From the NCBI GenBank assembly GCA_027309085.1, contig DAIDDL010000007.1:1-64000 (forward strand): a stretch of DNA of 64,000 nt, written 5' to 3'. Position 1 is the stretch's first letter; the number at the start of each line of letters is the position of its first letter. Below, one piece after another: positions 1 through 64,000 of the stretch. The notes under the pieces were generated by a model, which saw only the letters and a program-made list of their open reading frames with translations, was not told the DNA's origin and did no database searches. A program made the translations under genes and the position numbers. The DNA comes from Sulfobacillus sp. Its GTDB lineage: Bacteria > Bacillota > Sulfobacillia > Sulfobacillales > Sulfobacillaceae.

Positions 1-75
1 GGAAAAACTTTCGCCTGACGGCGAGCGCCTTATATCTCCGCCCTGAACGGCGAAGTTTTACGGCGCATCTGATAA
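1..75 (+). mobile_element. IS200/IS605-type right-end hairpin, cut by window edge
   Basis: An outer stem GCGCC (25-29) pairs with GGCGC (62-66) and encloses an inner hairpin, CGCC (39-42) with GGCG (49-52), around a CTGAA loop. A second small hairpin sits at 11-24. The layout (GCGC, TATAT/TATC, inner hairpin with GAA loop, T-rich arm, GCGCA followed by TGAT) matches the ends at about 3303-3370 and 26780-26850. It is probably the right end of an IS605-family TnpB or IscB element lying mostly left of the window. The family call is inferred from structure because no transposon gene is visible here. Confidence 0.4.
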
Positions 76-129
76 ATTTTCACGTCGTTATCAAAATGTG
101 CGATACTTCGAGAATGAGGAGGAGACTCA

Positions 130-651
130 TTGCGGGGGTTGCAGCATCAAGAGGGTAAACAGCTATTTTATGGGATGATGGGCTCCGTAGCATTACTGGG
201 AGTGACGCTCGCTATCGGAATGCGCTTTAGTGATTCATGGCGCGTTTTCTCTTTGGTGGGAACCTCTATCATCTTGGGGGCTCAGCCCGCAGCCGTCGCA
301 AGCATTGCCTTGGGCTTCCACCCATTTATGGGAGCGGTTATGAGCATCCTGGCCAATTTGATTCCGGTCCCCGTGTTAATGCTGGCCTTTCAGGAAATCA
401 TCGAACATTGGCGGTGGGTGCGGAACAGAGTGAAGCGCATACAGCGGTGGTCCCTGAAGTACGAACGGTATGGGGTTGCATTGGTTTCGGTATTATCGCC
501 TTTCATCGGGTCTTATGTTTGCATTGCGATTGGCGACGGTCTGGAGTGGAATCCCGTGACAACATTGGCAGCCACGTTCTCGACCACAATCCTTTCAGTA
601 TTTCTCATTACATACGGAGAGCAATGGGTGATTGGCCTGTTTGCACGCTAG
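130..651 (+). CDS. Small multidrug-export-like membrane protein (COG2426 type)
   Basis: A 173-residue hydrophobic protein with about four to five membrane segments. The pattern is that of the COG2426/Sm_multidrug_ex family: an early ILGAQPAA stretch, a GAVMSILANLIPVPVL segment, a basic cytoplasmic loop (RVKRIQRWSLKYERYG), and a C-terminal pair of helices. Family members are annotated as small exporters, but transport is poorly proven. Translation starts at TTG 130 behind AGGAGGAG at about 117-124. It stands alone on the plus strand, just after the IS-like end at the window edge. The family call comes from residue pattern only. Confidence 0.55.
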   Translation: MRGLQHQEGKQLFYGMMGSVALLGVTLAIGMRFSDSWRVFSLVGTSIILGAQPAAVASIALGFHPFMGAVMSILANLIPVPVLMLAFQEIIEHWRWVRNRVKRIQRWSLKYERYGVALVSVLSPFIGSYVCIAIGDGLEWNPVTTLAATFSTTILSVFLITYGEQWVIGLFAR

Positions 652-1246
652 AACACCGCCTGCTACGACAGTACCTGCAGGCATCAAATATTTTCCGTAT
701 AAACTTGGCTCTGGCATATTCACCGTGGAATATATGTCATTGGTCCTTTTTATCGACGATGATGGAAAGTGTAGGGCAGCAGCGACCGGGGCTTGGGTGG
801 ACACGTTTGGCGGATGGCTGCAATTCGCGGCTAATGCCTGCCGCTCCAGTTCACTCATGATGAATCGCCTTACCGTGGGGCAAGGCACGCCATGGCTATA
901 AAGCCCGCGTTACTTGCATATGAGTTGTGAACAGTGCATGGCATACCGTATCGCTGGTTCAATGGCTAGCCAGTTTTACCAGACAACTAAAGAGATTCAC
1001 CGAGTGCAGACAACGTATAATCCTATTAGTCGAAATACCCCACCGCGCCCGCCAGCAACGTCATGAGTGCAGACAACGTATAATCCTATTAGTCCCCTTT
1101 TTTATCCAAATTGTTGGACCGTTAGCACGATAATCCAGGGCTTTCGAATAAAGACGTCGGAAGCATTGTGGCCACGACATAAGGCTGCTTCGTGCGGCAG
1201 GCCTGCGTCTAAGGTATCATGTCCTTACAACGTCCAGGAGGTGATA
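652..1246. other. Intergenic region, 595 bp, no convincing gene
   Basis: Short open frames occur on both strands, but none has a good ribosome site plus a recognisable protein. The only clear structure is the pair of 30-bp direct repeats at 1002-1031 and 1065-1094. The strong ribosome site at 1235-1242 belongs to the next gene. Confidence 0.6.
1002..1094 (+). repeat. Two perfect 30-bp direct repeats around a 33-bp unique spacer
   Basis: Copies at 1002-1031 and 1065-1094 are identical over exactly 30 bp (beginning GAGTGCAGACAACGTATAAT), and the flanking bases differ on both sides. The spacer is 33 bp, so the period is 63 bp. These lengths match one CRISPR repeat-spacer-repeat unit, but no third copy and no cas gene are visible. 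Each copy also contains TATAAT (1016-1021 and 1079-1084), so a duplicated promoter core is an alternative, although neither has a good -35. Confidence 0.85.
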
Positions 1247-2419
1247 ATGCTGAAGGAGAGCGCAACCGGGCCACTGGCTCCATTTGCAGGACTCTGGGCC
1301 TATCCATGGGATATAGCTCAGTGGGGGATAAAACGCACAGTGGAGAAAGTGCGCAACGCCGGGATTACGGATCTGAGCGTGGCTACGGTTTACCATAGTG
1401 GACAGATCTTATCATTGGCTACAGGGGAGCCCCGCTTTTTCACTCGGAATGACGGGCCCCTTTTCAGTTTTCGCCAGGATGTGTGGCAAGACGGCGGGTT
1501 GGAAATCCGGCCCCAACAGTTTTACCGGGAGTTGTCCGACCAGCTCCGGTCTGAGGGTATCCGTTTGCGGGGCTGGGTCATTGCCGGCCATGACCAGACT
1601 CACCTCAAACCTGTCATCAACGCCTTTGGTCAGGAGATAAGGCATGCGTCTTGTCCGGTGGCTAACCAAGAGCAATTTGTGCAGATGGTTAGAGACCTCG
1701 CAGCGTGGGACGTATTTTCCGGTTTGGACCTCGAGTCGGTGGGATACACGGCAGCAGTTCACGGCGCGCACCATGATATCAGCGGCATTGTCATCACGCC
1801 GCTTCTGCGCATATTGTTGTCCGTGTGCTTTTGTCCTTCGTGCGCTGCTGTGTTTGGCGGCGCCACCGCATGGGAGACTTTTCATCAGGAGGTGCGCGAC
1901 AGCGTTGTCCAACTTGCGGCTCAGGAACCAGCACCCCTAGAGCCGATGGCGGAAGTCGCGACCTATCTGGTGGAGCATCCCCAGTTTGTTCAATTTCTGT
2001 CGCAGCGCAGCCGGACCATCGAAGATATTATCCGGCGCGCTGCTGCGAGCAACCGGAACATGGCTCTGGCCACGATGCTTGTCCCTTATGGAGGTCAAGC
2101 CCAGTTGTCTTGGATGGAGGGGGTGCTGGCGGATCCATCGGCTGCCGGGGATGTGATTGCGTTAGGGTATGCGTCTCCCCAAGCACTGCAGCACGACGTG
2201 AACTGGCTGTACCGGAAGGGCTGGGATCCCTCCCGGATTATTGTGGGGCAGACACTCACAGCCACTATGACAGCGGACTTTGATCAAGCCCAGATGCGAT
2301 TGCGCGCTGCCTTAAATCTAGGAATTCAGCGTTTCACTTTTTACAATATGGGGCTGCTCAATGAGGAGCGGTGGAACTGGATGACCGCACTAGTCCAACA
2401 AATACGCGGCAGTATCTGA
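1247..2419 (+). CDS. Conserved protein of unknown function, TIM-barrel-like
   Basis: A 390-residue soluble protein from ATG 1247. The start is fixed by AGGAGGTGAT (1235-1244), a near-perfect anti-16S match, although the frame is open further upstream. The regular alternation (a SVATVYHSG strand, RGWVIAGHD, GLDLESVGY, MALATMLVPYGG, VIALGYASP, RIIVGQTL, RFTFYNMG) reads like successive beta-alpha units of a TIM barrel, as in glycoside-hydrolase-like proteins. The LDLESVG and H/D-rich segment near residue 165 could be an active site. A CFCPSC motif sits near residue 190. I cannot name the family. It is a single-gene unit. Confidence 0.6.
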   Translation: MLKESATGPLAPFAGLWAYPWDIAQWGIKRTVEKVRNAGITDLSVATVYHSGQILSLATGEPRFFTRNDGPLFSFRQDVWQDGGLEIRPQQFYRELSDQLRSEGIRLRGWVIAGHDQTHLKPVINAFGQEIRHASCPVANQEQFVQMVRDLAAWDVFSGLDLESVGYTAAVHGAHHDISGIVITPLLRILLSVCFCPSCAAVFGGATAWETFHQEVRDSVVQLAAQEPAPLEPMAEVATYLVEHPQFVQFLSQRSRTIEDIIRRAAASNRNMALATMLVPYGGQAQLSWMEGVLADPSAAGDVIALGYASPQALQHDVNWLYRKGWDPSRIIVGQTLTATMTADFDQAQMRLRAALNLGIQRFTFYNMGLLNEERWNWMTALVQQIRGSI

Positions 2420-2585
2420 GAGTCACCCATCAGGCGCTGGTGTTCCACTCCAGTGATGACAGTGGGGACAGTCAATGTGCCGGGCATCCCCGCTGAAAAA
2501 GAGGGATGCCATCTTTGTGCCAACGCTATATCCTGCATGACGAAGTTGGTTTAGGAGAATGCGGCCCTGAGGCGTTGAGGGCACC

Positions 2586-3305
2586 TCAGATGAGGTGCCT
2601 GTTCTGCAGCTCCGCGGCGATAAAGTTGCCGAATGCGCGATATCCCCAAGGCGTTGGGTGGACGCCGTCAGGACCTAGAAAGTCGTTGAGGGAAGTGGTC
2701 TCTGCGACCCATGCCCGCACGTCAATCCACGTGACATGAAGGCTGCCAGTGAGGCCCTCGAGGGCATGATTGTACTGATCCTGCCACCAGGTAATGCCTC
2801 CGCAGCGCGCAATCCAGTGCGAGATGCTTGACGAGTAGCGCTGGGACAAAAAGCTGTAATACCGCGCCGGATCAAGGGGGAAGAGGCTAAGCACAGCCAC
2901 CGAGACGCCGTCATTCCTCAGGTGGGTGACTAGAGTGGCCATATTCTCGATAAACTGCTCTAGCGGCACGCGGGCCTGGTGCGGGGAGTCGGGAGCATTG
3001 GCAACGTCTTCCCACAACATGTCAGAATCATTCGCCCCGGCTTCCAGCAGCACCAGATTAGGCATGATGTCGTCCACATCCCGCTGCACCCGCCTTAAGA
3101 GATCCTGTGAGGTGGCGTTGAAGTGACCTTTATTAAACACTTGATAGGCGCCGCGAACCTTCAGGCGGGAAGCCAACTCGGCGGGGTAGGTTGGTGAAAT
3201 TAGGCGCAGACGTTCCTGGACAAACGAAATTCCGCGGGTAATGCTGTCGCCGAAACATACAATGCGTTGGGTGGGGTTGCCGCCACCAAAGTTTTCTTTA
3301 TTCAT
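2586..3305 (-). CDS. SGNH/GDSL-family hydrolase
   Basis: A 239-residue protein with the SGNH blocks in order: block I CFGDSITRG near residue 15, the block II Gly in the NKGHFNA region, block III LLEAGANDSDM near residue 85, and block V DGVHPTPWGY near residue 215. The catalytic Ser is in block I and the Asp-His pair in block V. Such enzymes are esterases or lipases acting on acyl or acetyl groups; the substrate cannot be told. No signal peptide is visible. ATG 3305 is the natural start, but it has no Shine-Dalgarno: the right end of an IscB element lies directly against it, and the frame stays open back into that element to 3527. Confidence 0.75.
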   Translation of the reverse strand: MNKENFGGGNPTQRIVCFGDSITRGISFVQERLRLISPTYPAELASRLKVRGAYQVFNKGHFNATSQDLLRRVQRDVDDIMPNLVLLEAGANDSDMLWEDVANAPDSPHQARVPLEQFIENMATLVTHLRNDGVSVAVLSLFPLDPARYYSFLSQRYSSSISHWIARCGGITWWQDQYNHALEGLTGSLHVTWIDVRAWVAETTSLNDFLGPDGVHPTPWGYRAFGNFIAAELQNRHLI

Positions 3306-3399
3306 CCATTTGCGCGGGAAACCCCGGTATTCATGCCGGGGAGGGATAGCGCGGCAGGCAAAGCCTGCCCCATTCCCGCTGCTCCTTTCGTTTGCAGAA

Positions 3400-4221
3400 C
3401 TATTTTGGACCACGAATACCCATGGCCATCGGCCGTTGAACGAGGGCACAGAAGCGATGGGAGATCCCTTGAATGAGTCCTGAGGTCGTTTTGATGTTGA
3501 AGCTGCCGCTGGCCCGTATCGCGACACGGCCCCGGTAACTCCCGACGTTCTTGCCCGTAGTGACGATGGCTTTCACCAGGTCCCCGGTCTGAAATCCGAA
3601 TGCACTTTTGCTCCGGGCCAGATATCCCCGCGGAAAGCCATGCTTCGTTAGGCGGGTGCGTGGATAACCGCCCCGTCCCGTCGCGTTGATGCTGAGCACG
3701 GGCTGGTGCCAGTTTTCAATGGCATCAACATGTCCCACGCAGGCGGCATCCAGACAGTGGGCTTTCGGCACTTGTGGCTGGTGACGATTCCACTTCGTTC
3801 GGCCGCCGCTGCCGACTTCCACGTCTAGACCCGTGTCTTTCAGGCCCCGGAACAAGGCCCAGCGGGTACTGTTCACCGCCGCCGCATCTCCCAAAGGGGC
3901 TGTGGCGTGTGCCCGTATTGTCCGGACCCGTTCTGGGCGTTTTGCCAAAAACTGCTCTACGGGAATATTGCTTTTGCTCTGGTTGCAATCGTGGCAGGCG
4001 ATGGTGAGATTGCTCACGCGTTCGCTACCCCCTTTGGACCGGGGATGGATATGATCCACTGGTTGCCATGCCGAATCTTCTACCCGGCGATCTTTTAGGC
4101 GAATCGTGAAAGGCATCATGTGGTGAACGACCGCTCGCCCTCTCTCTAACAGTAACCGTGCCCGTTTCTCCGAACACGGCATCAACGGCTTCTGATGTTT
4201 GTCGAGAACCCATATGGCCAT
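3400..4221 (-). CDS. iscB: Truncated IscB: PLMP + half HNH + RuvC-III/C-terminal domain
   Basis: IscB is the RNA-guided nuclease ancestral to Cas9. This 273-residue version keeps the N-terminal PLMP domain (1-53; [15 protein letters not shown] and PFTIRLKDR), the second half of HNH ([11 protein letters not shown]71, CHDCN at 76-80), the linker, RuvC-III (HCLDAA, H155/D158) and the C-terminal domain ([21 protein letters not shown]). At residues 53-55 the PLMP end (AWQP) joins directly to VDHIHP. RuvC-I, the bridge helix, RuvC-II and the first CxxC of HNH are all missing, yet the frame is intact. Full-length IscB is about 400-500 residues. RuvC cannot be active, and HNH lacks half its fold. The ATG at 4221 follows GGAGAAGGAGAG. 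It could be a dying remnant or a nuclease-dead RNA-binding derivative. Confidence 0.85.
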
Positions 4222-4495
4222 GGTACTCTCCTTCTCCCTTACGGGTCTGGTAACGGGGGCCTTCCGGCCCCATCTCCCCTCGGGAAAGTCTGCAACCGGC
4301 TCTCCCCTTGCAGGGACGGCGGGAACCTTCGGCGCTTTCCCGTTCGCCAGCATAATTCCCGCCTTGCAGAGCGGCGGACTGAGGAAGCATTCGCCGGTGC
4401 GTCTGACCGACCTGTTGCAAACGTAGCGGGTTGGTTACCGCTGTCCCTGGTCAACCCAGCCTGTGTTCACAAGCTCCGGCCCTCAGGCCGGGGTA
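4222..4495 (-). ncRNA. Putative IscB-associated omega-RNA region
   Basis: The approximately 270 nt between the element's left end and the iscB start (minus strand) have the layout of an omega-RNA. A GC hairpin at the 5' side (4471-4493) is followed by conserved-looking segments such as GAACACAGGCTGGGTTGACC, then a chain of pairable GC segments leading to the iscB ribosome site. In IscB systems the guide is the roughly 16 nt immediately 5' of this scaffold, which here would be the flanking DNA just beyond 4500. No disruption is obvious by eye. Boundaries are approximate and folding was not computed. Confidence 0.6.
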
Positions 4496-4505
4496 GTTGA
4501 CATGT

Positions 4506-5179
4506 TGAGTCTCCCTCAATCTCATCTATGGCTCCCAGCGGCTAGTGTACCAAGAACGGCTGAATACGTAAAATCTGCCTTATGATGCCGTCTGGTGTCT
4601 GAGGGAAGCGAGAGGGCTGGATGCACGCTGGCAGTGGCCAGATTTCATATACGTGCCGCCATAGCAGAGAGGGCAATAGGAAGGCGTGAGGCCGGGAAAA
4701 CGGCGTTGCAGTGAAATTGTTAGTGGCACCGGGAAGTCATTGGCGGCAGGGACCATTCCCGCTGTCTTCTGGCCACTGGTTTTGGGCAATGCTGGTGTCG
4801 CCCCTATGTTTCTGTGAACACTACGGGTATAGCGTGTCACTCACGGTATTTTGTGCGGTTGCAGAAGGCTTGTTGGCGAGGCCAGTCAAATACTTCCGAC
4901 ATCTGCGAAAATGACTTTCCCAAATCCCGTCGTGCTCTGGAGGAACCTCGGAATTTATGCCCCCCTGAGACGGTCTGGTGTGCCTGACACTTCAGCCGTG
5001 CGCGAAAACCGCTGTGAGATTGTTAGCAACGCGCCACAACGTGCTATCATTGGAACTACTGGAGGATTTCTGCCGTCGAGCGCTGAACGCCACTCGGAAT
5101 CGACAACAGGAAACATTTTCATTCGAATCCAGACCACTGACATGATACACTAACAAAAAACCTCTCAAGGAGTCCACTC
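4506..5179. other. Intergenic region, about 670 bp, no recognised gene
   Basis: Several short overlapping open frames exist on both strands, but none has a recognisable product or good ribosome site. The right part should hold the parB promoter: TGATACACT at 5143-5151 resembles an extended -10, but no clear -35 is seen. The left border is the target side of the IscB element and would supply its guide. Confidence 0.5.
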
Positions 5180-6238
5180 ATGGCTAAGACACGACATTCC
5201 CAAGATTCCTCACTGAACAAAGGGCCGAGCCCCGAGGACATTGCTCGCGGCATCCGTTCGGCGGCTCGGGGAGGGGAGAGTCCCGTAATTAATGGGACGC
5301 CCGTCACCGACGAGCCCGAGCTGCGCACGACGGTCTCGCAAGATATTCTGCTGAAAGATATTGATCCTCGCGGCACCAATGTCAGAAGCCGCATGGACAC
5401 GGGTGAACTGAATAATCTGGTGGAGAGCATCCGCCAACATGGCCTGCTGGAACCGGTGATCGTGCAGGTGCTGCCGAAAACCCGTGGTTACCGCTACCGG
5501 CTCATTGCGGGTTTCCGTAGAGTGGCAGCGTGCCGGTTGGTGCCCCTGACTATACTGCCCGCCCGTGTCATCGAGGGTGCGCTAGGGGAGACTGAAGTGC
5601 AACAGCTGCAGTTGACCGAAAACCTGCAGCGGGAAGAGATGAGCATTCACGACATCGTGGCCAGCATCGAGGCCCTGAGAGCGGCAGGCCTGACGCAGCA
5701 GCAAGTTGCGGACCGCTTAAACTTTAGTCTGGCGAAGGTCCGGGTATACCTGCAATTGGGAGCCGGCATGCGGCAGAATAAGAAACTGGCGTTATATGTC
5801 GATCAAGGGCTGCTGGGTATCACCCACTTTCAGGCCGCCGTCGAGCTTATCACGAAGACCCGCCGCAAACTGGGCACGTTTTCCGATAATCCCGAGCTGC
5901 AAGATGAGATTATGAATCAAACTGAAGTGCTCTTTACGGCAATGCTTGACCGGTTGCTTGAAGAAAAGCGCCTGACGGTTAAGAGCATTACCCAAGAAGT
6001 CTCCCATTTGCTAGCACTGGCCGGTATGGCGGATCCCGAAGAACCTGCTGCCAAGGGCGCCACACCTGAGGAGGAGCGGACCGTGCCCGTGCGTGCGGTG
6101 TTGTCGAATTTTCAACGGATCAATGTGGCCCAGCTCAGCGCACCTGAACTGAACGACTTAGTCAAAGTGGGCCAGGCCCAGATTCGGCTCGCGAAGGCGC
6201 GCCTCAAGGAATTGGGAGCCCAAGACACGGCGCAATAA
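5180..6238 (+). CDS. ParB/Spo0J-family partition-like protein (orphan)
   Basis: A 352-residue protein. The ParB N-terminal (CTPase) domain spans about 53-152, with the C-motifs GFRRVAACRL (111-120; usual form GERR) and ENLQREE (147-153). A helix-turn-helix follows (LTQQQVADRLNFSLAKVRVYL cut around 171-191), then a less conserved C-terminal part. ParB proteins load onto parS DNA as CTP-gated clamps; related proteins act as nucleoid or plasmid regulators. No ParA gene and no parS site are nearby, and the basic, Ser-rich first 50 residues are not typical of chromosomal Spo0J. ATG 5180 follows AAGGAG at 5167-5172. Position next to a mobile element suggests plasmid or integrative origin, which is an inference. 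Confidence 0.8.
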   Translation: MAKTRHSQDSSLNKGPSPEDIARGIRSAARGGESPVINGTPVTDEPELRTTVSQDILLKDIDPRGTNVRSRMDTGELNNLVESIRQHGLLEPVIVQVLPKTRGYRYRLIAGFRRVAACRLVPLTILPARVIEGALGETEVQQLQLTENLQREEMSIHDIVASIEALRAAGLTQQQVADRLNFSLAKVRVYLQLGAGMRQNKKLALYVDQGLLGITHFQAAVELITKTRRKLGTFSDNPELQDEIMNQTEVLFTAMLDRLLEEKRLTVKSITQEVSHLLALAGMADPEEPAAKGATPEEERTVPVRAVLSNFQRINVAQLSAPELNDLVKVGQAQIRLAKARLKELGAQDTAQ

Positions 6239-7078
6239 GACGGGAGTCGCCTGTTGAGCTTTTGCGTGTGTTGACGGCGGATTTGTAAGGCGGTGCAGAA
6301 TGTCGTGGACGATGACCAACCGGTGGGCATCTCGTGAGGGAACTGACTGGTTGCCAATTTTCCGCGGCTGTCTTTATGTTGCGGTGAGACCACTTCAACT
6401 GGGAAAATGCGGGATAGCATCTACCGGAACGCAAGTATTGTGTCGTGTTGTTTTCTATCCACTTCTGGTCCGCTGGTCTATCCGCACTTAATACACGTTT
6501 GCGCCGCTGCTGTATTTCTGGGACATGATTCTTACGAGGAACCCACTCGTGTGAGCTGTACTCGTAAAAAGGTTCGCCAAAAGCCCCCTAGTTACTCCTC
6601 GACCACGGGTCTGGGGTTGCTTTTGCGCGGAACCGCCGCGCCCTGCGGTCTGGGACAGACTTCCGCTGCGCTATGCGCCTATTGCACGTTAGTTAGGATT
6701 TGAGGGGTTTTCCAACAAAGACAAACGGCGACCCACGGGTATTGTAAGGGGTCTTTGCGCCGCTGTCATAGTGATTCCGAAGTGCTCCTTTTTCTTGGCG
6801 GGAGAGCGCTGCATGTCACGAGGAAATGGATGGCGCCCAGATATGTCACGCCGAACCCTCCCCCTGCTGAGTGGAGAGGCGCGCCTTTAGCTCGCGGATT
6901 CATGTCCACCGCGTTGCATGCTGAGTCTATTCTTGTTAAGAATATTGTGATATATATTGTGTGGCTGTGGCTTGAGCCTCTGACCCCAAGGCACCTGAAG
7001 GTGAGAAACGGAAATTGACGGCAACACAGGGTTTGGTGTCCCCGGCCGGTCCGAAGACGGCACAGCAGGAGGCAAACA
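6239..7078. other. Gene-poor region, about 840 bp
   Basis: No coding sequence can be supported. Short frames on both strands lack ribosome sites and family resemblance. An AT-rich patch at about 6936-6965 may carry the promoter for the DUF309 gene. A 12-bp sequence TTTGCGCCGCTG occurs twice (about 6497 and 6753). Base composition is more mixed than in the neighbouring genes, consistent with decayed or foreign DNA. Confidence 0.5.
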
Positions 7079-7438
7079 TTGGCGGACGACAGAAAGCAGG
7101 GCTGGCCGGCGGTATGGGAGGCCTTTGACCAGGCTCTGGCGGATCAGGAATATTTTTTAGCCCACGAAGTTCTTGAAACTTTGTGGAGGGCTGAGCACGG
7201 GCTGCGTCAACAGGCTGCCATTTGGGTGGCTGCGGCGTTCTTGCACTGGCACAGGGGAAATTACCGCGGTGCTGAACGGCTTCTAAGCAAGATACGCTTA
7301 AAATGCCATGATCTTCCTCCCCAACTGGGGGAACAGATTGACGACTGGAGCCTTCAGCTTGCCGCGCAGGCGGGGGACCCAATATTAACCGCGGCAACGC
7401 GACAGATTTTGATCGCCTGGGCGGTTCGGGAGAATTGA
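7079..7438 (+). CDS. DUF309 domain-containing protein
   Basis: A 119-residue helical protein matching the DUF309 pattern: FDQALADQEYFLAHEVLETLW near residues 14-34, then AAIWVAAAFLHWHRGNYRGAERLL near 45-68. The conserved His-Glu of AHEVLE and the HxxRGNxxGA stretch are both present. Function is unknown; structures in the family are small helical bundles. TTG 7079 follows AGGAGG at 7067-7072. It is a single-gene unit. Confidence 0.75.
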   Translation: MADDRKQGWPAVWEAFDQALADQEYFLAHEVLETLWRAEHGLRQQAAIWVAAAFLHWHRGNYRGAERLLSKIRLKCHDLPPQLGEQIDDWSLQLAAQAGDPILTAATRQILIAWAVREN

Positions 7439-7551
7439 CCGCACAAAAACGAGCGCTTTTGCAAGAATGTGGGATATTTCGACCCAGGGCCGTCGAGTTT
7501 AACCTTACCTTGGTTGGCGGCGTGGCTCGTTCGCGGGTCTGGGGGGGCCGG

Positions 7552-8538
7552 TTATTTTTCCGTCAGGGGATAGAAGCAGGTAGGTGACAGTGTTGATGCG
7601 CACCCTTTGCCGTGGTGTTTGGACTGGTATAACGCTTCGTCGGCATGATGATACAGATCTTGAAAACGCCGGCCGTTTTCGGGATATTGTGCAATACCGC
7701 CCGATAGCCCGAATGCAAAGGAGGAAGGCGGGACGGCATCTGCCATGCTGCGCAGACGGCTGATGACGTGGTCAAGGCTTGAGGCTAATGGGAGCCAGAG
7801 TCCGAATTCGTCGCCGCCGATGCGGGCCAGACCGTCCTGGGCACGGATCAGAGAACGCCACCGGGTGGCAATATGCTTCAGCAGTTGGTCTCCGGTCGGG
7901 TGCCCGTAGTGGTCGTTGACGGCTTTGAAACTGTCCAGATCCAAAATCACGAGCAGTCCGGGCTCGTGCGGGTAGAGTTGGTCATGGCGTTCGATGAGCT
8001 CTTCCAAGCCTCTGCGGTTTAACAAGCCGGTCAGCGGGTCCTTGTAAGCGTACACCATGAGGTCGGCGACCTTCTGCGTTTTCTGGTCAATTTCCCGGTG
8101 CAAGCTCTCATTATAACTGTCCAAGGCACTAGCAACGTCCCAGAGCCAGCGTGTGCGGACCAGGCTTAATGGCGGCAACTGGTCGCCCCACTGCTTGTGA
8201 ACATGGTGATAGGCGGGGAAGTATTCATTGAACACCGCAATAAACAAGGAGGGATTGAGGTGCGCTCGCATATGGGCAATGCCCATCTGGCGGCTTGCTT
8301 CCCCTGATGACTGCAGGCGCGGGTCCTGGGACAGTGTGTGGAAGTGTCCCTGCAGCATTTCGACGAATCTGTCCCAGCTCACCGTCTCAGCAATGCTGCG
8401 CAATAGAGAATGAGATCTTACGGTCACAATGGCACGCTGCACAAACTGCTGGTGAACCGCATGCAGTCCGCTCTGGTGCTGTTCCCAGACCAGCTGATCG
8501 GTGTCGCTCCACAAGAATAGGGGATTGCTGGATACCAT
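7552..8538 (-). CDS. Globin-coupled diguanylate cyclase (GGDEF)
   Basis: A predicted heme sensor fused to an enzyme making cyclic di-GMP. The N-terminal half (about 15-150) has the globin-coupled-sensor pattern SRQMGIAHMRAHLNPSLF, with His89 as the likely proximal heme ligand. A coiled linker (about 140-165) leads to a GGDEF domain starting at DPLTGLLNRRG. The active motif GGDEF is at 241-245 and an inhibitory I-site RAQD at 232-235, so the cyclase looks active and product-inhibited. The start at ATG 8538 has GGAG upstream; an in-frame ATG at 8571 lacks one. O2 or NO sensing is inferred from the family. Confidence 0.8.
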   Translation of the reverse strand: MVSSNPLFLWSDTDQLVWEQHQSGLHAVHQQFVQRAIVTVRSHSLLRSIAETVSWDRFVEMLQGHFHTLSQDPRLQSSGEASRQMGIAHMRAHLNPSLFIAVFNEYFPAYHHVHKQWGDQLPPLSLVRTRWLWDVASALDSYNESLHREIDQKTQKVADLMVYAYKDPLTGLLNRRGLEELIERHDQLYPHEPGLLVILDLDSFKAVNDHYGHPTGDQLLKHIATRWRSLIRAQDGLARIGGDEFGLWLPLASSLDHVISRLRSMADAVPPSSFAFGLSGGIAQYPENGRRFQDLYHHADEALYQSKHHGKGCASTLSPTCFYPLTEK

Positions 8539-8672
8539 GACTGCTCCATTCTTCAGATTGATAGTTGACATTTAGAGTCTTCGATTCCGTTTATAATGTT
8601 TTTAATCATGTCACGTATTCTTGGAAATAGCAAGATATGGAAAACCCATTAATCTGGCCACACACTGTCCGA

Positions 8673-8701
8673 TTGCCGTATCCGGTGGTTTATGGTAAGG
8701 T
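8673..8701 (+). promoter_or_regulatory. Candidate sigma-A promoter for the S-box transcript
   Basis: TTGCCG (8673-8678) and TAAGGT (8696-8701) are separated by 17 bp. Initiation would fall just before the riboswitch P1 stem at about 8720, the expected arrangement. It was called by eye. Confidence 0.4.
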
Positions 8702-8718
8702 ACAGTAAAATTGTTTCA

Positions 8719-8835
8719 CCTCTTATCGAGAGTGGCGGAGGGACTGGCCCGATGAAGCCCGGCAACCCCCAGAAAGCATATTCTGGCGGGTGCTAATTCC
8801 TGAAAGACGCAGGTCTTTCGAGATGAGAGGGAACG
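8719..8835 (+). ncRNA. SAM-I (S-box) riboswitch
   Basis: The leader carries the S-box core: TCTTATCGAGAG at 8721-8732, GGCGGAGGGACTGGCCCGAT around 8734-8753, GAAGCCCGGCAACC around 8754-8767, then the variable P3/P4 hairpins and the closing GAGATGAGAGGG. SAM binding stabilises the aptamer and lets the terminator just downstream form, switching off the following trans-sulfuration gene when SAM is plentiful. This is established behaviour for S-box leaders. Confidence 0.93.
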
Positions 8836-8873
8836 GGTTTTTGCGGCCCTCTCCCTCGGTGGGGGTTTTTTTA
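8823..8873 (+). terminator. S-box expression-platform terminator
   Basis: GAGAGGG can pair with CCCTCTC, and CCCTC with GGGGG immediately before a run of seven T (8867-8873). These lie between the aptamer and the start codon at 8896, as expected for SAM-controlled attenuation. Confidence 0.7.
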
Positions 8874-8895
8874 TGGGAATAAGGAGGCGGGTCTT

Positions 8896-10083
8896 ATGGC
8901 GGCTGGGTGGCGGCGCAACACTTTGATGGTACATGCAGGAGATGGAATGTTTGGGGATCTGGAACCGACGGCACTGCCTATCTACCCCGCGACGAGTTTT
9001 CGGTCGCGCTCAGCGGAATCACTGGACCAATTGATGGCAGGCCAAAGGCAGGGGTTCTCGTATGCGCGCCATGGCAATCCCAATGTTGATGCCTTGGTGG
9101 AGGCCATGATGCGGCTGGAGGGGACCGAAACTGGCATTGCGACGGGGTCGGGAATGGCGGCCATAGATGCGGCGCTGTACGCTTCCGGACTGGCTGTAGG
9201 TGACCGGGTGCTGGTGTCTCAGGATGTCTACGGGGCGTCTCTCAGCTTGCTGTCCACGATTTGGCGCGAGGCTGGTGTCGAAGTGATCGTCGCGGACTTG
9301 ACGGAGGCGGGGTTCTTCGCATCACAGCTGGAGCAGTCGCAGCCTAAGGCCGTTCTGGTGGAGACCATTTCCAATCCGCTGCTTAAAGTCCTCGACATTC
9401 CCGCCATGAGTCGGCTGGCTCATGACGCAGGTGCACAGATGATTGTGGACAACACATTTGCGACTCCAGTCATGTGTCGCCCTGCCGAGTGGGGAGCTGA
9501 CTTGGTCGTGCACAGTGCGACCAAGTATCTGGGAGGACACGGTGATGCCATGGGCGGGGTTGTTCTCGGACGCCATGAGCATCAAGACCGGCTGCACCAG
9601 TACCTCAAGCTTAGGGGAGCGGTTCTTGGGCCCTTTGAGGCATGGCTGATTCACCGGGGGCTTCGGACGTTGGGGGTCCGCTTTGAGCGTCAGAGCGCCA
9701 ATGCCAAGCGCGTGGCCAAGATGCTGTATGACTCGGGGCTCTTTGCCCATGTGTATTATCCTTTGCTGGAAGACCACCCGACGTACACCACGGCGCGGAA
9801 GGTGCTGGGGGATATCTTGGGGGGAGCTGTGGTTACACTGGACCTCAAGGGAGGGAAAAACGAGGTTTTCCGCTTTATCGACCATTTGGAATTGGTCGCC
9901 TCGGCCACCACAGTGGGCGATATCTATTCGCTGTGCTTATATCCGCTCATTGCCTCCCACCGCAATCAAACTCGGGAAGAAAGGGCCAAGATGGGCATTT
10001 CAGATGCCACAGTCCGAATATCTGTGGGTCTGGAAGATCCGGAAGACATCGCATTGGATATTATCAAGGCCGCGACGGTTTAG
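8896..10083 (+). CDS. PLP-dependent trans-sulfuration enzyme (cystathionine gamma-synthase/lyase family)
   Basis: A 395-residue Cys/Met-metabolism PLP enzyme. It shows YARHGNPN (56-63; PLP phosphate and Tyr contacts), GSGMAAIDAAL, VDNTFATP (185-191) and the PLP lysine K210 in SATKYLGGHGD. The C-terminal substrate-carboxylate region includes SHRNQTREER and RISVGLEDPEDI. The family includes cystathionine gamma-synthase, cystathionine beta- and gamma-lyase, O-acetylhomoserine sulfhydrylase and methionine gamma-lyase; sequence alone does not separate them reliably. The S-box upstream favours a methionine biosynthetic role (gamma-synthase). ATG 8896 follows AAGGAGG. Confidence 0.88.
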   Translation: MAAGWRRNTLMVHAGDGMFGDLEPTALPIYPATSFRSRSAESLDQLMAGQRQGFSYARHGNPNVDALVEAMMRLEGTETGIATGSGMAAIDAALYASGLAVGDRVLVSQDVYGASLSLLSTIWREAGVEVIVADLTEAGFFASQLEQSQPKAVLVETISNPLLKVLDIPAMSRLAHDAGAQMIVDNTFATPVMCRPAEWGADLVVHSATKYLGGHGDAMGGVVLGRHEHQDRLHQYLKLRGAVLGPFEAWLIHRGLRTLGVRFERQSANAKRVAKMLYDSGLFAHVYYPLLEDHPTYTTARKVLGDILGGAVVTLDLKGGKNEVFRFIDHLELVASATTVGDIYSLCLYPLIASHRNQTREERAKMGISDATVRISVGLEDPEDIALDIIKAATV

Positions 10084-10090
10084 TGCAGAC

Positions 10091-10122
10091 AAAAAAACAG
10101 GAAGGGGGGAAGCCCTTCCTGT
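10091..10122 (-). terminator. Rho-independent terminator of the suf operon
   Basis: ACAGGAAGGG (10097-10106) pairs with CCCTTCCTGT (10113-10122). Read on the minus strand the hairpin is followed by seven T (plus-strand A run 10091-10097). It lies just past the Rieske gene stop and also serves the gap after the plus-strand PLP gene. Confidence 0.85.
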
Positions 10123-10125
10123 CCT

Positions 10126-10437
10126 TCAGTCGATTTCGATGAAAATATCCCGGCCCTCCTGCTTAACTGGGAAGGTCCGGATGGGCGCATAGGCAGGAAA
10201 ATGCCGGGCCTCGCCTGTACGGACATCAAACTGGCCGCCGTGGCGCGGGCAGTGAATCGTGTAGCCCTCCAAATCACCCTCGACCAGCGAGGCCTCTGCG
10301 TGGGAACACAGGTCGTCCGTAGCGTAATATTCTCCGTTGATCCAGTACAGCGCAATATCATCATCTTCCATCGCGACCAGGAAAGGCTGGCGGGGAAGGA
10401 TTTCTTCCACAGAAGCGACGCGTACCCACTTGCCCAC
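10126..10437 (-). CDS. Rieske [2Fe-2S] ferredoxin-like protein of the suf operon
   Basis: A 103-residue single-domain Rieske ferredoxin. Cluster ligands are C44 and H46 in CSH and C63 and H66 in CPRHGG, spaced as in NirD/dioxygenase-type ferredoxins. It is the last gene of the sufCDSUB transcript: its GTG start directly abuts the sufB stop, so translation is probably coupled. Rieske genes accompany suf operons in several lineages, where a role in electron supply to cluster assembly is suggested but not established. Confidence 0.85.
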   Translation of the reverse strand: MGKWVRVASVEEILPRQPFLVAMEDDDIALYWINGEYYATDDLCSHAEASLVEGDLEGYTIHCPRHGGQFDVRTGEARHFPAYAPIRTFPVKQEGRDIFIEID

Positions 10438-11838
10438 CTAGCCAATAGCCCCTTCCATTTCGAACTTGATGAGGCGGTTCATTTCGACCGCAAACTCCAT
10501 CGGCAATTCTCTGGTAAATGGCTCGATGAACCCGAGGATGATGAGCCGCGTGGCTTCCTCTTCCGTGAGGCCCCGAGCGGTTAGGTAAAACAGCTGTTCC
10601 TCGCTGACTTTGGTCACGGTGGCTTCATGCTCCATCTCGGCATGGCTGGTTTCGACTTCAGTGTAGGGAACGGTGTCATTGACTGATTCGTTGTCCATCA
10701 GCAGCGTGTCGCACTTCACGTTGGACTTGGCGCCGATCGCACTTTTGTCAAAGTGCACCAGACCGCGGTAAGTTGTTTTGCCGCCATGCTGGCTAATAGA
10801 CTTGGAGACAATAGTGGACGTGGTATTGGGAGCCATATGCACCATTTTGGCGCCCGTGTCCTGGTGCTGATTGTGCCCGGCGACCGCGATGGACAGCACG
10901 CTGCCCCGGGCGCCCTCGCCCATCAGATACACAGAAGGATACTTCATGGTGGCCTTGGAGCCAATGTTGCCATCGACCCACTCCATGGTCGCATTCTTAT
11001 ACGCCACCGCCCGCTTGGTGACCAGGTTATAAACGTTCGAGGCCCAGTTCTGCACGGTCGTGTAGCGCATGCGTGCGCCTTCCTTGACGAGGATTTCCAC
11101 CACAGCCGAATGCAGCGACTCCGAGTTGTAGCTGGGAGCTGTGCAACCTTCAACATAGTGTCCGAAGGAGTTGTCTTCGGCAATAATCAAGGTCCGCTCG
11201 AACTGTCCCATGTTTTCGGAGTTTATCCGGAAATAGGCTTGCAGGGGGATATCGCAGCTAACCCCCTTGGGAATATAGACAAAGGAGCCGCCCGACCAGA
11301 CCGCCGAGTTTAGGGCTGCAAATTTGTTGTCCTCGGGCGGCACCACGGTCCCGAAATATTCACGGAAGAGTTCCGGGTATTCCCGCAGGGCCGAGTCAGT
11401 GTCCGTAAAGATGATGCCCTTGTCCTGCAAGTCCTTGTGAATGCTGTGATAGACTACTTCCGATTCATACTGGGCCGAGACGCCAGCTAGAAACTTCTTT
11501 TCTGCTTCGGGAATCCCCAAACGTTCGAAGGTGTCTTTGATCGCTTTCGGTACATCTTCCCACGTTCGCCCTTGGTTTTCGGACGGCCGCACGTAGTAGA
11601 CAATTTTTTCAAAATCCAGTTGGCTGAGGTCGGCACCCCAGTGCTGCATGGGCTTCTTGTAAAACACGTCGAGGGAATGCAGGCGGAAGTCCAACATCCA
11701 CTTGGGCTCCTTCTTGATGCGGGAGATCTCTTCAACAGTCTCTCTGCGCAATCCCTGGGCGAATTTGAGAACGCTGACATCCCCGTCATTGAAGCCATAC
11801 TGGTATTCTTCGTTCACCATTGTTGGTTTGCTGGCCAC
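10438..11838 (-). CDS. sufB: Fe-S cluster assembly scaffold SufB
   Basis: A 466-residue SufB, the core scaffold of the SufBC2D complex on which Fe-S clusters are built. The long right-handed beta-helix region carries SufB hallmarks: [51 protein letters not shown] and [13 protein letters not shown], with the conserved Cys of KCDTLL. GTG 11838 follows AAGGAGGG. It sits between sufU and the Rieske gene, within the usual Firmicute suf order. Confidence 0.95.
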
Positions 11839-11880
11839 TATAATCCCTCCTTAGATAATGAGTTGCTGTTGTTGCTGGGC

Positions 11881-12309
11881 TTACGGTGATTCCTGAGGTT
11901 CAGCGAAAGCCTTTTCTAAAGCATTGTGTGCTAATGTGGCGCATTTGACGCGGCTCGGGAATTGGGACACTCCGTGGAGAGATTCCAGATCCCCTAGGGC
12001 AACCGATGATGTTCCCCCTGTGACAAACAGCTTGAAATTTTTAGCAAGGTCCAGAGCCTCGCTAACCGGACGTCCGATGACCGCTTCCATCAACATTGAG
12101 GCCGAAGCCATGCTGATCGAACAGCCTTGTCCGCTGAAACGGATGTCCTCAATGACGCCGTCGTGAACGAGGAGTTCGAGCTGAATTTGGTCCCCGCAAG
12201 TCGGGTTGAGCATCCCGACCACTTGGGTCGGATGTGCCAGATGGCCAAAATATCGCGGCGCCTGGTTATGATCCAGAATGGTTTCCCGGTATATATCATC
12301 CAAGTTCAT
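11881..12309 (-). CDS. sufU: Zinc-dependent sulfurtransferase/scaffold SufU
   Basis: A 142-residue IscU-like SufU. Conserved cysteines C38 (NPTCGD, with D40), C63 (GQGCSIS) and C123 (RVKCATLA) bind zinc and accept persulfide sulfur from SufS. The SufU-specific insertion between the second and third Cys is present (region 80-115). Its ATG overlaps the sufS stop as ATGA, so the two partner proteins are translationally coupled. Confidence 0.95.
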   Translation of the reverse strand: MNLDDIYRETILDHNQAPRYFGHLAHPTQVVGMLNPTCGDQIQLELLVHDGVIEDIRFSGQGCSISMASASMLMEAVIGRPVSEALDLAKNFKLFVTGGTSSVALGDLESLHGVSQFPSRVKCATLAHNALEKAFAEPQESP

Positions 12310-13529
12310 CGTCTGAAATACCTCTTTGTCTCCTCAGTGGCCTCTATGAGAGCGTCAATGTCGCGCTCGCTGTTATAGAGGTAAAAGCTGGCTCGGGCCG
12401 TGGCGCCCACATCCAGCCAGTGCATCAGCGGCTGGGCGCAATGATGTCCGGCCCGGATAGCCACACCCCGCGAATCAAACACCTGGGCCACATCATGAGG
12501 GTGGATTCCGACTACGTTAAAAGCTACTACACTGGTCCGGGGAGACGGCGGCCCGTAGACATTTACCCCGCTGATCTGGGCCAGACGCCGGTACGCTTCC
12601 TCGGCCATCTGCTTGCTGTGCTGCTCGATCCGGTGCATGCCGACGGTATTGAGGTAATCTACGGCGACCCCCAATCCAATGGCGCCGGCAATGTGCGGGG
12701 TGCCGCCCTCAAATTTAGCGGGGAGTTCAGCCCATGTGGCGGAGTCCCGGTCTACGTACGCAATCATCTCTCCGCCAAACATGACGGGGTCGGCGGCATC
12801 CAACAGGCTGCTTTTGCCCCAGAGCACGCCAATGCCTGTCGGGCCCAGCATTTTGTGGCCCGAGAAGGCTAGGAAATCAGCGTCCCAGGCCTGCACGTCG
12901 GTGGGCTGGTGGGGCACGGACTGGGCTCCGTCGACGACCATGATGGCGCCGGCTTGGTGGGCCAGTCGGGCGACTTCACGAATGGGGTTGATGGTCCCCA
13001 GAACATTTGACACAGCGGACAGGGCGACGATGCGGGTCCGGTCCGACAACTGCCGCTGCACACTGCCCACCGTAACCGTGCCGTCCTCTTCCATGTCCAC
13101 GTAGCGCAGAAGGGCACCGGTGCGCTTGGCCAACTGCTGCCAGGGAATCAGATTGGAGTGGTGCTCCATGGGGGAGATGACAATTTCATCGCCTGCCTCC
13201 AGAAATTTGTCCCCCCAGGCCCTGGCCACCGTATTCAGGCTCTCAGTGGTGCCCCGGGTAAATATGACCTCTTCCGGGCCGCGGGCATTGATAAACTGGG
13301 CAATATTGGCGCGGGCGCCCTCCATGGCGGTGGTGGCTTCCTCCGCCAGCGTGTGCGCGCTGCGCAGCACATTGGCATTCATGGTTTCGTAATAATGCGT
13401 TAGACTGTCAATGACGATCTGAGGCTTTTGTGACGTGGCCGCAGAATCCAGATAGACAAGCCGGTGGCCATTGATAGGACGGTTGAAAATGGGAAAGTCT
13501 TCTGAAACGTCTACCAGAGCGCTTATCAT
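12306..13529 (-). CDS. sufS: Cysteine desulfurase SufS
   Basis: A 407-residue group II cysteine desulfurase releasing sulfur from cysteine as an enzyme persulfide. PLP lysine K226 lies in FSGHKMLGPTG and the catalytic C364 in RAGHHCAQPLM. MEHHSNLIPW (121-130) and VDGAQSVPH (199-207) are typical. It overlaps sufD by ATGA and sufU by ATGA. SufU, encoded next, is its expected sulfur acceptor. Confidence 0.95.
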   Translation of the reverse strand: MISALVDVSEDFPIFNRPINGHRLVYLDSAATSQKPQIVIDSLTHYYETMNANVLRSAHTLAEEATTAMEGARANIAQFINARGPEEVIFTRGTTESLNTVARAWGDKFLEAGDEIVISPMEHHSNLIPWQQLAKRTGALLRYVDMEEDGTVTVGSVQRQLSDRTRIVALSAVSNVLGTINPIREVARLAHQAGAIMVVDGAQSVPHQPTDVQAWDADFLAFSGHKMLGPTGIGVLWGKSSLLDAADPVMFGGEMIAYVDRDSATWAELPAKFEGGTPHIAGAIGLGVAVDYLNTVGMHRIEQHSKQMAEEAYRRLAQISGVNVYGPPSPRTSVVAFNVVGIHPHDVAQVFDSRGVAIRAGHHCAQPLMHWLDVGATARASFYLYNSERDIDALIEATEETKRYFRR

Positions 13530-14812
13530 TCCGCCAACTTCCCTTCAACAGACTCCCAGACAGAATTCCTTAAGATTTCCAAAGGAATGGCTTCAATAAC
13601 CGGAGCTAAAAATCCGTGTACGAATAAACGGGTGGCCGCCGCCTCGGATAAGCCGCGGGCCATCAAGTAGAACAAAGCGACTTTGTCTATGGGGCCAGTG
13701 CTTGCCGAGTGGGCGGCGTAGACATCATTCTCATTGATCAGCAGCGAGGGAACGGCGTCTGCCCGCGCAGCATCAGACAGCATCAGGGTTTGTTCTTTCT
13801 GGCGGCCATCCGACTGAATGGCTCCCGGCCTGATGTCTGTCACGCCCGTGAATGAGCTCCGGGCCCGGTCTGTCATGACGCCCTTAGCCACAATATTGCT
13901 GTTCGTGTGGGGAGCTGCATGAATGATCCGGGTATCAAAATCCTGCCGTTGCGAACGGCTCCCAAAAAACACCATAGTGTTTGTACTGTGCGCGCCCGGC
14001 TCCACGAGCCGGGTTTTATCGGTGGCAACCGTCAGGCCGCCTCCAAATTCGCCGATGCTCCAGTCCACGTTCGCATCGTGGTGAACCTCCGCTTGGCGCC
14101 GGATAAACACTTCCGTATTGGGCGAAAGGTTTTGCAAAGACCCATAGTGGATGTGGGCGCCCTCCTCCGCAAGTATTTCCACACCGCCCGTGAATAGAAG
14201 CTTCTCGTCTCCGGCGGAGGAAACATAGCGCTCGATCACCGTGACCCGGCTGTTGGGGCCGGCAAGAATCAGGGTGCGGGGCACGAATCGGCGGGCCCGC
14301 GTGCTGTCGGCGTAATGTAAAATAAGAATGGGCGACAAAACTTTGACATCGGCGGGGATGTGGATAAATGCCCCGCTATCCCACATCGCGGCATTCAGGG
14401 CCTCCGCGCGGTTGGCGGGCTCATCCATAATATGCCCCAATAAAGGCTCCACCAATTGTCGCTGCTCTGTGACTGCTGAAGCCAGGGGAGCCACGATCAC
14501 GCCTTGGCGGGCGGCATCGTCCAGAAAGGCCAGTTCCTGCAACTCACCATTAGCAAAAGCAATATACGCAGGAGACTTCACCGTATCCAGCAACGATTGT
14601 GGAACGCTGCTGGGTGACGTGGGGAAGCCCAGAGGGATAAGGTCTAGGTGGCGCCCCCGCAGGGGAGTCTTCTGGCGTTCAGGCCAGGCAAGATCGGCCA
14701 ACAAGTCCATGTGGTGCTGGCGCATGTCCGTTACCCATTGCGGATCATTCTGCCGGAGGGCAATCAATTCCCGCAGGTCAGCGACCCATTTAACATCAGT
14801 GGATGTGCTCAT
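13526..14812 (-). CDS. sufD: Fe-S cluster assembly protein SufD
   Basis: A 428-residue SufD, SufB's paralogue and partner in the SufBC2D scaffold. It shows the beta-helix repeats and C-terminal SufBD signature (DARADAVPSLLINENDVYAAHSAS, in pieces; FYLMARGLSEAAATRLFVHGF). ATG 14812 is chosen over an upstream in-frame start because GAGGAGGG precedes it, giving an 11-bp gap after sufC. Confidence 0.93.
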   Translation of the reverse strand: MSTSTDVKWVADLRELIALRQNDPQWVTDMRQHHMDLLADLAWPERQKTPLRGRHLDLIPLGFPTSPSSVPQSLLDTVKSPAYIAFANGELQELAFLDDAARQGVIVAPLASAVTEQRQLVEPLLGHIMDEPANRAEALNAAMWDSGAFIHIPADVKVLSPILILHYADSTRARRFVPRTLILAGPNSRVTVIERYVSSAGDEKLLFTGGVEILAEEGAHIHYGSLQNLSPNTEVFIRRQAEVHHDANVDWSIGEFGGGLTVATDKTRLVEPGAHSTNTMVFFGSRSQRQDFDTRIIHAAPHTNSNIVAKGVMTDRARSSFTGVTDIRPGAIQSDGRQKEQTLMLSDAARADAVPSLLINENDVYAAHSASTGPIDKVALFYLMARGLSEAAATRLFVHGFLAPVIEAIPLEILRNSVWESVEGKLAE

Positions 14813-14822
14813 TGGACCCTCC

Positions 14823-15590
14823 TCACTGCACCTGATCGAGCAATGCGGTGCGTACCCATTCGTATCCTCGGGATTCAAGCTCCTCCGCCAGGTGATAGTC
14901 TCCCGACTTCACAATCCGGCCATCGATCATAATGTGCACCACGTCAGGCTTGACATACGAGAGAATGCGCTGGTAGTGAGTGATCAGCAAAACGCCAAAG
15001 TTGGATCCCGCCAGGGAGTTGACCCCTTTCGCCACGACTTTGATCGCGTCAATATCCAAACCGGAATCGATTTCATCCAGAATGGCAATCCGCGGTTCCA
15101 GCATGAGCATTTGCAAAATTTCATTGCGCTTCTTTTCCCCGCCGGAAAAACCTTCATTAAGATACCGGTTGGAGAATTTTGGATCCATTTCTAGAAATTT
15201 CATGGTGGCATCCAGCTTATCCCGGAATTCCTTCAAGGGGATCTGCTGACCCTCACCGCGCCGTGCATTGATGGCCGTGCGCAGAAAATTGGCGGTGGTG
15301 ACCCCGGAAATTTCACTGGGGTACTGCATGGCCAGAAAAAGACCAGCCCGGGCCCGCACATCCGTTTTCATGGCGAGCACGTCATGACCGTCTAGGAGAA
15401 CCTCTCCCTGAGTGACGGTATAGTGGGGGTGACCCATCAGCGTCTGGGCCAGCGACGTTTTGCCAGTGCCGTTGGGACCCATGACGGCATGAATCTCTCC
15501 GCCTTTAACGGTCAAATTCACGCCGTTTAAGATAGGTTTGTGATCAATTTCCACGTGCAAATCTTTTATCTCCAAGATTGGTGTTGACAT
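14823..15590 (-). CDS. sufC: Fe-S cluster assembly ATPase SufC
   Basis: A 255-residue ABC ATPase of the SUF system. Walker A is GPNGTGKT (38-45), the signature FSGGEKKR (148-155), and Walker B/D-loop LDEIDSGLD (171-179). The FSGGEKKRNE form is specific to SufC. It is cytoplasmic and drives conformational change of SufBD. It is the first gene of the operon, with GGAGGGG before ATG 15590. Confidence 0.95.
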   Translation of the reverse strand: MSTPILEIKDLHVEIDHKPILNGVNLTVKGGEIHAVMGPNGTGKTSLAQTLMGHPHYTVTQGEVLLDGHDVLAMKTDVRARAGLFLAMQYPSEISGVTTANFLRTAINARRGEGQQIPLKEFRDKLDATMKFLEMDPKFSNRYLNEGFSGGEKKRNEILQMLMLEPRIAILDEIDSGLDIDAIKVVAKGVNSLAGSNFGVLLITHYQRILSYVKPDVVHIMIDGRIVKSGDYHLAEELESRGYEWVRTALLDQVQ

Positions 15591-15618
15591 GGAACCCCTC
15601 CTGCCTTCAAACCGATTT

Positions 15619-15635
15619 CTGAGTAAATTACTCAG
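15619..15635. promoter_or_regulatory. Palindromic operator upstream of sufC
   Basis: CTGAGTAA-A-TTACTCAG is a perfect 8+8 palindrome around one base. It lies about 30 bp before sufC and just downstream of the candidate -10, so a bound repressor would block early transcription. The sequence type recalls Rrf2/IscR-family operators that control Fe-S operons. The regulator is not in the window and the assignment is inferred. Confidence 0.6.
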
Positions 15636-15646
15636 TATTCATATTT

Positions 15647-15674
15647 AGTGTATTCCACCGGTGGGAAAAGTCAA
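15647..15674 (-). promoter_or_regulatory. Candidate sigma-A promoter of the suf operon
   Basis: On the minus strand TTGACT (15669-15674) and TACACT (15647-15652) are 16 bp apart. Predicted initiation is at about 15640, next to the palindrome at 15619-15635. Confidence 0.6.
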
Positions 15675-15843
15675 CCGCTGAAATGTTGGGAGTTTCGGAT
15701 CAGCGTGGCAAAGAAGCGTCCGGCGGTACACGCCGGAGCGGAGCGTGAACCTAAAATTCTCGGACTGTTGGCAGGGGCCGAAGAGTCTAGATGGTGCATA
15801 AGCCATGGTATACTAAAAGAAAATAGGGGAAAGGAGGATCATC

Positions 15844-16353
15844 GTGATTAAGATCTTGCAGCCTCGGCTGTTTCTTGCCTCTATTTTTGATTTGGACCTC
15901 GTTTCCCTGCGTGCGCATGGTGTGCGCGGGTTGATCATGGATCTAGACAATACCTTGGTAGGATGGAACCGCCCCGACATGAGCCAGGAACTGACCGCGT
16001 GGTTTCAGGCAGTCCGGGCCCATGGTTTCAAAATGTGCATTGTTTCCAACAATATGACAGAACGGGTGGAGCAATTTTCTAAAAAATCTGGGGTGATGTC
16101 CATTCCCAAGGCCGCGAAACCCCGGCGCCGTTCATTTTGGCTGGCAATGAAGCGGATGGGAACCAACCACCACAATACCGCGGTCATTGGGGATCAGGTG
16201 TTTACGGACATTCTCGGGGGGAACCGTCTGCAGCTGTACACGATATTGGTTCATCCCATAGACGCCCATGAATATTGGACGACCCGGATTGTGCGGCGGC
16301 TCGAAAGGCATTTTGTCAGGAGGCCCCGCCTTCCACAAAGTTTTTCACACTGA
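15844..16353 (+). CDS. yqeG: YqeG-family HAD-IIIA phosphatase
   Basis: A 169-residue HAD phosphatase. Motif I is DLDNTL with D33 and D35, motif II the SNN at 68-70, motif III Lys in AKPRRR near 92, and motif IV GDQVFTD (D117, D122). This matches the YqeG family of Firmicutes, whose Gram-positive members usually lie near aroE/yqeH genes. The substrate is not settled. GTG 15844 has AAGGAGG a few bases upstream. It leads the run of plus-strand genes into the shikimate cluster. Confidence 0.88.
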   Translation: MIKILQPRLFLASIFDLDLVSLRAHGVRGLIMDLDNTLVGWNRPDMSQELTAWFQAVRAHGFKMCIVSNNMTERVEQFSKKSGVMSIPKAAKPRRRSFWLAMKRMGTNHHNTAVIGDQVFTDILGGNRLQLYTILVHPIDAHEYWTTRIVRRLERHFVRRPRLPQSFSH

Positions 16354-16419
16354 GACAATACTCGACAGATTCTTTGCCCCCTGTCCCCTTAGCATAGGAC
16401 CTAGGGAAGGGGGCGCACT

Positions 16420-16779
16420 GTGCCGGAATATGTTGGATTTTTAACGCACAATCAAGATCTTGACGAAATCGTGCGAAGATTGCTGGCTCCATGGAACATT
16501 TGCTGCGTAGATGATGTGAGCTGGTTTCCTGCCTTAGCGCAAGGACCACTGCCCGGGCGCGCGATTGTTGACTGGTTTGAATGTGGCCGCAGAGAACGCC
16601 AGTTCTTGATGGCGTGGGAGCGGCAGGGCCGGATTGGTCTGATTGACATTTCAGGCGCCATGGTGCCAGGACCCTGCCGAACGGTGTTTGTACCGCCTTT
16701 TTCGTGGAAGAAGTTTGCGGCGGCTGTTTCCGCCGCAGATCGCGGCAGCGCTGTTTCAAGGAGGACCCGCGGACGGTAA
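16420..16779 (+). CDS. Hypothetical protein between yqeG and aroE
   Basis: A 119-residue frame from GTG 16420 with a purine-rich GGAAGGGGG upstream. No family is recognised. The first part reads like a small alpha/beta domain (GFLTHNQDLDEIVRRLL; RIGLIDISGAMV), while the last 20 residues are Arg/Ala-rich and unstructured. It fills the gap neatly and is co-directional with its neighbours, which supports a real gene. Confidence 0.45.
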   Translation: MPEYVGFLTHNQDLDEIVRRLLAPWNICCVDDVSWFPALAQGPLPGRAIVDWFECGRRERQFLMAWERQGRIGLIDISGAMVPGPCRTVFVPPFSWKKFAAAVSAADRGSAVSRRTRGR

Positions 16780-16811
16780 GGGAAAACTTGGGTGGAGATG
16801 TGACGGTCGCG

Positions 16812-17600
16812 ATGGAATTATTTGCAGTGTTTGGGCAACCTATACGCCATTCTCTCTCGCCGCTGATGCACAATCAGGCGTTTGTTGCGGAGGAGAAATC
16901 CGCCTTTTACCTGCCCGTGTCTTGCCCGCCTGAGCAGTTGTTGGCGAAACTGGCCGGGTTTCGCGAGCTTGGAGGGCACGGGGCGAATCTGACACGTCCG
17001 CTGAAAGAACACATAGTGCCGCATCTTGCAAGCTATTCCCCGTGGGTGGAAAAAACGGGAGCAGCCAATACCATAGCGTGGCGATCAGGCGGTTGGATAG
17101 GGGACAACACAGATGTGCAGGCACTGATCAGCATGCTTTCCCGCGCGCCCGGAGCATTTCAGGGCAACGCCTTGGTATTGGGCCAGGGAGGAGCGGCGCA
17201 CGCATCGGTCGCTGGGCTGGAAGCCCTTGGCTACCGGGTGACCGTGATGGCCAGACGATCGCCGAAGCGGGTCTGGCATACCCCGTGGATGGACTGGGAA
17301 CCGGAGTACTTGCACTATCCTCCTTATGATATTGTCGTGAATGCGACGCCTTTAGGGCAACAGGGCGAAAGTCCCTGGCCTGTGGTTCCGCTCTTCCATA
17401 CGGAAACCACCGTGGTGGACTGGGTCTACCGTCCCAATGTTACCCTTCTTATTCAACAAGCCGCCCAGTCGGGCGCCCGCAGTATTGACGGCCTGTCCTT
17501 GCTGGTAAGGCAGGCAGCTCTTTCCTGGTCTTTGTGGTTCGGCCACGAGGGCCCGGAAGAGGTTATGAAGGATGCGGTCAAGGAATATCATGATAAGTAA
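16812..17600 (+). CDS. aroE: Shikimate dehydrogenase
   Basis: Reduces 3-dehydroshikimate to shikimate with NADPH. A 262-residue protein from ATG 16812: FGQPIRHSLSP at the N-terminus (shikimate contact), NLTRPLK with catalytic K65, GDNTD with D101, a Rossmann motif LGQGGAAHA for NADP, NATPLG, and DGLSLLVRQAA near the end. The NLTRPLK form differs from the usual NVTxPxK only conservatively. GTG 16800 or TTG 16788 are alternative starts; none has an ideal ribosome site. The 3' end overlaps the prepilin peptidase gene by 11 bp. Confidence 0.92.
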   Translation: MELFAVFGQPIRHSLSPLMHNQAFVAEEKSAFYLPVSCPPEQLLAKLAGFRELGGHGANLTRPLKEHIVPHLASYSPWVEKTGAANTIAWRSGGWIGDNTDVQALISMLSRAPGAFQGNALVLGQGGAAHASVAGLEALGYRVTVMARRSPKRVWHTPWMDWEPEYLHYPPYDIVVNATPLGQQGESPWPVVPLFHTETTVVDWVYRPNVTLLIQQAAQSGARSIDGLSLLVRQAALSWSLWFGHEGPEEVMKDAVKEYHDK

Positions 17601-18177
17601 TGCGGCGGCGGCACTGGCCTGTGCGGTTGTCCTCTCCGTCGCGGCACCGTGGTGGGGAAGCGCCGAACTGGCAGGGAGGCGGCACCGAGTGGCAGTCGGC
17701 GCTGCCATTTTTTCGTTGGGTGTGACAGCCCGCTTTCTGGACCCGCATTGGCTGTGGACTTATTCTGTGCTGGCTGGGTTATGGACGGTGGTGGCCTATG
17801 TGGATTGGCGGGAGAAGATTATTCCCAACCGCCTGGTACTCTTGACGGTGCTGTGGGGGCTGGCGATGATGCCGTGGACGCTGCCGGGCTTCGTGGCGGA
17901 TCTGGCGACGGGCATGGGATTGTTTCTCTTTTACTTGTTGGTGAACCTCTTAACCCGAGGGGGTTTGGGTATGGGTGACGTTAAATTCAGCGGCGCTCAG
18001 GGATTTGCCCTCGGCTGGCCTCAAGGACTGCTGGCATCCGCCATGGGTGTCTGGGCGGCGGGCATTTACTCCGTGGTGCTGTTGCTGGCGTTTCACCAGG
18101 GAAGGCGCCACGCGATTGCACTGGGGCCGTTTTTGGTGCTGGGAGGTCTATTGGGAATGATGGGGATTGTGCATTAG
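17590..18177 (+). CDS. Type IV prepilin peptidase (A24 family)
   Basis: A 195-residue multi-pass membrane aspartyl protease that would cut leader peptides of type IV pilin-like or competence proteins. The two catalytic Asp motifs are visible: D of YVDWREKIIPN in the second helix region and the GMGD of LTRGGLGMGDVKFSG. It is short and lacks the N-terminal zinc/methylase domain of PilD, so it resembles ComC-type or minimal A24 peptidases. ATG 17590 follows AAGGA and lies inside the end of aroE. No pilin genes are nearby. Confidence 0.82.
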   Translation: MISNAAAALACAVVLSVAAPWWGSAELAGRRHRVAVGAAIFSLGVTARFLDPHWLWTYSVLAGLWTVVAYVDWREKIIPNRLVLLTVLWGLAMMPWTLPGFVADLATGMGLFLFYLLVNLLTRGGLGMGDVKFSGAQGFALGWPQGLLASAMGVWAAGIYSVVLLLAFHQGRRHAIALGPFLVLGGLLGMMGIVH

Positions 18178-18229
18178 GAATGCGGGCTTCGGGTAGCTCC
18201 TTAAAAAACGAGAGGATGGGTAGGAATTC

Positions 18230-19387
18230 ATGGCGCGATGGCAGTGGATGACGGCGGGAGAATCGCATGGTCCCGGTCTTGTAGGAATTGTTGACGGGGT
18301 TCCGGCGCTGGTGCCAATGACCACCGCCTTGATTAACACGGACCTGTCCCGGCGCCAGAAAGGATATGGCCGGGGAGGGAGAATGGCTATTGAGAAAGAC
18401 CAGGTCGAGATCTTTGGAGGCGTGCGCCATGGGATGACGCTGGGAAGTCCCGTCGCTTTGCTGGTCAAGAATCGGGACTTTGCCAACTGGGCTGAATCCA
18501 TGTCTCCGGAAGAAGGGACGCCAGACCGGGTCGTGACACGCCCCCGCCCGGGGCATGCGGATTTGGTCGGCGGAGTGAAATACCAGCACCGGGATTTGCG
18601 CAATGTGTTGGAAAGAGCATCCGCCCGGGAGACTACGATGCGCGTAGCCCTGGGGGCTGTAGCGCGAGGATTTCTCCGGGAGCTCGGCATCGAAGTCCGG
18701 GGTCACGTGACCAGCATCGGCGACATCCATGTGCCGGCCCAAGACTACACTCTTGCCGAGATCGAGGGAACAGAAAATTCTCCGGTGCGGGTAGTCGATA
18801 AAGACAGTGAAGAGGCAATGCAGAGGGCTATTGACCGCTCCAAGGAGGCGGGTGACACCCTCGGCGGCACCTTCGAGGTCAAAGCTTTCGGCCTGCCAGT
18901 CGGCTTGGGCAGCTATGTCCAGTGGCACCGCCGCATTGAAGGGGCTCTAGCGCAGGCTTTGCTTAGCATCCCCGCTATGAAGGCGGTGGAAGTCGGTGCG
19001 GGGTTTTCCCAGGCGGATGTTCCCGGCTCCGCAGTGCATGATGCTATTTGGTGGGAAAAAGGCCAAGGTTTTACGCGTTTGAGCAACCGGGCCGGGGGCA
19101 TTGAGGGAGGAATCACCACGGGAATGCCTCTGGTTGTGCGCGTCGCCATGAAGCCGCTCTCCACCCTGTTGGCGCCCCTGGGATCTTTTGATATCGAAAG
19201 CAAAGAGCCCTTTCTTGCACAGGTGGAGCGGTCTGATGTGACTGCGGTCCCTGCCGCCGTGGTTGTCGGCGAAGCGATGGTCATGCATGTCCTCGCCGAT
19301 GCCCTCTTGGAAAAATTCGGTGGCGACAGTCTACCCGAAATTCTGGAGCGGGTGCATCGATGGGGAGCGTATGGGCGTGAATACTAA
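18230..19387 (+). CDS. aroC: Chorismate synthase
   Basis: Converts EPSP to chorismate using reduced FMN. A 385-residue protein with signature blocks TAGESHGPGLVGIVDGVP near residue 8, RRQKGYGRGGRM near 42, RPRPGHADLVGGVKY near 104 and RASARETTMRVALGAVAR near 128, plus the C-terminal RSDVTAVPAAVVVGEAM. Full length. It overlaps aroK by 17 bp. Confidence 0.96.
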   Translation: MARWQWMTAGESHGPGLVGIVDGVPALVPMTTALINTDLSRRQKGYGRGGRMAIEKDQVEIFGGVRHGMTLGSPVALLVKNRDFANWAESMSPEEGTPDRVVTRPRPGHADLVGGVKYQHRDLRNVLERASARETTMRVALGAVARGFLRELGIEVRGHVTSIGDIHVPAQDYTLAEIEGTENSPVRVVDKDSEEAMQRAIDRSKEAGDTLGGTFEVKAFGLPVGLGSYVQWHRRIEGALAQALLSIPAMKAVEVGAGFSQADVPGSAVHDAIWWEKGQGFTRLSNRAGGIEGGITTGMPLVVRVAMKPLSTLLAPLGSFDIESKEPFLAQVERSDVTAVPAAVVVGEAMVMHVLADALLEKFGGDSLPEILERVHRWGAYGREY

Positions 19388-19895
19388 GCGCCACATTCTC
19401 CTGGCGGGGATGATGGGTAGCGGGAAATCGACTGTAGGTCCCCGCCTGGCAATAGATTTGGGGTGGGATTTCCACGATTTGGACGATAAAATCGAGAGGA
19501 CTCTAGGGAAATCAGTGACAGATGTTTTTGCTGACGAAGGCGAAGGATTTTTTCGGACGGCCGAATCGGAATGTCTGGGCGAACTGCTGAAAAACACCGC
19601 TCCAGCCGTGATTGCTCTGGGAGGTGGGACCTTGCTGGATGAGAGCAGCCGGAAAAAGGCCGCCGCGCACTGGGTCGTGTGGTTGGATTTGGCTCCGGAA
19701 GAATTGTGGCGGCGCGTGCAGAAGACCCAAAGGCCATTGGCGCAGCAGGACTTTGAGGCATTTCGGGCCCTTTACGCGGCCAGACGGCCTGTGTACCGGG
19801 AAACGAAAACGTTCTACCTGCGTTGCGACCACCTGGATCCGGAACAAATTGTGAGCCGCATCATCCCATTGGTGAAGGGGGACACTCCGCAGTGA
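19371..19895 (+). CDS. aroK: Shikimate kinase
   Basis: Phosphorylates shikimate at the 3-hydroxyl. A 174-residue P-loop kinase: Walker A GMMGSGKST (13-21), the shikimate-binding Asp in DLDDKIE (36-42), GGGTLLD, and the lid RPLAQQDF. ATG 19371, preceded by GGGGAG, sits inside the end of aroC, and the 3' end overlaps the aroB start. Confidence 0.94.
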   Translation: MGVNTKRHILLAGMMGSGKSTVGPRLAIDLGWDFHDLDDKIERTLGKSVTDVFADEGEGFFRTAESECLGELLKNTAPAVIALGGGTLLDESSRKKAAAHWVVWLDLAPEELWRRVQKTQRPLAQQDFEAFRALYAARRPVYRETKTFYLRCDHLDPEQIVSRIIPLVKGDTPQ

Positions 19896-20974
19896 ACTAC
19901 GAAATTGCCATTGAAAGCCACAGTGACAACGTGTCGCACGTCATTATCGGGGACCACACCCTCCCCGCCTGGCCGTGGGTATCGTGGGTCCGTCCGGGCA
20001 GTCCCGTCGTGGTTGTGGCTGACGAGCGCATTCGGGGACGGGCTGACGCGATATTGCAGGGGCTCGAGGCGGCAGGTTTTGAGGCGGTACTCTGGGTCGT
20101 ATCCATTCCTGAACAGGATAAGACGCTACAGACAGTGGAGTCGCTCTATCACAGTCTGGGGGAGCACCGCGTAACCCGGGATACCACCGTGGTGGCTGTT
20201 GGAGGCGGGGTCCTCACGGATTTGGTAGGGTATGTGGCGGCCACCTATCTGCGCGGACTGCACTGGATTGCGGTGCCCTCCACACTTTTGGCGCAAGTGG
20301 ATGCAGCTATTGGAGGAAAGGTTGCCGTCAATACGTCATTTGGCAAAAACCTTGTCGGTGCGTTCCACCTGCCCGACGTCGTCGCCATTGACACCGACCT
20401 TCTCTCGACTCTTCCGGCTCGCGAATGGCAGGCAGGAGTGGGGGAAGTGCTGAAGTCCGCGCTCATCGCGGGCCCCCCCCTGTCCGAACACTTGGTCGGC
20501 AGACTGGCGCGCCTTGGAGCCATGGACAGCTGGTGGGCAGCCGTGATCGGCGAGACCGCCGCACTGAAAGCGCGGATCGTCAGTGAGGATTTGTATGAAA
20601 ATGGCACGCGCATGTTTCTCAATTTTGGACATACGGCGGCGCATGCGCTGGAGAATTACCTGGGCTACGGCACCTTGACCCATGGCGAGGCGGTGGGGCT
20701 TGGCACACTGGTCGCATTGAAACTCTCGGAAGAAATTCTGGGCATGCCGCGGCTTGTGGAACTGCAAGCGCGGGACTGGATGGCACAGTGGGAACTGCCC
20801 ACACGGGCTCCGCAATTTGACTCCGCTGCCCTTGTCGGGATTATGCGGCAGGACAAAAAGGCCCGGGCTTTTGGCCTACAGTGGGTGCTGCTCTCAGATT
20901 TGGGCCAGCCGCAGGTCGTGCGGGGGGTGCCTGACGCACTCGTCGTGGAAGCTCTCAAAGTGATTCAAGAGTGA
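19892..20974 (+). CDS. aroB: 3-Dehydroquinate synthase
   Basis: Second enzyme of the shikimate pathway, converting DAHP to dehydroquinate with NAD and a divalent metal. A 360-residue protein with GGGVLTDLVGYVAATYLRG (two pieces) for NAD, VPSTLLAQVDAAIGGKVAVN, KNLVGAFHLPD, and metal ligands in NFGHTAAHALE and LTHGEAVGLG. GTG 19892 overlaps the aroK stop. It ends the aroE-pilD-aroC-aroK-aroB run. Confidence 0.95.
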   Translation: MNYEIAIESHSDNVSHVIIGDHTLPAWPWVSWVRPGSPVVVVADERIRGRADAILQGLEAAGFEAVLWVVSIPEQDKTLQTVESLYHSLGEHRVTRDTTVVAVGGGVLTDLVGYVAATYLRGLHWIAVPSTLLAQVDAAIGGKVAVNTSFGKNLVGAFHLPDVVAIDTDLLSTLPAREWQAGVGEVLKSALIAGPPLSEHLVGRLARLGAMDSWWAAVIGETAALKARIVSEDLYENGTRMFLNFGHTAAHALENYLGYGTLTHGEAVGLGTLVALKLSEEILGMPRLVELQARDWMAQWELPTRAPQFDSAALVGIMRQDKKARAFGLQWVLLSDLGQPQVVRGVPDALVVEALKVIQE

Positions 20975-21023
20975 AAGGGTGCAAAACGTTGCGGCCTGCG
21001 GTAGGGGCGGGCAGTTTTAGTGA

Positions 21024-21052
21024 TTGCGATGGCGGACATCTCACGGTATCAT
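21024..21052 (+). promoter_or_regulatory. Candidate sigma-A promoter of the gcv operon
   Basis: TTGCGA (21024-21029) and TATCAT (21047-21052) are 17 bp apart, about 65 bp before gcvT. The leader shows no glycine-riboswitch core. It was called by eye. Confidence 0.4.
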
Positions 21053-21116
21053 CAAAATCGTTAGGCAGATATTTTCTAGGCAAACAGACGCAAGCACAGG
21101 TAAAGAGGGGACGTTG

Positions 21117-22205
21117 TTGAAAGAGACGCCATTAACGGCTTGGCACCGGCAGCACGGAGCCAAAATGATGGAATTCGGGGGATATGACATGCCGGTGGAG
21201 TACTCCGGCATTCTCCAAGAGCATGACGCGGTGAGGACCCGGGCCGGAATGTTTGATGTGTCCCATATGGCCGAGTTTGTGGTGGAAGGCGCGGACGCCA
21301 GCGCCTTCTTGGACTATTTGGTGACCAATGTGCCTTCCAAGTTGGATGACGGACAGGCGCTGTACACTCCAATGTGCTACCCCACAGGCGGCACAGTAGA
21401 TGACCTGCTGATTTACCGTCAGGGCCCCCAACGTTTTATGATGGTGGTCAATGCGGCCAATTACGCCAAAGACTGGGAATGGGTTAATGCCCATGCTGGC
21501 GGCTTCCAAAATCTTCACGTGACGGATATCGCCGAGCAGACAGCTTTAATTGCCGTACAGGGCCCTCTCGCGCTGCAGAAGCTGCAGCCACTGTCCGCTG
21601 TGCCCCTGGCGGGCATTGAATATTACCATGCCGTCTTTGACGCAGATATAGCAGGGACTGCGGCCCATATTTCGCGCACGGGATACACCGGCGAAGACGG
21701 GCTGGAACTGTATGTAGCGGCTGACCACGCCCTGAAGTTGTGGGAGCGGCTGGCACAGCTGGGAGTAGAACCCGTGGGACTGGGGGCGCGGGACACGCTG
21801 CGCCTGGAAGCGAGACTCCCTCTGTACGGCCACGAACTTGACCAAGATATTTCCCCGCTGGAAGCAGGCCTGGGAATGTTTGTGAAGTTTGATGGCCGCG
21901 GTGACTTTATTGGCAAAGATGCCCTGGCGGCCCAAAAGGCGGCCGGGTTGACACGCAAGGTCATTGGGCTGGAGGTCAGTGGCGGCATAGCTCGGGCGGG
22001 ATATGATGTGGCTCTTGGCGACGGGGAATCGGCTGGATATGTCACGTCGGGCAGCTATTCCCCGACACTGAAAAAGCCTATTGCTCTGGCTCTTGTTTCT
22101 CAGCCGCAGGCAAAAATTGGCCAGGAATTTTTTGTTTCAATCCGGAACCGCCAGGTGCCAGCTGTCGCTGTGAAAACCCCGTTCTACCGCCGGCCGCCAG
22201 CTTGA
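21117..22205 (+). CDS. gcvT: Aminomethyltransferase (glycine cleavage T protein)
   Basis: Transfers the methylene carbon from aminomethyl-lipoyl GcvH to tetrahydrofolate. A 362-residue protein with MMEFGGYDMPVEYSGI at the N-terminus, RAGMFDVSHMAEF, the catalytic-site GYTGEDGLELY, GLGARDTLRLEA and the C-terminal VTSGSYSPTLKKPIALA. TTG 21117 is chosen because GAGGGG lies 6 bp upstream; TTG 21114 is the alternative. First gene of the glycine cleavage operon. Confidence 0.94.
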   Translation: MKETPLTAWHRQHGAKMMEFGGYDMPVEYSGILQEHDAVRTRAGMFDVSHMAEFVVEGADASAFLDYLVTNVPSKLDDGQALYTPMCYPTGGTVDDLLIYRQGPQRFMMVVNAANYAKDWEWVNAHAGGFQNLHVTDIAEQTALIAVQGPLALQKLQPLSAVPLAGIEYYHAVFDADIAGTAAHISRTGYTGEDGLELYVAADHALKLWERLAQLGVEPVGLGARDTLRLEARLPLYGHELDQDISPLEAGLGMFVKFDGRGDFIGKDALAAQKAAGLTRKVIGLEVSGGIARAGYDVALGDGESAGYVTSGSYSPTLKKPIALALVSQPQAKIGQEFFVSIRNRQVPAVAVKTPFYRRPPA

Positions 22206-22253
22206 GGAGTCCCAGTTTCAGAAAATACCCGCATATTTCGAGGAGGATGAGGG

Positions 22254-22622
22254 ATGAACATTCCCGAAGGGCTCAAATATACCCGCGATCATGAATGGAT
22301 GGATTCCAAAGGGACCGTAGGCGTTACGGATTATGCCCAGGAAGCATTGGGCGATGTCGTGTTTGTCGAACTGCCTGCTGTTGGCCGGATACTGAAGTCA
22401 GGAGAGGCCTTTGGGGTGGTGGAGTCGGTGAAGTCGGTTTCGGACTTGTACAGTCCGGCTGACGGCGTGGTGACCGCTGTAAACGACGCATTGGTGGGAA
22501 ATCCCGAGCTGATTAATCAGGACCCCTATGAGCAGGGGTGGATTATTCGCATGGAGACTACTGGGGCGACAGAAGAATTGCTGGATTCCACCGCTTACCA
22601 ACACCAGATTGAAGGAGAATAA
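22254..22622 (+). CDS. gcvH: Glycine cleavage H protein
   Basis: A 122-residue lipoyl carrier that shuttles the aminomethyl group between the P and T proteins. The lipoylated lysine is K60 in ESVKSVSD, within the usual YxPxDG-ended hairpin (LYSPADG). GAGGAGGATGAGGG precedes ATG 22254. Full length for the family. Confidence 0.96.
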   Translation: MNIPEGLKYTRDHEWMDSKGTVGVTDYAQEALGDVVFVELPAVGRILKSGEAFGVVESVKSVSDLYSPADGVVTAVNDALVGNPELINQDPYEQGWIIRMETTGATEELLDSTAYQHQIEGE

Positions 22623-22627
22623 ACTCA

Positions 22628-23959
22628 TTGCGCTATATTCCCCACACGGATGCTGACAGGCAGGCCATGCTTGAGGCGCTGAATATCGACAGTGTTGATG
22701 CGCTGTTTTCCGACATTCCGGAGGCCGCCCGGCTCCACAGGCCATTGCGCCTGTTTGAACCGCTTTCGGAAATGGAGCTGCAGCAACAATTTTTCCGGCT
22801 TGCCGCAAAGAACTTGAGCGTCGATCAGGCTGTATCTTTTTTGGGCGGAGGGTTTTATGACCGGTTCATTCCGGCGGCCATAGCTCAGTTGGTCGAGCGG
22901 GGAGAGTTTCTCACCGCGTACACACCGTACCAGCCGGAGCTGTCCCAAGGCACACTGGCTGCCATTTTCGAATTTCAGACCATGATCGCGGGGCTGAGCG
23001 GCATGTACGCCGCCCAGGCTTCCATGTATGATGGGGCCTCCGCTGTTGGAGAGGCGGCTTTTCTGGCTCTGGCCCACACGCGGCGGCCTGTGATTGTCAT
23101 GTCCAGCACCCTCTTGCCAGACAGTCAGCAAGTGGTCCGCACTTACGTTAGTGCGCGTCACGGTGAAGTGCTCACCGTCAGTTCCGTGCAGGAGCTTGAG
23201 CAGGTATTGGCGTCACGGCCGGTGGCCGGGGTGATCTGGCAGTACCCTGATGTCTGGGGTCATGTCCAGTCTCTGCCCCGGGCTGTGGAACTGGCTCACC
23301 AATATGGCGCTCTCGCCGTGGTCTCATCGGATCCCGTAGCCCTTGCGCTGCTCCGGCCCCCAGGAGAATTTGGGGCGGATGTGGTGGTCGGAGAAGGGCA
23401 GCCCCTCGGCAACCATCTCAATTATGGGGGACCGGCGTTTGGGTATTTTGCCGTCACGGAAGCTTTGGTCCGCAAGATGCCGGGGCGTTTGGTGGGCCAG
23501 ACATTGGATCACCAGGGACGCCGCGGATTTGTTTTGACGCTGCAGGCCCGGGAACAGCACATCCGCAGGGAGAAGGCCACATCCAATATCTGTTCCAACC
23601 ATTCCCTCAATGCCCTGCAAGCCACGATTTACATGGCGCTGCTAGGGCCGGCGGGACTGCGCGAAGTGGCATCGCTGAGCGTGAACAAGGCGCATTATCT
23701 GGCTAGGCGGCTGGAGGAAGCTGGGCTGTCCCGTATGGGCTCTGAAGAACCTTTTCTCTACGAGTTCGCGGTCAAGGTGCCAGGGTCCGTTGCCCAGTTG
23801 AACCAGCATCTCCTCTCCAAGGGAATTCTGGGCGGGTACGATATGGGCCGGTGGTCAGATCAGTGGGAGGGATACTGGCAATTGGCGGTCACAGAAAAGC
23901 GCACAAAAGGCGAGATGGATATGCTGGTAAACGAGGTGAAGCGATGGATGTCCCGGTAA
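22628..23959 (+). CDS. gcvPA: Glycine dehydrogenase (decarboxylating) subunit 1
   Basis: The N-terminal half of the split P protein found in Firmicutes and archaea. 443 residues from TTG 22628, with GAAGGAG upstream. Typical segments are [49 protein letters not shown] (in pieces), MYDGAS and [14 protein letters not shown]. It pairs with GcvPB to form the PLP decarboxylase; the lysine lies in the other subunit. The 3' end overlaps gcvPB by 16 bp. Confidence 0.95.
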
Positions 23960-25428
23960 TTTTCGAAAAGTCGGTGCCAGGGCGGCGTGGCATCCGCCTG
24001 CCGGCGGCGGATGTTCCGGAGGTGCCACTGGAAGAGGTGTTGGGCCGAGACTTTGTCCGCACCTCCAAACTGAATCTCCCTGAAGTCTCGGAGATGGACG
24101 CCGTCAGGCACTACACCCGGCTGTCCACCCTCAATTACGGCCTGGACACGGGATTTTACCCCTTAGGGTCCTGCACTATGAAATATAATCCCAAAGTCAA
24201 TGAAGCCATTGCGGCATTGCCGGGATTTGCAGATATTCATCCTCTGCAGCCGGATTCTACGGTTCAGGGAATGTTGCAGGTGATGAAGGAATTGGAAGAT
24301 GCTCTGGCCGAGATTTCGGGAATGGATGCAGTGACCCTGCAACCCGCTGCTGGGGCCCATGGGGAGCTTACCGGAATTTTGATTATCCGAGCCTACCTGC
24401 TGGCTCAGGGACAGCACCGCACGACAGTGCTGGTGCCGGACTCCGCGCATGGAACCAATCCCGCCACAGCGGCCATGGCTGGGTTTCAGGTCAAAATTGT
24501 GCCCTCCAACAACCGCGGTGACGTCGATGTCGACAAGCTGCGCCAAATGGTCAATGAGGAAACGGCCGGGCTGATGCTGACGAATCCCAACACATTGGGC
24601 CTCTTTGAGGAAGATATTCTGGAAATCGCGGACATTGTGCATAAAGCCGGAGGCCTGTTGTATTATGACGGAGCCAATGCCAATGCGATTATGGGGAAAG
24701 TTCGCCCAGGCGATATGGGGTTTGATGTCGTGCATCTAAATCTCCACAAAACCTTCTCCACGCCCCATGGAGGCGGAGGGCCCGGATCCGGGCCGGTCGG
24801 CGTGAAGAGCCGTCTCGAGCCGTTTTTGCCCGTGCCGCGCATTGCTGGGTCTCCAGACCACTACCAGTGGAACTATGACCGGCCGCAGTCTATCGGCAAA
24901 GTGCGGTCATTTTACGGCAATCCCGGGGTCCTGGTGAGGGCGTACGCCTACCTCAAGAGCCATGGCAGCGCGGGGCTCAAAGAGGTCTCCGAGACCGCTG
25001 TCCTGAACGCCAACTATCTTCTGCACCTGCTCAAAGACATCTACGAAACCCCTTTTGACAGACCGGTCAAACATGAATTCGTGCTGTCCTTGAAGGACCA
25101 GAAGAAGCGTGGGGCCAAGGCTCTCGACGTGGCGAAGCGCCTCATTGATTACGGGGTTTACCCGCCCACGGTCTATTTCCCTCTCGTGGTTGAAGAGGCC
25201 ATGATGGTAGAGCCGACGGAGACCGAGAGCAAAGAGACGCTGGACATGTTCGCGCAAGCTATGAGAGAGATTAATGGCGAAATTGATGCGGCGCCGGATG
25301 TCTTGCACGAAGCCCCGCACCACACCGTGGTGGGGCGTCTTGATGAGACACTGGCGGCGCGGCACCCAGTTCTGACATATTTTCAGGAAGGTTCCCGTGC
25401 ACAAACCGGGCAGGAGGGGAATATATGA
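23944..25428 (+). CDS. gcvPB: Glycine dehydrogenase (decarboxylating) subunit 2
   Basis: The PLP-bearing half of the split P protein. 494 residues from ATG 23944, which lies inside the end of gcvPA after GAGGTG. The lysine is K269 in [30 protein letters not shown] (72-84), [12 protein letters not shown] and [10 protein letters not shown] are family marks. The stop overlaps the glyA start as ATGA, coupling glycine cleavage to serine synthesis. Confidence 0.96.
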
Positions 25429-26696
25429 GACAAGATTTGCAGGCTCTGGCACAGACCGATCCAGCTGTATACCAGGCCATCATCGACGAAGAACAGCGCC
25501 AGTCTAGCCACTTGGAATTGATTGCGTCGGAAAACTGGACCTCAAAGGCCGTGCGTGAAGCAGTCGGCTCGGTCATGACAGACAAATACGCCGAAGGATA
25601 TCCAGGCCACCGCTACTACGGCGGCTGCGAATATGTTGACGTGGTGGAACGCCTGGCTCAAGAACGCGTGAAGCAGCTCTTTTCCGCTGAATATGCCAAT
25701 GTGCAGCCGCACGCTGGCGCGCCTGCCAATTTGGCTGTCTACCTGACGGCCATCAAGCCCGGAGACCGGCTGCTGGGAATGAATCTGACCCATGGCGGCC
25801 ATCTAACCCATGGCAGTCCGGTAAATTTCTCCGGACAGCTTTATCAGGTGCAAAGTTACGGGGTAGACCCGGTCACGGAGCGCTTGAATATGGACCAGGT
25901 CCGGCAGATCGCCAAAGAGTTTCAGCCGCACATCATTGTGGCGGGCGCTTCCGCTTATCCGCGCATTCTCGACTTTGCGGCTTTCCATGACATTGCCCAG
26001 GAAGTCGGCGCCTTGTTAATGGTGGATATGGCCCATATTGCCGGGCTGGTGGCGGCAGGGCTGCACCCCAACCCCGTAGGCTTTGCTGATTTTGTGACGT
26101 CCACCACACACAAGACACTGCGGGGACCGCGCGGGGGATTTATCCTCACCACCCCAGCGTGGGGCAAGAAAATTGATAAAACCATATTCCCCGGGATTCA
26201 GGGGGGGCCGCTGATGAATTTGATTGCTGGCAAGGCCGTGGCATTTGGTGAAGCGCTCACCCCCTCATTTCGGCAGTATCAGACGCGCGTGGTGGACAAC
26301 GCCCGCCGCCTGGCTGAACAGCTGACCGCTCACGGGATTCGCCTGGTTTCTGGAGGCACCGACAATCACTTGATGCTGGTGGACACTAAACACAGCGGCA
26401 TTACGGGGATGGAGGCACAAAACCGTCTGGCGCAGGCCGGCATCACCGTCAACAAGAATACTATTCCCTTTGAAACCGAAAAACCTACAGTGACATCGGG
26501 GATTCGCATTGGCACCCCCCAAGTAACGACACGGGGATTTGGACCTGAACAAATTGATGAGCTGGGGGCGGTGATTGCTGCCGCAGTGATGGCTCCTCAT
26601 GACTTTGACTTCACGCCTTTGAGGCGGCGTGTCGAACAGATGGCGCACGACTTTCCGCTGCCAGGTCTTGACGGGCCGTCAACGACCCCGGCCTGA
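25425..26696 (+). CDS. glyA: Serine hydroxymethyltransferase
   Basis: Interconverts glycine plus methylene-THF and serine. A 423-residue PLP enzyme with K230 in [37 protein letters not shown] and the [12 protein letters not shown] strand. The cofactor loop reads [12 protein letters not shown] where most family members have PHSGAQAN, a mild variation. Overlap with gcvPB places it as the last gene of the gcv operon, so two glycines can be turned into serine, CO2 and ammonia. Confidence 0.95.
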
Positions 26697-26722
26697 AGCT
26701 CTGAGTCTGCAAGGCCAGGCAT

Positions 26723-26848
26723 TTGGCAGTAAAATCCGTGCGGGCGGTCACGGATGATATCCGTGGACAAAGGTCGCAGGAAAGAAAGGAGGAGCGGGAG
26801 AGGTGCTATCTCCCCCGGGCTGAAAACCGGGGCTTTCCGCGCAACTGG
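26723..26848 (+). mobile_element. Relic right end of an IscB-type IS605 element
   Basis: Between glyA and aroQ, GAAAGGAG-GAGCGGGA (about 26784-26799), GCTATCTCCCCC, inner stem CCGGG/CCGGGG and CTTTCCGCGCAACTGGATGAA line up with the right end of the IscB element at 3303-3410, including the segment covering the last iscB codons (GATATCCGTGGACAAAGG against GGTATTCGTGGTCCAAAA). No left end or iscB body remains. It is read as a solo relic. The match was made by eye. Confidence 0.6.
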
Positions 26849-27271
26849 ATGAAGATTGCAATCGTCAATGGCCCCAATCTTGGAATTCTTGGCAGGCGCC
26901 AACCCCAGATTTATGGGAACCGCACATGGGCAGATGTTTTTTCCGATCTGCAGCAACAGTTTCCCGGGTGCGAGCTGACGGACTTTCAGTCCAACCACGA
27001 GGGTGCGGTGATTGATTTCATTGAGGCGCTGGCTGAGGACGGGACGCATGGTCTGGTAATCAATCCGGGCGCATGGACTCACCAGAGCTACGCTTTGAGA
27101 GATGCTATGGCTGCCCTTTTGATGCCGGTGGTTGAAGTGCATATCAGCAACATTTATGACCGTGAGGATTTCCGGTCGCGTTCGCTCACAGCGCCGGCGG
27201 CCACTGGCCAGATTTCTGGATTGGGAGTGGATGGGTACCGTCTGGCCGTGTCCTTTATTTGCGGATCCTAG
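26849..27271 (+). CDS. aroQ: Type II 3-dehydroquinate dehydratase
   Basis: Third step of the shikimate pathway. A 140-residue dodecamer-type enzyme: VNGPNLGILGRRQPQIYG with the catalytic Tyr (Y22) and the Arg of the flexible loop, FQSNHEGAVIDFIEAL, INPGAWTHQSYALRDA and VEVHISNIYDREDFR with the catalytic His. It starts at ATG 26849, but no Shine-Dalgarno precedes it; AAGGAGGAG lies about 55 bp upstream, beyond the IS end. Full length. Confidence 0.93.
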   Translation: MKIAIVNGPNLGILGRRQPQIYGNRTWADVFSDLQQQFPGCELTDFQSNHEGAVIDFIEALAEDGTHGLVINPGAWTHQSYALRDAMAALLMPVVEVHISNIYDREDFRSRSLTAPAATGQISGLGVDGYRLAVSFICGS

Positions 27272-27323
27272 AAGAGGGCGCGCGCTGTGGGGCGTCCTTT
27301 GTCTTGGCAGAGGAGGAAAGTTA

Positions 27324-28406
27324 GTGGGAGACCGTTACCGGCAGCGCGTCCGCACCTTGCTGGCACTGCCTGACCAGGGAGTCGATGCGCACCTCATTGT
27401 GTCTTTGGAAAACCGGTTTTACCTGAGCGGGTTCAGCGGGTCTGCGGGGTGGCTCCTGGTCGGAGGCGGCGAGCGGTTTCTGCTGACGGATTCCCGTTAC
27501 GCCGAGCAGGCAGGAACCGAGGTTCCGGATTATGACGTGGTGGTATCGCCAAGCCTCGCAGGCGGGGTGGTGAAAATAATCGCGGAGCAGGGCTGGAAGC
27601 GTGTGGCGATTGACTCCCCTCATGTGAGTGTGCAGGGCTTGGAGCAACTGCGCCAGGCGGGGCCATTGGTCCAGTGGGTGCCGCAGGCGGGGCGGGTCGA
27701 AACGCTGCGCCGGGTGAAAGATGAGGATGAGGTAGCCTGCATCCGGGGTGCTGCAAAGATAGCTGACAGAGCACTGCAGCAGGTCATGGAGATGATTCGC
27801 CCCGGCACCAGCGAAAAGGCCTTGGGGATTGCCCTCGAGCACGCCATGCGCGAGTGCGGGGCTGAGGCGCTGTCCTTTCCCACGATCGTGGCCTCTGGCC
27901 CCCGCGGATCTCTTCCTCACGCGCAGCCATCCGCGCGTATCATGGAAGGCGGGGACTTGGTGACCATAGATTTTGGATCGGTCTTCCGGGGGTACCATTC
28001 TGATGAAACCGTGACGGTGCCCGTATCAGCAGCGCGCGCAAATAGGCAGCAGCGCCATATATATGATATTGTAAGGCAGGCGCAAAAAGCAGGGTTGGAC
28101 ATGGTCAAACCCGGGGTGAAGGCATCCGCAGTTGACGCAGCGGCTCGAGAAGTCATTGCCCGTGAAGGTTTTGGGGATTTTTTTGGACATGGCACCGGAC
28201 ATGGTGTTGGACTGGAAGTGCACGAGGATCCTTTCATAGGCCCCCGATATCAGCCAGATTTTGAACTGGAGCCGGGAATGGTGGTTACGGTTGAGCCAGG
28301 CATTTACCGGCCAGGGTCCATGGGAGTGAGACTCGAGGATACCGTGGTGGTGACCTCTGCGGGATATCAAAGATTGACGCGCTGGGACAAGCGGTGGCCA
28401 ACATAG
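27324..28406 (+). CDS. pepQ: M24 aminopeptidase P/Xaa-Pro dipeptidase
   Basis: Cleaves peptides with proline in second position. 360 residues from GTG 27324 after AGGAGG. The creatinase-like N-domain (1-120) is followed by a pita-bread M24 domain with the five metal ligands in place: D of TIDFGSVFRGYHSDETVT (two Asp), H of GHGTGHGVGLEVHEDP, E of TVEPGIYRPG and E of GVRLEDTVVVT. It usually sits next to efp in Firmicutes, as here. Confidence 0.92.
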   Translation: MGDRYRQRVRTLLALPDQGVDAHLIVSLENRFYLSGFSGSAGWLLVGGGERFLLTDSRYAEQAGTEVPDYDVVVSPSLAGGVVKIIAEQGWKRVAIDSPHVSVQGLEQLRQAGPLVQWVPQAGRVETLRRVKDEDEVACIRGAAKIADRALQQVMEMIRPGTSEKALGIALEHAMRECGAEALSFPTIVASGPRGSLPHAQPSARIMEGGDLVTIDFGSVFRGYHSDETVTVPVSAARANRQQRHIYDIVRQAQKAGLDMVKPGVKASAVDAAAREVIAREGFGDFFGHGTGHGVGLEVHEDPFIGPRYQPDFELEPGMVVTVEPGIYRPGSMGVRLEDTVVVTSAGYQRLTRWDKRWPT

Positions 28407-28443
28407 TGACAACTATTAGGGAAGACGGGAGAGTGGTTGGCGG

Positions 28444-29001
28444 GTGATTTCTTCAAACGATTTTCGCAATGGCGTTACCATTGAAATTGACGGCGTACTC
28501 TATCAGGTCATTGATTTTCAGCATGTGAAACCGGGCAAGGGCTCGGCCTTTGTCCGCACCAAGCTCAAAAATATGCAGACGGGCGGCGTGGTTGACCGTA
28601 CATTCAATGCCGGCGAGAGAGTGCCAGCTGCCAAAGTGGAGAAGCATGAGATGCAGTTTCTGTACAGCAGCGGGGACGAATACACTTTTATGGACACCGA
28701 GAGTTTTGAGCAGATGACCCTCAGTTCCCAAGACATTGGCGACGGCGTCAAATTTCTCAAGGAAAATATGATTTGCTACGTGGTGCTGTTCAAAGGCGCC
28801 AGCATCGGGGTGGAACTGCCCAACAGTGTGACGCTGCAAATTGTCGAGACAGAGCCGGGATTCAAAGGCGATACCGCAACGGGCGCGACTAAGCTGGCCA
28901 AACTCGAAACGGGGGCTGTCGTGAAAGTCCCGCTGTTTGTCGAGCAGGGCGAGAGCATTAATGTGGATACGCGAACGGGACTCTATTTAGGACGCGCTTA
29001 G
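28444..29001 (+). CDS. efp: Elongation factor P
   Basis: Relieves ribosome stalling at polyproline. A 185-residue, three-domain beta protein: KOW-like domain I with the modification-loop [10 protein letters not shown] (Lys near 34), then two OB domains with the signature [25 protein letters not shown] (in pieces) in domain II/III. GTG 28444. Neighbour of pepQ, the classical order. Followed by a strong terminator. Confidence 0.95.
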
Positions 29002-29028
29002 GCGTCCTATCTTACAATCAGAATACAA

Positions 29029-29058
29029 GCCCCGGCATAGTGCCGGGGTTTCTTTTGA
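29029..29058 (+). terminator. Rho-independent terminator after efp
   Basis: GCCCCGGCA-TAG-TGCCGGGG (29029-29048) followed by TTTCTTTT. A second hairpin, GGACGC with GCGTCC, overlaps the efp stop at about 28990-29007. Confidence 0.85.
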
Positions 29059-29266
29059 TGCGGGCGGAGCGGCAGAGATTTTGTGTGCTGGAATCAATAC
29101 CAGGCATAGGCAGGGCGAGTTCTGTGGACGACCGGACAGGCAGGACAAGCCGGGTGCCCCGGGGCACCACATCTTGCATGAGGTCCGCCAACAGACTATC
29201 TCTTTGCGCATGAAAAGCCCGGCAGGTGGGGATGGTAGAGATGTAACGGCTAAGGAGGTGTGGTCT

Positions 29267-29764
29267 ATGGCAGATCTTCGACGCAGGGTCTCACATCTGG
29301 TAGGCATGGCACAGCGGTATGACGTGGGTTCGCGCAGCCGCGAGGGCAAAATTATCGAGGAAATGATCGACGTCTTGCGAGATCTTACTTTGGATGTCGA
29401 GGAGGTCTCCGCTAATCAGGTTGAAATCGAGGATTTTCTCGACGAACTTGATGAAGACCTGCTGGACGTTGAAGAAGAGATTTATGACGACGATGACAAT
29501 GTCGGGCTAGATGATGACGATACCCTTGATGACGAGGAGTTGCTCGATGACGGGTTTGACGAGGAACCTTCATATATCGCGCTGGAATGCCCAGTGTGTC
29601 ACCAGGAATCGTCCTATAATGGGGAACTGTTTGACCGTGACGGCATCCAGTTGAGTTGCCCTCACTGCGGCAATGTGATCTATGACAGCGAGGAAGACTG
29701 CATCATCATGGACCAGAGTGATGATGAGGACGATGACGGCATCGGTTACACGTCCTACCATTAA
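29267..29764 (+). CDS. CD1247-type acidic zinc-ribbon protein
   Basis: 165 residues from ATG 29267, fixed by AAGGAGGTG. The N-terminal part (1-45; LRRRVSHLVGMAQRYDVG, REGKIIEEMIDVLRDL) matches the CD1247 N-terminal domain found downstream of efp in spore formers. A very acidic stretch (about 45-105, mostly Asp/Glu) links it to a zinc ribbon, CPVCHQESS and CPHCGN, with four Cys. The tail is acidic again. Function unknown; the place just before the spoIIIA operon is conserved in relatives. Confidence 0.8.
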   Translation: MADLRRRVSHLVGMAQRYDVGSRSREGKIIEEMIDVLRDLTLDVEEVSANQVEIEDFLDELDEDLLDVEEEIYDDDDNVGLDDDDTLDDEELLDDGFDEEPSYIALECPVCHQESSYNGELFDRDGIQLSCPHCGNVIYDSEEDCIIMDQSDDEDDDGIGYTSYH

Positions 29765-29794
29765 CCATTAGCCTTACCCACCCTTTCAGGGTGG

Positions 29795-29822
29795 AACCCG
29801 CGGTCGCCAGCCGCGGGTTTTT
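29795..29822 (+). terminator. Rho-independent terminator
   Basis: AACCCGCGG (29795-29803) pairs with CCGCGGGTT (29811-29819), followed by further T. A smaller hairpin, CCACCCT/AGGGTGG, precedes it at about 29779-29794. Confidence 0.85.
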
Positions 29823-29998
29823 CCTCGCTGTTGCGGGTTCGGGGTGTTACGCCCGTGCTTGCACCAACTGCTTAAGCGCCTTTTTGAGACCCAGTTGGCA
29901 GGTCGTCAGCTACGGCCGCGCGGACAATATATCAATTCCTGCCGCTCAGGGGCGTCCAAGGGACAGAATATTGCTCCTGTGTTCCCGCAAGTGGGGAA

Positions 29999-30517
29999 TT
30001 AGCCGCACACGGAGCGCGTCATCACTATATGATCACGGCCGCGTTCCCAGTGCTTCAATACGCGTTCCATTTTAAATCCGGCTTTTTGATATAACCTAAT
30101 GGCGCGCAAGTTCTCACACGCCGTATCGATCGCTGCGCGGCTGACCTTGAGAGTCCTTAACTGGCCCAATAGCAGCCAGACAGCGGCCAAGCCAACTCCT
30201 TGTCCCCAGCATTCCGGATCCCCAATCAGCAAATCGAATCCGCCCCACCGAATGGCCGGGGACAGCCCGTACTCGGTGATATCTGATTCTGTGAGCGGAT
30301 AGAATTGCGCGTACCCCACTGGCTTGGCGCCGTACACAATAATGCGCGGGCGCACGCGGGAGACCGTACTGGCGCGGGGACCAAATTTTGCCCGCGCCTG
30401 GCTCGGGTCGGCATCCTCGTAGTAGAATTCGCGAACGGGAGGGTTGGCGAACCACAGGGCCAGCCGCTCCCAGTCCTCCAAGTCCGCTCCCAGCCCGCGG
30501 AGCGCCACCTCAGGCAT
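29999..30517 (-). CDS. GNAT-family N-acetyltransferase, AAC(6')-like
   Basis: A 172-residue acetyl-CoA-dependent transferase. The pattern follows the AAC(6')-Ib/RimJ-like branch: WERLALWFANPPVREFYYED at the start, VYGAKPVGYAQFYPL, GFDLLIGDPECWGQGVGLAAVWLL with the acetyl-CoA loop GQGVGLA, and DTACENLRAIRLYQKAGF near the end. The substrate may be an aminoglycoside, a small molecule or a protein; it is not determinable here. Single minus-strand gene with GGGGGAAT before its ATG. Confidence 0.75.
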   Translation of the reverse strand: MPEVALRGLGADLEDWERLALWFANPPVREFYYEDADPSQARAKFGPRASTVSRVRPRIIVYGAKPVGYAQFYPLTESDITEYGLSPAIRWGGFDLLIGDPECWGQGVGLAAVWLLLGQLRTLKVSRAAIDTACENLRAIRLYQKAGFKMERVLKHWERGRDHIVMTRSVCG

Positions 30518-31014
30518 CCCTGTATTCCCCCTATCACTGTGTCACGGTCCGGGGCTCACTCTTCCTCCGGTCCGCAAAATCTGCGCCGGCCCGTGTGCAG
30601 TCGTGCAGGGGCAGTGCTCCTGCAAACATTCCAGGGTATGGGACCACCGCAGTGGGCTTCCCCTCAGTGTCCTCACAGTTTTCCCAATGAGTGTCCGGCA
30701 CCGGTGTCAGGGAAGACATTGACAACAGACTGAGGGTCATCCCCATTCATTATAAGGCGGCGCTACGTTTAAAGGGATCAGGGTTGCCGGCACGTGATGG
30801 CTCAGCCGCCTGGCGCGTAAAAATTTTCCTCCGAATGCCGATGAGGTCTCAGCCATGAGGCCAATGCCCACGGAGAAGCGGGCGGGCGCCTGGGCGCCAC
30901 GAATCCTCTCTCCGACACCACCTCTTTGGCATAACTTGTCAGTCATGTCCATAGATATCAAACAACTGGGAAGAGCATCCCAGTGGCGGCTGATCTGAAC
31001 AGGAGTGAGACGAC
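30518..31014. other. Divergent intergenic region between the GNAT gene and spoIIIAA
   Basis: About 500 bp with no supported gene; the short frames overlap each other on both strands. The right 90 bp hold the likely mother-cell promoter of the spoIIIA operon. Confidence 0.5.
30930..30957 (+). promoter_or_regulatory. Candidate sigma-E promoter of the spoIIIA operon
   Basis: CATAAC (30930-30935) and CATAGATA (30950-30957) are separated by 14 bp, resembling the sigma-E pattern of an ATA-centred -35 and a CATACANT-like -10. spoIIIA is sigma-E-dependent in Bacillus subtilis. It lies about 58 bp before the spoIIIAA start. Confidence 0.5.
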
Positions 31015-31929
31015 ATGGAGCCTTGGGATTATCTTCCCCATCTTTGGAGAGATGCGGTGCGGAGCCTGGCGCCTGAACACCTTGCGACACTGGAGGAAGT
31101 GCGTTTCCGTCTTGACCGCCCCGTCCTCTGTTACGGACCCAACTGGTGTGTGCCGTTAAGCAAGATGGGGTCAGCAGTCTTGAGGCAGCAGGACTTGGAT
31201 GAACTGGTTTCCATTATTGCCGACCATTCTTTGTATGCCCGGGTTGAGGAATTGCGTCAAGCCTACTTGACACTGCCTGGCGGGCACCGGGTAGGGATTG
31301 CCGGGAGCGCCGTGTGGAAGGAGGGCAGCCTGGCCACGATGACCGACATTGCCGGATTGAACTTCCGACGGGCCCGGGACGTCAAGGGTGCTGGCCAGAC
31401 TCTGCTGCAGACGTTCCAAGAACTGGGCAGGCCCGTGCAGTCTCTGCTGGTCGCAGCGCCTCCCCGGTGTGGGAAGACGACTCTCTTGAGAGATTTGGCA
31501 CGGCATTTCAGCGAGAACGGAGAACGGGTCACGGTTGTGGACGAGCGCTCAGAAATTGCCGGATTTTACCGGGGCCGCTATGGATTTTGGCTAGGGCCTC
31601 ATACTGACGTGCTGGATGGCTGGCCAAAGGCCGAAGGCATGATGGCGGCCATAAGGACTCTAGGGCCAGACCGTGTGGTTGTCGATGAACTGGGTGGGAG
31701 CGGCGATATGGGCGCCGTGGCCAGGGCTCTGTCAGCGGGAGTGTCGGTAGTGGCGAGTATTCACGCGGGAAGTTACCAGCAGCTGGAACGCATCGGATTC
31801 TCCGACCGGGGGTCCAGGACCGTGGGCGATCTGTTTGACGCGGTAGCCATTGTCAGCCGGCGGCTGGGTCCCGGAACCGTGGAGGAACTCTGGCACGCGG
31901 GCGAGAGGCTATGGCGCGTGGAAGCATGA
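31015..31929 (+). CDS. spoIIIAA: Stage III sporulation ATPase SpoIIIAA
   Basis: A 304-residue secretion-type ATPase energising the SpoIIIA-SpoIIQ channel between mother cell and forespore. Walker A is APPRCGKTT (148-156), followed by VVDERSEIAG, a Walker-B-like RVVVDELGGSGD and SIHAG. The N-terminal KH-like region includes VEELRQAYLTLPGGHRVGIAG (in pieces). ATG 31015 follows AGGAG. First of eight genes. Confidence 0.95.
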   Translation: MEPWDYLPHLWRDAVRSLAPEHLATLEEVRFRLDRPVLCYGPNWCVPLSKMGSAVLRQQDLDELVSIIADHSLYARVEELRQAYLTLPGGHRVGIAGSAVWKEGSLATMTDIAGLNFRRARDVKGAGQTLLQTFQELGRPVQSLLVAAPPRCGKTTLLRDLARHFSENGERVTVVDERSEIAGFYRGRYGFWLGPHTDVLDGWPKAEGMMAAIRTLGPDRVVVDELGGSGDMGAVARALSAGVSVVASIHAGSYQQLERIGFSDRGSRTVGDLFDAVAIVSRRLGPGTVEELWHAGERLWRVEA

Positions 31930-32426
31930 AGCTGTTAGGGGCACTGCTGACCGTCATGGCCGCATGGTGGCTGGGACGCCTGATGGCCAGGCCCTACCGG
32001 CTGCGCGTAACCGCCTTAGAACAGGGAATTGGCGTCTTGGAACAGCTCCGGCCAGAAATAGCTTGGCACCAGCGCATCCTCGATGTGGCCTTTCAGCGAG
32101 CCAGCCGGTCCTATTCCGTGTGGCAGCCCGTGGCGGAAATTCTGTCCCAGCAAATTGGTCAGCACGAAAGCAATTTTGCTACCGCTTTTCACCAGGCCCT
32201 GATAACAGTGCCGGGGCTGTGGGAGAAAGATCTGGCGGTATGGGACGAGCTTGGCCAGGTGTTGGGGCAGTCTTCTGCGGAATTTCAGATTGACCATCTT
32301 CAAGCCGCGGAAGCAGAACTGGCGAGAAACCTGAACGAGGCCAGAAGCCAGGGGTTGAAAACCGCGCGCTTGACGGAAATTCTTGTATCGCTGGTGGGCG
32401 TGGCTCTCGTGATCGTTCTCATCTGA
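31926..32426 (+). CDS. spoIIIAB: Stage III sporulation protein SpoIIIAB
   Basis: 166 residues, type II secretion F-like. An N-terminal membrane helix (KLLGALLTVMAAWWLG), a helical cytoplasmic body (ALEQGIGVLEQLRPEI ... AFHQAL) and a C-terminal helix (EILVSLVGVALVIVLI). The start at ATG 31926 overlaps the spoIIIAA stop as ATGA and matches the MLKLLGA-type start of homologues; ATG 31911 is an alternative. Confidence 0.92.
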   Translation: MKLLGALLTVMAAWWLGRLMARPYRLRVTALEQGIGVLEQLRPEIAWHQRILDVAFQRASRSYSVWQPVAEILSQQIGQHESNFATAFHQALITVPGLWEKDLAVWDELGQVLGQSSAEFQIDHLQAAEAELARNLNEARSQGLKTARLTEILVSLVGVALVIVLI

Positions 32427-32442
32427 CAAACGGAGTGAGGAT

Positions 32443-32643
32443 ATGGGAAATAACATCGACTTGATTGTTCGTTTGGCAGGAATCGGTATTTTAGTCACGG
32501 TTGCGTATAGCGTCCTGGAACGTCTGGACCGCAAAGAGTGGGGTCAGCTGGTGGCCTTGGCTGGGGTGGCCATTGGTTTCCTGCTGGTGCTGCGCGAAGT
32601 GCAGCAGCTATTCAACGCCGTCCGCACGATGTTCAACCTGTAG
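32443..32643 (+). CDS. spoIIIAC: Stage III sporulation protein SpoIIIAC
   Basis: A 66-residue protein with two membrane helices (IVRLAGIGILVTVAYSVLE and QLVALAGVAIGFLLVLREV) joined by a short polar loop (RLDRKEW). Length and pattern are typical of SpoIIIAC, a small membrane part of the SpoIIIA complex. Between spoIIIAB and spoIIIAD. Confidence 0.92.
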   Translation: MGNNIDLIVRLAGIGILVTVAYSVLERLDRKEWGQLVALAGVAIGFLLVLREVQQLFNAVRTMFNL

Positions 32644-32660
32644 GCGAAGGAGGCCCTCCC

Positions 32661-33053
32661 GTGCATACCATCTTGCGGCTGGTCTCTGTGGGAATTATCG
32701 GTACCGTGCTGCTGGCCGTCGTCCGTGAGGAGCGCAAGGATCTGGGCGTTGTTCTCCGCTTGGCCATCGGGGTTGCCCTTCTGCTGATTTTGATCGTCCC
32801 TCTGGCGGAGGTGCTGGCGGGGTTTCTCAAACTCGTAGACCAGGCCCGGATCAGAGGATTGTATCTGGGGCTCCTGCTCAAGGTGATCGGAATCGCCTAC
32901 CTGGCGACGTTTGCTGCCCATATTGCCTACGACTCGGGGGAAGCGGGAATTGGCTGGCGGATTGAGGTGGGGGCCAAGATTGTTATCTTGGCACTGGCTT
33001 TGCCGCTAGTGAGCGCGATATTGCAGACGGTCCTGAAAATGATTCCGTCCTGA
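32661..33053 (+). CDS. spoIIIAD: Stage III sporulation protein SpoIIIAD
   Basis: 130 residues with about four membrane helices, related to SpoIIIAC at its N-terminus. GTG 32661 is chosen because AAGGAGG lies 8 bp upstream, although the frame is open earlier. Segments VALLLILIVPLAEVL and LLKVIGIAYLATFAA are characteristic. Confidence 0.92.
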   Translation: MHTILRLVSVGIIGTVLLAVVREERKDLGVVLRLAIGVALLLILIVPLAEVLAGFLKLVDQARIRGLYLGLLLKVIGIAYLATFAAHIAYDSGEAGIGWRIEVGAKIVILALALPLVSAILQTVLKMIPS

Positions 33054-33064
33054 GGAGCGATACC

Positions 33065-34225
33065 ATGAGAAGGTTGTGGATCTGGATTGCGGCGGTGGCC
33101 ATGGTGTGGGGATTTTCCCCGGTGGTCCATGCGCAGACCGTGGATGCTTTGGTCAGCAAGCAAGCGCAGAGTGTCAACACCCAGTCGTTGGACCGCCAGG
33201 TATCGCAACTGGTCAACCCCTACCCGCAGGTCCATATCCCGACCGTGTCTCAGATAGCCTCTGACCTTTTGCACCGCAAGAACCCATTCAGTCTGACTGA
33301 ATTGGTCTCGGCGCTGACTCAGGCCATCGCCGGGGATCTGGAGACGGAAGGGCGCGTGCTTGGCGTGATCTTCCTGTTGTCGGTCTTGGCAGCCATTCTT
33401 TCCCGCCTAACCGACTCCATTGACGGGTCGGGGAGAATCGCCGAGGTGTCACAGATGGTCGTGGTCTCAGCCCTGATCTTGATTGCTCTCCATTCTTTTG
33501 GTCTCGCACTGGCCATGGTGAATCAACTGCTCACCGATGTGGTGCATCTTATGGAGTCGCTTATCCCCCTGCTTGTGGTGCTTATGGCCGGAAGCGGGGC
33601 CGTAGCTTCAGCGGGGATATTTCATCCCGTGATGATGCTGACAGTCAATCTGGTCGCCATGATGACGCGGAGCTGGGTTCTGCCCTTGGTGCTGCTTGCC
33701 ACCATTATTGATTTGGTGGGTCACTGGATGCCGAATTTCTCCTTGAAGAACTTGGCGCTGCTGCTGCGCCAGACGGGGCTCACCCTGCTAGGCGGCCTCA
33801 TGACACTGTTCTTGGGGGTGATGGCGGTGGAAGGGTCGGCAGGGTCGGTAGCCGATGGGGTGACGCTGCGCACGGGCAAATTTCTCGCCAATACGTTTGT
33901 GCCGGTGGTGGGCAAGGCCTTTTCGGATGCGATGGAAGCTGTCCTGGGCTCTTCGATGCTTTTGAAGAACGCCGTGTCAGTGGTCGGAGCCCTTACCATC
34001 ATTGTGCTGGTGGCATTTCCCATCCTGAAACTGTTCGTGATGATGCTGCTGTACCGGCTGGGCGCAGCGGCCACGGAGCCCTTAGGGGTGAGCGGCGTGC
34101 ACCGGACACTGGAGACCATGGCCACAGCGATGGGCTGGCTTCTGGCCATTACCGGTTCGGTGGCTCTGATGTTCTTCTTGATGATCACGGTAGTGGTGAC
34201 CGTATCGAATGGGGTGGGGCTGTAA
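33065..34225 (+). CDS. spoIIIAE: Stage III sporulation protein SpoIIIAE
   Basis: 386 residues. A clear signal peptide (RRLWIWIAAVAMVWGF ... VHA, cut near residue 23), a soluble N-terminal region, then about six to seven membrane helices (for example VIFLLSVLAAILSRLT, LIPLLVVLMAGSGAVASAG, GLTLLGGLMTLFLGVMAVE). Resembles the permease-like component of the SpoIIIA machine. The stop overlaps the spoIIIAF start (TAATG). Confidence 0.93.
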   Translation: MRRLWIWIAAVAMVWGFSPVVHAQTVDALVSKQAQSVNTQSLDRQVSQLVNPYPQVHIPTVSQIASDLLHRKNPFSLTELVSALTQAIAGDLETEGRVLGVIFLLSVLAAILSRLTDSIDGSGRIAEVSQMVVVSALILIALHSFGLALAMVNQLLTDVVHLMESLIPLLVVLMAGSGAVASAGIFHPVMMLTVNLVAMMTRSWVLPLVLLATIIDLVGHWMPNFSLKNLALLLRQTGLTLLGGLMTLFLGVMAVEGSAGSVADGVTLRTGKFLANTFVPVVGKAFSDAMEAVLGSSMLLKNAVSVVGALTIIVLVAFPILKLFVMMLLYRLGAAATEPLGVSGVHRTLETMATAMGWLLAITGSVALMFFLMITVVVTVSNGVGL

Positions 34226-34719
34226 TGGTCGCGATGATTGGTCACTGGGTGCGGTCTCTGATCATCATCGTGCTCTTGGGTAATTTGGCGGATTTCATCC
34301 TGCCCAAGGGCGATCTCAAAAAGTATGCCGGACTGATTATTGGCCTGGTATTGCTGTTGGCTATGGTCAGCCCGGTCTGGAGCATCATCCACCAGTTGGG
34401 GAAGTCCCGGTCATCCAGCGCCTGGCTGGGAGTTGGCACTGGGCAAAATCTTTCAGTCCTGGTGCATTCCGAGCAGATCGACCAGGCCGAAGCCATGGTG
34501 CTGAGCTACAAAAATGTCGAGAGCTGCGTCATTCATGCAGGGCCGGGCGGATGGTACAGTGCCGTGGTCACCGTCACGGCTCCGGTGGTGAAAACTACCC
34601 TCAGCCAGTACATCAAAGATGCGCTTGCCATCACCACTGGGCAGACGCCACGCATACAGCTGAGCGTGCAGACGTCGGAAAAAATCCAGCCCAGCGCCGT
34701 GCACCGGATTCACTCCTAG
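34225..34719 (+). CDS. spoIIIAF: Stage III sporulation protein SpoIIIAF
   Basis: 164 residues: two N-terminal membrane helices (SLIIIVLLGNLADFILP and GLIIGLVLLLAMVSPVW) and a soluble ring-building-like domain (about 85-155; QAEAMVLSYKNVESCVIH, YSAVVTVTAPV). Part of the SpoIIIA channel. ATG 34225 shares a base with the previous stop. Confidence 0.9.
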   Translation: MVAMIGHWVRSLIIIVLLGNLADFILPKGDLKKYAGLIIGLVLLLAMVSPVWSIIHQLGKSRSSSAWLGVGTGQNLSVLVHSEQIDQAEAMVLSYKNVESCVIHAGPGGWYSAVVTVTAPVVKTTLSQYIKDALAITTGQTPRIQLSVQTSEKIQPSAVHRIHS

Positions 34720-34755
34720 AACAGGATCCGGCCAAACAAGAAAGGAAGAATCGAG

Positions 34756-35271
34756 ATGGCCAGCAATTTTCGCGAGTGGTGGAAAAAGTTTTCAAGTCAT
34801 GACCGCCCACAATTGTACCGGCTGGCTGGGGTGGGCATTTTAGGACTGCTGCTGCTGGGATTTGGGAGCTTCGGGCCGTCTGTGCCTTCCCCGCCCCATA
34901 GCACGGTGACCAAGACCAGTCATGCCGGCCCCCTGGCGGATCAGGAACAGGAAGTCTCGTCGCAGTTGACGGGAATCCTTGAGAAGATACCGCAGGTGCA
35001 CCAGGTATCAGTCGCGGTCACGCTGACCAAAAGCATGACGTCCCAGTACGTCGATTCCAACCAGAACGGCCAGGGAACTTCGCCGGTCGTCATTTCCACG
35101 AATTCGGGTCAGGCCGTCGTGCCCCTGGACGAACTGGGCCCTTCCGTCGCAGGCGTGGTGGTGGTGGCGCCCAGTGCGGAAAATCCCGTGATACGGGCCG
35201 AACTCGCCCAGGCGGTCGAGACCTTGCTGCAGGTCCAACCTTATCAGGTGCTGATATTGCCGACAAATTGA
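34756..35271 (+). CDS. spoIIIAG: Stage III sporulation protein SpoIIIAG
   Basis: 171 residues with one N-terminal membrane helix (LAGVGILGLLLLGFGSF) and an external domain that in homologues forms a large ring in the intermembrane space. Family marks: LTGILEKIPQVHQVSVAVTL, the insertion with PVVISTNSGQAVV, GVVVVAPSAENPVIRAELAQAV and LLQVQPYQVLILP. AAGAAAGGAAG precedes the ATG. Confidence 0.94.
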   Translation: MASNFREWWKKFSSHDRPQLYRLAGVGILGLLLLGFGSFGPSVPSPPHSTVTKTSHAGPLADQEQEVSSQLTGILEKIPQVHQVSVAVTLTKSMTSQYVDSNQNGQGTSPVVISTNSGQAVVPLDELGPSVAGVVVVAPSAENPVIRAELAQAVETLLQVQPYQVLILPTN

Positions 35272-35305
35272 CAAGTTACAGATTGTGAGAGGAGAGATTG
35301 CTGCA

Positions 35306-35809
35306 ATGAAGCGTCCCCAAATCGTCCGTTTTGCCGCATTTGTTACGGTCCTGGCGGTTCTTCTGGGTTATGTCGTCTATCACCGTACGGCACCCAATAC
35401 CACTGCGCTGTCGGCCGCCGTCACAGCACAGAAGCACCAGTCGAATGTCGTGTCCACGTTGGAGAACTACTTTGTGAACTACCGGATGCACCGAGACCGC
35501 GTCATGACGGAAGAAATTGCTACGTTGAAGGCCTTAACGGAAAATCCAGCGATTGCGCAGTCCGCGAAAGACCAGGCATCGGCTGCTATGGTGCAGGACA
35601 CCCAAGAACTTAAAGAGGAGACACAGGCGGAAGGACTGCTGTCAGCCCGCGGCTTTCCCTTGAGCGCGGTGACGGTGACTCAGAACAAGGCAGTGGTTGT
35701 AGTGGGTGGGAGTGCTCTGACCAGCCAGCAAATTGGACGTATCGCCGACACCATTACGGAGGTGACCACGCTGCCCCCGCAAGACGTCGTGATTTTGCCA
35801 AAGTCCTGA
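35306..35809 (+). CDS. spoIIIAH: Stage III sporulation protein SpoIIIAH
   Basis: 167 residues with an N-terminal helix (IVRFAAFVTVLAVLLGYVVY) and a ring-building domain that binds forespore SpoIIQ through the engulfment septum. The region EIATLKALTENPAIAQSAKDQ and the final DTITEVTTLPPQDVVILP are typical. GTG 35285 is an alternative start. It closes the operon before a strong terminator. No SpoIIQ is in the window. Confidence 0.92.
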   Translation: MKRPQIVRFAAFVTVLAVLLGYVVYHRTAPNTTALSAAVTAQKHQSNVVSTLENYFVNYRMHRDRVMTEEIATLKALTENPAIAQSAKDQASAAMVQDTQELKEETQAEGLLSARGFPLSAVTVTQNKAVVVVGGSALTSQQIGRIADTITEVTTLPPQDVVILPKS

Positions 35810-35821
35810 TGAGGGAGAAAT

Positions 35822-35858
35822 AAAGAAGAGAAGCGGCGAAGCTTCTCTTCTTTATTTT
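35822..35858. terminator. Bidirectional terminator between spoIIIAH and dsrE
   Basis: AAAGAAGAGAAGC pairs with GCTTCTCTTCTTT around GGCGAA; T-rich on both strands (TATTTT on plus, TATTTCTC on minus). It serves the convergent spoIIIAH and dsrE-like genes. Confidence 0.9.
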
Positions 35859-35881
35859 GTCTTGAAAGCTCTATGTTTAGA

Positions 35882-36241
35882 TCAGAATGTGAGTACGTGA
35901 TAGCCTTCGCCTAGGCGCTGGGCGACTTCCTGTCCCCCGCGGACGATCTGCGCTTCAAACATCTGATCGGCGGTCAGCCCAAGATTCTGCATGGAAACCT
36001 CGCACACTGTGATGGCAATGCCGGCCTCTCTCATGGCCTGCAATTGCTGGCCGAACTGCGGGGAATTTTTTTGGTTGGATTTCAACACTTCGATGCCAGG
36101 TCCCAAAGCCAAAAACTCCACGGCCATTTCTGGTCTGAACTTCTTTAACATCAGCGTCATCTGCAGTATGGAATTGGCCCGCACAAAAGCTTCTTCTTTG
36201 CCTGTTGTCAGCACAACCAGCGTCGGTTGGTTGTTTTCCAT
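35882..36241 (-). CDS. DsrE/DsrF-like sulfur-relay family protein
   Basis: A 119-residue alpha/beta protein of the DsrE superfamily: TLVVLTTGKEEAFVRANSILQMTLML, VEFLALGPGIEVLKSN, FGQQLQAMREAGIAITVCEVSMQNLGL and a C-terminal GGQEVAQRLGEGYHVLTF. One Cys (in ITVCEVS) is at the position that often carries persulfide. Members relay sulfane sulfur or form small oligomers. It is read on the minus strand between spoIIIAH and accC, where relatives often carry accB. Confidence 0.75.
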   Translation of the reverse strand: MENNQPTLVVLTTGKEEAFVRANSILQMTLMLKKFRPEMAVEFLALGPGIEVLKSNQKNSPQFGQQLQAMREAGIAITVCEVSMQNLGLTADQMFEAQIVRGGQEVAQRLGEGYHVLTF

Positions 36242-36417
36242 ATCAACACCCCCATCGCCTTAACATGTTGTTGGAACCATGATAGCATACGTGTGCTCAG
36301 CGCGCCGGGCCCCCTGGCAGTAGACCTAGCCCGCCTCCAGAACCCGGGAGCCCAAGATCTCTAGACATTCCCGTCTTATTGTGGTCTAGTAGGAAGAGTA
36401 GAACCGGAGGTGTCGAG

Positions 36418-37764
36418 GTGTTTAAGAAAATCTTGATTGCAAACCGGGGAGAAATCGCCATCCGGATCATGCGCGCTGCGCGTGAACTGGGCATCAAAAC
36501 GGTGGCCGTCTACTCCGATGCTGATAAAGATGCTTTGCATGTCAAATATGCCGATGAAGCGTTTCCCATCGGGCCTGCTCCCTCTAATCTCAGCTATCTT
36601 CATATCCCCAATATCATCAATGCCGCCGTGCAGACGGGCGCCGAGGCTATCCATCCGGGATATGGCTTCTTATCGGAAAATCATCACTTCGCGGCCGTAT
36701 GCCAAACTTGGGGCCTCACATTTATTGGACCCCCGGCGGATGCCATGGAAAAGATGGGGATAAAGGCGCAGGCCCGGCAGATGATGATTCAAGCCGGAGT
36801 CCCCGTGGTGCCTGGCACGGTCGGGACGGTAGATGATATAGCCGCTGCCCAGACGGTGGCCGAAGAAATTGGTTATCCTATCATGGTGAAGGCGTCTTTT
36901 GGAGGAGGGGGTCGGGGCATTCGCGTGGTGGACTCGCCCGACGAGCTGGCCAATGCGCTGGAAAGCGCCAGCCGCGAGGCCAAATCGGCTTTTGGCCAAG
37001 GGGATGTGTATATTGAAAAGTTTTTACGCAAACCCCGGCATATTGAAATCCAGGTGCTGGCCGACAGTCAGGGACACGTGGTGACTTTGGGCGAAAGGGA
37101 GTCCTCCCTGCAGAGACGCCGCCAGAAGGTTATGGAAGAGGCCCCGTCTGTCGCCGTGAGTCCCGCTCTGCGCGAGGAGATTAGTGAGGCTGCCAGGCGT
37201 GCTGCCCAGGCGGTCCACTACACGAGTGCGGGCACCCTGGAGTTTCTCCTCGACAGTGAAGGGCATTTCTACTTTATGGAGATGAACACGCGTGTGCAGG
37301 TGGAGCATGCCTGTACAGAAATGGTGACCGGAGTCGATATTGTCAAGGAGCAGATCCGGGTGGCGGCCGGGTTGCCGCTCTCGATTCGCCAAGAAGATGT
37401 TGTCCTGTCGGGATGGAGTCTGGAATGCCGGATTAACGCGGAAGATCCTGAGAAGCAGTTTCGCCCGAGCCCGGGGAAGATTACTTTGTGGAAAGAGGCG
37501 GGGGGCCCTTGGGTGCGGGTGGATTCAGGAGCCGAAACGGGAGACGAGGTCCAGCCTTTTTATGATTCCCTTCTGGCAAAAGTCGTCACATGGGGACGCA
37601 CCCGCGAGGAAACCATTGAACGGATGCGGCGCGCTCTCAGTGAATTCCAGATAGAAGGAGTCAAAACGACACTGGAACTGCATAAGCAGCTGATGGAAGA
37701 CGAGGAGTTCCGCGCTGGCAACATCCATACGACGTTTCTCGCGGAGCGCATTAAAGGCGCCTAG
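36418..37764 (+). CDS. accC: Biotin carboxylase subunit of acetyl-CoA carboxylase
   Basis: Carboxylates biotin on BCCP using ATP and bicarbonate. A 448-residue ATP-grasp enzyme: FKKILIANRGEIAIRIMRAA at the start, HPGYGFLSEN, the Gly-rich ATP loop KASFGGGGRGIRVV, EKFLRKPRHIEIQVLAD, MEMNTRVQVEHACTEMVTG and the C-terminal lid region. GTG 36418 follows GGAGGTG. The expected partner accB is not beside it. It heads the long accC to recN gene run. Confidence 0.95.
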   Translation: MFKKILIANRGEIAIRIMRAARELGIKTVAVYSDADKDALHVKYADEAFPIGPAPSNLSYLHIPNIINAAVQTGAEAIHPGYGFLSENHHFAAVCQTWGLTFIGPPADAMEKMGIKAQARQMMIQAGVPVVPGTVGTVDDIAAAQTVAEEIGYPIMVKASFGGGGRGIRVVDSPDELANALESASREAKSAFGQGDVYIEKFLRKPRHIEIQVLADSQGHVVTLGERESSLQRRRQKVMEEAPSVAVSPALREEISEAARRAAQAVHYTSAGTLEFLLDSEGHFYFMEMNTRVQVEHACTEMVTGVDIVKEQIRVAAGLPLSIRQEDVVLSGWSLECRINAEDPEKQFRPSPGKITLWKEAGGPWVRVDSGAETGDEVQPFYDSLLAKVVTWGRTREETIERMRRALSEFQIEGVKTTLELHKQLMEDEEFRAGNIHTTFLAERIKGA

Positions 37765-37784
37765 CGCGAAAGGAGGGCATGAGG

Positions 37785-38231
37785 ATGCCTGATGATGTGA
37801 TCCTAGAGATTAGGACGGTGCCCACGGTGCAGATTGCCAATGAAGTCATTGCCGTCATTGCCGGGATTGCGGCGGGAGAAGTGGACGGGGTCGCAGCCAT
37901 GAGTGCCGGGCTAGCTGGCGGCCTTACGGAAATGTTAGGCAAAAAGACGGCAAGCCGCGGAGTGAAAATCGAGGTGAAAGAGAATCATGTGAGTCTCGAT
38001 TTGTTTGTGGTGGTGCGCTACGGCGCAAAAATTCCTGAGGTGGCTTCGCGCATTCAGGACCGGGTAAAGATTCAAGTGGAGAGAATGACGGGGCTCACGG
38101 TCTCGAACGTGAATATTCATGTCCAGGGCGTATCCTTTGACCAGGCTCCGGATGAGGAGATTGATAGCAGTCTGCCCCAGAACATAACGGTGTCCTCTGA
38201 CGGGGACGCAGCCCAGGGGCGAGAGAATTGA
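37785..38231 (+). CDS. Asp23/Gls24 family envelope stress protein
   Basis: A 148-residue Asp23 protein: VPTVQIANEVIAVIAGIAAGEVDGVAAMS, the GVKIEVKENHVSLDLFVVVRYG strand pair, and VASRIQDRVKIQVERMTGLTVSNVNIHVQGVSF (in pieces). The C-terminal 25 residues are acidic and unstructured. Asp23 proteins are linked to cell-envelope stress in Firmicutes. ATG 37785 gives better spacing from AAGGAGGG than ATG 37779. The place between accC and nusB is typical. Confidence 0.92.
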   Translation: MPDDVILEIRTVPTVQIANEVIAVIAGIAAGEVDGVAAMSAGLAGGLTEMLGKKTASRGVKIEVKENHVSLDLFVVVRYGAKIPEVASRIQDRVKIQVERMTGLTVSNVNIHVQGVSFDQAPDEEIDSSLPQNITVSSDGDAAQGREN

Positions 38232-38243
38232 GGAGGTAGGACG

Positions 38244-38714
38244 GTGGCACGGCATCATGCCCGGGAAGAGGCCCTAAAAATTCTATTTGAGCACGACCTG
38301 GCTCAGACGGACGCAGAATTTCTGCTGGCCGGCTGGCAGGAAGAGGACGAGGAGGACCGCAAGTTTGCCCAGTCTCTGGTCCAGGGGGTCGTTCGCCAGC
38401 AACCGGCTATCGATGCCGTGATTGCCCAGTCGGCAGTGGACTGGAAAATCGAGCGCATGCCGACGATTGACCGCAACGTCCTCCGGATGGCGGTGTATGA
38501 GCTTCAGAATGATGCCCAGACACCGATTTCGGTGATTATCTCTGAAGCTTTGGAATTGGCTGGGGCGTACAGCACCGATGAAGCCAAAAGGTTTGTAAAC
38601 GGCGTGCTGTCTTCGGTGGCAAAAGACGTGCGCCCGGGTGGCGACACGGACCGCCAGCCGGGAAGCGGAACGGTTCTGGCCAGTCCGGAGAACGGCGCCG
38701 GGAGTGAGGCATAG
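38244..38714 (+). CDS. nusB: Transcription antitermination factor NusB
   Basis: Forms the boxA-binding NusB-NusE complex used in rRNA antitermination. A 156-residue helical protein: HHAREEALKILFEHDLA, FAQSLVQGVVRQQPAIDAVI, WKIERMPTIDRNVLRMAVYEL and VIISEALELAGAYSTDEAKRFVNGVLSSV. The last 28 residues (Gly/Pro/Ser-rich) are an extension. GTG 38244 follows GAGGTAGG. Confidence 0.94.
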   Translation: MARHHAREEALKILFEHDLAQTDAEFLLAGWQEEDEEDRKFAQSLVQGVVRQQPAIDAVIAQSAVDWKIERMPTIDRNVLRMAVYELQNDAQTPISVIISEALELAGAYSTDEAKRFVNGVLSSVAKDVRPGGDTDRQPGSGTVLASPENGAGSEA

Positions 38715-38907
38715 TCCGGCGCCCACAGTGAGAAAGAGGGCAGGGATTCGAGCGTGTCCGGTCAAGAGGGGATGGCCTGTTCAAGACGGGCGCGGATGTT
38801 TTATGCTAGCGTCGGGGACTTAGAGTCCCGGGCGCTGTTTTTGCTCTTGTCCGCCGCGCCCGCGCGGCGGGGACAGGCAGAGCGGATGAAAGGATGGATC
38901 AATCACG

Positions 38908-39765
38908 ATGGCAATGGCCGAACTGCTGGACGGAAAAACCACGGCTGCGAACATTCGCGCCGAACTTGCGGTAAAGATTGAGGAACACTATCTCAGAACA
39001 GGGCGGCGCCCTGGCCTTGCAGTGGTGATGGTGGGGGATGACCCCGCCTCAAAAGTGTATGTGCGCAACAAACACCGGGCCAGCCTGCAGGCTGGCATGG
39101 ACTCGCGCCAGGTGATTCTCCCTGATACGGCGACAACAGGACAAGTGCTGGAAATGATTGAAATGCTCAATCAGGATCCTGGGATTCATGGCATCCTCCT
39201 GCAACTGCCCGTGCCCTTCCATATTGACGCGCAGATGATTGTCAAACATCTTGACCCGCGCAAGGATGTCGATGGCCTGACACCGACCAATATGGGGAGG
39301 CTGATGACAGGTCAGCCGGGGTTGCGGCCGTGCACCCCATTGGGGATTATGGAGCTCCTCAGCCGCTACCATGTGGAGATGGCAGGGAAAAGGGCTGTCG
39401 TTATAGGCCGGTCCCAACTGGTCGGCAGGCCCCTGGCGGTTCTCCTGCTGGAGCACGACGCAACCATTTGTGTGGTGCACTCGAAAACTCCCAGACCTTG
39501 GGAACTGACCCGCGAGGCGGATATTGTTGTATCTGCGGTGGGTCAGCCACAATTGGTGCGGTTAGACTGGATTAAACCGGGCGCTGCGGTGATCGATGTG
39601 GGCATCAGCCGTACGGACCGCGGCTTGGTCGGGGATGTGGATTTTGAGGCGGTGTCTACCCGGGCGGGTATGATTACACCGGTGCCGGGAGGCGTCGGCC
39701 CCATGACCATCGCCATGCTTCTGTCCAACACATGGCAAGCTTTTCAAGGAGCGTTCACCGCATGA
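38908..39765 (+). CDS. folD: Methylenetetrahydrofolate dehydrogenase/cyclohydrolase
   Basis: Interconverts methylene-, methenyl- and formyl-THF with NADP. 285 residues: VGDDPASKVYVRNKHRA with the catalytic-region YVxxK, GILLQLPVPFHID, DPRKDVDGLTPTNMG, the Rossmann VVIGRSQLVGRPLA and the C-terminal PVPGGVGPMTIAMLL. Links to the gcv/glyA one-carbon genes elsewhere in the window. The stop overlaps xseA as ATGA. ATG 38914 is an alternative start. Confidence 0.96.
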   Translation: MAMAELLDGKTTAANIRAELAVKIEEHYLRTGRRPGLAVVMVGDDPASKVYVRNKHRASLQAGMDSRQVILPDTATTGQVLEMIEMLNQDPGIHGILLQLPVPFHIDAQMIVKHLDPRKDVDGLTPTNMGRLMTGQPGLRPCTPLGIMELLSRYHVEMAGKRAVVIGRSQLVGRPLAVLLLEHDATICVVHSKTPRPWELTREADIVVSAVGQPQLVRLDWIKPGAAVIDVGISRTDRGLVGDVDFEAVSTRAGMITPVPGGVGPMTIAMLLSNTWQAFQGAFTA

Positions 39766-40967
39766 TTCCTGAGACGCTGAGTGTGCATGAACTCGTGCAG
39801 GGCATTCGCCAACTTGTCGAAGGGGTACCCAACTGGCAGCGCGTCTGGGTCAAGGGCGAACTGTCTGGAGTGAAGCACCACAGCTCAGGGCACTGGTATT
39901 TTGTTCTGAAAGATGAGCAGGCGCAGATGCGCACGGTCATGTTCCGGCGTGATGCGGCTACACTGTCCGCTCCGCTGCGAGACGGCATGTCTGTCCTGGT
40001 CTTTGGGCGCGTGGGAGTGTTTGAACGTGATGGCCAAACCCAACTGTATGCCTCCATGGTGCAAGATGTCGGGGCGGGCGAACAGTTTCAAAAACTCGAA
40101 GCGCTTAAAAAGAAATTGTATGCGGAGGGCCTGTTCTCGGCGCCCAAAAGGCCGGTTCCCCGCTTGCCCCGGGCCGTGGGGGTGATTACCTCCGGAACCG
40201 GAGCGGCGCGCTTTGACATTGAGACCGTGATCCGCAGACGCTTTCCGGGGATGCCCGTGACTCTGTTCCCGGTTCTAGTTCAGGGTGCGGAAGCGCCCCG
40301 GGCCATTGTCCTTGCGCTAAAAGAGGCGTACGGGCGCCCCCTTGATGTTCTCATCGTGGGCCGGGGCGGAGGATCTAAAGAAGACCTCATGGCATTCAAT
40401 GATGAGGCTGTCGTGCGGATGGTGAAAGCATCGCCAGTTCCCGTCATTTCCGCTGTGGGCCATGAAATTGACACGACGCTGGTGGATTTGGTGGCGGATC
40501 TTCGTGCCGCGACCCCTTCGGCCGCGGCTGAACTGGCGGTGCCCGAGAGGGCTAGCCTGGTGGAGTGGCTTGGGCAGGTGAACCAGCGCTTGCGCGGAGC
40601 TTTGCGGCACCGCATCGAATGGGAGCGAACCCGCCTGTCCGGGTGGACGGGCCACGGTGTCCTGACTGACGGGGCGCGGATTGTATCGTCGCGGAGGCAG
40701 CAAGTGGACCGTTTGGAAGAACGCCGGGACAGGGCGATGGAGCGGCTTTTGCACGGCGCTCGCTTGCGGCTCGACAGGCTGCAGACCGGACTGGATGCCC
40801 TCAATCCCTCCGCCGTGCTGTCCAGGGGTTATACCTACATCACGGGCCAAGACGGGCAGACCCGGGATCTGGAGGATATTCGTGCAGGTGAACAGTATGA
40901 GGTACACTGGTATAATGGAAGCTATTGGATGATATCAGACAGGCCGGGGAAAGAGGAAGATGCGTGA
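39762..40967 (+). CDS. xseA: Exodeoxyribonuclease VII large subunit
   Basis: The single-strand exonuclease catalytic subunit. 401 residues: OB-fold N-domain (LSVHELVQGIRQLVEGVPNWQRVWVKGELSG, in pieces; HSSGHWYFVLKD), then the catalytic domain with GVITSGTGAARFDI, DVLIVGRGGGSKEDLMAFNDE, ISAVGHEIDTTLVDLVADLRAATPSAAAEL (in pieces), and a coiled C-terminal region ending in SRGYTYI. It overlaps folD and xseB by 4 bp each. Confidence 0.95.
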   Translation: MIPETLSVHELVQGIRQLVEGVPNWQRVWVKGELSGVKHHSSGHWYFVLKDEQAQMRTVMFRRDAATLSAPLRDGMSVLVFGRVGVFERDGQTQLYASMVQDVGAGEQFQKLEALKKKLYAEGLFSAPKRPVPRLPRAVGVITSGTGAARFDIETVIRRRFPGMPVTLFPVLVQGAEAPRAIVLALKEAYGRPLDVLIVGRGGGSKEDLMAFNDEAVVRMVKASPVPVISAVGHEIDTTLVDLVADLRAATPSAAAELAVPERASLVEWLGQVNQRLRGALRHRIEWERTRLSGWTGHGVLTDGARIVSSRRQQVDRLEERRDRAMERLLHGARLRLDRLQTGLDALNPSAVLSRGYTYITGQDGQTRDLEDIRAGEQYEVHWYNGSYWMISDRPGKEEDA

Positions 40968-41161
40968 CGGAAGCTAACGAACTGGAGCGTTTTGAAGATC
41001 TGATTATCCGGCTTGAAGAGATTGTGCGCCAGCTGGAAGGTGGAAATTTGTCCTTGAAAGACAGCTTGGCGATTTTCAAGGAAGCACGCCAACTGAGTGA
41101 GAAGGCCAATACCCTGCTGAATCAGGCAGAAGACATGCTGAACGCGGAAACTGAGGCGTAA
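40964..41161 (+). CDS. xseB: Exodeoxyribonuclease VII small subunit
   Basis: A 65-residue helical protein: RFEDLIIRLEEIVRQLEGGNLSLKDSLAIF(K)EA in pieces, then a second helix to MLNAETEA. It binds and holds XseA in its assembled form. GTG 40964 overlaps the xseA stop, preceded by AAGAGGAAG. Confidence 0.94.
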   Translation: MTEANELERFEDLIIRLEEIVRQLEGGNLSLKDSLAIFKEARQLSEKANTLLNQAEDMLNAETEA

Positions 41162-41162
41162 A

Positions 41163-42038
41163 GTGGATATCGAAAGGTGGCTTCAGGAAACCCGCCAGAC
41201 GGTTGAGGAATGGATCCAGCAAGATGCCCTGTCCCGCGCGGCGGAACCGGGCGCGGTGGAAGAGGCGATGCGCTATTCCCTTCTGGCTGGGGGAAAACGT
41301 CTCAGGCCCCAGTTAGTCATGGCCAGCAGCCTGTATCTCGGGCTGCCGGCAGACACGTTTCGAGAGGCGGCGCTCGCGGTGGAATATATCCACACCTATT
41401 CGCTGATTCACGACGACCTGCCCGCCATGGACAATGATGACCTGCGCCGCGGACAGCCTACAGCCCATAAAATGTTCCCGGAAGCGATGGCGATTCTGTC
41501 AGGGGACGCTCTCTTGACGGAAGCATTCGTCAAGATGGGGCACTTTCAGGCCGCACGGGCGGAAGATGTTCTCCAGGCAACGACCTACCTGGCCGAAGCT
41601 GCGGGCAGGCAAGGACTGATCAGGGGGCAGGTGATGGACCTCGCAGCGGAACGGCAGCCCGTGGACCTGACGGATTTGCAGGATATTCACCGCCATAAAA
41701 CAGGTGCTCTCTTTAGGGCCGCGCTGGTGATTCCCGCGATTTTGTCCAGAAACTGGGACGAGCAGGAGTCTCTCCTCCAATTCGGAGAGCACTTTGGGCT
41801 GGCTTTTCAAATTGTGGATGACATTTTGAATGTTGTGGGCGACCCTGAGGCTTTGGGAAAAAATGTGGGGACCGACAGCCAACTCGGCAAGGCTACCTAT
41901 CCGCGTCTGGTGGGTATTGACCAGGCTCGCCGCCTGGCCGATGACCACCGCATACGGGCCAAGATCGCCATTGGGTCTGGCCCGCAGTCGGACATTTTGC
42001 GCAGCCTGGTGGACTTTGCAGTGGACCGTCAGTGGTAG
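41163..42038 (+). CDS. ispA: Polyprenyl synthetase (farnesyl/geranylgeranyl diphosphate synthase)
   Basis: Condenses IPP with allylic diphosphates. A 291-residue all-helical enzyme: LLAGGKRLRPQLV, first Asp-rich motif LIHDDLPAMDNDD, KTGALFRAA and second Asp-rich motif QIVDDILNVVGDPE, then KATYPRLVG. The chain length of the product cannot be assigned surely; position before dxs suggests the farnesyl type. GTG 41163 starts just after the xseB stop. Confidence 0.92.
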   Translation: MDIERWLQETRQTVEEWIQQDALSRAAEPGAVEEAMRYSLLAGGKRLRPQLVMASSLYLGLPADTFREAALAVEYIHTYSLIHDDLPAMDNDDLRRGQPTAHKMFPEAMAILSGDALLTEAFVKMGHFQAARAEDVLQATTYLAEAAGRQGLIRGQVMDLAAERQPVDLTDLQDIHRHKTGALFRAALVIPAILSRNWDEQESLLQFGEHFGLAFQIVDDILNVVGDPEALGKNVGTDSQLGKATYPRLVGIDQARRLADDHRIRAKIAIGSGPQSDILRSLVDFAVDRQW

Positions 42039-42050
42039 GAGGAGAGAGCG

Positions 42051-43943
42051 ATGGAAGAGAATATGTTGGACTTGATCCAGTCACCCAGTGACATCCGCAA
42101 CTGGTCTGTAGCGCAGCTGGAAAAACTGGCCGCCGCGCTACGCCAGGTCATTATTGAAACAACGGCGCAGACAGGAGGCCACATCGGGGCCAGCTTGGGG
42201 ACTGTGGAACTGGCCATAGCCCTGCACTATGCATACAATACCCCTTCTGACAAACTCATCTGGGATATTGGCCACCAGGCTTATGCCCATAAACTGCTGA
42301 CGGGACGCTATCAGGAGTTTGGCACGCTGCGCCAGCTGAACGGGCTGTCGGGATTTCTGAAACGCAGGGAAAGCGAGTACGATGTATGGGAAGCCGGGCA
42401 CGCATCAACATCTCTCTCGGCGGCTATGGGCATGGCCAGCGCCCGTGACTTGCGCAAACAGCATTATAAGGTGGCAGCTGTGATTGGAGATGGAGCGCTC
42501 ACGGCTGGGATGGCGTGGGAAGCGATGAATCAAATTGGACAGTCGAAAACTAATCTGGTGATGGTGGTCAATGACAATTCCATGTCCATTGCTCCCAATG
42601 TCGGGGCTTTTTCCCACTATCTGACGGAACTGCGCTCGGCTCCAGCCTATACCCGCATGAAGCAGGAAGTGGAGCAGCTGCTGGATGCGGTGCCGGTTTT
42701 TGGCGGCTCCATCCGGAAAACTTTGGAACGGACGAAAGATGTCCTGCACCATGCGGTGATTCCGCGCAACGTATTCGAGGAATTGGGATTTAAGTATTAC
42801 GGGCCGGTTGACGGTCACAGCTTGACCGACCTCATTTCTGTGCTGCGCAACGCCCAAACGGTCGAGGGGCCTGTGGTTGTGCATGTGATCACCCAAAAGG
42901 GGCATGGATATCTTCCTGCCGAACAGAGGCCAGGCGAATTTCACGGACCAGGACCATTTGAGATTGAGTCCGGCCAATTCATTAAAAAGCCGCAGCCGCC
43001 CTCATACAGCCATGTATTCAGCCAGACCCTGGTAGATTTGGCCCACGGTCATCCTGAAATTGTAGTGATTACAGCGGCAATGCCCGATGGCACGAAGCTG
43101 GACCTGTTTCAAAAAGCTTTTCCCGAACGATTTTTTGACGTGGGCATTGCCGAGCAGCATGCTGCGACTTTTGCGGCGGGCCTGGCTGCGGGCGGGATGC
43201 GGCCGGTGTTTGCGGTATACAGCACCTTTCTTCAGAGAGCCTATGACCAGGTGGTGCACGATGTGTGCCACCAGGACCTGCCCGTCATTTTCGGCATCGA
43301 CCGTGCGGGGCTTGTAGGGGCCGACGGAGCCACGCACCAAGGAATTTATGATATCAGCTTCCTGCGTGCCGTGCCCAACATTGAAATTGCTATGGGGAAA
43401 GATGAGCAGGAATTGCGGCAGCTGCTGGCCGGAGCCTTTGACAGGCCCCACCCGGTAGCCCTGCGCTATCCACGTGGCGCCACCAGAGGGCTCGACTTGA
43501 CGCTGCCACTGAAACCCATTCCCTGGGGAACCGGCGAGTGGCTCGAGCATGGCCGCGATGTGACAATTGTGGCTTTAGGCCCGGTAGTATATCAAGCTTT
43601 GGCCGCACGGGAAATTCTGGAGGCAGAAGGCTACCATGTCGGGGTCATCAACGCCAGGTTTGTCAAACCGCTGGATACCGCACTGTTGGGGGCTGCCGCC
43701 GCTGAGAGCCGGGCCCTGTTGACTTTGGAAGAGCATGCTGTGGCCGGTGGATTCGGTTCGGCTGTCAACGAGTGGGCAAATGCCGCCCAGGTGGCCATTC
43801 CGATATTCAATGCCGGCTTGCCCGATGAATTTATTGATCACGGCGCCGTGGATTACTATCTGAATCTCTTTGAATTAAATGCCGATGGGTTGGCGCGGAG
43901 GGTGAGAAATTGGCTTCCCCTAAAGAAAACCGCCGAAAGATAG
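42051..43943 (+). CDS. dxs: 1-Deoxy-D-xylulose-5-phosphate synthase
   Basis: Entry enzyme of the MEP isoprenoid pathway, using thiamine diphosphate to join pyruvate and glyceraldehyde 3-phosphate. 630 residues. The TPP domain has IGDGALTAGMAWEAMNQ and VNDNSMSIAPNVG; the pyrimidine domain has DVGIAEQHAATFAAGLA and the catalytic-region DRAGLVGADGATHQG; the C-terminal domain has VINARFVKPLD and LEEHAVAGGFGSAV. GGAGGAGAG precedes ATG 42051. It overlaps tlyA by 34 bp. Confidence 0.96.
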   Translation: MEENMLDLIQSPSDIRNWSVAQLEKLAAALRQVIIETTAQTGGHIGASLGTVELAIALHYAYNTPSDKLIWDIGHQAYAHKLLTGRYQEFGTLRQLNGLSGFLKRRESEYDVWEAGHASTSLSAAMGMASARDLRKQHYKVAAVIGDGALTAGMAWEAMNQIGQSKTNLVMVVNDNSMSIAPNVGAFSHYLTELRSAPAYTRMKQEVEQLLDAVPVFGGSIRKTLERTKDVLHHAVIPRNVFEELGFKYYGPVDGHSLTDLISVLRNAQTVEGPVVVHVITQKGHGYLPAEQRPGEFHGPGPFEIESGQFIKKPQPPSYSHVFSQTLVDLAHGHPEIVVITAAMPDGTKLDLFQKAFPERFFDVGIAEQHAATFAAGLAAGGMRPVFAVYSTFLQRAYDQVVHDVCHQDLPVIFGIDRAGLVGADGATHQGIYDISFLRAVPNIEIAMGKDEQELRQLLAGAFDRPHPVALRYPRGATRGLDLTLPLKPIPWGTGEWLEHGRDVTIVALGPVVYQALAAREILEAEGYHVGVINARFVKPLDTALLGAAAAESRALLTLEEHAVAGGFGSAVNEWANAAQVAIPIFNAGLPDEFIDHGAVDYYLNLFELNADGLARRVRNWLPLKKTAER

Positions 43944-44761
43944 GCCGGCCGGATTCCCGCCTGGACCGGGTGATGGTGGCGCAGGGGCTGGCGCCGACGC
44001 GGGCCAAGGCCCAAGCCCTGATTATGGCCGGACATGTTCGGGTGAATGATACGGTAGTGACCAAAGCGGGCACTGCAGTCAAAGAGGATGACCGGCTGAA
44101 AGTCCAGGGCATCTTGAATCCTTATGCCAGCCGCGGCGGGCTGAAACTTGAGGGAGCCCTGAAGGCCTTCGCGATGGACCCGCGGGGGTGGAACATTGTC
44201 GATGTGGGAGCATCAACGGGTGGGTTCACGGACTGCTGGCTCCAGCATGGAGCAAACCATGTGTGGGCGGTGGATGTGGGCTATGGTCAGCTCGACTGGC
44301 GCCTGCGCAACGATCCGCGGGTCACGGTGCTTGAGCGCACCAACGCCCGCTGGCTGACCCGGCAGGACTTGTCCTCGCCAGAGCTGCTGGACGCAGCGTC
44401 CATCGATGCGTCGTTTATCGGGATGGCGCTCTTGCTGCAGCCCCTTCTATCGATTCTGAAGCCCGGCGGGCTGGTGGTCGGGCTTGTGAAGCCGCAGTTC
44501 GAAGCTGGCCGCACGAAGGTCGGCAAAGGCGGAGTGGTCCGCGACCGGGCGGTGCATGAGGAAGTGCTGACCCGATTTGCCGCTCAAGTGGAAACGGCTG
44601 GGTATGCTCTCTTGGGTCTGGCGCCGTCGCCCATCCGCGGTCCAGAAGGGAATATTGAGTTTCTCAGTTTGCTGGCTGTCGGGACGCCTCCTTACGCTGT
44701 GATAGCGCCAAATATCAGCCAAGTCGTCGACTTGGCATGGGGAGGGGGGGAGGCGCTGTGA
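43910..44761 (+). CDS. tlyA: TlyA-family 2'-O-methyltransferase
   Basis: 283 residues: an N-terminal S4 RNA-binding domain (RLDRVMVAQGLAPTRAKAQALI ... VRVNDTVV) and a Rossmann methyltransferase with SAM motif IVDVGASTGGFTDCWLQ, DVGYGQLDWRLRNDPRV and IDASFIGMALLL. Homologues methylate 16S and 23S rRNA ribose (TlyA), and some are called hemolysin A by old habit. TTG 43910 lies inside dxs after GGAGG. Overlaps nadK by 4 bp. Confidence 0.92.
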   Translation: MASPKENRRKIGRPDSRLDRVMVAQGLAPTRAKAQALIMAGHVRVNDTVVTKAGTAVKEDDRLKVQGILNPYASRGGLKLEGALKAFAMDPRGWNIVDVGASTGGFTDCWLQHGANHVWAVDVGYGQLDWRLRNDPRVTVLERTNARWLTRQDLSSPELLDAASIDASFIGMALLLQPLLSILKPGGLVVGLVKPQFEAGRTKVGKGGVVRDRAVHEEVLTRFAAQVETAGYALLGLAPSPIRGPEGNIEFLSLLAVGTPPYAVIAPNISQVVDLAWGGGEAL

Positions 44762-45612
44762 AACGCCTCATGATTTGGCCGAATCCGGATAAAGATCAAG
44801 TGCGGGGCTTAACAGGAAAAATTTGGAATTGGGCGGTTCAAAACGAAATTGCTGTCATTATCCCTGCGGTCCTCGCTGAAGCGGCAGGGTATCCTGATCT
44901 GGGAAGAGATCTTGAAACATTGGAAGCAGGAAGTGTCGACGGGATCGTGGTGCTAGGCGGAGACGGGACGCTCCTGCATGCGGCGAAAGCGCTAGCATGG
45001 CTCAATTGTCCTATTTTGGGGGTAAATCTGGGGCATTTGGGATTTTTAACTGAAGTTGAGGTGCCAGACTTATTGCCTGCGCTGACGGCAATGGTCAATA
45101 ATCAGTATGAGATCGATCAGCGGCGCCTGCTGACGGCGCGGGTGATGCGGGGATCCCAGGAGCTGGCGCGGTTTGAAGCCATGAACGATGTGGTGGTGAA
45201 TAAAGGTCCATTTGCCCGCTTGATTAATCTGGAGACCTTTGTTGATGAAGCGTATGTTACCACATACCCAGCCGATGGTCTGATTGTGGCGTCGCCTACG
45301 GGATCCACAGCCTACTCACTGTCGGCTGGAGGGCCGATTCTGAGCCCGGCCCTGAGTGTCATGGTGGTGACACCGATTTGCCCGCATTCTTTTTTTGACC
45401 GCTCCATTGTGATTAATGGCGGCCAGCAAGTAAAAATACGGGTTCGGGCGATGCACCGCGACACGCTTGTCACGGTGGATGGCCAGGAGACCCATCCGCT
45501 GGAAGATGGTGATGAGGTGCTTGTGGAGACCAGTTCGACGACGATACGGCTATTGCGTCGCCCTGGTTGGAGCTTTTTCCAAGTTCTACGGGGGTGGCGA
45601 AAGGGGCATTAA
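44758..45612 (+). CDS. nadK: NAD kinase
   Basis: Makes NADP from NAD and ATP (or polyphosphate). 284 residues: GGDGTLLHAAK (the GGDGT ATP/NAD motif), NLGHLGFLTE, the NEVVV-like NDVVVNKGPFARLI, and the glycine-rich YPADGLIVASPTGSTAYSLSAGGPI (in pieces). GTG 44758 overlaps the tlyA stop, with a G/A-rich ribosome site. Confidence 0.95.
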   Translation: MKRLMIWPNPDKDQVRGLTGKIWNWAVQNEIAVIIPAVLAEAAGYPDLGRDLETLEAGSVDGIVVLGGDGTLLHAAKALAWLNCPILGVNLGHLGFLTEVEVPDLLPALTAMVNNQYEIDQRRLLTARVMRGSQELARFEAMNDVVVNKGPFARLINLETFVDEAYVTTYPADGLIVASPTGSTAYSLSAGGPILSPALSVMVVTPICPHSFFDRSIVINGGQQVKIRVRAMHRDTLVTVDGQETHPLEDGDEVLVETSSTTIRLLRRPGWSFFQVLRGWRKGH

Positions 45613-45618
45613 GTATTT

Positions 45619-46074
45619 ATGCGTCACGATAAACGCACGCGTCAGTCATTGATTCAGGAAATTATTACGCAGCGGGCGGTACAAACGCAGGAGGAACTCT
45701 CGGAAATTTTGGCATCCCAGGGGATGCCAGCGACCCAAGCCACGATTTCCCGGGATATTAAGGACCTAGGGCTCATTAAAGTCCCTTATCAGGATACGCA
45801 CCGCTACGCTTTGCCCGAAGACCGCGGCATTGGCGCTACCCGGGACCGGCTGCGGAGACTTCTGCGCGAAGTGCTGACGGGCTACACCGTCAGCGAGAAC
45901 CTGGTGGTGGTCAAAACGCTTACGGCCGGAGCGGAAGTGGTGTCCGAAGCTATCGATAAGATGGACTGGCCGGAAGTGGTGGGCACATTAGCGGGAGAAA
46001 ATACGGTGCTCGTAGTCGCCCGCTCCAAAGATGACGCACCGCGTCTGGCTACGCGTCTGGATGATCTGCGATGA
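45619..46074 (+). CDS. argR: Arginine repressor ArgR/AhrC
   Basis: A 151-residue regulator of arginine metabolism. The N-terminal winged helix (RQSLIQEIITQRAVQTQEEL ... ATQATISRDIKDLGLIKVP) is followed by the hexamerising, arginine-binding C-domain (VVVKTLTAGAEVVSEAIDKM, VVGTLAGENTVLVVARSKDDA), including the GTxAGxxT-type motif. It sits between nadK and recN, as in most Firmicutes. Confidence 0.95.
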   Translation: MRHDKRTRQSLIQEIITQRAVQTQEELSEILASQGMPATQATISRDIKDLGLIKVPYQDTHRYALPEDRGIGATRDRLRRLLREVLTGYTVSENLVVVKTLTAGAEVVSEAIDKMDWPEVVGTLAGENTVLVVARSKDDAPRLATRLDDLR

Positions 46075-46087
46075 ATGGACGGATGCT

Positions 46088-47749
46088 ATGCTAAGCGCAT
46101 TAAGGGTGGAGAACTTCGGGATCATCCAGCAGGCCGAAATTACTTTGGCGCCCGGATTTACGGCCGTGACGGGAGAGTCCGGTTCGGGAAAATCGCTGCT
46201 GCTGACGGCAGTGCCCGCAGTGTTGGGGCTGGCAGGCAATGCGGACCAAGTAGGCCCATTCGCCGCAAGTTTCCGCCTGAGGGCAGCGTTCTCTGTGTCT
46301 TCTTCCCACCCCCTGTGGGCAGGACTCCACCAGTGGGGTGTTGAAGATGACGATGTGCTGATCGTGCAGCGTGACATGACGAGGGAGGGGCGCTCCATTT
46401 ACCGCGTGCAGGGGCAGATTGTGCCGCGCCAGGCGGTCCGGGAACTAGCCCCGGAACTGATTGACTATAGCGGCCAGCACCATGCCTTACGGTTGTTCGA
46501 GCCATCGGCGCTGCTGGTGTGGCTGGACCATTACGGCCAGCTTGACAGCTTGCGGGACCGGGTGGACAGCGCCTACCAAGTCTGGCGGGCGGAAAAAGCG
46601 GCCTGGCAGGAGATGATGCGGGGAGCGCGGGATGAGGAGACGATGGCGGCCAAGTCCCAGGAATTCGCGGACTTGGCGGCATTGGGTCTGGAGATCGGGG
46701 AAGAGGAACATCTAAGCCGGGAACTGGTCAGGCTTCACTCCCGCCAGCAACTGTTGGAGGGCTATCAAACCCTGAGCCAGATTGTGGACGGAGTGGATGG
46801 GGTCAGTCTAGTCTCCCAGTTGGACAGGACCCGGCGCCAAGTTGAAGGGCTTAAGCGTCTCGATTCCGCCGCGGGCCTGCTGGAGGGCCTGATCGGGCAA
46901 GCGCAGGATGTGGTGGATGAATTTCGGCTCGCTCTGAGTGAATGGGCCAGCAGCTTAGAGCAGGGCCCTGACCGGCTGGAGGAAATGGAAGCGCGCGCCA
47001 GTGACCTGGCGCGGGTGAAAAGGCGTTACGGCATGACCGTAGCGGAGGTCATCCAGTACGCCGAATCGCTGCATAAAGAAATTCAAGGGTGGGAAAATTT
47101 GGAGTGGGACCTCCACGTGGCTGAGCGGCGGGCGCACGACGCCGAACAGGCCTACCGGACGGTAGCCCAGGATCTGTCAGGCAGGAGGCGGGAAGCGGCC
47201 GAGGAGGTAGGCCAGCGGCTGAATGGGCTGATCCGGGAAATGGAGATGCCGCACGCCCGCGTGCAATTTGTTTTGGACACGGCGGAGCCGTCTGCTGCAG
47301 GGACTGACCGGGCGGGGCTCCTGTTTGCCTCCTCGGCCAAGCAGGAACTGCGCGTAGCCAGCAAGGTGGCCTCTGGTGGGGAATTGGCTCGAATTGCCTT
47401 GGCTATGGCCGTTCTCAGCGGGGGAAAAGGTGACGTGACGTTAATCTTTGATGAGCTTGATGCGGGATTGGGGGGAGAAAGCGCTGCCCGTGTCGGCGCG
47501 TTGCTGCGGGAACTGGGACGGAGCCGGCAGGTTGTCGCCATCAGCCACCAGCCGTCGGTTGCGACCCAGGCGGCAGACCAGTGGCTGGTGGTCCGCATGG
47601 CGGAAGACTCCATGGTCCGCTCTGTAGTGAAGCGGGTTCGGGGGGCGGAGAGGGAAAGGGAGATTGCGCGGATGCTCAGTGGCCATGCGGACCTCGTGGC
47701 CCTGGAGCATGCAAGGCATCTCTTAAGCGAGGGGGAAGAGGGTGACTAG
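46088..47749 (+). CDS. recN: DNA repair protein RecN
   Basis: An SMC-like ATPase acting in double-strand break repair. 553 residues: Walker A TGESGSGKSLLL near residue 35, a long coiled-coil middle (about 150-370), signature VASGGELARIALAMAV and Walker B LIFDELDAGLGGESAARVG. The coiled-coil arms are typical in length. ATG 46088 is chosen over the earlier in-frame start because it matches family N-termini (LSALRVENFGII). Confidence 0.95.
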   Translation: MLSALRVENFGIIQQAEITLAPGFTAVTGESGSGKSLLLTAVPAVLGLAGNADQVGPFAASFRLRAAFSVSSSHPLWAGLHQWGVEDDDVLIVQRDMTREGRSIYRVQGQIVPRQAVRELAPELIDYSGQHHALRLFEPSALLVWLDHYGQLDSLRDRVDSAYQVWRAEKAAWQEMMRGARDEETMAAKSQEFADLAALGLEIGEEEHLSRELVRLHSRQQLLEGYQTLSQIVDGVDGVSLVSQLDRTRRQVEGLKRLDSAAGLLEGLIGQAQDVVDEFRLALSEWASSLEQGPDRLEEMEARASDLARVKRRYGMTVAEVIQYAESLHKEIQGWENLEWDLHVAERRAHDAEQAYRTVAQDLSGRRREAAEEVGQRLNGLIREMEMPHARVQFVLDTAEPSAAGTDRAGLLFASSAKQELRVASKVASGGELARIALAMAVLSGGKGDVTLIFDELDAGLGGESAARVGALLRELGRSRQVVAISHQPSVATQAADQWLVVRMAEDSMVRSVVKRVRGAEREREIARMLSGHADLVALEHARHLLSEGEEGD

Positions 47750-48188
47750 CACTATAGTGCAATGGCTGGACCATGGCAACCGCATCCTGATCGGCGCGCT
47801 TACGGCAGCGCTTACCGCCCAGCTCTTGAAGTTTCTGATCTACGCGGCGAGCCGCCGGCGTCCCCGCTACGAGCGCCTCTTCGGCGCGGGAGGCATGCCC
47901 TCTTCGCATTCGGCCATGGTGGCGGCGCTTGTATTCTCCATAGCCTCCCGGTATGGGTGGAAGTCGCCCGGGTTTGCGATCAGCTGTGTTTTCGGCCTGA
48001 TTGTGCTCTATGATGCCATGAGTGTCCGCCGGACCGTAGGGCTGCAGTCGCGCTACCTGAACCGCTTATCCCGGTCAGACGATTATCCTGATGAGACGCA
48101 GTCGCTGCCGGAATTTGTGGGGCACACCCCGGCTGAAGTGATTGCTGGCACACTGTGGGGTTTGATGATCAGTCGGATCTTTTATTAA
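47742..48188 (+). CDS. Divergent PAP2 family (DUF212) membrane protein
   Basis: 148 residues with about four helices. The DUF212 pattern is clear: QLLKFLIYAASRRRPRYERLFGAGGMPSSHSAMV with the PAP2-like GMPSSHSA, VLYDAMSVRRTVGLQ and FVGHTPAEVIAGTLWG. Related to membrane phosphatases; substrate unknown. GTG 47742 overlaps the end of recN. Confidence 0.9.
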   Translation: MTSTIVQWLDHGNRILIGALTAALTAQLLKFLIYAASRRRPRYERLFGAGGMPSSHSAMVAALVFSIASRYGWKSPGFAISCVFGLIVLYDAMSVRRTVGLQSRYLNRLSRSDDYPDETQSLPEFVGHTPAEVIAGTLWGLMISRIFY

Positions 48189-48209
48189 ACAGCACCAAGC
48201 AAGGAGCGT

Positions 48210-49268
48210 ATGATGCGGGTACTCATTGCAAGTCTGCCGATTGGCACGGGGCATGACATTGCCGCGCGCGCACTCGCGGAGGCCTGCCTGCAGCGGGGAA
48301 TGACGGTAGAGTTTTCGGAACATCTGGTGGGCCGGGCCCGGATAGAAACCGGTCTCTATTTTTGGGCCTTGAAGTATCTGCCCAGGCAGTATGGCACGGT
48401 CTTTCGCTGGGAGGACCGGACGGGGTTTCACTGGGAAGCCCACCGCCGCCACTGGATGCAGGTCGGCACTGAAATACTTTCCCACGTTTATGACCTGTAT
48501 GAGCCTGATGTTATATTGGCGACACACCCGTTTGCTTTAAACGCCTGGGCGGGGGTCAAGGAAAAGAGGCAGGCATTTAAACTGGTGGCGGTTCTCACAG
48601 ACTTGTCTGTACACCGCTTCTGGTACGAGCCTCTGGCGGATGCCTATACGGTGTGGTTCCCAGAACAGGTGAAAGACTTAACGCGGTTTGGGATAGATAG
48701 CAAGATAGTATGGCAGACGGGCATCCCCATCCGGTCATCCTTTCGGGACCCCGCATGGGAATTGCCCCTGTACTCCAAGGACCCGATTGTCCTGTTGGGA
48801 GGAGGGCTGGGCATGGGTCCGTACTACCGAATTTTGAAGAGATTGGCTGCCCTCGACTATCCGGTTGTCGCCGTCTGCGGACACAACGAGCGCCTGCACT
48901 GGCAGCTGGACCAGCGGAGCTGGCCTGATACGGTCAGCATTGTCGGCTACGTGGAAAAAATGCCGCTGCTGCTGCGCCACGCCCGTCTGGTTGTTGGGAA
49001 ACCGGGTGGTGTGACGGCTGCGGAAGTGGCACAATCCCAGGTGCCGTGGATCCTGACCCACTGGATTACCGGTCAAGAAGAGGCTAACCGCGACCGGCTC
49101 GTCGATCATGACATGGCCGTCCGGGGAGACAAGGATCGCCTCGACGCATGGGTGCGCACTCTCCTACCAGAAGAATCCCCCGCGAGGCGGAAAATTATGC
49201 AGGCACAAGACAATTGGGCGCGTCCTCACGCCGCCCAGGATATTGCCCTGCGCTTGCAGGAACTGTAA
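48210..49268 (+). CDS. MGDG-synthase-type glycosyltransferase (UgtP-like)
   Basis: A 352-residue GT-B glycosyltransferase. The N-terminal MGDG-synthase domain has the glycine loop SLPIGTGHDIAARALAEA and VLTDLSVHRFWYEP. The C-terminal nucleotide-sugar domain has VLLGGGLGMGPYYRIL, VCGHNERLH, VGYVEKMPLLLRHARLVVGKPGGVTAAE (in pieces). Homologues add sugar to diacylglycerol to make glycolipids or lipoteichoic acid anchors, or serve in the spore envelope. GCAAGGAG precedes the start. Confidence 0.87.
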   Translation: MMRVLIASLPIGTGHDIAARALAEACLQRGMTVEFSEHLVGRARIETGLYFWALKYLPRQYGTVFRWEDRTGFHWEAHRRHWMQVGTEILSHVYDLYEPDVILATHPFALNAWAGVKEKRQAFKLVAVLTDLSVHRFWYEPLADAYTVWFPEQVKDLTRFGIDSKIVWQTGIPIRSSFRDPAWELPLYSKDPIVLLGGGLGMGPYYRILKRLAALDYPVVAVCGHNERLHWQLDQRSWPDTVSIVGYVEKMPLLLRHARLVVGKPGGVTAAEVAQSQVPWILTHWITGQEEANRDRLVDHDMAVRGDKDRLDAWVRTLLPEESPARRKIMQAQDNWARPHAAQDIALRLQEL

Positions 49269-49318
49269 AAAACATTCCCGGACCAAAAAATTCTTCCCCT
49301 CTTGTGGAATTCGGTCGC

Positions 49319-49345
49319 CCGTCTGCGCCAGACGGCGGCTGTTCT
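49319..49345 (+). terminator. Candidate terminator after the glycosyltransferase gene
   Basis: CCGTCTG (49319-49325) pairs with CAGACGG (49329-49335) around CGC, followed by a T-rich stretch TTCTTATTTT a few bases later. Moderate strength. Confidence 0.45.
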
Positions 49346-49450
49346 TATTTTGCGCTGGATGCGGAGACAGGGTCTGGGGATATTCCCGGGCATGAATTGC
49401 ACTCATTTCCGGGACCTTAATAGGGTGAGAGGAACGGGGAGGTGAAAGGC

Positions 49451-50707
49451 ATGGGACAGCGCTTCTGGACGAGAAGACGGGTCATCGGATTGGTTGGGGC
49501 AGCACTGACAGTGGCCGCGGGTTTGTCCAAACCGGTGCAGAAACTGGCGGCCTTGCCGGATGCCGTTATGGTGCCGCAGGGGCAAAGAATCACTGTGCCG
49601 TGGAGTTCGTGGATTTCCCTGTCTGCGGCTCCGGCCGATCCTGTCAGCATTTCCGGGAATGCCGCGAGCATTCACGGGGTCAGCCCGGGGCGGTTTATCA
49701 TCCGCACGAGGCTTTTGGGGTGGCTTCCTTGGAGACAAGTGCCGGTGGAGGTCACGAAACCCCTATATGAAGTGCCAGGGGGCGAATCTATGGGTGTACT
49801 GGTCAACACCAAGGGCCTGGTGGTGACCCAGTATGCTCCCATCCTCACCCGCGGCCGGTGGACCGACCCAGCGGAGCTGGCGGGCATTGACAAAGGAGAC
49901 ATCATTGTTCAAATCAATCACCGCCCCGTTTATGCCGACAGCGCCCTGGAACGGGCGGTCCAGAGCGCTGGGCGCAAGCACCAGGATGTTGAACTGGGGG
50001 TGCAGGGCAGTCGGAGCTTTCATATCCGCCGTGTGCGGCCCATCTGGTCCAATCAGCATTTTCGCTGGCAAATTGGCGTGCTGGTGCAAGATGGGGCGAG
50101 CGGGGTGGGCACTTTAACCTTCTATAATCCCGGGACCCTGCAGTATGCCGCTTTGGGACACAGCATCACCGACGGGCTGACCCGGGCACCGGTGGAGGTG
50201 CACTCAGGACGGGTAACCGGTGCTGATATTGTGGGGGTCATCTCCGGGACCGCAAATACCCCGGGCCAAAAAATTGGCGTCCTCACCACCGGCGCGGACG
50301 TTCAGGGGACCGTGATACACAACGGGGTGTTTGGCATTACAGGACATTTGAACCACCGGCCATCCGGGAAAAAAGGAGTGCCGTTGCCGGTGGCTCTGCC
50401 CGACCAGGTGCACCCTGGTCCCGCCACGATTGTGACAGTGCTTCACGGACAGCGTACGGCTTCGTATGCTGTCCGCATTCTGAAGACCTACCCCCAGTGG
50501 GTCCCGCATACCAAGGGCCTGCTGTTTGAAGTGGATGACAGCCGCCTCCTCCAGGAGGCGGGGGGAGTCATCCAAGGCATGAGCGGCAGTCCGATTATTC
50601 AAAATGGCCGCATCGTGGGCGCGGTGACGCACGTGCTGATTAACCGCCCGTCACTGGGTTACGGATGCTATGCGTATTGGATGGCCAAACAAAAATCTTT
50701 GGCTTAA
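49451..50707 (+). CDS. spoIVB: SpoIVB serine peptidase (stage IV sporulation protein B)
   Basis: Secreted from the forespore to trigger sigma-K activation. 418 residues from ATG 49451 behind GGGGAGGTG. A basic N-terminus and one membrane helix (VIGLVGAALTVAAGL) are followed by a PDZ domain (GVLVNTKGLVVTQY ... AGIDKGDIIVQINHRP), then the S55 peptidase domain with GTLTFYNPGTLQYAALGHSITD (catalytic His, in pieces), the Asp in EVDDSRLL, and the Ser in GMSGSPIIQNGRIVGAVTHV. Next to spo0A, its usual neighbour. Confidence 0.94.
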   Translation: MGQRFWTRRRVIGLVGAALTVAAGLSKPVQKLAALPDAVMVPQGQRITVPWSSWISLSAAPADPVSISGNAASIHGVSPGRFIIRTRLLGWLPWRQVPVEVTKPLYEVPGGESMGVLVNTKGLVVTQYAPILTRGRWTDPAELAGIDKGDIIVQINHRPVYADSALERAVQSAGRKHQDVELGVQGSRSFHIRRVRPIWSNQHFRWQIGVLVQDGASGVGTLTFYNPGTLQYAALGHSITDGLTRAPVEVHSGRVTGADIVGVISGTANTPGQKIGVLTTGADVQGTVIHNGVFGITGHLNHRPSGKKGVPLPVALPDQVHPGPATIVTVLHGQRTASYAVRILKTYPQWVPHTKGLLFEVDDSRLLQEAGGVIQGMSGSPIIQNGRIVGAVTHVLINRPSLGYGCYAYWMAKQKSLA

Positions 50708-50794
50708 AGCATATTTGGCAGGAAATATGGCGGGCGATCACGAATTCGTTCGTCATATTTCCCTAATGCGGGTCCCGGAAGGGTGGCATGCGAA

Positions 50795-51028
50795 ATGCAT
50801 CACAATCCACAAGCTGCTTTTATACTGTGGCTTTTTTTTAGCGTGATGCTTGGCATTTTGTGGATTCTTGCGCAGTACGCGCGCAGCTTATGGCGGAAGA
50901 CCAAGACGATGCATATCCGCCTGGCGTGGATGCGCGAAACGGGATCGTTGTCGAAAAATAGCGAGATAGAGGAAAATGGAAATGAAAAAGAGGCTTCGCA
51001 AGACGGCAAAGATCAGGCAAAATTATAG
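50795..51028 (+). CDS. Possible small membrane protein
   Basis: A 77-residue frame. One strongly hydrophobic segment (AFILWLFFSVMLGILWILA) is followed by a basic stretch (RSLWRKTKTMHIRLAW) and a polar, Glu/Lys-rich tail. GTG 50783 is an alternative start. The ribosome site is poor (GGAAGGG about 12 bp upstream) and no family is recognised. The gene may be real, or just the spo0A leader. Confidence 0.3.
   Translation: MHHNPQAAFILWLFFSVMLGILWILAQYARSLWRKTKTMHIRLAWMRETGSLSKNSEIEENGNEKEASQDGKDQAKL
50949..50955 (+). promoter_or_regulatory. Perfect 0A-box upstream of spo0A
   Basis: TGTCGAA, the exact core of the Spo0A-P binding box, lies 122 bp before the spo0A start. Autoregulation by Spo0A-P at its own promoter is known in Bacillus subtilis. 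A single 7-bp match can occur by chance. Confidence 0.35.
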
Positions 51029-51076
51029 ACGGACGGTCTATGGCAAATATCGAGTGCATACGCGGGAGGATGGCAA

Positions 51077-51859
51077 ATGGCAATAAAAGTCTTGATAGCC
51101 GATGACAATCGTGATTTTTGCGAATTGCTGCAGAGCGCAATCGACAGCCAAGAAGGGCTTGAAGTGGTTGGCGTTGCCAATAACGGGGTGGAAGCCCTTG
51201 ATATTTTGAGTGAGCAAGCGGTGGATGTCATTGTTCTTGATATTATCATGCCGCATCTGGATGGGATAGGGGTCATGGAGCGGCTGGCTGAAATGGGGCT
51301 GCAAAATCCTCCCCGTGTAATCATTCTCACAGCTTTCGGGCAGGAAACCATGACGCAGAGAGCGCTAGAACTGGGAGCGGACTATTACATTCTGAAGCCG
51401 TTTAATTTGAAAGTGCTCGCTGAGCGGGTCAAACAGCTCGGAGGCACGGCATCGCCAGACCGGAGAGCTGCCGGGCAAAATGGGAGAGTCAGCGTGGCCC
51501 CCGTAAAAAACCTGGATGTGGAAGTCACCAACGTTATCCATGAAATTGGGATTCCCGCCCACATTAAGGGCTATCTGTATCTACGTGAAGCGATTGTGAT
51601 GGTGATTGACCGTGTGGATTTGTTAAGCGGGGTGACCAAGGAACTCTACCCTGCTATCGCCGCGACGTACAAAACGACTCCCAGCCGGGTCGAGAGGGCC
51701 ATCCGCCATGCGATTGAAGTGGCGTGGTCACGTGGCAATGTGGATGTGATCAACGGAATTTTTGGCCATACTGTCAACCGGGACCGGGGCAAGCCGACCA
51801 ATTCAGAGTTTATCGCCATGGTCGCCGACAAGCTGCGGATGCAGATTAAAGCCAGTTAA
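51077..51859 (+). CDS. spo0A: Sporulation master regulator Spo0A
   Basis: 260 residues. The receiver domain (1-120) has acidic pocket D9/D10, phospho-acceptor D55 (VLDIIMPH), the switch Thr in ILTAFGQ and the Lys in YYILKPF. The C-terminal DNA-binding domain (about 150-260) has [19 protein letters not shown], the sigma-contact/recognition region [20 protein letters not shown] and [13 protein letters not shown]. Full length. GGGAGGATGG precedes the ATG. Confidence 0.96.
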
Positions 51860-51883
51860 GCCCCTGTCCGGGGCTTTTTTTTT
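51859..51883 (+). terminator. Rho-independent terminator after spo0A
   Basis: AGCCCC-TGTCC-GGGGCT (51859-51875) followed by nine T. It begins right at the spo0A stop codon. Confidence 0.92.
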
Positions 51884-51988
51884 AATTATTTTGCTGGCTC
51901 TAGGGGAGTTTACCGTTGGGAAGGTTTGTGACATTATGGGGAACGGGGTACGCCCCACTGGACAGAAAGGAAGTGAGTCCCGCAATTG

Positions 51989-53065
51989 ATGCGGGCGAAC
52001 ATGAACATATTTGAGGCAATGGAGCAATACGGGCATGAAGAGCTGGTATTCTGGCACGATAAGGCGGCGGGCCTTAAAGCGATTGTCGCTATTCACGACA
52101 CCACACTCGGCCCAGCCCTGGGCGGATTGCGCATGTGGCCGTATGAGTCGGAGGATGATGCGATTACGGACGCGCTGCGCCTCTCGCGGGGGATGACCTA
52201 TAAAAATGCCGCCATGGGCTTGGACCTGGGTGGGGGGAAGTCCGTCATTTGGGCAGATTCCCGCCAGGACAAGACTGAGGCGCGACTGCGGTCATTCGGC
52301 CGCCTGATTCAGAGTCTCGGTGGCCGGTATATCACTGCGGAGGATGTCGGAGTCAATGCGGACGACATGGCTGTGGTCGCGCGTGAGACAGAATTTGTGG
52401 GAGGATTGAAGGAAACCAGCGGGGATCCTTCACCTGCTACGGCCCTCGGGGTGCTGGAGGGGATGAAGGCCGCTATGGTCATAGCATTCGGCAATGCCGA
52501 CTTTCACGGGCGCCGGGTGGCGATTCAAGGATTGGGCCACGTGGGGGCCCTTCTGGGAGATATGCTGCGGACGCAGGGCGCGGAGCTGACGGTGACAGAT
52601 ATTCACGACGAAGGCCGCGCTGTTGCTGAACGACTCGGCGCCACATGGGTAGAGCCGGATGCGATTTACGGTGTGGAAGCGGATGTGTTCGCCCCCTGTG
52701 CGCTCGGCGCTATCATCAATGACAAGACAATAGGGCAGTTCAAGTGCCGCGTCATTGCTGGGTCCGCCAATAATCAGCTGAAAGAAGCCAGGCATGGCGT
52801 GGAGCTTTTGAACCGGGGCATCGTGTACGTGCCGGACTACGTCATCAACGGCGGTGGCGTGGTGAACGTGGCGGATGAGTTTCACCGTGACGGCTACAAT
52901 CAAGAACGGGCTTTTGCACGGGTCCGGGCCATCGGCAAGCAGGTGACGGAGATTTTGCAGCATGCCCGCCAGGAAAAGATTCCCACCCAAGAAGCCGCGG
53001 ACCAGGTGGCGGAAACACGCATCCACATTATGGGGCGTGTCGATTCCACCTATATCCCCGAATAG
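51989..53065 (+). CDS. Leucine/branched-chain amino acid dehydrogenase
   Basis: 358 residues of the Glu/Leu/Phe/Val dehydrogenase family, very close in pattern to leucine dehydrogenase: IHDTTLGPALGGLRMWPYESE, GMTYKNAAMGLDLGGGKSVI with the catalytic Lys, GGRYITAEDVGVNADDM, and the NAD Rossmann loop VAIQGLGHVGALLG. Reversibly deaminates branched-chain amino acids. ATG 51989 or 52001 may be used; AAGGAAGTGAG lies upstream. Single gene between two terminators. Confidence 0.9.
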   Translation: MRANMNIFEAMEQYGHEELVFWHDKAAGLKAIVAIHDTTLGPALGGLRMWPYESEDDAITDALRLSRGMTYKNAAMGLDLGGGKSVIWADSRQDKTEARLRSFGRLIQSLGGRYITAEDVGVNADDMAVVARETEFVGGLKETSGDPSPATALGVLEGMKAAMVIAFGNADFHGRRVAIQGLGHVGALLGDMLRTQGAELTVTDIHDEGRAVAERLGATWVEPDAIYGVEADVFAPCALGAIINDKTIGQFKCRVIAGSANNQLKEARHGVELLNRGIVYVPDYVINGGGVVNVADEFHRDGYNQERAFARVRAIGKQVTEILQHARQEKIPTQEAADQVAETRIHIMGRVDSTYIPE

Positions 53066-53084
53066 GAAAATAGAGGAATTTGTG

Positions 53085-53118
53085 AAGAGGATATCGAATT
53101 ATTATGATGTCCTCTTTT
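53085..53118 (+). terminator. Terminator after the leucine dehydrogenase gene
   Basis: AAGAGGATATC (53085-53095) pairs with GATGTCCTCTT (53106-53116), with one G-T pair, followed by TT. Confidence 0.7.
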
Positions 53119-53160
53119 CAAATGCTATGACGACAGTGACATGAAGGAGATTCCGCCGCG

Positions 53161-53889
53161 ATGAGTCAAGAATTCGACCGCGTTCCAGTCGCTGATCTTG
53201 AATCTTTGATCAAGCGGCTTCCCACCGTGTTGCGGTGCCATGTGGCGGTCAACGAGTGGGGAGCTGTCGAGGAGATTCACGTATTGACCACGCTGGTCCG
53301 GTCCCCCAAGCAAGTGGTGCGGGATGTGGAAAGCGCTCTCTTGGCACAGTGGAACCTCAGAGTCGACCATAAAAAAATTTCTGTAGCGCAGATTACGGAT
53401 GACCGGGGTGTGCGCCCTATGCCCCGGCTGACGGTCTCCGAATTTCGGATCGATCTCGATACCATTCATCAAAAGGCGCAAGGACTTGTCCGTCTTGAAT
53501 TAGGCGACGACACTACCGCGCTCTTCGAGGGCCATTGGCAGGGCCGTTATGTGCCGAGCCAATATCACAATATTATGGCGTGGGCCGCGGTGGACGCGGT
53601 GAACCAGATCCCGGAACTGGCAGAGCCCCTCGTGCTGACGGAGCTGAAGACCTTTCCCATGGCGGGGCGCACTGTGGTGGCGGTCGCTCTGAGCTACGTG
53701 ACCAGCAAGCGCAAGGAAGAAATTCTGATTGGGGCTGCTCCGGAACGCGGTGACGGGCAGGGAGCCGCCGTGCGGGCAGTACTGGACGCAGTGAACCGCC
53801 GTCTCGGCCAGGTTACCCGACCCGTGCCCAGAAGGGTGCCGGACGGGGTACCTGAGCCCCCGGCTGAAGAAGGAAAGGGTGGCGCATGA
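53161..53889 (+). CDS. Conserved protein of unknown function upstream of hfq-like gene
   Basis: 242 residues. No family can be named. The first 75 residues look like a small alpha/beta module (CHVAVNEWGAVEEIHVLTTL; KQVVRDVESALLAQWNL; HKKISVAQI). A second alpha/beta module follows (about 90-200; RLELGDDTTALFEGHWQG, IMAWAAVDAVNQI, TVVAVALSYV, GAAVRAVLDAVNRRL). The C-terminus is Pro/Arg-rich. Its stop overlaps the Hfq-like gene as ATGA, so the two are made together. Confidence 0.6.
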   Translation: MSQEFDRVPVADLESLIKRLPTVLRCHVAVNEWGAVEEIHVLTTLVRSPKQVVRDVESALLAQWNLRVDHKKISVAQITDDRGVRPMPRLTVSEFRIDLDTIHQKAQGLVRLELGDDTTALFEGHWQGRYVPSQYHNIMAWAAVDAVNQIPELAEPLVLTELKTFPMAGRTVVAVALSYVTSKRKEEILIGAAPERGDGQGAAVRAVLDAVNRRLGQVTRPVPRRVPDGVPEPPAEEGKGGA

Positions 53890-54233
53890 TGCCGGGAGAT
53901 CAGTGGATAGAAATTCCCCAGGGAGAACGCAGTGGGGGGGCGCGGGTAGCCCGGTCCAAGTCTTCGCCTGGCCCACAGCCGGGAAAAGCCCCGGGCAATG
54001 CTGCGAGCCGCACGAGCTACGTGCAAGACGCCTTCTACCAGCACTTCATAGCAGGGCGCGTGCCTGCTGAGATAATGTTTTTGGACGGCACCACGGTGGT
54101 AGGCTTGTTGGATGGGTTCGATACCTACGCCATATTGCTGGTGGTGGAAGACCAGGAGATGCTGGTGTTCAAATCGGCGGTTCGGGCCATCCGGCGTTAC
54201 CTCGGCGAGTCGCGCGGTGTTCAAAATTCCTGA
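53886..54233 (+). CDS. Hfq-like Sm RNA-binding protein with N-terminal extension
   Basis: 115 residues. The last 70 fit the Hfq Sm fold: VQDAFYQHFIAGRVPAEIMF (Sm1; QD pair at 47-48), LDGTTVVGLLDGFDTYAILL (conserved Gly and the Phe/Tyr base-stacking region) and Sm2 MLVFKSAVRAIR, where canonical Hfq has YKHAI, so the His is replaced by Ser. The first 43 residues are a Gly/Ser/Pro/Arg-rich tail absent from standard Hfq (about 70-100 residues, with any extra at the C-terminus). It would bind U- or A-rich RNA. miaA, a common hfq neighbour, is not here. Confidence 0.75.
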   Translation: MMPGDQWIEIPQGERSGGARVARSKSSPGPQPGKAPGNAASRTSYVQDAFYQHFIAGRVPAEIMFLDGTTVVGLLDGFDTYAILLVVEDQEMLVFKSAVRAIRRYLGESRGVQNS

Positions 54234-54385
54234 GGTAAAGGGTGACAGGGATTGTCAGCGGCCAGGTTTCGGCCCACCGCCGGAAGTCCTTGACGGAGCC
54301 GGAAAAAATAAGTTTTTGGGCTGGGGACGACATGCATTCCACCTCTTTTTGTTTTAGGATAGTCTCTTAGGGGGGGATTTATACC

Positions 54386-54913
54386 TTGGAGGAACAGTCG
54401 GGTTCCAGCAAGTGGGCATATCGGGGACGCACCATTTCCGTGCGTGTCGACCCAGTGCATGTGGGGCCATTGAACACGGTGCGCGAAGTGGTCGTCCGGG
54501 TGCCCGCGGTCGGCGTCATTGCGGAGACGGCCAGCCATGATGTGGTCATGATCCGCCAGTACCGCTGGGCGGTAGCGGCGTCTTTATGGGAGCTGCCCGC
54601 GGGGAAGGTCGACCCGGGGGAATCAGCAGCCGACGCGGCCCGGCGTGAACTGCGCGAAGAGACGGGCTATGAGGCCCGGAACTGGAGTCTGGCGAAAGAA
54701 ATTTACCCCTCGCCAGGCTATACCGACGAAAAAATTTACCTGTACTATGCGACGGATCTTCAAAAAACGGAGGCAGAGCCCGAGGCGGACGAGGATATTG
54801 TGACGTCGCTGTGGTCTCCGGAACGCGTCCGTCAAGTTTTGCAGAGTGCAACGCCCTTTAATGGCATCGCCTACGCGGGGCTGCTGTGGTGGCTGTGCCG
54901 GACTGCTTTGTAG
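54386..54913 (+). CDS. Nudix hydrolase, ADP-ribose pyrophosphatase type
   Basis: 175 residues from TTG 54386, with a G-rich ribosome site. The complete Nudix box spans 73-95 (G73, E79, REL at 87-89, EE at 91-92, TG), preceded by WELPAGKVDPGES. IRQYRWAV before the box and the YPSPGYTDEKIYLYYA loop after it point to ADP-ribose hydrolases. The 3' end precedes the tandem-HTH gene closely. Confidence 0.88.
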   Translation: MEEQSGSSKWAYRGRTISVRVDPVHVGPLNTVREVVVRVPAVGVIAETASHDVVMIRQYRWAVAASLWELPAGKVDPGESAADAARRELREETGYEARNWSLAKEIYPSPGYTDEKIYLYYATDLQKTEAEPEADEDIVTSLWSPERVRQVLQSATPFNGIAYAGLLWWLCRTAL

Positions 54914-54966
54914 CAGGAGTCGTTAGCCACGAACGCTGGTCCGGGGCAGAGGGAGGCATTAGCACC

Positions 54967-55698
54967 TTGGAGTCCTTGCCACACATCAAACAGATGCACG
55001 ACGACTTGCTTGACGCCAAGCACCATCAAAGTGCCCTGCTAAAACGTTTTGGAGCATGGCTGCGGCAGGAAAGAGAACATAGCGGGCTCACAGCCACAGA
55101 GCTGGCCCGCCGCATCGGGGTCTCACAAGTGCTCATTACGCGGATTGAACATGCGGACGCTGTGCTGAGTGAGGAGAAATTGTCTAAAATTTTTGAAGTG
55201 CTGCAGCTCGACTATTCATCATGGAACCGGTTTATCGGGAGTGGGGAAGAGCCGAGCCTTCAGGAGTTGGCGCAGGGACTGCATGCACAGCTGCAGGCAG
55301 CCCGCCTGTGCTGCCCGGCCCTGGTCCAGGAATTTGGCCACCATGTCCGCTACTGCCGCTGTCAGCGGCACTGGACGGAAGGCGACTTGGCCTTGCGTGC
55401 CGGCGTCACCAAACAGACGATCTGCGGCGTGGAACAGGGGAAGATGGTGCCGAGCGCCACACTGATTGGACACTTGGCTATTCAGTTGGAGCTGTCGTTG
55501 CAAACTTGGCTCATGCCTGCGGCGGACGCCGGCCGCAGTGATTTGACATGGTTGGCGCTAGGCCGCTTGTGGAACAAATTGTCTGATGGGGACAAAATGC
55601 TTGTGCTGGGCACGGCGGAGAGGCTTAGCCGTCCCGGCCCCGTCTGGGATCCCCGCCAGCGCCAGACCGAACAAGATCTTTTGGGTCTAGAACCGTAA
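54967..55698 (+). CDS. Tandem XRE-type helix-turn-helix protein
   Basis: 243 residues carrying two Cro/C1-type helix-turn-helix domains: the first at about 28-85 (LRQEREHSGLTATELARRIG, VSQVLITRIEH) and the second at about 121-180 (YCRCQRHWTEGDLALRAG, VTKQTICGVEQGKMVPS). A short unassigned tail follows. It is probably a DNA-binding regulator; its targets are unknown. TTG 54967 is chosen for GGGAGG upstream; the frame is open to 54886. Confidence 0.7.
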   Translation: MESLPHIKQMHDDLLDAKHHQSALLKRFGAWLRQEREHSGLTATELARRIGVSQVLITRIEHADAVLSEEKLSKIFEVLQLDYSSWNRFIGSGEEPSLQELAQGLHAQLQAARLCCPALVQEFGHHVRYCRCQRHWTEGDLALRAGVTKQTICGVEQGKMVPSATLIGHLAIQLELSLQTWLMPAADAGRSDLTWLALGRLWNKLSDGDKMLVLGTAERLSRPGPVWDPRQRQTEQDLLGLEP

Positions 55699-55732
55699 GG
55701 GAGCTCATAGGCTGTGGCAGGAGGGACAGCCT

Positions 55733-56365
55733 ATGAGCCCGGAGGCTCCGACCAGCATCTTAGAGGAATATCTCGCGCGCTACCTCACCCCGGTATACAT
55801 TGCGGTGGCGGCGCTCGCGGTCGGGATCCTGTTCGGGGTCCTGGCTGTCGGCACGCTGACACCAGCAGACAAAATTTCCCTGCTGACCTATCTCCGCCAT
55901 TTTATCGCGGTCGAGACAGCTGCCCCCACTTACCACGGGGTCTTCCGTCCCGCGCTTACGGATAACCTCAAGCTCCTTGGATTGCTGTACCTGTTGGGCG
56001 TTTCCGTCGCGGGAATGCCCCTTGTCCTGATCGCCTTGTTCTTCCGGGGGTTTGTGCTGGGATTTTCCGTGGCGTTTATTTTGGGGGCGCTGCACTGGCA
56101 AGGGCTGGGATTGGCGGTGGTGACAGTTGGGCTGCAAAACCTGTTTATCATTCCGGCCGTCGTCATTGTCGGGGGGGTAGCCCTGGGATTTTCGTGGCAA
56201 TTGCTATCGGCCAAGGGGCGGGCCGCGCGTTCTTCCCTATCTCAGAGATTTGCCGCATTTACTACGCTGGTGCTGGCAATGAGCCTGGTGGTCCTGGTCG
56301 GCACGGTGCTGGAAGCGTATGCCGGTCCTTTTTTGATGCACTGGCTCAGTCCTTGGGGCATTTAA
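55733..56365 (+). CDS. spoIIM: Stage II sporulation protein M
   Basis: A 210-residue membrane protein of the DMP engulfment machinery (with SpoIID and SpoIIP). About five membrane helices: IAVAALAVGILFGVLAVGTL, LLYLLGVSVAGMPLVLIALFFRGFVLGFSVAFI (in pieces), and further helices to LVVLVGTVLEAYAG. The NLKLLGLLYLLG and FRGFVLGF segments are family marks. AGGAGGG precedes ATG 55733. Confidence 0.92.
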   Translation: MSPEAPTSILEEYLARYLTPVYIAVAALAVGILFGVLAVGTLTPADKISLLTYLRHFIAVETAAPTYHGVFRPALTDNLKLLGLLYLLGVSVAGMPLVLIALFFRGFVLGFSVAFILGALHWQGLGLAVVTVGLQNLFIIPAVVIVGGVALGFSWQLLSAKGRAARSSLSQRFAAFTTLVLAMSLVVLVGTVLEAYAGPFLMHWLSPWGI

Positions 56366-56383
56366 CTGCGCATGCAGGATGTT

Positions 56384-57304
56384 TCAGATTATCCCCAGGC
56401 GCTCGAAGGCGTGGCGGGCCGCGCGCTGGCCACCGGCTAGAGTCAGCGCGCGAAAAGACAGCGGCTGGGATAATGGCCATTGGGCCGCGCGCCAGAGGTC
56501 CGGGGTGACGAGGACGGCGGCGACAGGATACCCTCCGGTGGTGCCCCGCTGATTCAGCAAAATGATGGGGTGGCCGTCGGGAGGGATCTGAATCGATCCG
56601 GGCACCGTGCCTTCGGAGAGAAGGCCGGGCAGGCCGGGGCGGGTCGTCACTGTTGGGCCCGTGAGCCGCAATCCCATGATGTTGCTGTGGGAGCTCAGAG
56701 CGAAAGGCTGCGTGAGCAGGGTCCTGAGGGCTGCCGCTGAAAAATATTCAGATCGCGGGCCCAGAATCACCCGCAGAGGGCTGTAGTCTGGCTCCTGACC
56801 CACGGCCTGTGGAGACCGTGCGGGTGCACCAGGTGAGCCCGCGGGCAGGACCTCAAGCTCGTCTGCGGCGCGGAGCGCCCTGCCGCAATATCCCCCGATG
56901 GCAGCGGTAAAGTCGGTGGAGCGGCTGCCCATGACCACCGGCACGTCCAGCCCTCCCCGGACCGCGAGGTAACCCCTCACCCTTTGCATGGGGCCCATTT
57001 GCACCTTGGCCCCGGCTGGCACCAGGAGGAGGCTCCAGCCGGGGTGTTCCCTGCCGTTGATGTAGACCCCTGTAAATCCGGTAGTGGCAATCGCCAGAGG
57101 TTCTGACGCTATAAAACTGAGCCCCCGGTAAGTCATCTCAATAGCGGCGTCCTGCGGGAGGTTTCCCGCCAGAGCCTGAGCCAGGGCAAAGGAGGCGTAG
57201 TCGAGAGCCCCCGCCCGTGCGATGCCGAGGTGCTCATACCCTATCCGCCCAGCATCTTGAATGTGGGAGAAGGGTCCGGGATCGACAATCACCAGGGCCG
57301 TCAC
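56384..57304 (-). CDS. pxpC: 5-Oxoprolinase subunit C (biotin-dependent carboxyltransferase family)
   Basis: 306 residues of the KipA/PxpC family. DPGPFSHIQDAGRIGYEHLGIARAGALD (in pieces) is the family start, with IEMTYRG, RGYLAVRGGLDVPVVMGSRSTD (in pieces), and SNIMGLRLTGP and RGTTGGYPVAAVLV in the C-terminal half. With PxpA and PxpB it converts 5-oxoproline to glutamate using ATP. GTG 57304 overlaps the pxpB stop as GTGA. pxpA is not in the window. Confidence 0.9.
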   Translation of the reverse strand: MTALVIVDPGPFSHIQDAGRIGYEHLGIARAGALDYASFALAQALAGNLPQDAAIEMTYRGLSFIASEPLAIATTGFTGVYINGREHPGWSLLLVPAGAKVQMGPMQRVRGYLAVRGGLDVPVVMGSRSTDFTAAIGGYCGRALRAADELEVLPAGSPGAPARSPQAVGQEPDYSPLRVILGPRSEYFSAAALRTLLTQPFALSSHSNIMGLRLTGPTVTTRPGLPGLLSEGTVPGSIQIPPDGHPIILLNQRGTTGGYPVAAVLVTPDLWRAAQWPLSQPLSFRALTLAGGQRAARHAFERLGII

Positions 57305-58005
57305 CGCCCCACCTCAATAACCGGCAAAGCGGCCGGGTCAAGCGCCAGCATGTCAAACTCCGCGCGCGGCACTGCCACAAATCTCACCAAGTCGCCAGGG
57401 CTGTAGGGGATGGGAGGGGTGTCCTCCGGCCGGAAGAGGCGCAGAGGGGTGCGGCCGATAATGTTCCAGCCGCCCGGGGTGCGGAGTGGGTAAATGCCGG
57501 CCTGACGGCCGCCGATGGCAATGGACCCCGCCGCTACCTGGGTGCGGGGGGTGTTGCGGCGGGGAGTCTCCAGCAACTCCGGCAGCCCCGCCAAATAAGG
57601 GAAGCCGGGGGCAAACCCTAGAGCGTCAATGCGGTAGGCCGGGGCGCAGAAACTGGTGATGACCTCAGCTGGTGATAGTTGGCAGCGGCTGGCCACCCAT
57701 CCCAGGTCTGGGGCCAGGTCGGTATCGCTGCACAGGGGAATCCACAAGGTGCGGCCGGGCTCATGGCTCGGAGCCTGGGACAGAGCGGGCTGGACCAAGG
57801 ACAGCACGTCGGACAATTCTGTGTGCACGGGGTACGTAATCACAATCGTGGCATAGGAGGGGATAATGCTCCAGCCCAGGGTGCGCTCATCGTGCTGCAG
57901 CGCTGTGGCAACCTGGCGGACGTAACGCGCCGTCGCGTCTTGGATTGTGTCGCCAAACTCCAGCAAGAGGCCGTGGTCTCCGGCTGGCAGCCATCTTATG
58001 GACAT
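57301..58005 (-). CDS. pxpB: 5-Oxoprolinase subunit B
   Basis: 234 residues of the KipI/PxpB family: LPAGDHGLLLEFGDTI at the N-terminus, SIIPSYATIVITY, YRIDALGFAPGFPYLAGLPE and the conserved RTPGGWNIIGRTPLRLF. Works as a heteromer with PxpC; in B. subtilis the homologue KipI also inhibits the sporulation kinase KinA. That second role is not shown here. AAGGAGG precedes ATG 58005. Confidence 0.9.
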   Translation of the reverse strand: MSIRWLPAGDHGLLLEFGDTIQDATARYVRQVATALQHDERTLGWSIIPSYATIVITYPVHTELSDVLSLVQPALSQAPSHEPGRTLWIPLCSDTDLAPDLGWVASRCQLSPAEVITSFCAPAYRIDALGFAPGFPYLAGLPELLETPRRNTPRTQVAAGSIAIGGRQAGIYPLRTPGGWNIIGRTPLRLFRPEDTPPIPYSPGDLVRFVAVPRAEFDMLALDPAALPVIEVGR

Positions 58006-58150
58006 AGTGCCTCCTTGTGGCTAGAAATCTTCTCTTGCTATTGTCGCTGTTCTTGCCGTGAGCGGCAAGCGCCGATCTGTGGCCAGATCTTTCCCGTGCC
58101 ATTATAATGGGGACGAAAAAATCAGCAGAAAAGACACCAAGGAGGTTCTT

Positions 58151-58423
58151 ATGCAACTATATGCTGCTTGGCTGACTATCGTGGACGAAGTGCTAAATCA
58201 ACAGCGCCGGCCCGACCATTTGGCGTATCTCAGCCGTCTGCACGCCGCAGGGCACGTGGCGTGGGCTGGGCCCTTTGCGGACCGTTCGGGAGGACTTGTC
58301 ATTTACCGTGCAGCGTCCGATGACGAGGCCAATGCCATGGCCGCAGCAGATCCGGCGGTCTCATCGGGGGCGCGCACCGTGATCGTCAAAGGCTGGGAAC
58401 TGCTCGATCTCGAGAAAATCTGA
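58151..58423 (+). CDS. YciI-like protein
   Basis: A 90-residue dimeric alpha+beta barrel-type protein of the YciI family: HLAYLSRLHAAGHVAWAGPFAD with the conserved HLAYL and GPF, GGLVIYRAASDDEANAMAAADP and a final VKGWELL strand. Function unknown; relatives may be small enzymes. ATG 58151 follows GGAGG. Divergent from pxpB. Confidence 0.82.
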   Translation: MQLYAAWLTIVDEVLNQQRRPDHLAYLSRLHAAGHVAWAGPFADRSGGLVIYRAASDDEANAMAAADPAVSSGARTVIVKGWELLDLEKI

Positions 58424-58443
58424 GGGCGCCCGGGCTGTCATGG

Positions 58444-59343
58444 TTATTTTATGGATGGGCCTCTGGCCCGCAGCCGCACCGTGCTGCTGAAAAGAATGCC
58501 GCCGAGAATGACGAGCACCCCGACCCAGCGCCCGGCGCTTACCGGCTCGCCGAGCCACAGGGCCGAGAGGATGACGGCGACTGGCAATTCCGAGGACGCC
58601 AGCATTCCGGTTAAGGCGGGGGGGAGTTTCGGCGCGCTGATGTAGGTCAGCAACAAGGGGATGCCCTGACTGAACAGTCCCATGAGGCTCCCCCATATCC
58701 ATGTCGCCGGATCATACGCCCAGTGGAGGCTGCGCCACGGCTGGTAGGCCACGGCGACAAGGGCGAGGCTGAAGGCGGTGGAGATTTCGGCGCGGTACCA
58801 TGGCGAGATATCCGGGCTGAGCCGGCCAGACAACAAGAGGCTCAAGGCGTAGAGAACCGCGGATGCCAATCCCAGAAGAATGCCGGGAAGAGGGAAAATC
58901 CATCCGCGGATTCCGCCCGCCATCACGGTTCCCGCCAGGACAATGAGTATGCCGTAGCGCTGGGAGCGGTTGGGCCAGTGACGATGAAACAATCCGGAGA
59001 GCAGAGGGAGAATCCAGGTAAACTGAAATAGCAGCACGATGCCAACCGACCCTGGCAGAAAGGTCAGGCTGTGATAATAGGTCAGGGACACGCCTGCGCC
59101 GAAGGCTCCCACGGCTGCCATTCCCAAGTAGTCCTGCAGGTGGGGCCGCGCTCTTGGGCCTGCACCGGTCCGGCCTATCTGGAACAGCAAGAGGCTCACC
59201 GGATATTGCGCGAGCGTCAGCCATGTGACGGGCACGCCGTGGGTGATGCCGAGTTTGACCAAAGGGGTGACAACGCCATACGCGGCGCCAGCCATCAGCA
59301 TCAATATGGCATAAAGGGACTGGGTGCTCGTTTTCCGCTTCAT
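58444..59343 (-). CDS. DMT-superfamily (EamA) transporter
   Basis: 299 residues with ten predicted helices in two EamA repeats. The first repeat runs from YAILMLMAGAAYGVVTPL to about residue 145; the second from FPLPGILLGLASAVLYALSLLL to the end (ALTGMLASSELPVAVILSALWLGEP is the typical ninth helix). A metabolite or drug exporter; substrate unknown. ATG 59343 has AAGAAAGG directly before it; the frame is open to TTG 59397. Confidence 0.85.
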   Translation of the reverse strand: MKRKTSTQSLYAILMLMAGAAYGVVTPLVKLGITHGVPVTWLTLAQYPVSLLLFQIGRTGAGPRARPHLQDYLGMAAVGAFGAGVSLTYYHSLTFLPGSVGIVLLFQFTWILPLLSGLFHRHWPNRSQRYGILIVLAGTVMAGGIRGWIFPLPGILLGLASAVLYALSLLLSGRLSPDISPWYRAEISTAFSLALVAVAYQPWRSLHWAYDPATWIWGSLMGLFSQGIPLLLTYISAPKLPPALTGMLASSELPVAVILSALWLGEPVSAGRWVGVLVILGGILFSSTVRLRARGPSIK

Positions 59344-59587
59344 CCTTTCTTGCGAGCCATCAGGGATCGGGGCCCAGTTAGCTGTGCTTGCCCGCAATCT
59401 GAGACGGGTGGGGGACTGGCGCGGCGCGAACCGGAGGACATCAGGCAGGATTGGTCGCGCGGCATTGTCGCTTGATGCCTCTCCATGATATAACAGGGCT
59501 GGCCTGAAGGGAAAGGACTTGTCATATCATGGAGAGACCGCGCCCGGGCGGGGCAACCGGCTGGAGTCGCCTGCAGCTGTGCGGGAC

Positions 59588-59597
59588 TTGGTATAAT
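59588..59597 (+). promoter_or_regulatory. Extended -10 promoter upstream of the acyl-CoA synthetase gene
   Basis: TTGGTATAAT (59588-59597) is a perfect -10 with a TG extension. No good -35 is visible at the expected distance, which extended -10 promoters can lack. It lies about 55 bp before the start codon. Confidence 0.55.
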
Positions 59598-59651
59598 ACA
59601 AGAGACCTGAACGTGCTACCGGGAAAACTCCGGCTGGGCCGAAAGGATGGG

Positions 59652-61631
59652 ATGGGGATGGAACAGGTGCAGCGGGGGCCGATTTTATGGACGCCCAGCC
59701 CCTCGCGCGTCAAGAATGCGAGAATCACTCAGTACAAAGGATGGCTGAAAGCTCATAAGCAGCTAGAATTTTCGGAATACGGCGATCTGTGGCAATGGTC
59801 CGTGGACCATCCTGATGCCTTCTGGCACAGTGTGTGGGAATATTTTGGAGTGATGGCATCCACGCCCTTCGCGCAGGTTCTTGCCGGAGTGCAAATGCCG
59901 GATATCAGCTGGGTTCCGGGGGCTCGACTGAATTATGCGGAACACAGCCTGACCCGGCGCGGGCAGGAATTGGCAGTGCTTTACGAAGGTGAGGACGGGG
60001 AGCGGGTTCAGTGGTCGTGGGATGAACTCTATGAAGAAGTGCGGCGCGTGCGGGGGGCCATGGAGACCATGGGCGTTGGGTTGGGTGACCGGGTGGCCGC
60101 TTATGTCCCAAACATTCCCCAGAGCGTGGCGGGTTTCCTGGCCTGCGCAAGTTTGGGAGCCGTCTGGTCGAGCTGCTCTCCTGACTTCGGGGCACAAGCG
60201 GTATTGGACCGATTTCAGCAGATTGAGCCAAAGATACTGATTTGCATCGACGGCTACCGGTACAATGGCAAAGCCCATGACCGCCGAGAGGTAGTGCGGG
60301 CGCTGCAGGCGGGACTGCCGAGCGTCAGGCATACCATTATGATCCGCCATTTGTTCCGGAATGAACCGTGCGGGAGCGGTGTCGAAGATTATGCTGCGCT
60401 GCGCTCGGATGCCCCTTTGCGTTTCGAACCGGTGGCAGCGAGCCACCCTCTGTGGATTCTCTATTCGTCGGGGACGACAGGGCTGCCTAAACCCATTGTG
60501 CAAGGGCACGCCGGAATTTTGCTGGAGCATCTGGCCGCGCTGGCCTTTCACCTCGATCTGGGCCATGGGGACCGTTTCATGTGGTTTACGACCACAGGCT
60601 GGATGATGTGGAATCTGCTCGTCTCCGGGCTGCTGGTGGGCGCCAGCATTGTGCTCTATGATGGAAATCCCGCCTACCCCGAACCGGACCGCCTGTGGCG
60701 GCTGACTGAAGAGCTCGCGGTGACCTTTCTGGGTACCAGCGCAGCCTATATCGGGATGTGCCAGAAGAAGTCGCTGGATGTCCGTACCCTTGGTCTGGCG
60801 TCCCTTAAGGCTATTGGCTCGACGGGATCCCCTTTAACCCCGGAAATGTTCGACTGGGTTTATGAAAAAGTCATGGCAGACGTGTGGCTGACATCTCTGA
60901 GCGGCGGCACCGACGTCTGCAGCGCTGTGGTCGGTGGCGTGCCGACCCTCCCCGTGCGGAGCGGGGAGATTCAGTGCCGGTATCTAGGGTCCAAGGTGGA
61001 GGCTTTTGATGAAAGCGGCCATGCGGTGCGCAACCAGGTGGGAGAATTGGTGATTACCCGCCCGATTCCCTCAATGCCGCTTTTTCTCTGGGGAGATGAC
61101 GCAGCAAAATCCCGCTACCGCGCTAGTTATTTTGATGTGTTTCCGGGAGTCTGGAGGCACGGCGACTGGATTCTCGTGCATGATGACGGGAGTGTGGTGA
61201 TTTACGGACGGTCTGATGCTACGATAAACCGCGGCGGAATTCGCATGGGCACGAGTGAATTTTACCGCGTGGTTGAGGAAGACGCGCGCGTTTTGGACAG
61301 CCTCGTGGTGGATCTGTCCGCCATGGGGGTAGAGAAAGGGCTGATCCTGTTGGTGGTCCAAAAACCCGGCGCGGACGACAGTATGATTCTGACTGGCGAT
61401 CTCCGCCGCCGGCTGCGTGAAGCGCTGTCCCCCCGTCACGTGCCAGACCAGATTTTTGTGGTGCCATCCATCCCTAAAACACTCAACGGGAAGAAGATGG
61501 AAGTCCCGGTAAAAAAGCTGTTAATGGGCACCGCAGCAGAGCAGGCATTCAACATCGGCGCCATGGAGAATCCAGACGCTGTGGCCTACCTGGCCGCTCA
61601 TGTCAAGCCGCAAATCGGGCTGAAAAAGTAA
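59652..61631 (+). CDS. Acetoacetate-CoA ligase
   Basis: 659 residues of the AMP-forming ligase family, most like acetoacetyl-CoA synthetase: an N-terminal cap (YEYFG-like HSVWEYFGVMASTPF; WVPGARLNYAEH), the ATP loop LYSSGTTGLPKP, a TTTGWMMWN segment, STGSPLTPEMFDWVYE, the long SLSGGTDVCS, YGRSDATINRGGIRMGTSEFYRVV (in pieces) and C-terminal LNGKKMEVPVKKLL with the catalytic Lys. It activates acetoacetate or related short acids. ATG 59652 follows AAAGGA; ATG 59658 is also possible. Confidence 0.9.
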   Translation: MGMEQVQRGPILWTPSPSRVKNARITQYKGWLKAHKQLEFSEYGDLWQWSVDHPDAFWHSVWEYFGVMASTPFAQVLAGVQMPDISWVPGARLNYAEHSLTRRGQELAVLYEGEDGERVQWSWDELYEEVRRVRGAMETMGVGLGDRVAAYVPNIPQSVAGFLACASLGAVWSSCSPDFGAQAVLDRFQQIEPKILICIDGYRYNGKAHDRREVVRALQAGLPSVRHTIMIRHLFRNEPCGSGVEDYAALRSDAPLRFEPVAASHPLWILYSSGTTGLPKPIVQGHAGILLEHLAALAFHLDLGHGDRFMWFTTTGWMMWNLLVSGLLVGASIVLYDGNPAYPEPDRLWRLTEELAVTFLGTSAAYIGMCQKKSLDVRTLGLASLKAIGSTGSPLTPEMFDWVYEKVMADVWLTSLSGGTDVCSAVVGGVPTLPVRSGEIQCRYLGSKVEAFDESGHAVRNQVGELVITRPIPSMPLFLWGDDAAKSRYRASYFDVFPGVWRHGDWILVHDDGSVVIYGRSDATINRGGIRMGTSEFYRVVEEDARVLDSLVVDLSAMGVEKGLILLVVQKPGADDSMILTGDLRRRLREALSPRHVPDQIFVVPSIPKTLNGKKMEVPVKKLLMGTAAEQAFNIGAMENPDAVAYLAAHVKPQIGLKK

Positions 61632-61639
61632 CACACGCT

Positions 61640-61670
61640 ACACCGGGCCTAGTGTGGCCCGGTGTTCTTC
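61640..61670 (+). terminator. Terminator between the ligase and hydrolase genes
   Basis: CACCGGGCC-TAGTGT-GGCCCGGTG (about 61641-61664) followed by TTCTTC. It can act for both convergent genes. Confidence 0.75.
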
Positions 61671-61684
61671 GTCTGTGTCAAAGC

Positions 61685-62254
61685 TTAGTCCCTAAATTGC
61701 AGGTCAGCAAGTTTGGCAATGCGGGCGAAATATGGCAGAGAATACTTGATTGCCGCATCATGGGCCTCCGGGGTCATTGCCGCGCAGGCGTCTTCGACTA
61801 CGGTGAAATTATATCCCAGATCTGCCCCCACCCGGACCGTGCTTTCCACGCCGATGTTGGTCGCAATCCCCCCAATGACTACATGGCTAACTGCCATGGC
61901 CCGAAGAAGGTGGTCCATTTCTGTCCCCGTAAATGCGCCCCGCACATGTTTGGTGACGACGTGGTCTTCTGGCAGAATGGGCAGGGCGCCGATGATATCA
62001 AAGGCATGAGGGTCGGCAGAATTGGCGCCGGGGCGGGACAAAAGCGCCTGCGCCTCCCCCCGCATTGAATGTTTAACGTGGTCGTACGGCGTGACATGGA
62101 CAAACACCACCGCCACATGATGAGTCCGCGCTGTCGCCAAGAGGTGCTGGCACTGTTTGACAACTGGCTGGAATTGTTCGTGGCCCGCTATAGAGTTCTG
62201 CATGTCAATGAACATGACTGCCGTATTCTGGCGGGGCAAATTTAAAGAAGTCAT
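61685..62254 (-). CDS. Isochorismatase-fold hydrolase, YecD-like
   Basis: 189 residues of the cysteine-hydrolase/isochorismatase superfamily: AVMFIDMQN with Asp17, HVVTKHVRGAFTGT with Lys102, and GGIATNIGVEST, where the position of the nucleophilic Cys is Gly135. The Gly form is known in YecD-like and isochorismatase members, so a thiol mechanism is unlikely. Substrate unknown. ATG 62254 or GTG 62257, with AAAGGTGGG upstream. Confidence 0.82.
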   Translation of the reverse strand: MTSLNLPRQNTAVMFIDMQNSIAGHEQFQPVVKQCQHLLATARTHHVAVVFVHVTPYDHVKHSMRGEAQALLSRPGANSADPHAFDIIGALPILPEDHVVTKHVRGAFTGTEMDHLLRAMAVSHVVIGGIATNIGVESTVRVGADLGYNFTVVEDACAAMTPEAHDAAIKYSLPYFARIAKLADLQFRD

Positions 62255-62426
62255 CACAAGCCCACCTTTCCTCAGAAATCCTGTTTATTATAGCCCATCA
62301 ATGGAAAAGATACCCTATGCTAGCATGAGGTTCTAACGGCTCTGCGGCGAGCGGGAAAGATTTATGTTAGACTGGCGGAAGTGAAGGATATTTGGCGTGC
62401 AGGATTATTGTTAAGGGGCCAAGACT

Positions 62427-63446
62427 ATGAACACATCAGGAGCGTATCACTTCATTCCGCCCTCCCGATCTATGAAGTGGCTGGGAGTCATCTCCACTAT
62501 CGGCATGTATATTATCAACATGGTGGGGTTTCTCGATACCCAAACCGGCTCCGCGCTGGGATGCGGCCCGGACTGGCCTCTGTGCAATGGGGAAGTCATT
62601 CCCAATCTCAATAATATCCATGTGATTATCGAATTCGGACACCGCATGCTCGTGGGAGGATTCGCCCTCTTGGCGACAGGTTTTATGATTTGGGCGTTAG
62701 TGCGCTACCGGGCTTTTATCGAGGTCAAGATCTTTTCTCTGCTGGGAATCGGATTCATCGTCGTGCAGTCTGCTCTGGGAGCGTTGGCCGTAGTTTTTGT
62801 CAATCCTCCGACGGTTTTAGCGCTCCACTTGGGGTTTGGCCTGCTCGCTATGGTGGGCGTGGGGCTGCTGACGGTGTTCTTGTTCCAGCTTGACGCGCAG
62901 ATGCACGGCCGCCCTTCGGGTATTGGGTTTCGCCGCGAAACCTCCCCCAGCACCAAAGCCTGGGTCTGGAGCACATGGATCTTCACCTATTTGGCGATAT
63001 ACTGGGGCTCTTATGTGGCCTTCCGCGGCGCAGGCGGCGCTTGCCCTACTTGGCCCCTGTGCAACGGCAAAGTCTTTCCGGGATTCTCCGGCCTCGTCGG
63101 TCTGGATTTTATCCACCGTCTGGCTGCAGTCGCATTGGCTGTGCTCACAGCTGCGCTCCTTTGGCATCTCAAGCAGTACCGCAGCACGCGCCCAGATCTG
63201 TACCGGGGGGCCTTCTGGCTGTTTATTGCCGTCCTCGCCCAGATTGCTACGGGGGCTAATCTGGCCCTCAGCCATGTGGCCACGGGACCCTATCTCCTGC
63301 ATATTGCCACGCTGATGCTGCTCTTTGCGGATGTCAGCTATCTGGTGCTGCAAGTGGTGCCCTCAAAAACATTGGAGCAGGCGGCCAGCCCGGCCGGATC
63401 TGATGTAGGATGGACACCGGAGCAGGCGCATAACCCGCAGGCCTAG
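62427..63446 (+). CDS. ctaA: Heme A synthase (CtaA/Cox15)
   Basis: Oxidises heme O to heme A for aa3-type oxidases. 339 residues with eight predicted helices in two related halves. Each half has a WPLCNG loop with paired Cys (ALGCGPDWPLCNGEVIP and GACPTWPLCNGKVFPG) and heme-ligand His (EFGHRMLVGG and FIHRLAAVA, plus ALHLGFGLLA). The N-terminal extension is short and the C-terminus is polar. The stop codon TAG shares a CTAG with the stop of sigH on the other strand. Confidence 0.93.
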   Translation: MNTSGAYHFIPPSRSMKWLGVISTIGMYIINMVGFLDTQTGSALGCGPDWPLCNGEVIPNLNNIHVIIEFGHRMLVGGFALLATGFMIWALVRYRAFIEVKIFSLLGIGFIVVQSALGALAVVFVNPPTVLALHLGFGLLAMVGVGLLTVFLFQLDAQMHGRPSGIGFRRETSPSTKAWVWSTWIFTYLAIYWGSYVAFRGAGGACPTWPLCNGKVFPGFSGLVGLDFIHRLAAVALAVLTAALLWHLKQYRSTRPDLYRGAFWLFIAVLAQIATGANLALSHVATGPYLLHIATLMLLFADVSYLVLQVVPSKTLEQAASPAGSDVGWTPEQAHNPQA

Positions 63447-63467
63447 AAACGGCTGCGGGTTATTTTC
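63432..63467. terminator. Shared terminator of convergent ctaA and sigH
   Basis: AACCCGCAG (63432-63440) pairs with CTGCGGGTT (63453-63461). ATTTTC follows on plus. The stop codons of both genes are in the loop (CTAG at 63443-63446). Confidence 0.8.
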
Positions 63468-64000
63468 AGTTTGCGCCGGATGCGCTGGAGGGCATTATCA
63501 ATCGTTTTGCGGGGACGCTGCACCGCTAGACTGATCTCTTCGTAACTTTTTCCTTGGCGCCGTGCATTGAAGACTTTCTGCTCAAGAGGTGTCAGGCTTT
63601 TTCCCAGGTCGTGAACCAACTGCCGCGAGCATTCCCGGTCAATCACATAAGCCTCCGGCGAAGCGTGGGAGCTTTCAGCGACGGCGTCCCACCAAACCCC
63701 CTCGTGAACTGGCTGGTCCAGGGACCATGCCCCGTTCAGAATCTGGTGTTTAGCGCGCGTAGCCCCCACCACGGCCGAAACAATCTGCCGGCTGACACAA
63801 AGTTTGGCAAAACCCGAAAAATATCCATGGCGCTGATCGTCGAAATGCTGGATGGCGCTCCAAAAACCGATCCACCCTTCTTGCATTACGTCATCGTGCT
63901 CAGCGCCGGGCAGAAAGTACCGGCCGGCTGTGGATTTGATGAGAGACGCGTACCGTGCCATCAGTTGTGCGAGAGCTTCTTCTTGGCCGTCTTTGGCGAG
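63443..64000 (-). CDS. sigH: Sporulation sigma factor SigH, 5' end beyond window
   Basis: Sigma-H directs the transition to sporulation and competence. The visible 186 codons run from region 2 (GRYFLPGAEHDDVMQEGWIG, YFSGFAKLCVSRQIVSAV) to region 4 (SLTPLEQKVFNARRQGKSYEEI, RPRKTIDNALQRIRRKL). The frame continues past 64000 with residues matching family N-termini (DGQEEALAQLMARYASL), so the gene is cut by the window edge and ATG 63961 is not the real start. The long spacer with SLDQPVHEGVWW is typical of SigH. Confidence 0.92.
   Translation of the reverse strand, partial: LAKDGQEEALAQLMARYASLIKSTAGRYFLPGAEHDDVMQEGWIGFWSAIQHFDDQRHGYFSGFAKLCVSRQIVSAVVGATRAKHQILNGAWSLDQPVHEGVWWDAVAESSHASPEAYVIDRECSRQLVHDLGKSLTPLEQKVFNARRQGKSYEEISLAVQRPRKTIDNALQRIRRKLKITRSRF

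What the first reader, a model, noticed from the sequence alone, without database searches (positions are those of the whole stretch)
4222..4517. Preserved omega-RNA region and guide position beside the catalytically broken IscB
Seen: about 270 nt upstream of the broken nuclease keeps the left-end hairpin and scaffold-like segments with no obvious damage, although the protein has lost its RuvC catalytic core. Known: in IscB systems the guide is the flanking DNA just 5' of the scaffold, here about 4501-4517 read on the minus strand. Inferred: if the RNA is conserved while the nuclease is dead, RNA-guided binding without cutting, or use in trans by another IscB, becomes plausible.
Basis: partly seen in the sequence, partly recalled or inferred. 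Interest (0 to 1): 0.6.

Follow-up and report, generated by a model that had tools for sequence, protein, structure and literature searches.

The report
Guide-RNA remnant beside broken IscB
A small bacterial transposon has recently lost a third of its RNA-guided DNA-cutting protein but still carries that protein's guide-RNA gene, and the intact RNA is best explained by how recent and how common such damage is, not by a new function of the broken protein.

Summary
The minus strand at 4268-4501 is a full-length Rfam HEARO/omega-RNA (104 bits, E 2e-20). The guide is 4502-4517 and the whole IscB element is 3306-4501. The protein lost more than the RuvC core: a single in-frame deletion of about 167 codons removes RuvC-I, the bridge helix, the REC linker, RuvC-II and half of HNH.

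RNA-guided binding by this protein is therefore implausible, because the parts that hold the seed and the heteroduplex are gone. The RNA is no better preserved than the remaining coding sequence, and the deletion is private to this genome. Broken IscB beside an intact omega-RNA is common: 18 of 46 assessable loci in this bacterial family. The guide has no second match at 2 mismatches or fewer in its own genome.

Best reading: a recently deleted, non-autonomous IscB insertion sequence. Use of its RNA in trans by two intact IscBs of the same omega-RNA type (C84, C87) is possible but untested.

By-product, more interesting than the finding: a monophyletic Acidithiobacillus clade of full-length IscBs under purifying selection has lost RuvC-II Glu, and mostly also RuvC-I Asp, while keeping HNH and omega-RNA. 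Independent RuvC-I Asp-to-His elements have moved between sites.

The parts
3306..4501 (-). whole IscB/HEARO insertion element (1196 bp; intact relatives C84 and C87 about 1700 bp)
   Evidence: left end GTCAAC and right end ..TTTCCCGCGCAAATGG in register with other copies in the same genome
4268..4501 (-). omega-RNA scaffold (HEARO RNA, RF02033), 5' end at the left end of the element
   Evidence: cmscan 104.3 bits, model 1-211, E 2.1e-20
4476..4491 (-). left-end hairpin CCGGCC-TGAG-GGCCGG
   Evidence: sequence; consensus fold of eight copies
4502..4517 (-). predicted 16-nt guide GAGGGAGACTCAACAT (flanking host DNA, Shine-Dalgarno region of the interrupted gene)
   Evidence: variable flank directly 5' of the invariant GTCA left end in all copies
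4228..4233 (-). Shine-Dalgarno AAGGAG of the iscB remnant, at the 3' end of the omega-RNA region
   Evidence: sequence
3400..4221 (-). iscB remnant, 273 aa plus stop: PLMP, half HNH, RuvC-III, WED/TI; RuvC-I, bridge helix, REC linker, RuvC-II and HNH CxxC deleted
   Evidence: Pfam RRXRR 3-55, HNH 55-85 (profile 16-46/47); NCBIfam guided_IscB 185.7 bits; alignment A1
4057..4062 (-). in-frame deletion junction (codons 54/55), about 500 bp lost relative to C84
   Evidence: blastn and protein alignment against C84, C87, C118
3322..3341 (-). right-end hairpin CCCCGGCATGAATACCGGGG
   Evidence: sequence
3302..3305 (-). ATGA directly outside the right end: predicted TAM (fits NNRR) and start codon of the downstream gene
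   Evidence: junction comparison in six copies; NNRR TAM of OgeuIscB from PMC9640706
2586..3305 (-). host gene displaced from its ribosome-binding site: SGNH/GDSL hydrolase, 239 aa
   Evidence: Pfam Lipase_GDSL_2 E 7e-21

Best explanation
The locus is a recently decayed, non-autonomous copy of an IS200/IS605-type IscB (HEARO) insertion sequence. It sits exactly between the Shine-Dalgarno region and the ATGA start codon of an SGNH hydrolase gene. One illegitimate, in-frame deletion of about 167 codons destroyed the nuclease. The omega-RNA lies in the part of the element that the deletion missed and has had little time to decay. Its guide spells the occupied insertion site, so in this cell it has no target. 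Shown: the omega-RNA, the guide position, the deletion and its extent, the privacy of the deletion, equal divergence of RNA and residual CDS, and the absence of a second target. Inferred: that the protein does not fold or bind RNA productively, and that no selection keeps the RNA.
For: Full-length HEARO at intact-copy score. The deletion removes RuvC-I Asp60, bridge helix, REC linker, RuvC-II Glu168 and the HNH CxxC (C84 numbering); BH, REC linker and RuvC hold the seed and heteroduplex in OgeuIscB (PMC9640706). The full-length 1-273 match exists only in this genome among 41 searched. Private substitutions: 8/172 omega-RNA vs 18/397 C-terminal CDS; private coding changes 2 synonymous, 4 non-synonymous, few and near neutral. 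Decay is common: among 46 omega-RNA loci over the Rfam cut-off and not at contig ends, 18 have broken or absent IscB, five of them in this genome. If four deletions of the sizes seen in this genome (C150, C139b, C96, C109) fell at random, all would spare the omega-RNA with probability 0.40. Guide: itself only at 2 mismatches or fewer; 16 vs 14 control at 3; none in IMG/VR with RTGA; best other hits in the family have 3 mismatches, near control.
Against: The remnant stays one open frame with its ribosome-binding site (a one-in-three chance for a deletion). The four private substitutions in the C150 omega-RNA all keep the consensus structure (2 unpaired, 2 pairs kept), whereas two of three in the C139b copy break pairs. 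This is weak, undated evidence for constraint.
Confidence: 0.72

Rival explanations
1. Trans-served omega-RNA. The deleted element is a non-autonomous derivative whose omega-RNA is transcribed from the upstream host promoter and loaded by an intact IscB (C84 or C87). If the element is excised, that RNP cuts the healed SGNH site and restores the element by recombination.
For: C84 and C87 encode IscBs with open frames and intact catalytic residues. Their omega-RNAs are 87% and 80% identical to that of C150. Both element ends are kept. Five Y1 transposase genes exist in the genome. Private RNA changes keep the structure. A joint of guide and ATGA would be a proper target with an NNRR-type TAM, while the element's own left end reads GTCA and is not.
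Against: No second copy of this deletion derivative exists, so no sign of movement after the deletion. RNA divergence equals that of useless residual coding sequence. No expression data.
Confidence: 0.22
2. RNA-guided binding without cutting. The 273-aa protein binds its omega-RNA and acts as a repressor, like the TnpB-derived TldR proteins.
For: Open reading frame, own ribosome-binding site, PLMP and C-terminal TAM-interacting parts kept. TldR is the precedent (PMC13418256).
Against: TldRs lost only nuclease activity without apparent loss of guide-RNA and DNA binding; here bridge helix, REC linker and most of RuvC are gone. No target in the genome. Allele private. A shallow AlphaFold model of the remnant has no residue above pLDDT 70, against 77 in an intact relative with an equally shallow alignment (both models poor).
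Confidence: 0.03
3. The RNA-like signal is chance or a generic hairpin region.
For: Single-sequence folding is no better than shuffles (z -0.88).
Against: E 2.1e-20 to a curated covariance model over its whole length, at the right place 5' of an iscB remnant, in register with eleven further copies in the genome.
Confidence: 0.01

Closest known systems
IscB / HEARO insertion sequences (OMEGA; Rfam RF02033, NCBIfam NF040563)
   Same: omega-RNA at the left end with guide in the flank, iscB directly downstream, PLMP, HNH half, RuvC-III and C-terminal domain, RTGA outside the right end
   Different: about 167 codons deleted: no RuvC-I, bridge helix, REC linker, RuvC-II or HNH CxxC
IshB (HNH-only IscB relative, from my own knowledge; named in PMC12477157)
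   Same: PLMP plus HNH without a working RuvC
   Different: here HNH itself is cut in half and the RuvC-III/TI part is kept; a single private deletion, not a family
TldR (TnpB-like nuclease-dead repressors)
   Same: nuclease inactive, guide RNA kept
   Different: TldR keep RNA and DNA binding, recur across genomes and have conserved targets; none of these holds here
Non-autonomous IS200/IS605 derivatives (internally deleted or omega-RNA-only copies)
   Same: both ends and omega-RNA kept, ORF deleted; several in the same genome (C139b, C96, C126)
   Different: nothing essential; this is one more such copy

Membership tests
HEARO / omega-RNA (RF02033) | covariance-model score over gathering threshold | tested here: met
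   104.3 vs 83 bits, full length
HEARO / omega-RNA (RF02033) | 5' end at transposon left end, variable flank as guide, iscB ORF just downstream | tested here: met
   invariant GTCA left end in the other copies of the genome, variable flank, ATG at 4221
HEARO / omega-RNA (RF02033) | transcribed and bound by IscB | not testable with these tools
   no expression data
functional IscB | RuvC catalytic Asp (I), Glu (II), His/Asp (III) | tested here: not met
   Asp60 and Glu168 (C84 numbering) deleted; RuvC-III HxxD kept
functional IscB | Arg-rich bridge helix | tested here: not met
   deleted
functional IscB | complete HNH | tested here: not met
   profile positions 16-46 of 47 only, CxxC half missing
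functional IscB | PLMP (RRXRR) domain | tested here: met
   RRXRR positions 1-52/174, E 1.2e-14
TldR-like RNA-guided repressor | nuclease-dead but RNA/DNA-binding parts kept and conserved across genomes | tested here: not met
   bridge helix, REC linker and RuvC deleted; allele in one genome of 41
TldR-like RNA-guided repressor | guide matches a second genomic (promoter) site | tested here: not met
   no site with 2 mismatches or fewer besides itself
IshB | complete HNH with PLMP, no RuvC | tested here: not met
   HNH incomplete, RuvC-III part present

The most novel reading that the evidence does not exclude
Internally deleted HEARO elements such as this one are omega-RNA-only mobile parasites: their guide RNAs are loaded in trans by intact IscB proteins of sister copies, which keeps the proteinless element at its site.
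Probability: 0.2. Interest if true: 0.5.

Novelty: new member of a known kind. Interest (0 to 1): 0.3.

Why it matters
As it stands it is an ordinary decayed transposon copy, useful mainly as a warning that an intact omega-RNA next to a dead IscB is no evidence of a repurposed function: in this bacterial family about four in ten assessable omega-RNA loci look like that. The contrast case found on the way does carry the signature expected of a selected change: a clade of full-length IscBs with open frames, strong purifying selection, bridge helix and HNH kept, and the RuvC active site lost stepwise. If those are HNH-only nickases that still serve transposition, they are the mirror image of IsrB (a RuvC-only nickase) and would show whether a nick suffices for guide-RNA-driven transposon retention.

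Tried and rejected
Empty site in relatives: the SGNH hydrolase has no relative at E 1e-20 in 40 kin genomes and none was found in genome contigs, so the empty site is inferred from the junctions. Promoter scan found none on the minus strand at 9 of 12 matches; by eye TTTACG-17-TACACT lies about 50 nt upstream of the element, too weak to claim. AlphaFold of the remnant (mean pLDDT 35.8) and of an intact relative with an equally shallow alignment (49.9; a first attempt failed): both poor, used only as weak support. RNA minimum free energy: uninformative. TldR-like repression by this protein: rejected for missing domains, private allele and no target.

Full report
WHAT IS THERE. The minus strand at 4268-4501 is a full-length match to Rfam RF02033 (HEARO, the IscB omega-RNA): 104.3 bits, gathering score 83, E 2.1e-20. 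The whole genome holds 12 HEARO copies. Aligned in register, they all begin with GTCA(A/T).. and a C-rich hairpin, and the sequence 5' of that point differs in every copy. In the six copies with a recognisable right end (..TTTCCCGCGCAAnTGG; C139b ..AACTAG, C126 ..TTTCCCGCAAATGG) the element is followed at once by ATGA. The element here is therefore 3306-4501, 1196 bp, the guide is 4502-4517 (GAGGGAGACTCAACAT), and ATGA at 3302-3305 is both the expected TAM (NNRR in OgeuIscB, PMC9640706) and the start codon of an SGNH hydrolase.

THE PROTEIN. The 273-aa remnant carries RRXRR/PLMP (1-55), then jumps into the middle of HNH (55-85), then RuvC-III and the C-terminal domain. Against the intact paralogue C84 the missing stretch is residues about 56-220. 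This stretch contains RuvC-I Asp60, the bridge helix, the REC linker, RuvC-II Glu168 and the HNH CxxC. In the OgeuIscB complex the guide seed is anchored by bridge-helix arginines, and the heteroduplex lies in a channel of BH, REC linker and RuvC/WED. It follows, as inference, that the remnant cannot hold an R-loop, with or without cutting.

IS THE RNA PRESERVED BY SELECTION? Its score equals that of intact copies (C84 105.3, C87 106.6), and its four private substitutions keep the consensus structure. But the rate of private change is the same in RNA (8/172) and in the residual C-terminal coding sequence (18/397). Private coding changes are few and show no constraint (2 synonymous, 4 non-synonymous). 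The same deletion occurs in no other genome searched. Under random placement, four deletions of the sizes seen in this genome (C150, C139b, C96, C109) spare the omega-RNA with probability 0.40. In the bacterial family, of 46 omega-RNA loci over the cut-off and not at contig ends, 28 have a complete IscB frame and 18 do not (classification by similarity to four reference IscBs, so approximate). Recency and chance suffice.

TARGETS. The guide occurs once in the genome at 2 mismatches or fewer (itself). Including itself there are 16 hits at 3 mismatches or fewer, against 14 for the reversed control, and the contexts that were read show no shared feature. With RTGA appended there is no hit in IMG/VR, and in 34 family genomes only three 3-mismatch hits besides the locus itself, where the guide is exact and the element's own left end GTCA replaces the RTGA, against one for the control. 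The guide spells the Shine-Dalgarno region of the gene the element sits in, so the natural target is the empty site, absent from this genome.

MECHANISM MOST LIKELY. An IS200/IS605-type IscB element inserted between Shine-Dalgarno and start codon of the SGNH gene (junctions shown; transposition route inferred from family knowledge; five Y1 transposase genes exist). A later deletion removed the core of iscB. The omega-RNA remains and may be transcribed from the host promoter upstream (not shown). Two intact IscBs with omega-RNAs of the same type (C84, 87% identical; C87, 80%) could load it; this trans reading is the main rival (0.22).

BY-PRODUCT. Searching for relatives revealed what a selected RuvC-dead IscB looks like. 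In Acidithiobacillus and a related MAG, five full-length loci (L082, L084, L087, L088, L089) have RuvC-I LKLDPGSK changed to VAAAPGSK, LSITPGSK or LKVAPGSK and RuvC-II SQELVRFD changed to STMLHRFD or STLLHRFD, with HNH and RuvC-III kept. They form one clade (support 100/98) with dN/dS 0.12-0.19, like intact ones. All but L084 have an omega-RNA over the cut-off. Two more loci with the same RuvC-II change still have RuvC-I Asp (L238, L239), so Glu was probably lost first. Separately, Asp-to-His at RuvC-I occurs in L240, L244 and L242 and, in the window's own family, in L064. L240 and L244 are 1,699-bp elements identical over that length, with different flanks and guides, so an element with this change has moved. 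I found no description of this in the held papers, but the founding OMEGA papers are not held.

LIMITS. No expression data. The assembly was not checked against reads. The empty site was not found.

Noticed in passing
L082:3341-4711, L084:3282-4691, L087:3341-4708, L089:3341-4753 (all +), L088 (ORF near 3341-4576), with L238 and L239: Monophyletic clade of full-length Acidithiobacillus-type IscBs that lost RuvC-II Glu (SQELVRFD to ST[ML]LHRFD) and mostly also RuvC-I Asp (to A or T), with HNH, bridge helix and omega-RNA kept and dN/dS 0.12-0.19: predicted natural HNH-only nickases.
   Followed up: partly
L240 and L244 (G070:C1 about 1.866 and 1.879 Mb), L242, L064: RuvC-I Asp-to-His IscBs with omega-RNA (RF02033 over cut-off in L240, L242). 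L240 and L244 are identical 1,699-bp elements at two sites with different guides, so the mutant element has moved.
   Followed up: partly
right ends of elements C84, C87, C96, C139b, C150, C126 in the window's genome: In six of six copies with a recognisable right end the element abuts ATGA, which in five is the start of an open frame of 150 aa or more (301, 150, 165, 239, 255 aa) and in the sixth lies 4 nt before one. The guide is therefore the Shine-Dalgarno region of that gene. About 16% of RTGA sites in the window open a frame that long.
   Followed up: partly
window 4498-4501 versus 3302-3305: The left end beside the guide reads GTCA, whereas the right flank reads ATGA. The third base (C versus G) breaks the NNRR rule, which would spare the element's own guide DNA from cleavage.
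   Followed up: no
L010/L044 (C139b), G046:C61:36202-36496: Omega-RNA followed directly by the C-terminal end of iscB: proteinless derivatives whose guides look like ribosome-binding sites. The C139b RNA already has two broken pairs.
   Followed up: partly
G005:C133:8205-8414 and G044:C140:9518-9728: Two genomes of different genera share the same broken IscB with an identical guide flank, which suggests transfer or contamination.
   Followed up: no
window 8720-8829 (+): SAM riboswitch (84 bits) upstream of a PLP-dependent Cys/Met-metabolism type enzyme ORF at 8896-10083 (the enzyme name is my reading).
   Followed up: no
window 5180-6238 (+): ParB_N-domain protein beside the element.
   Followed up: no
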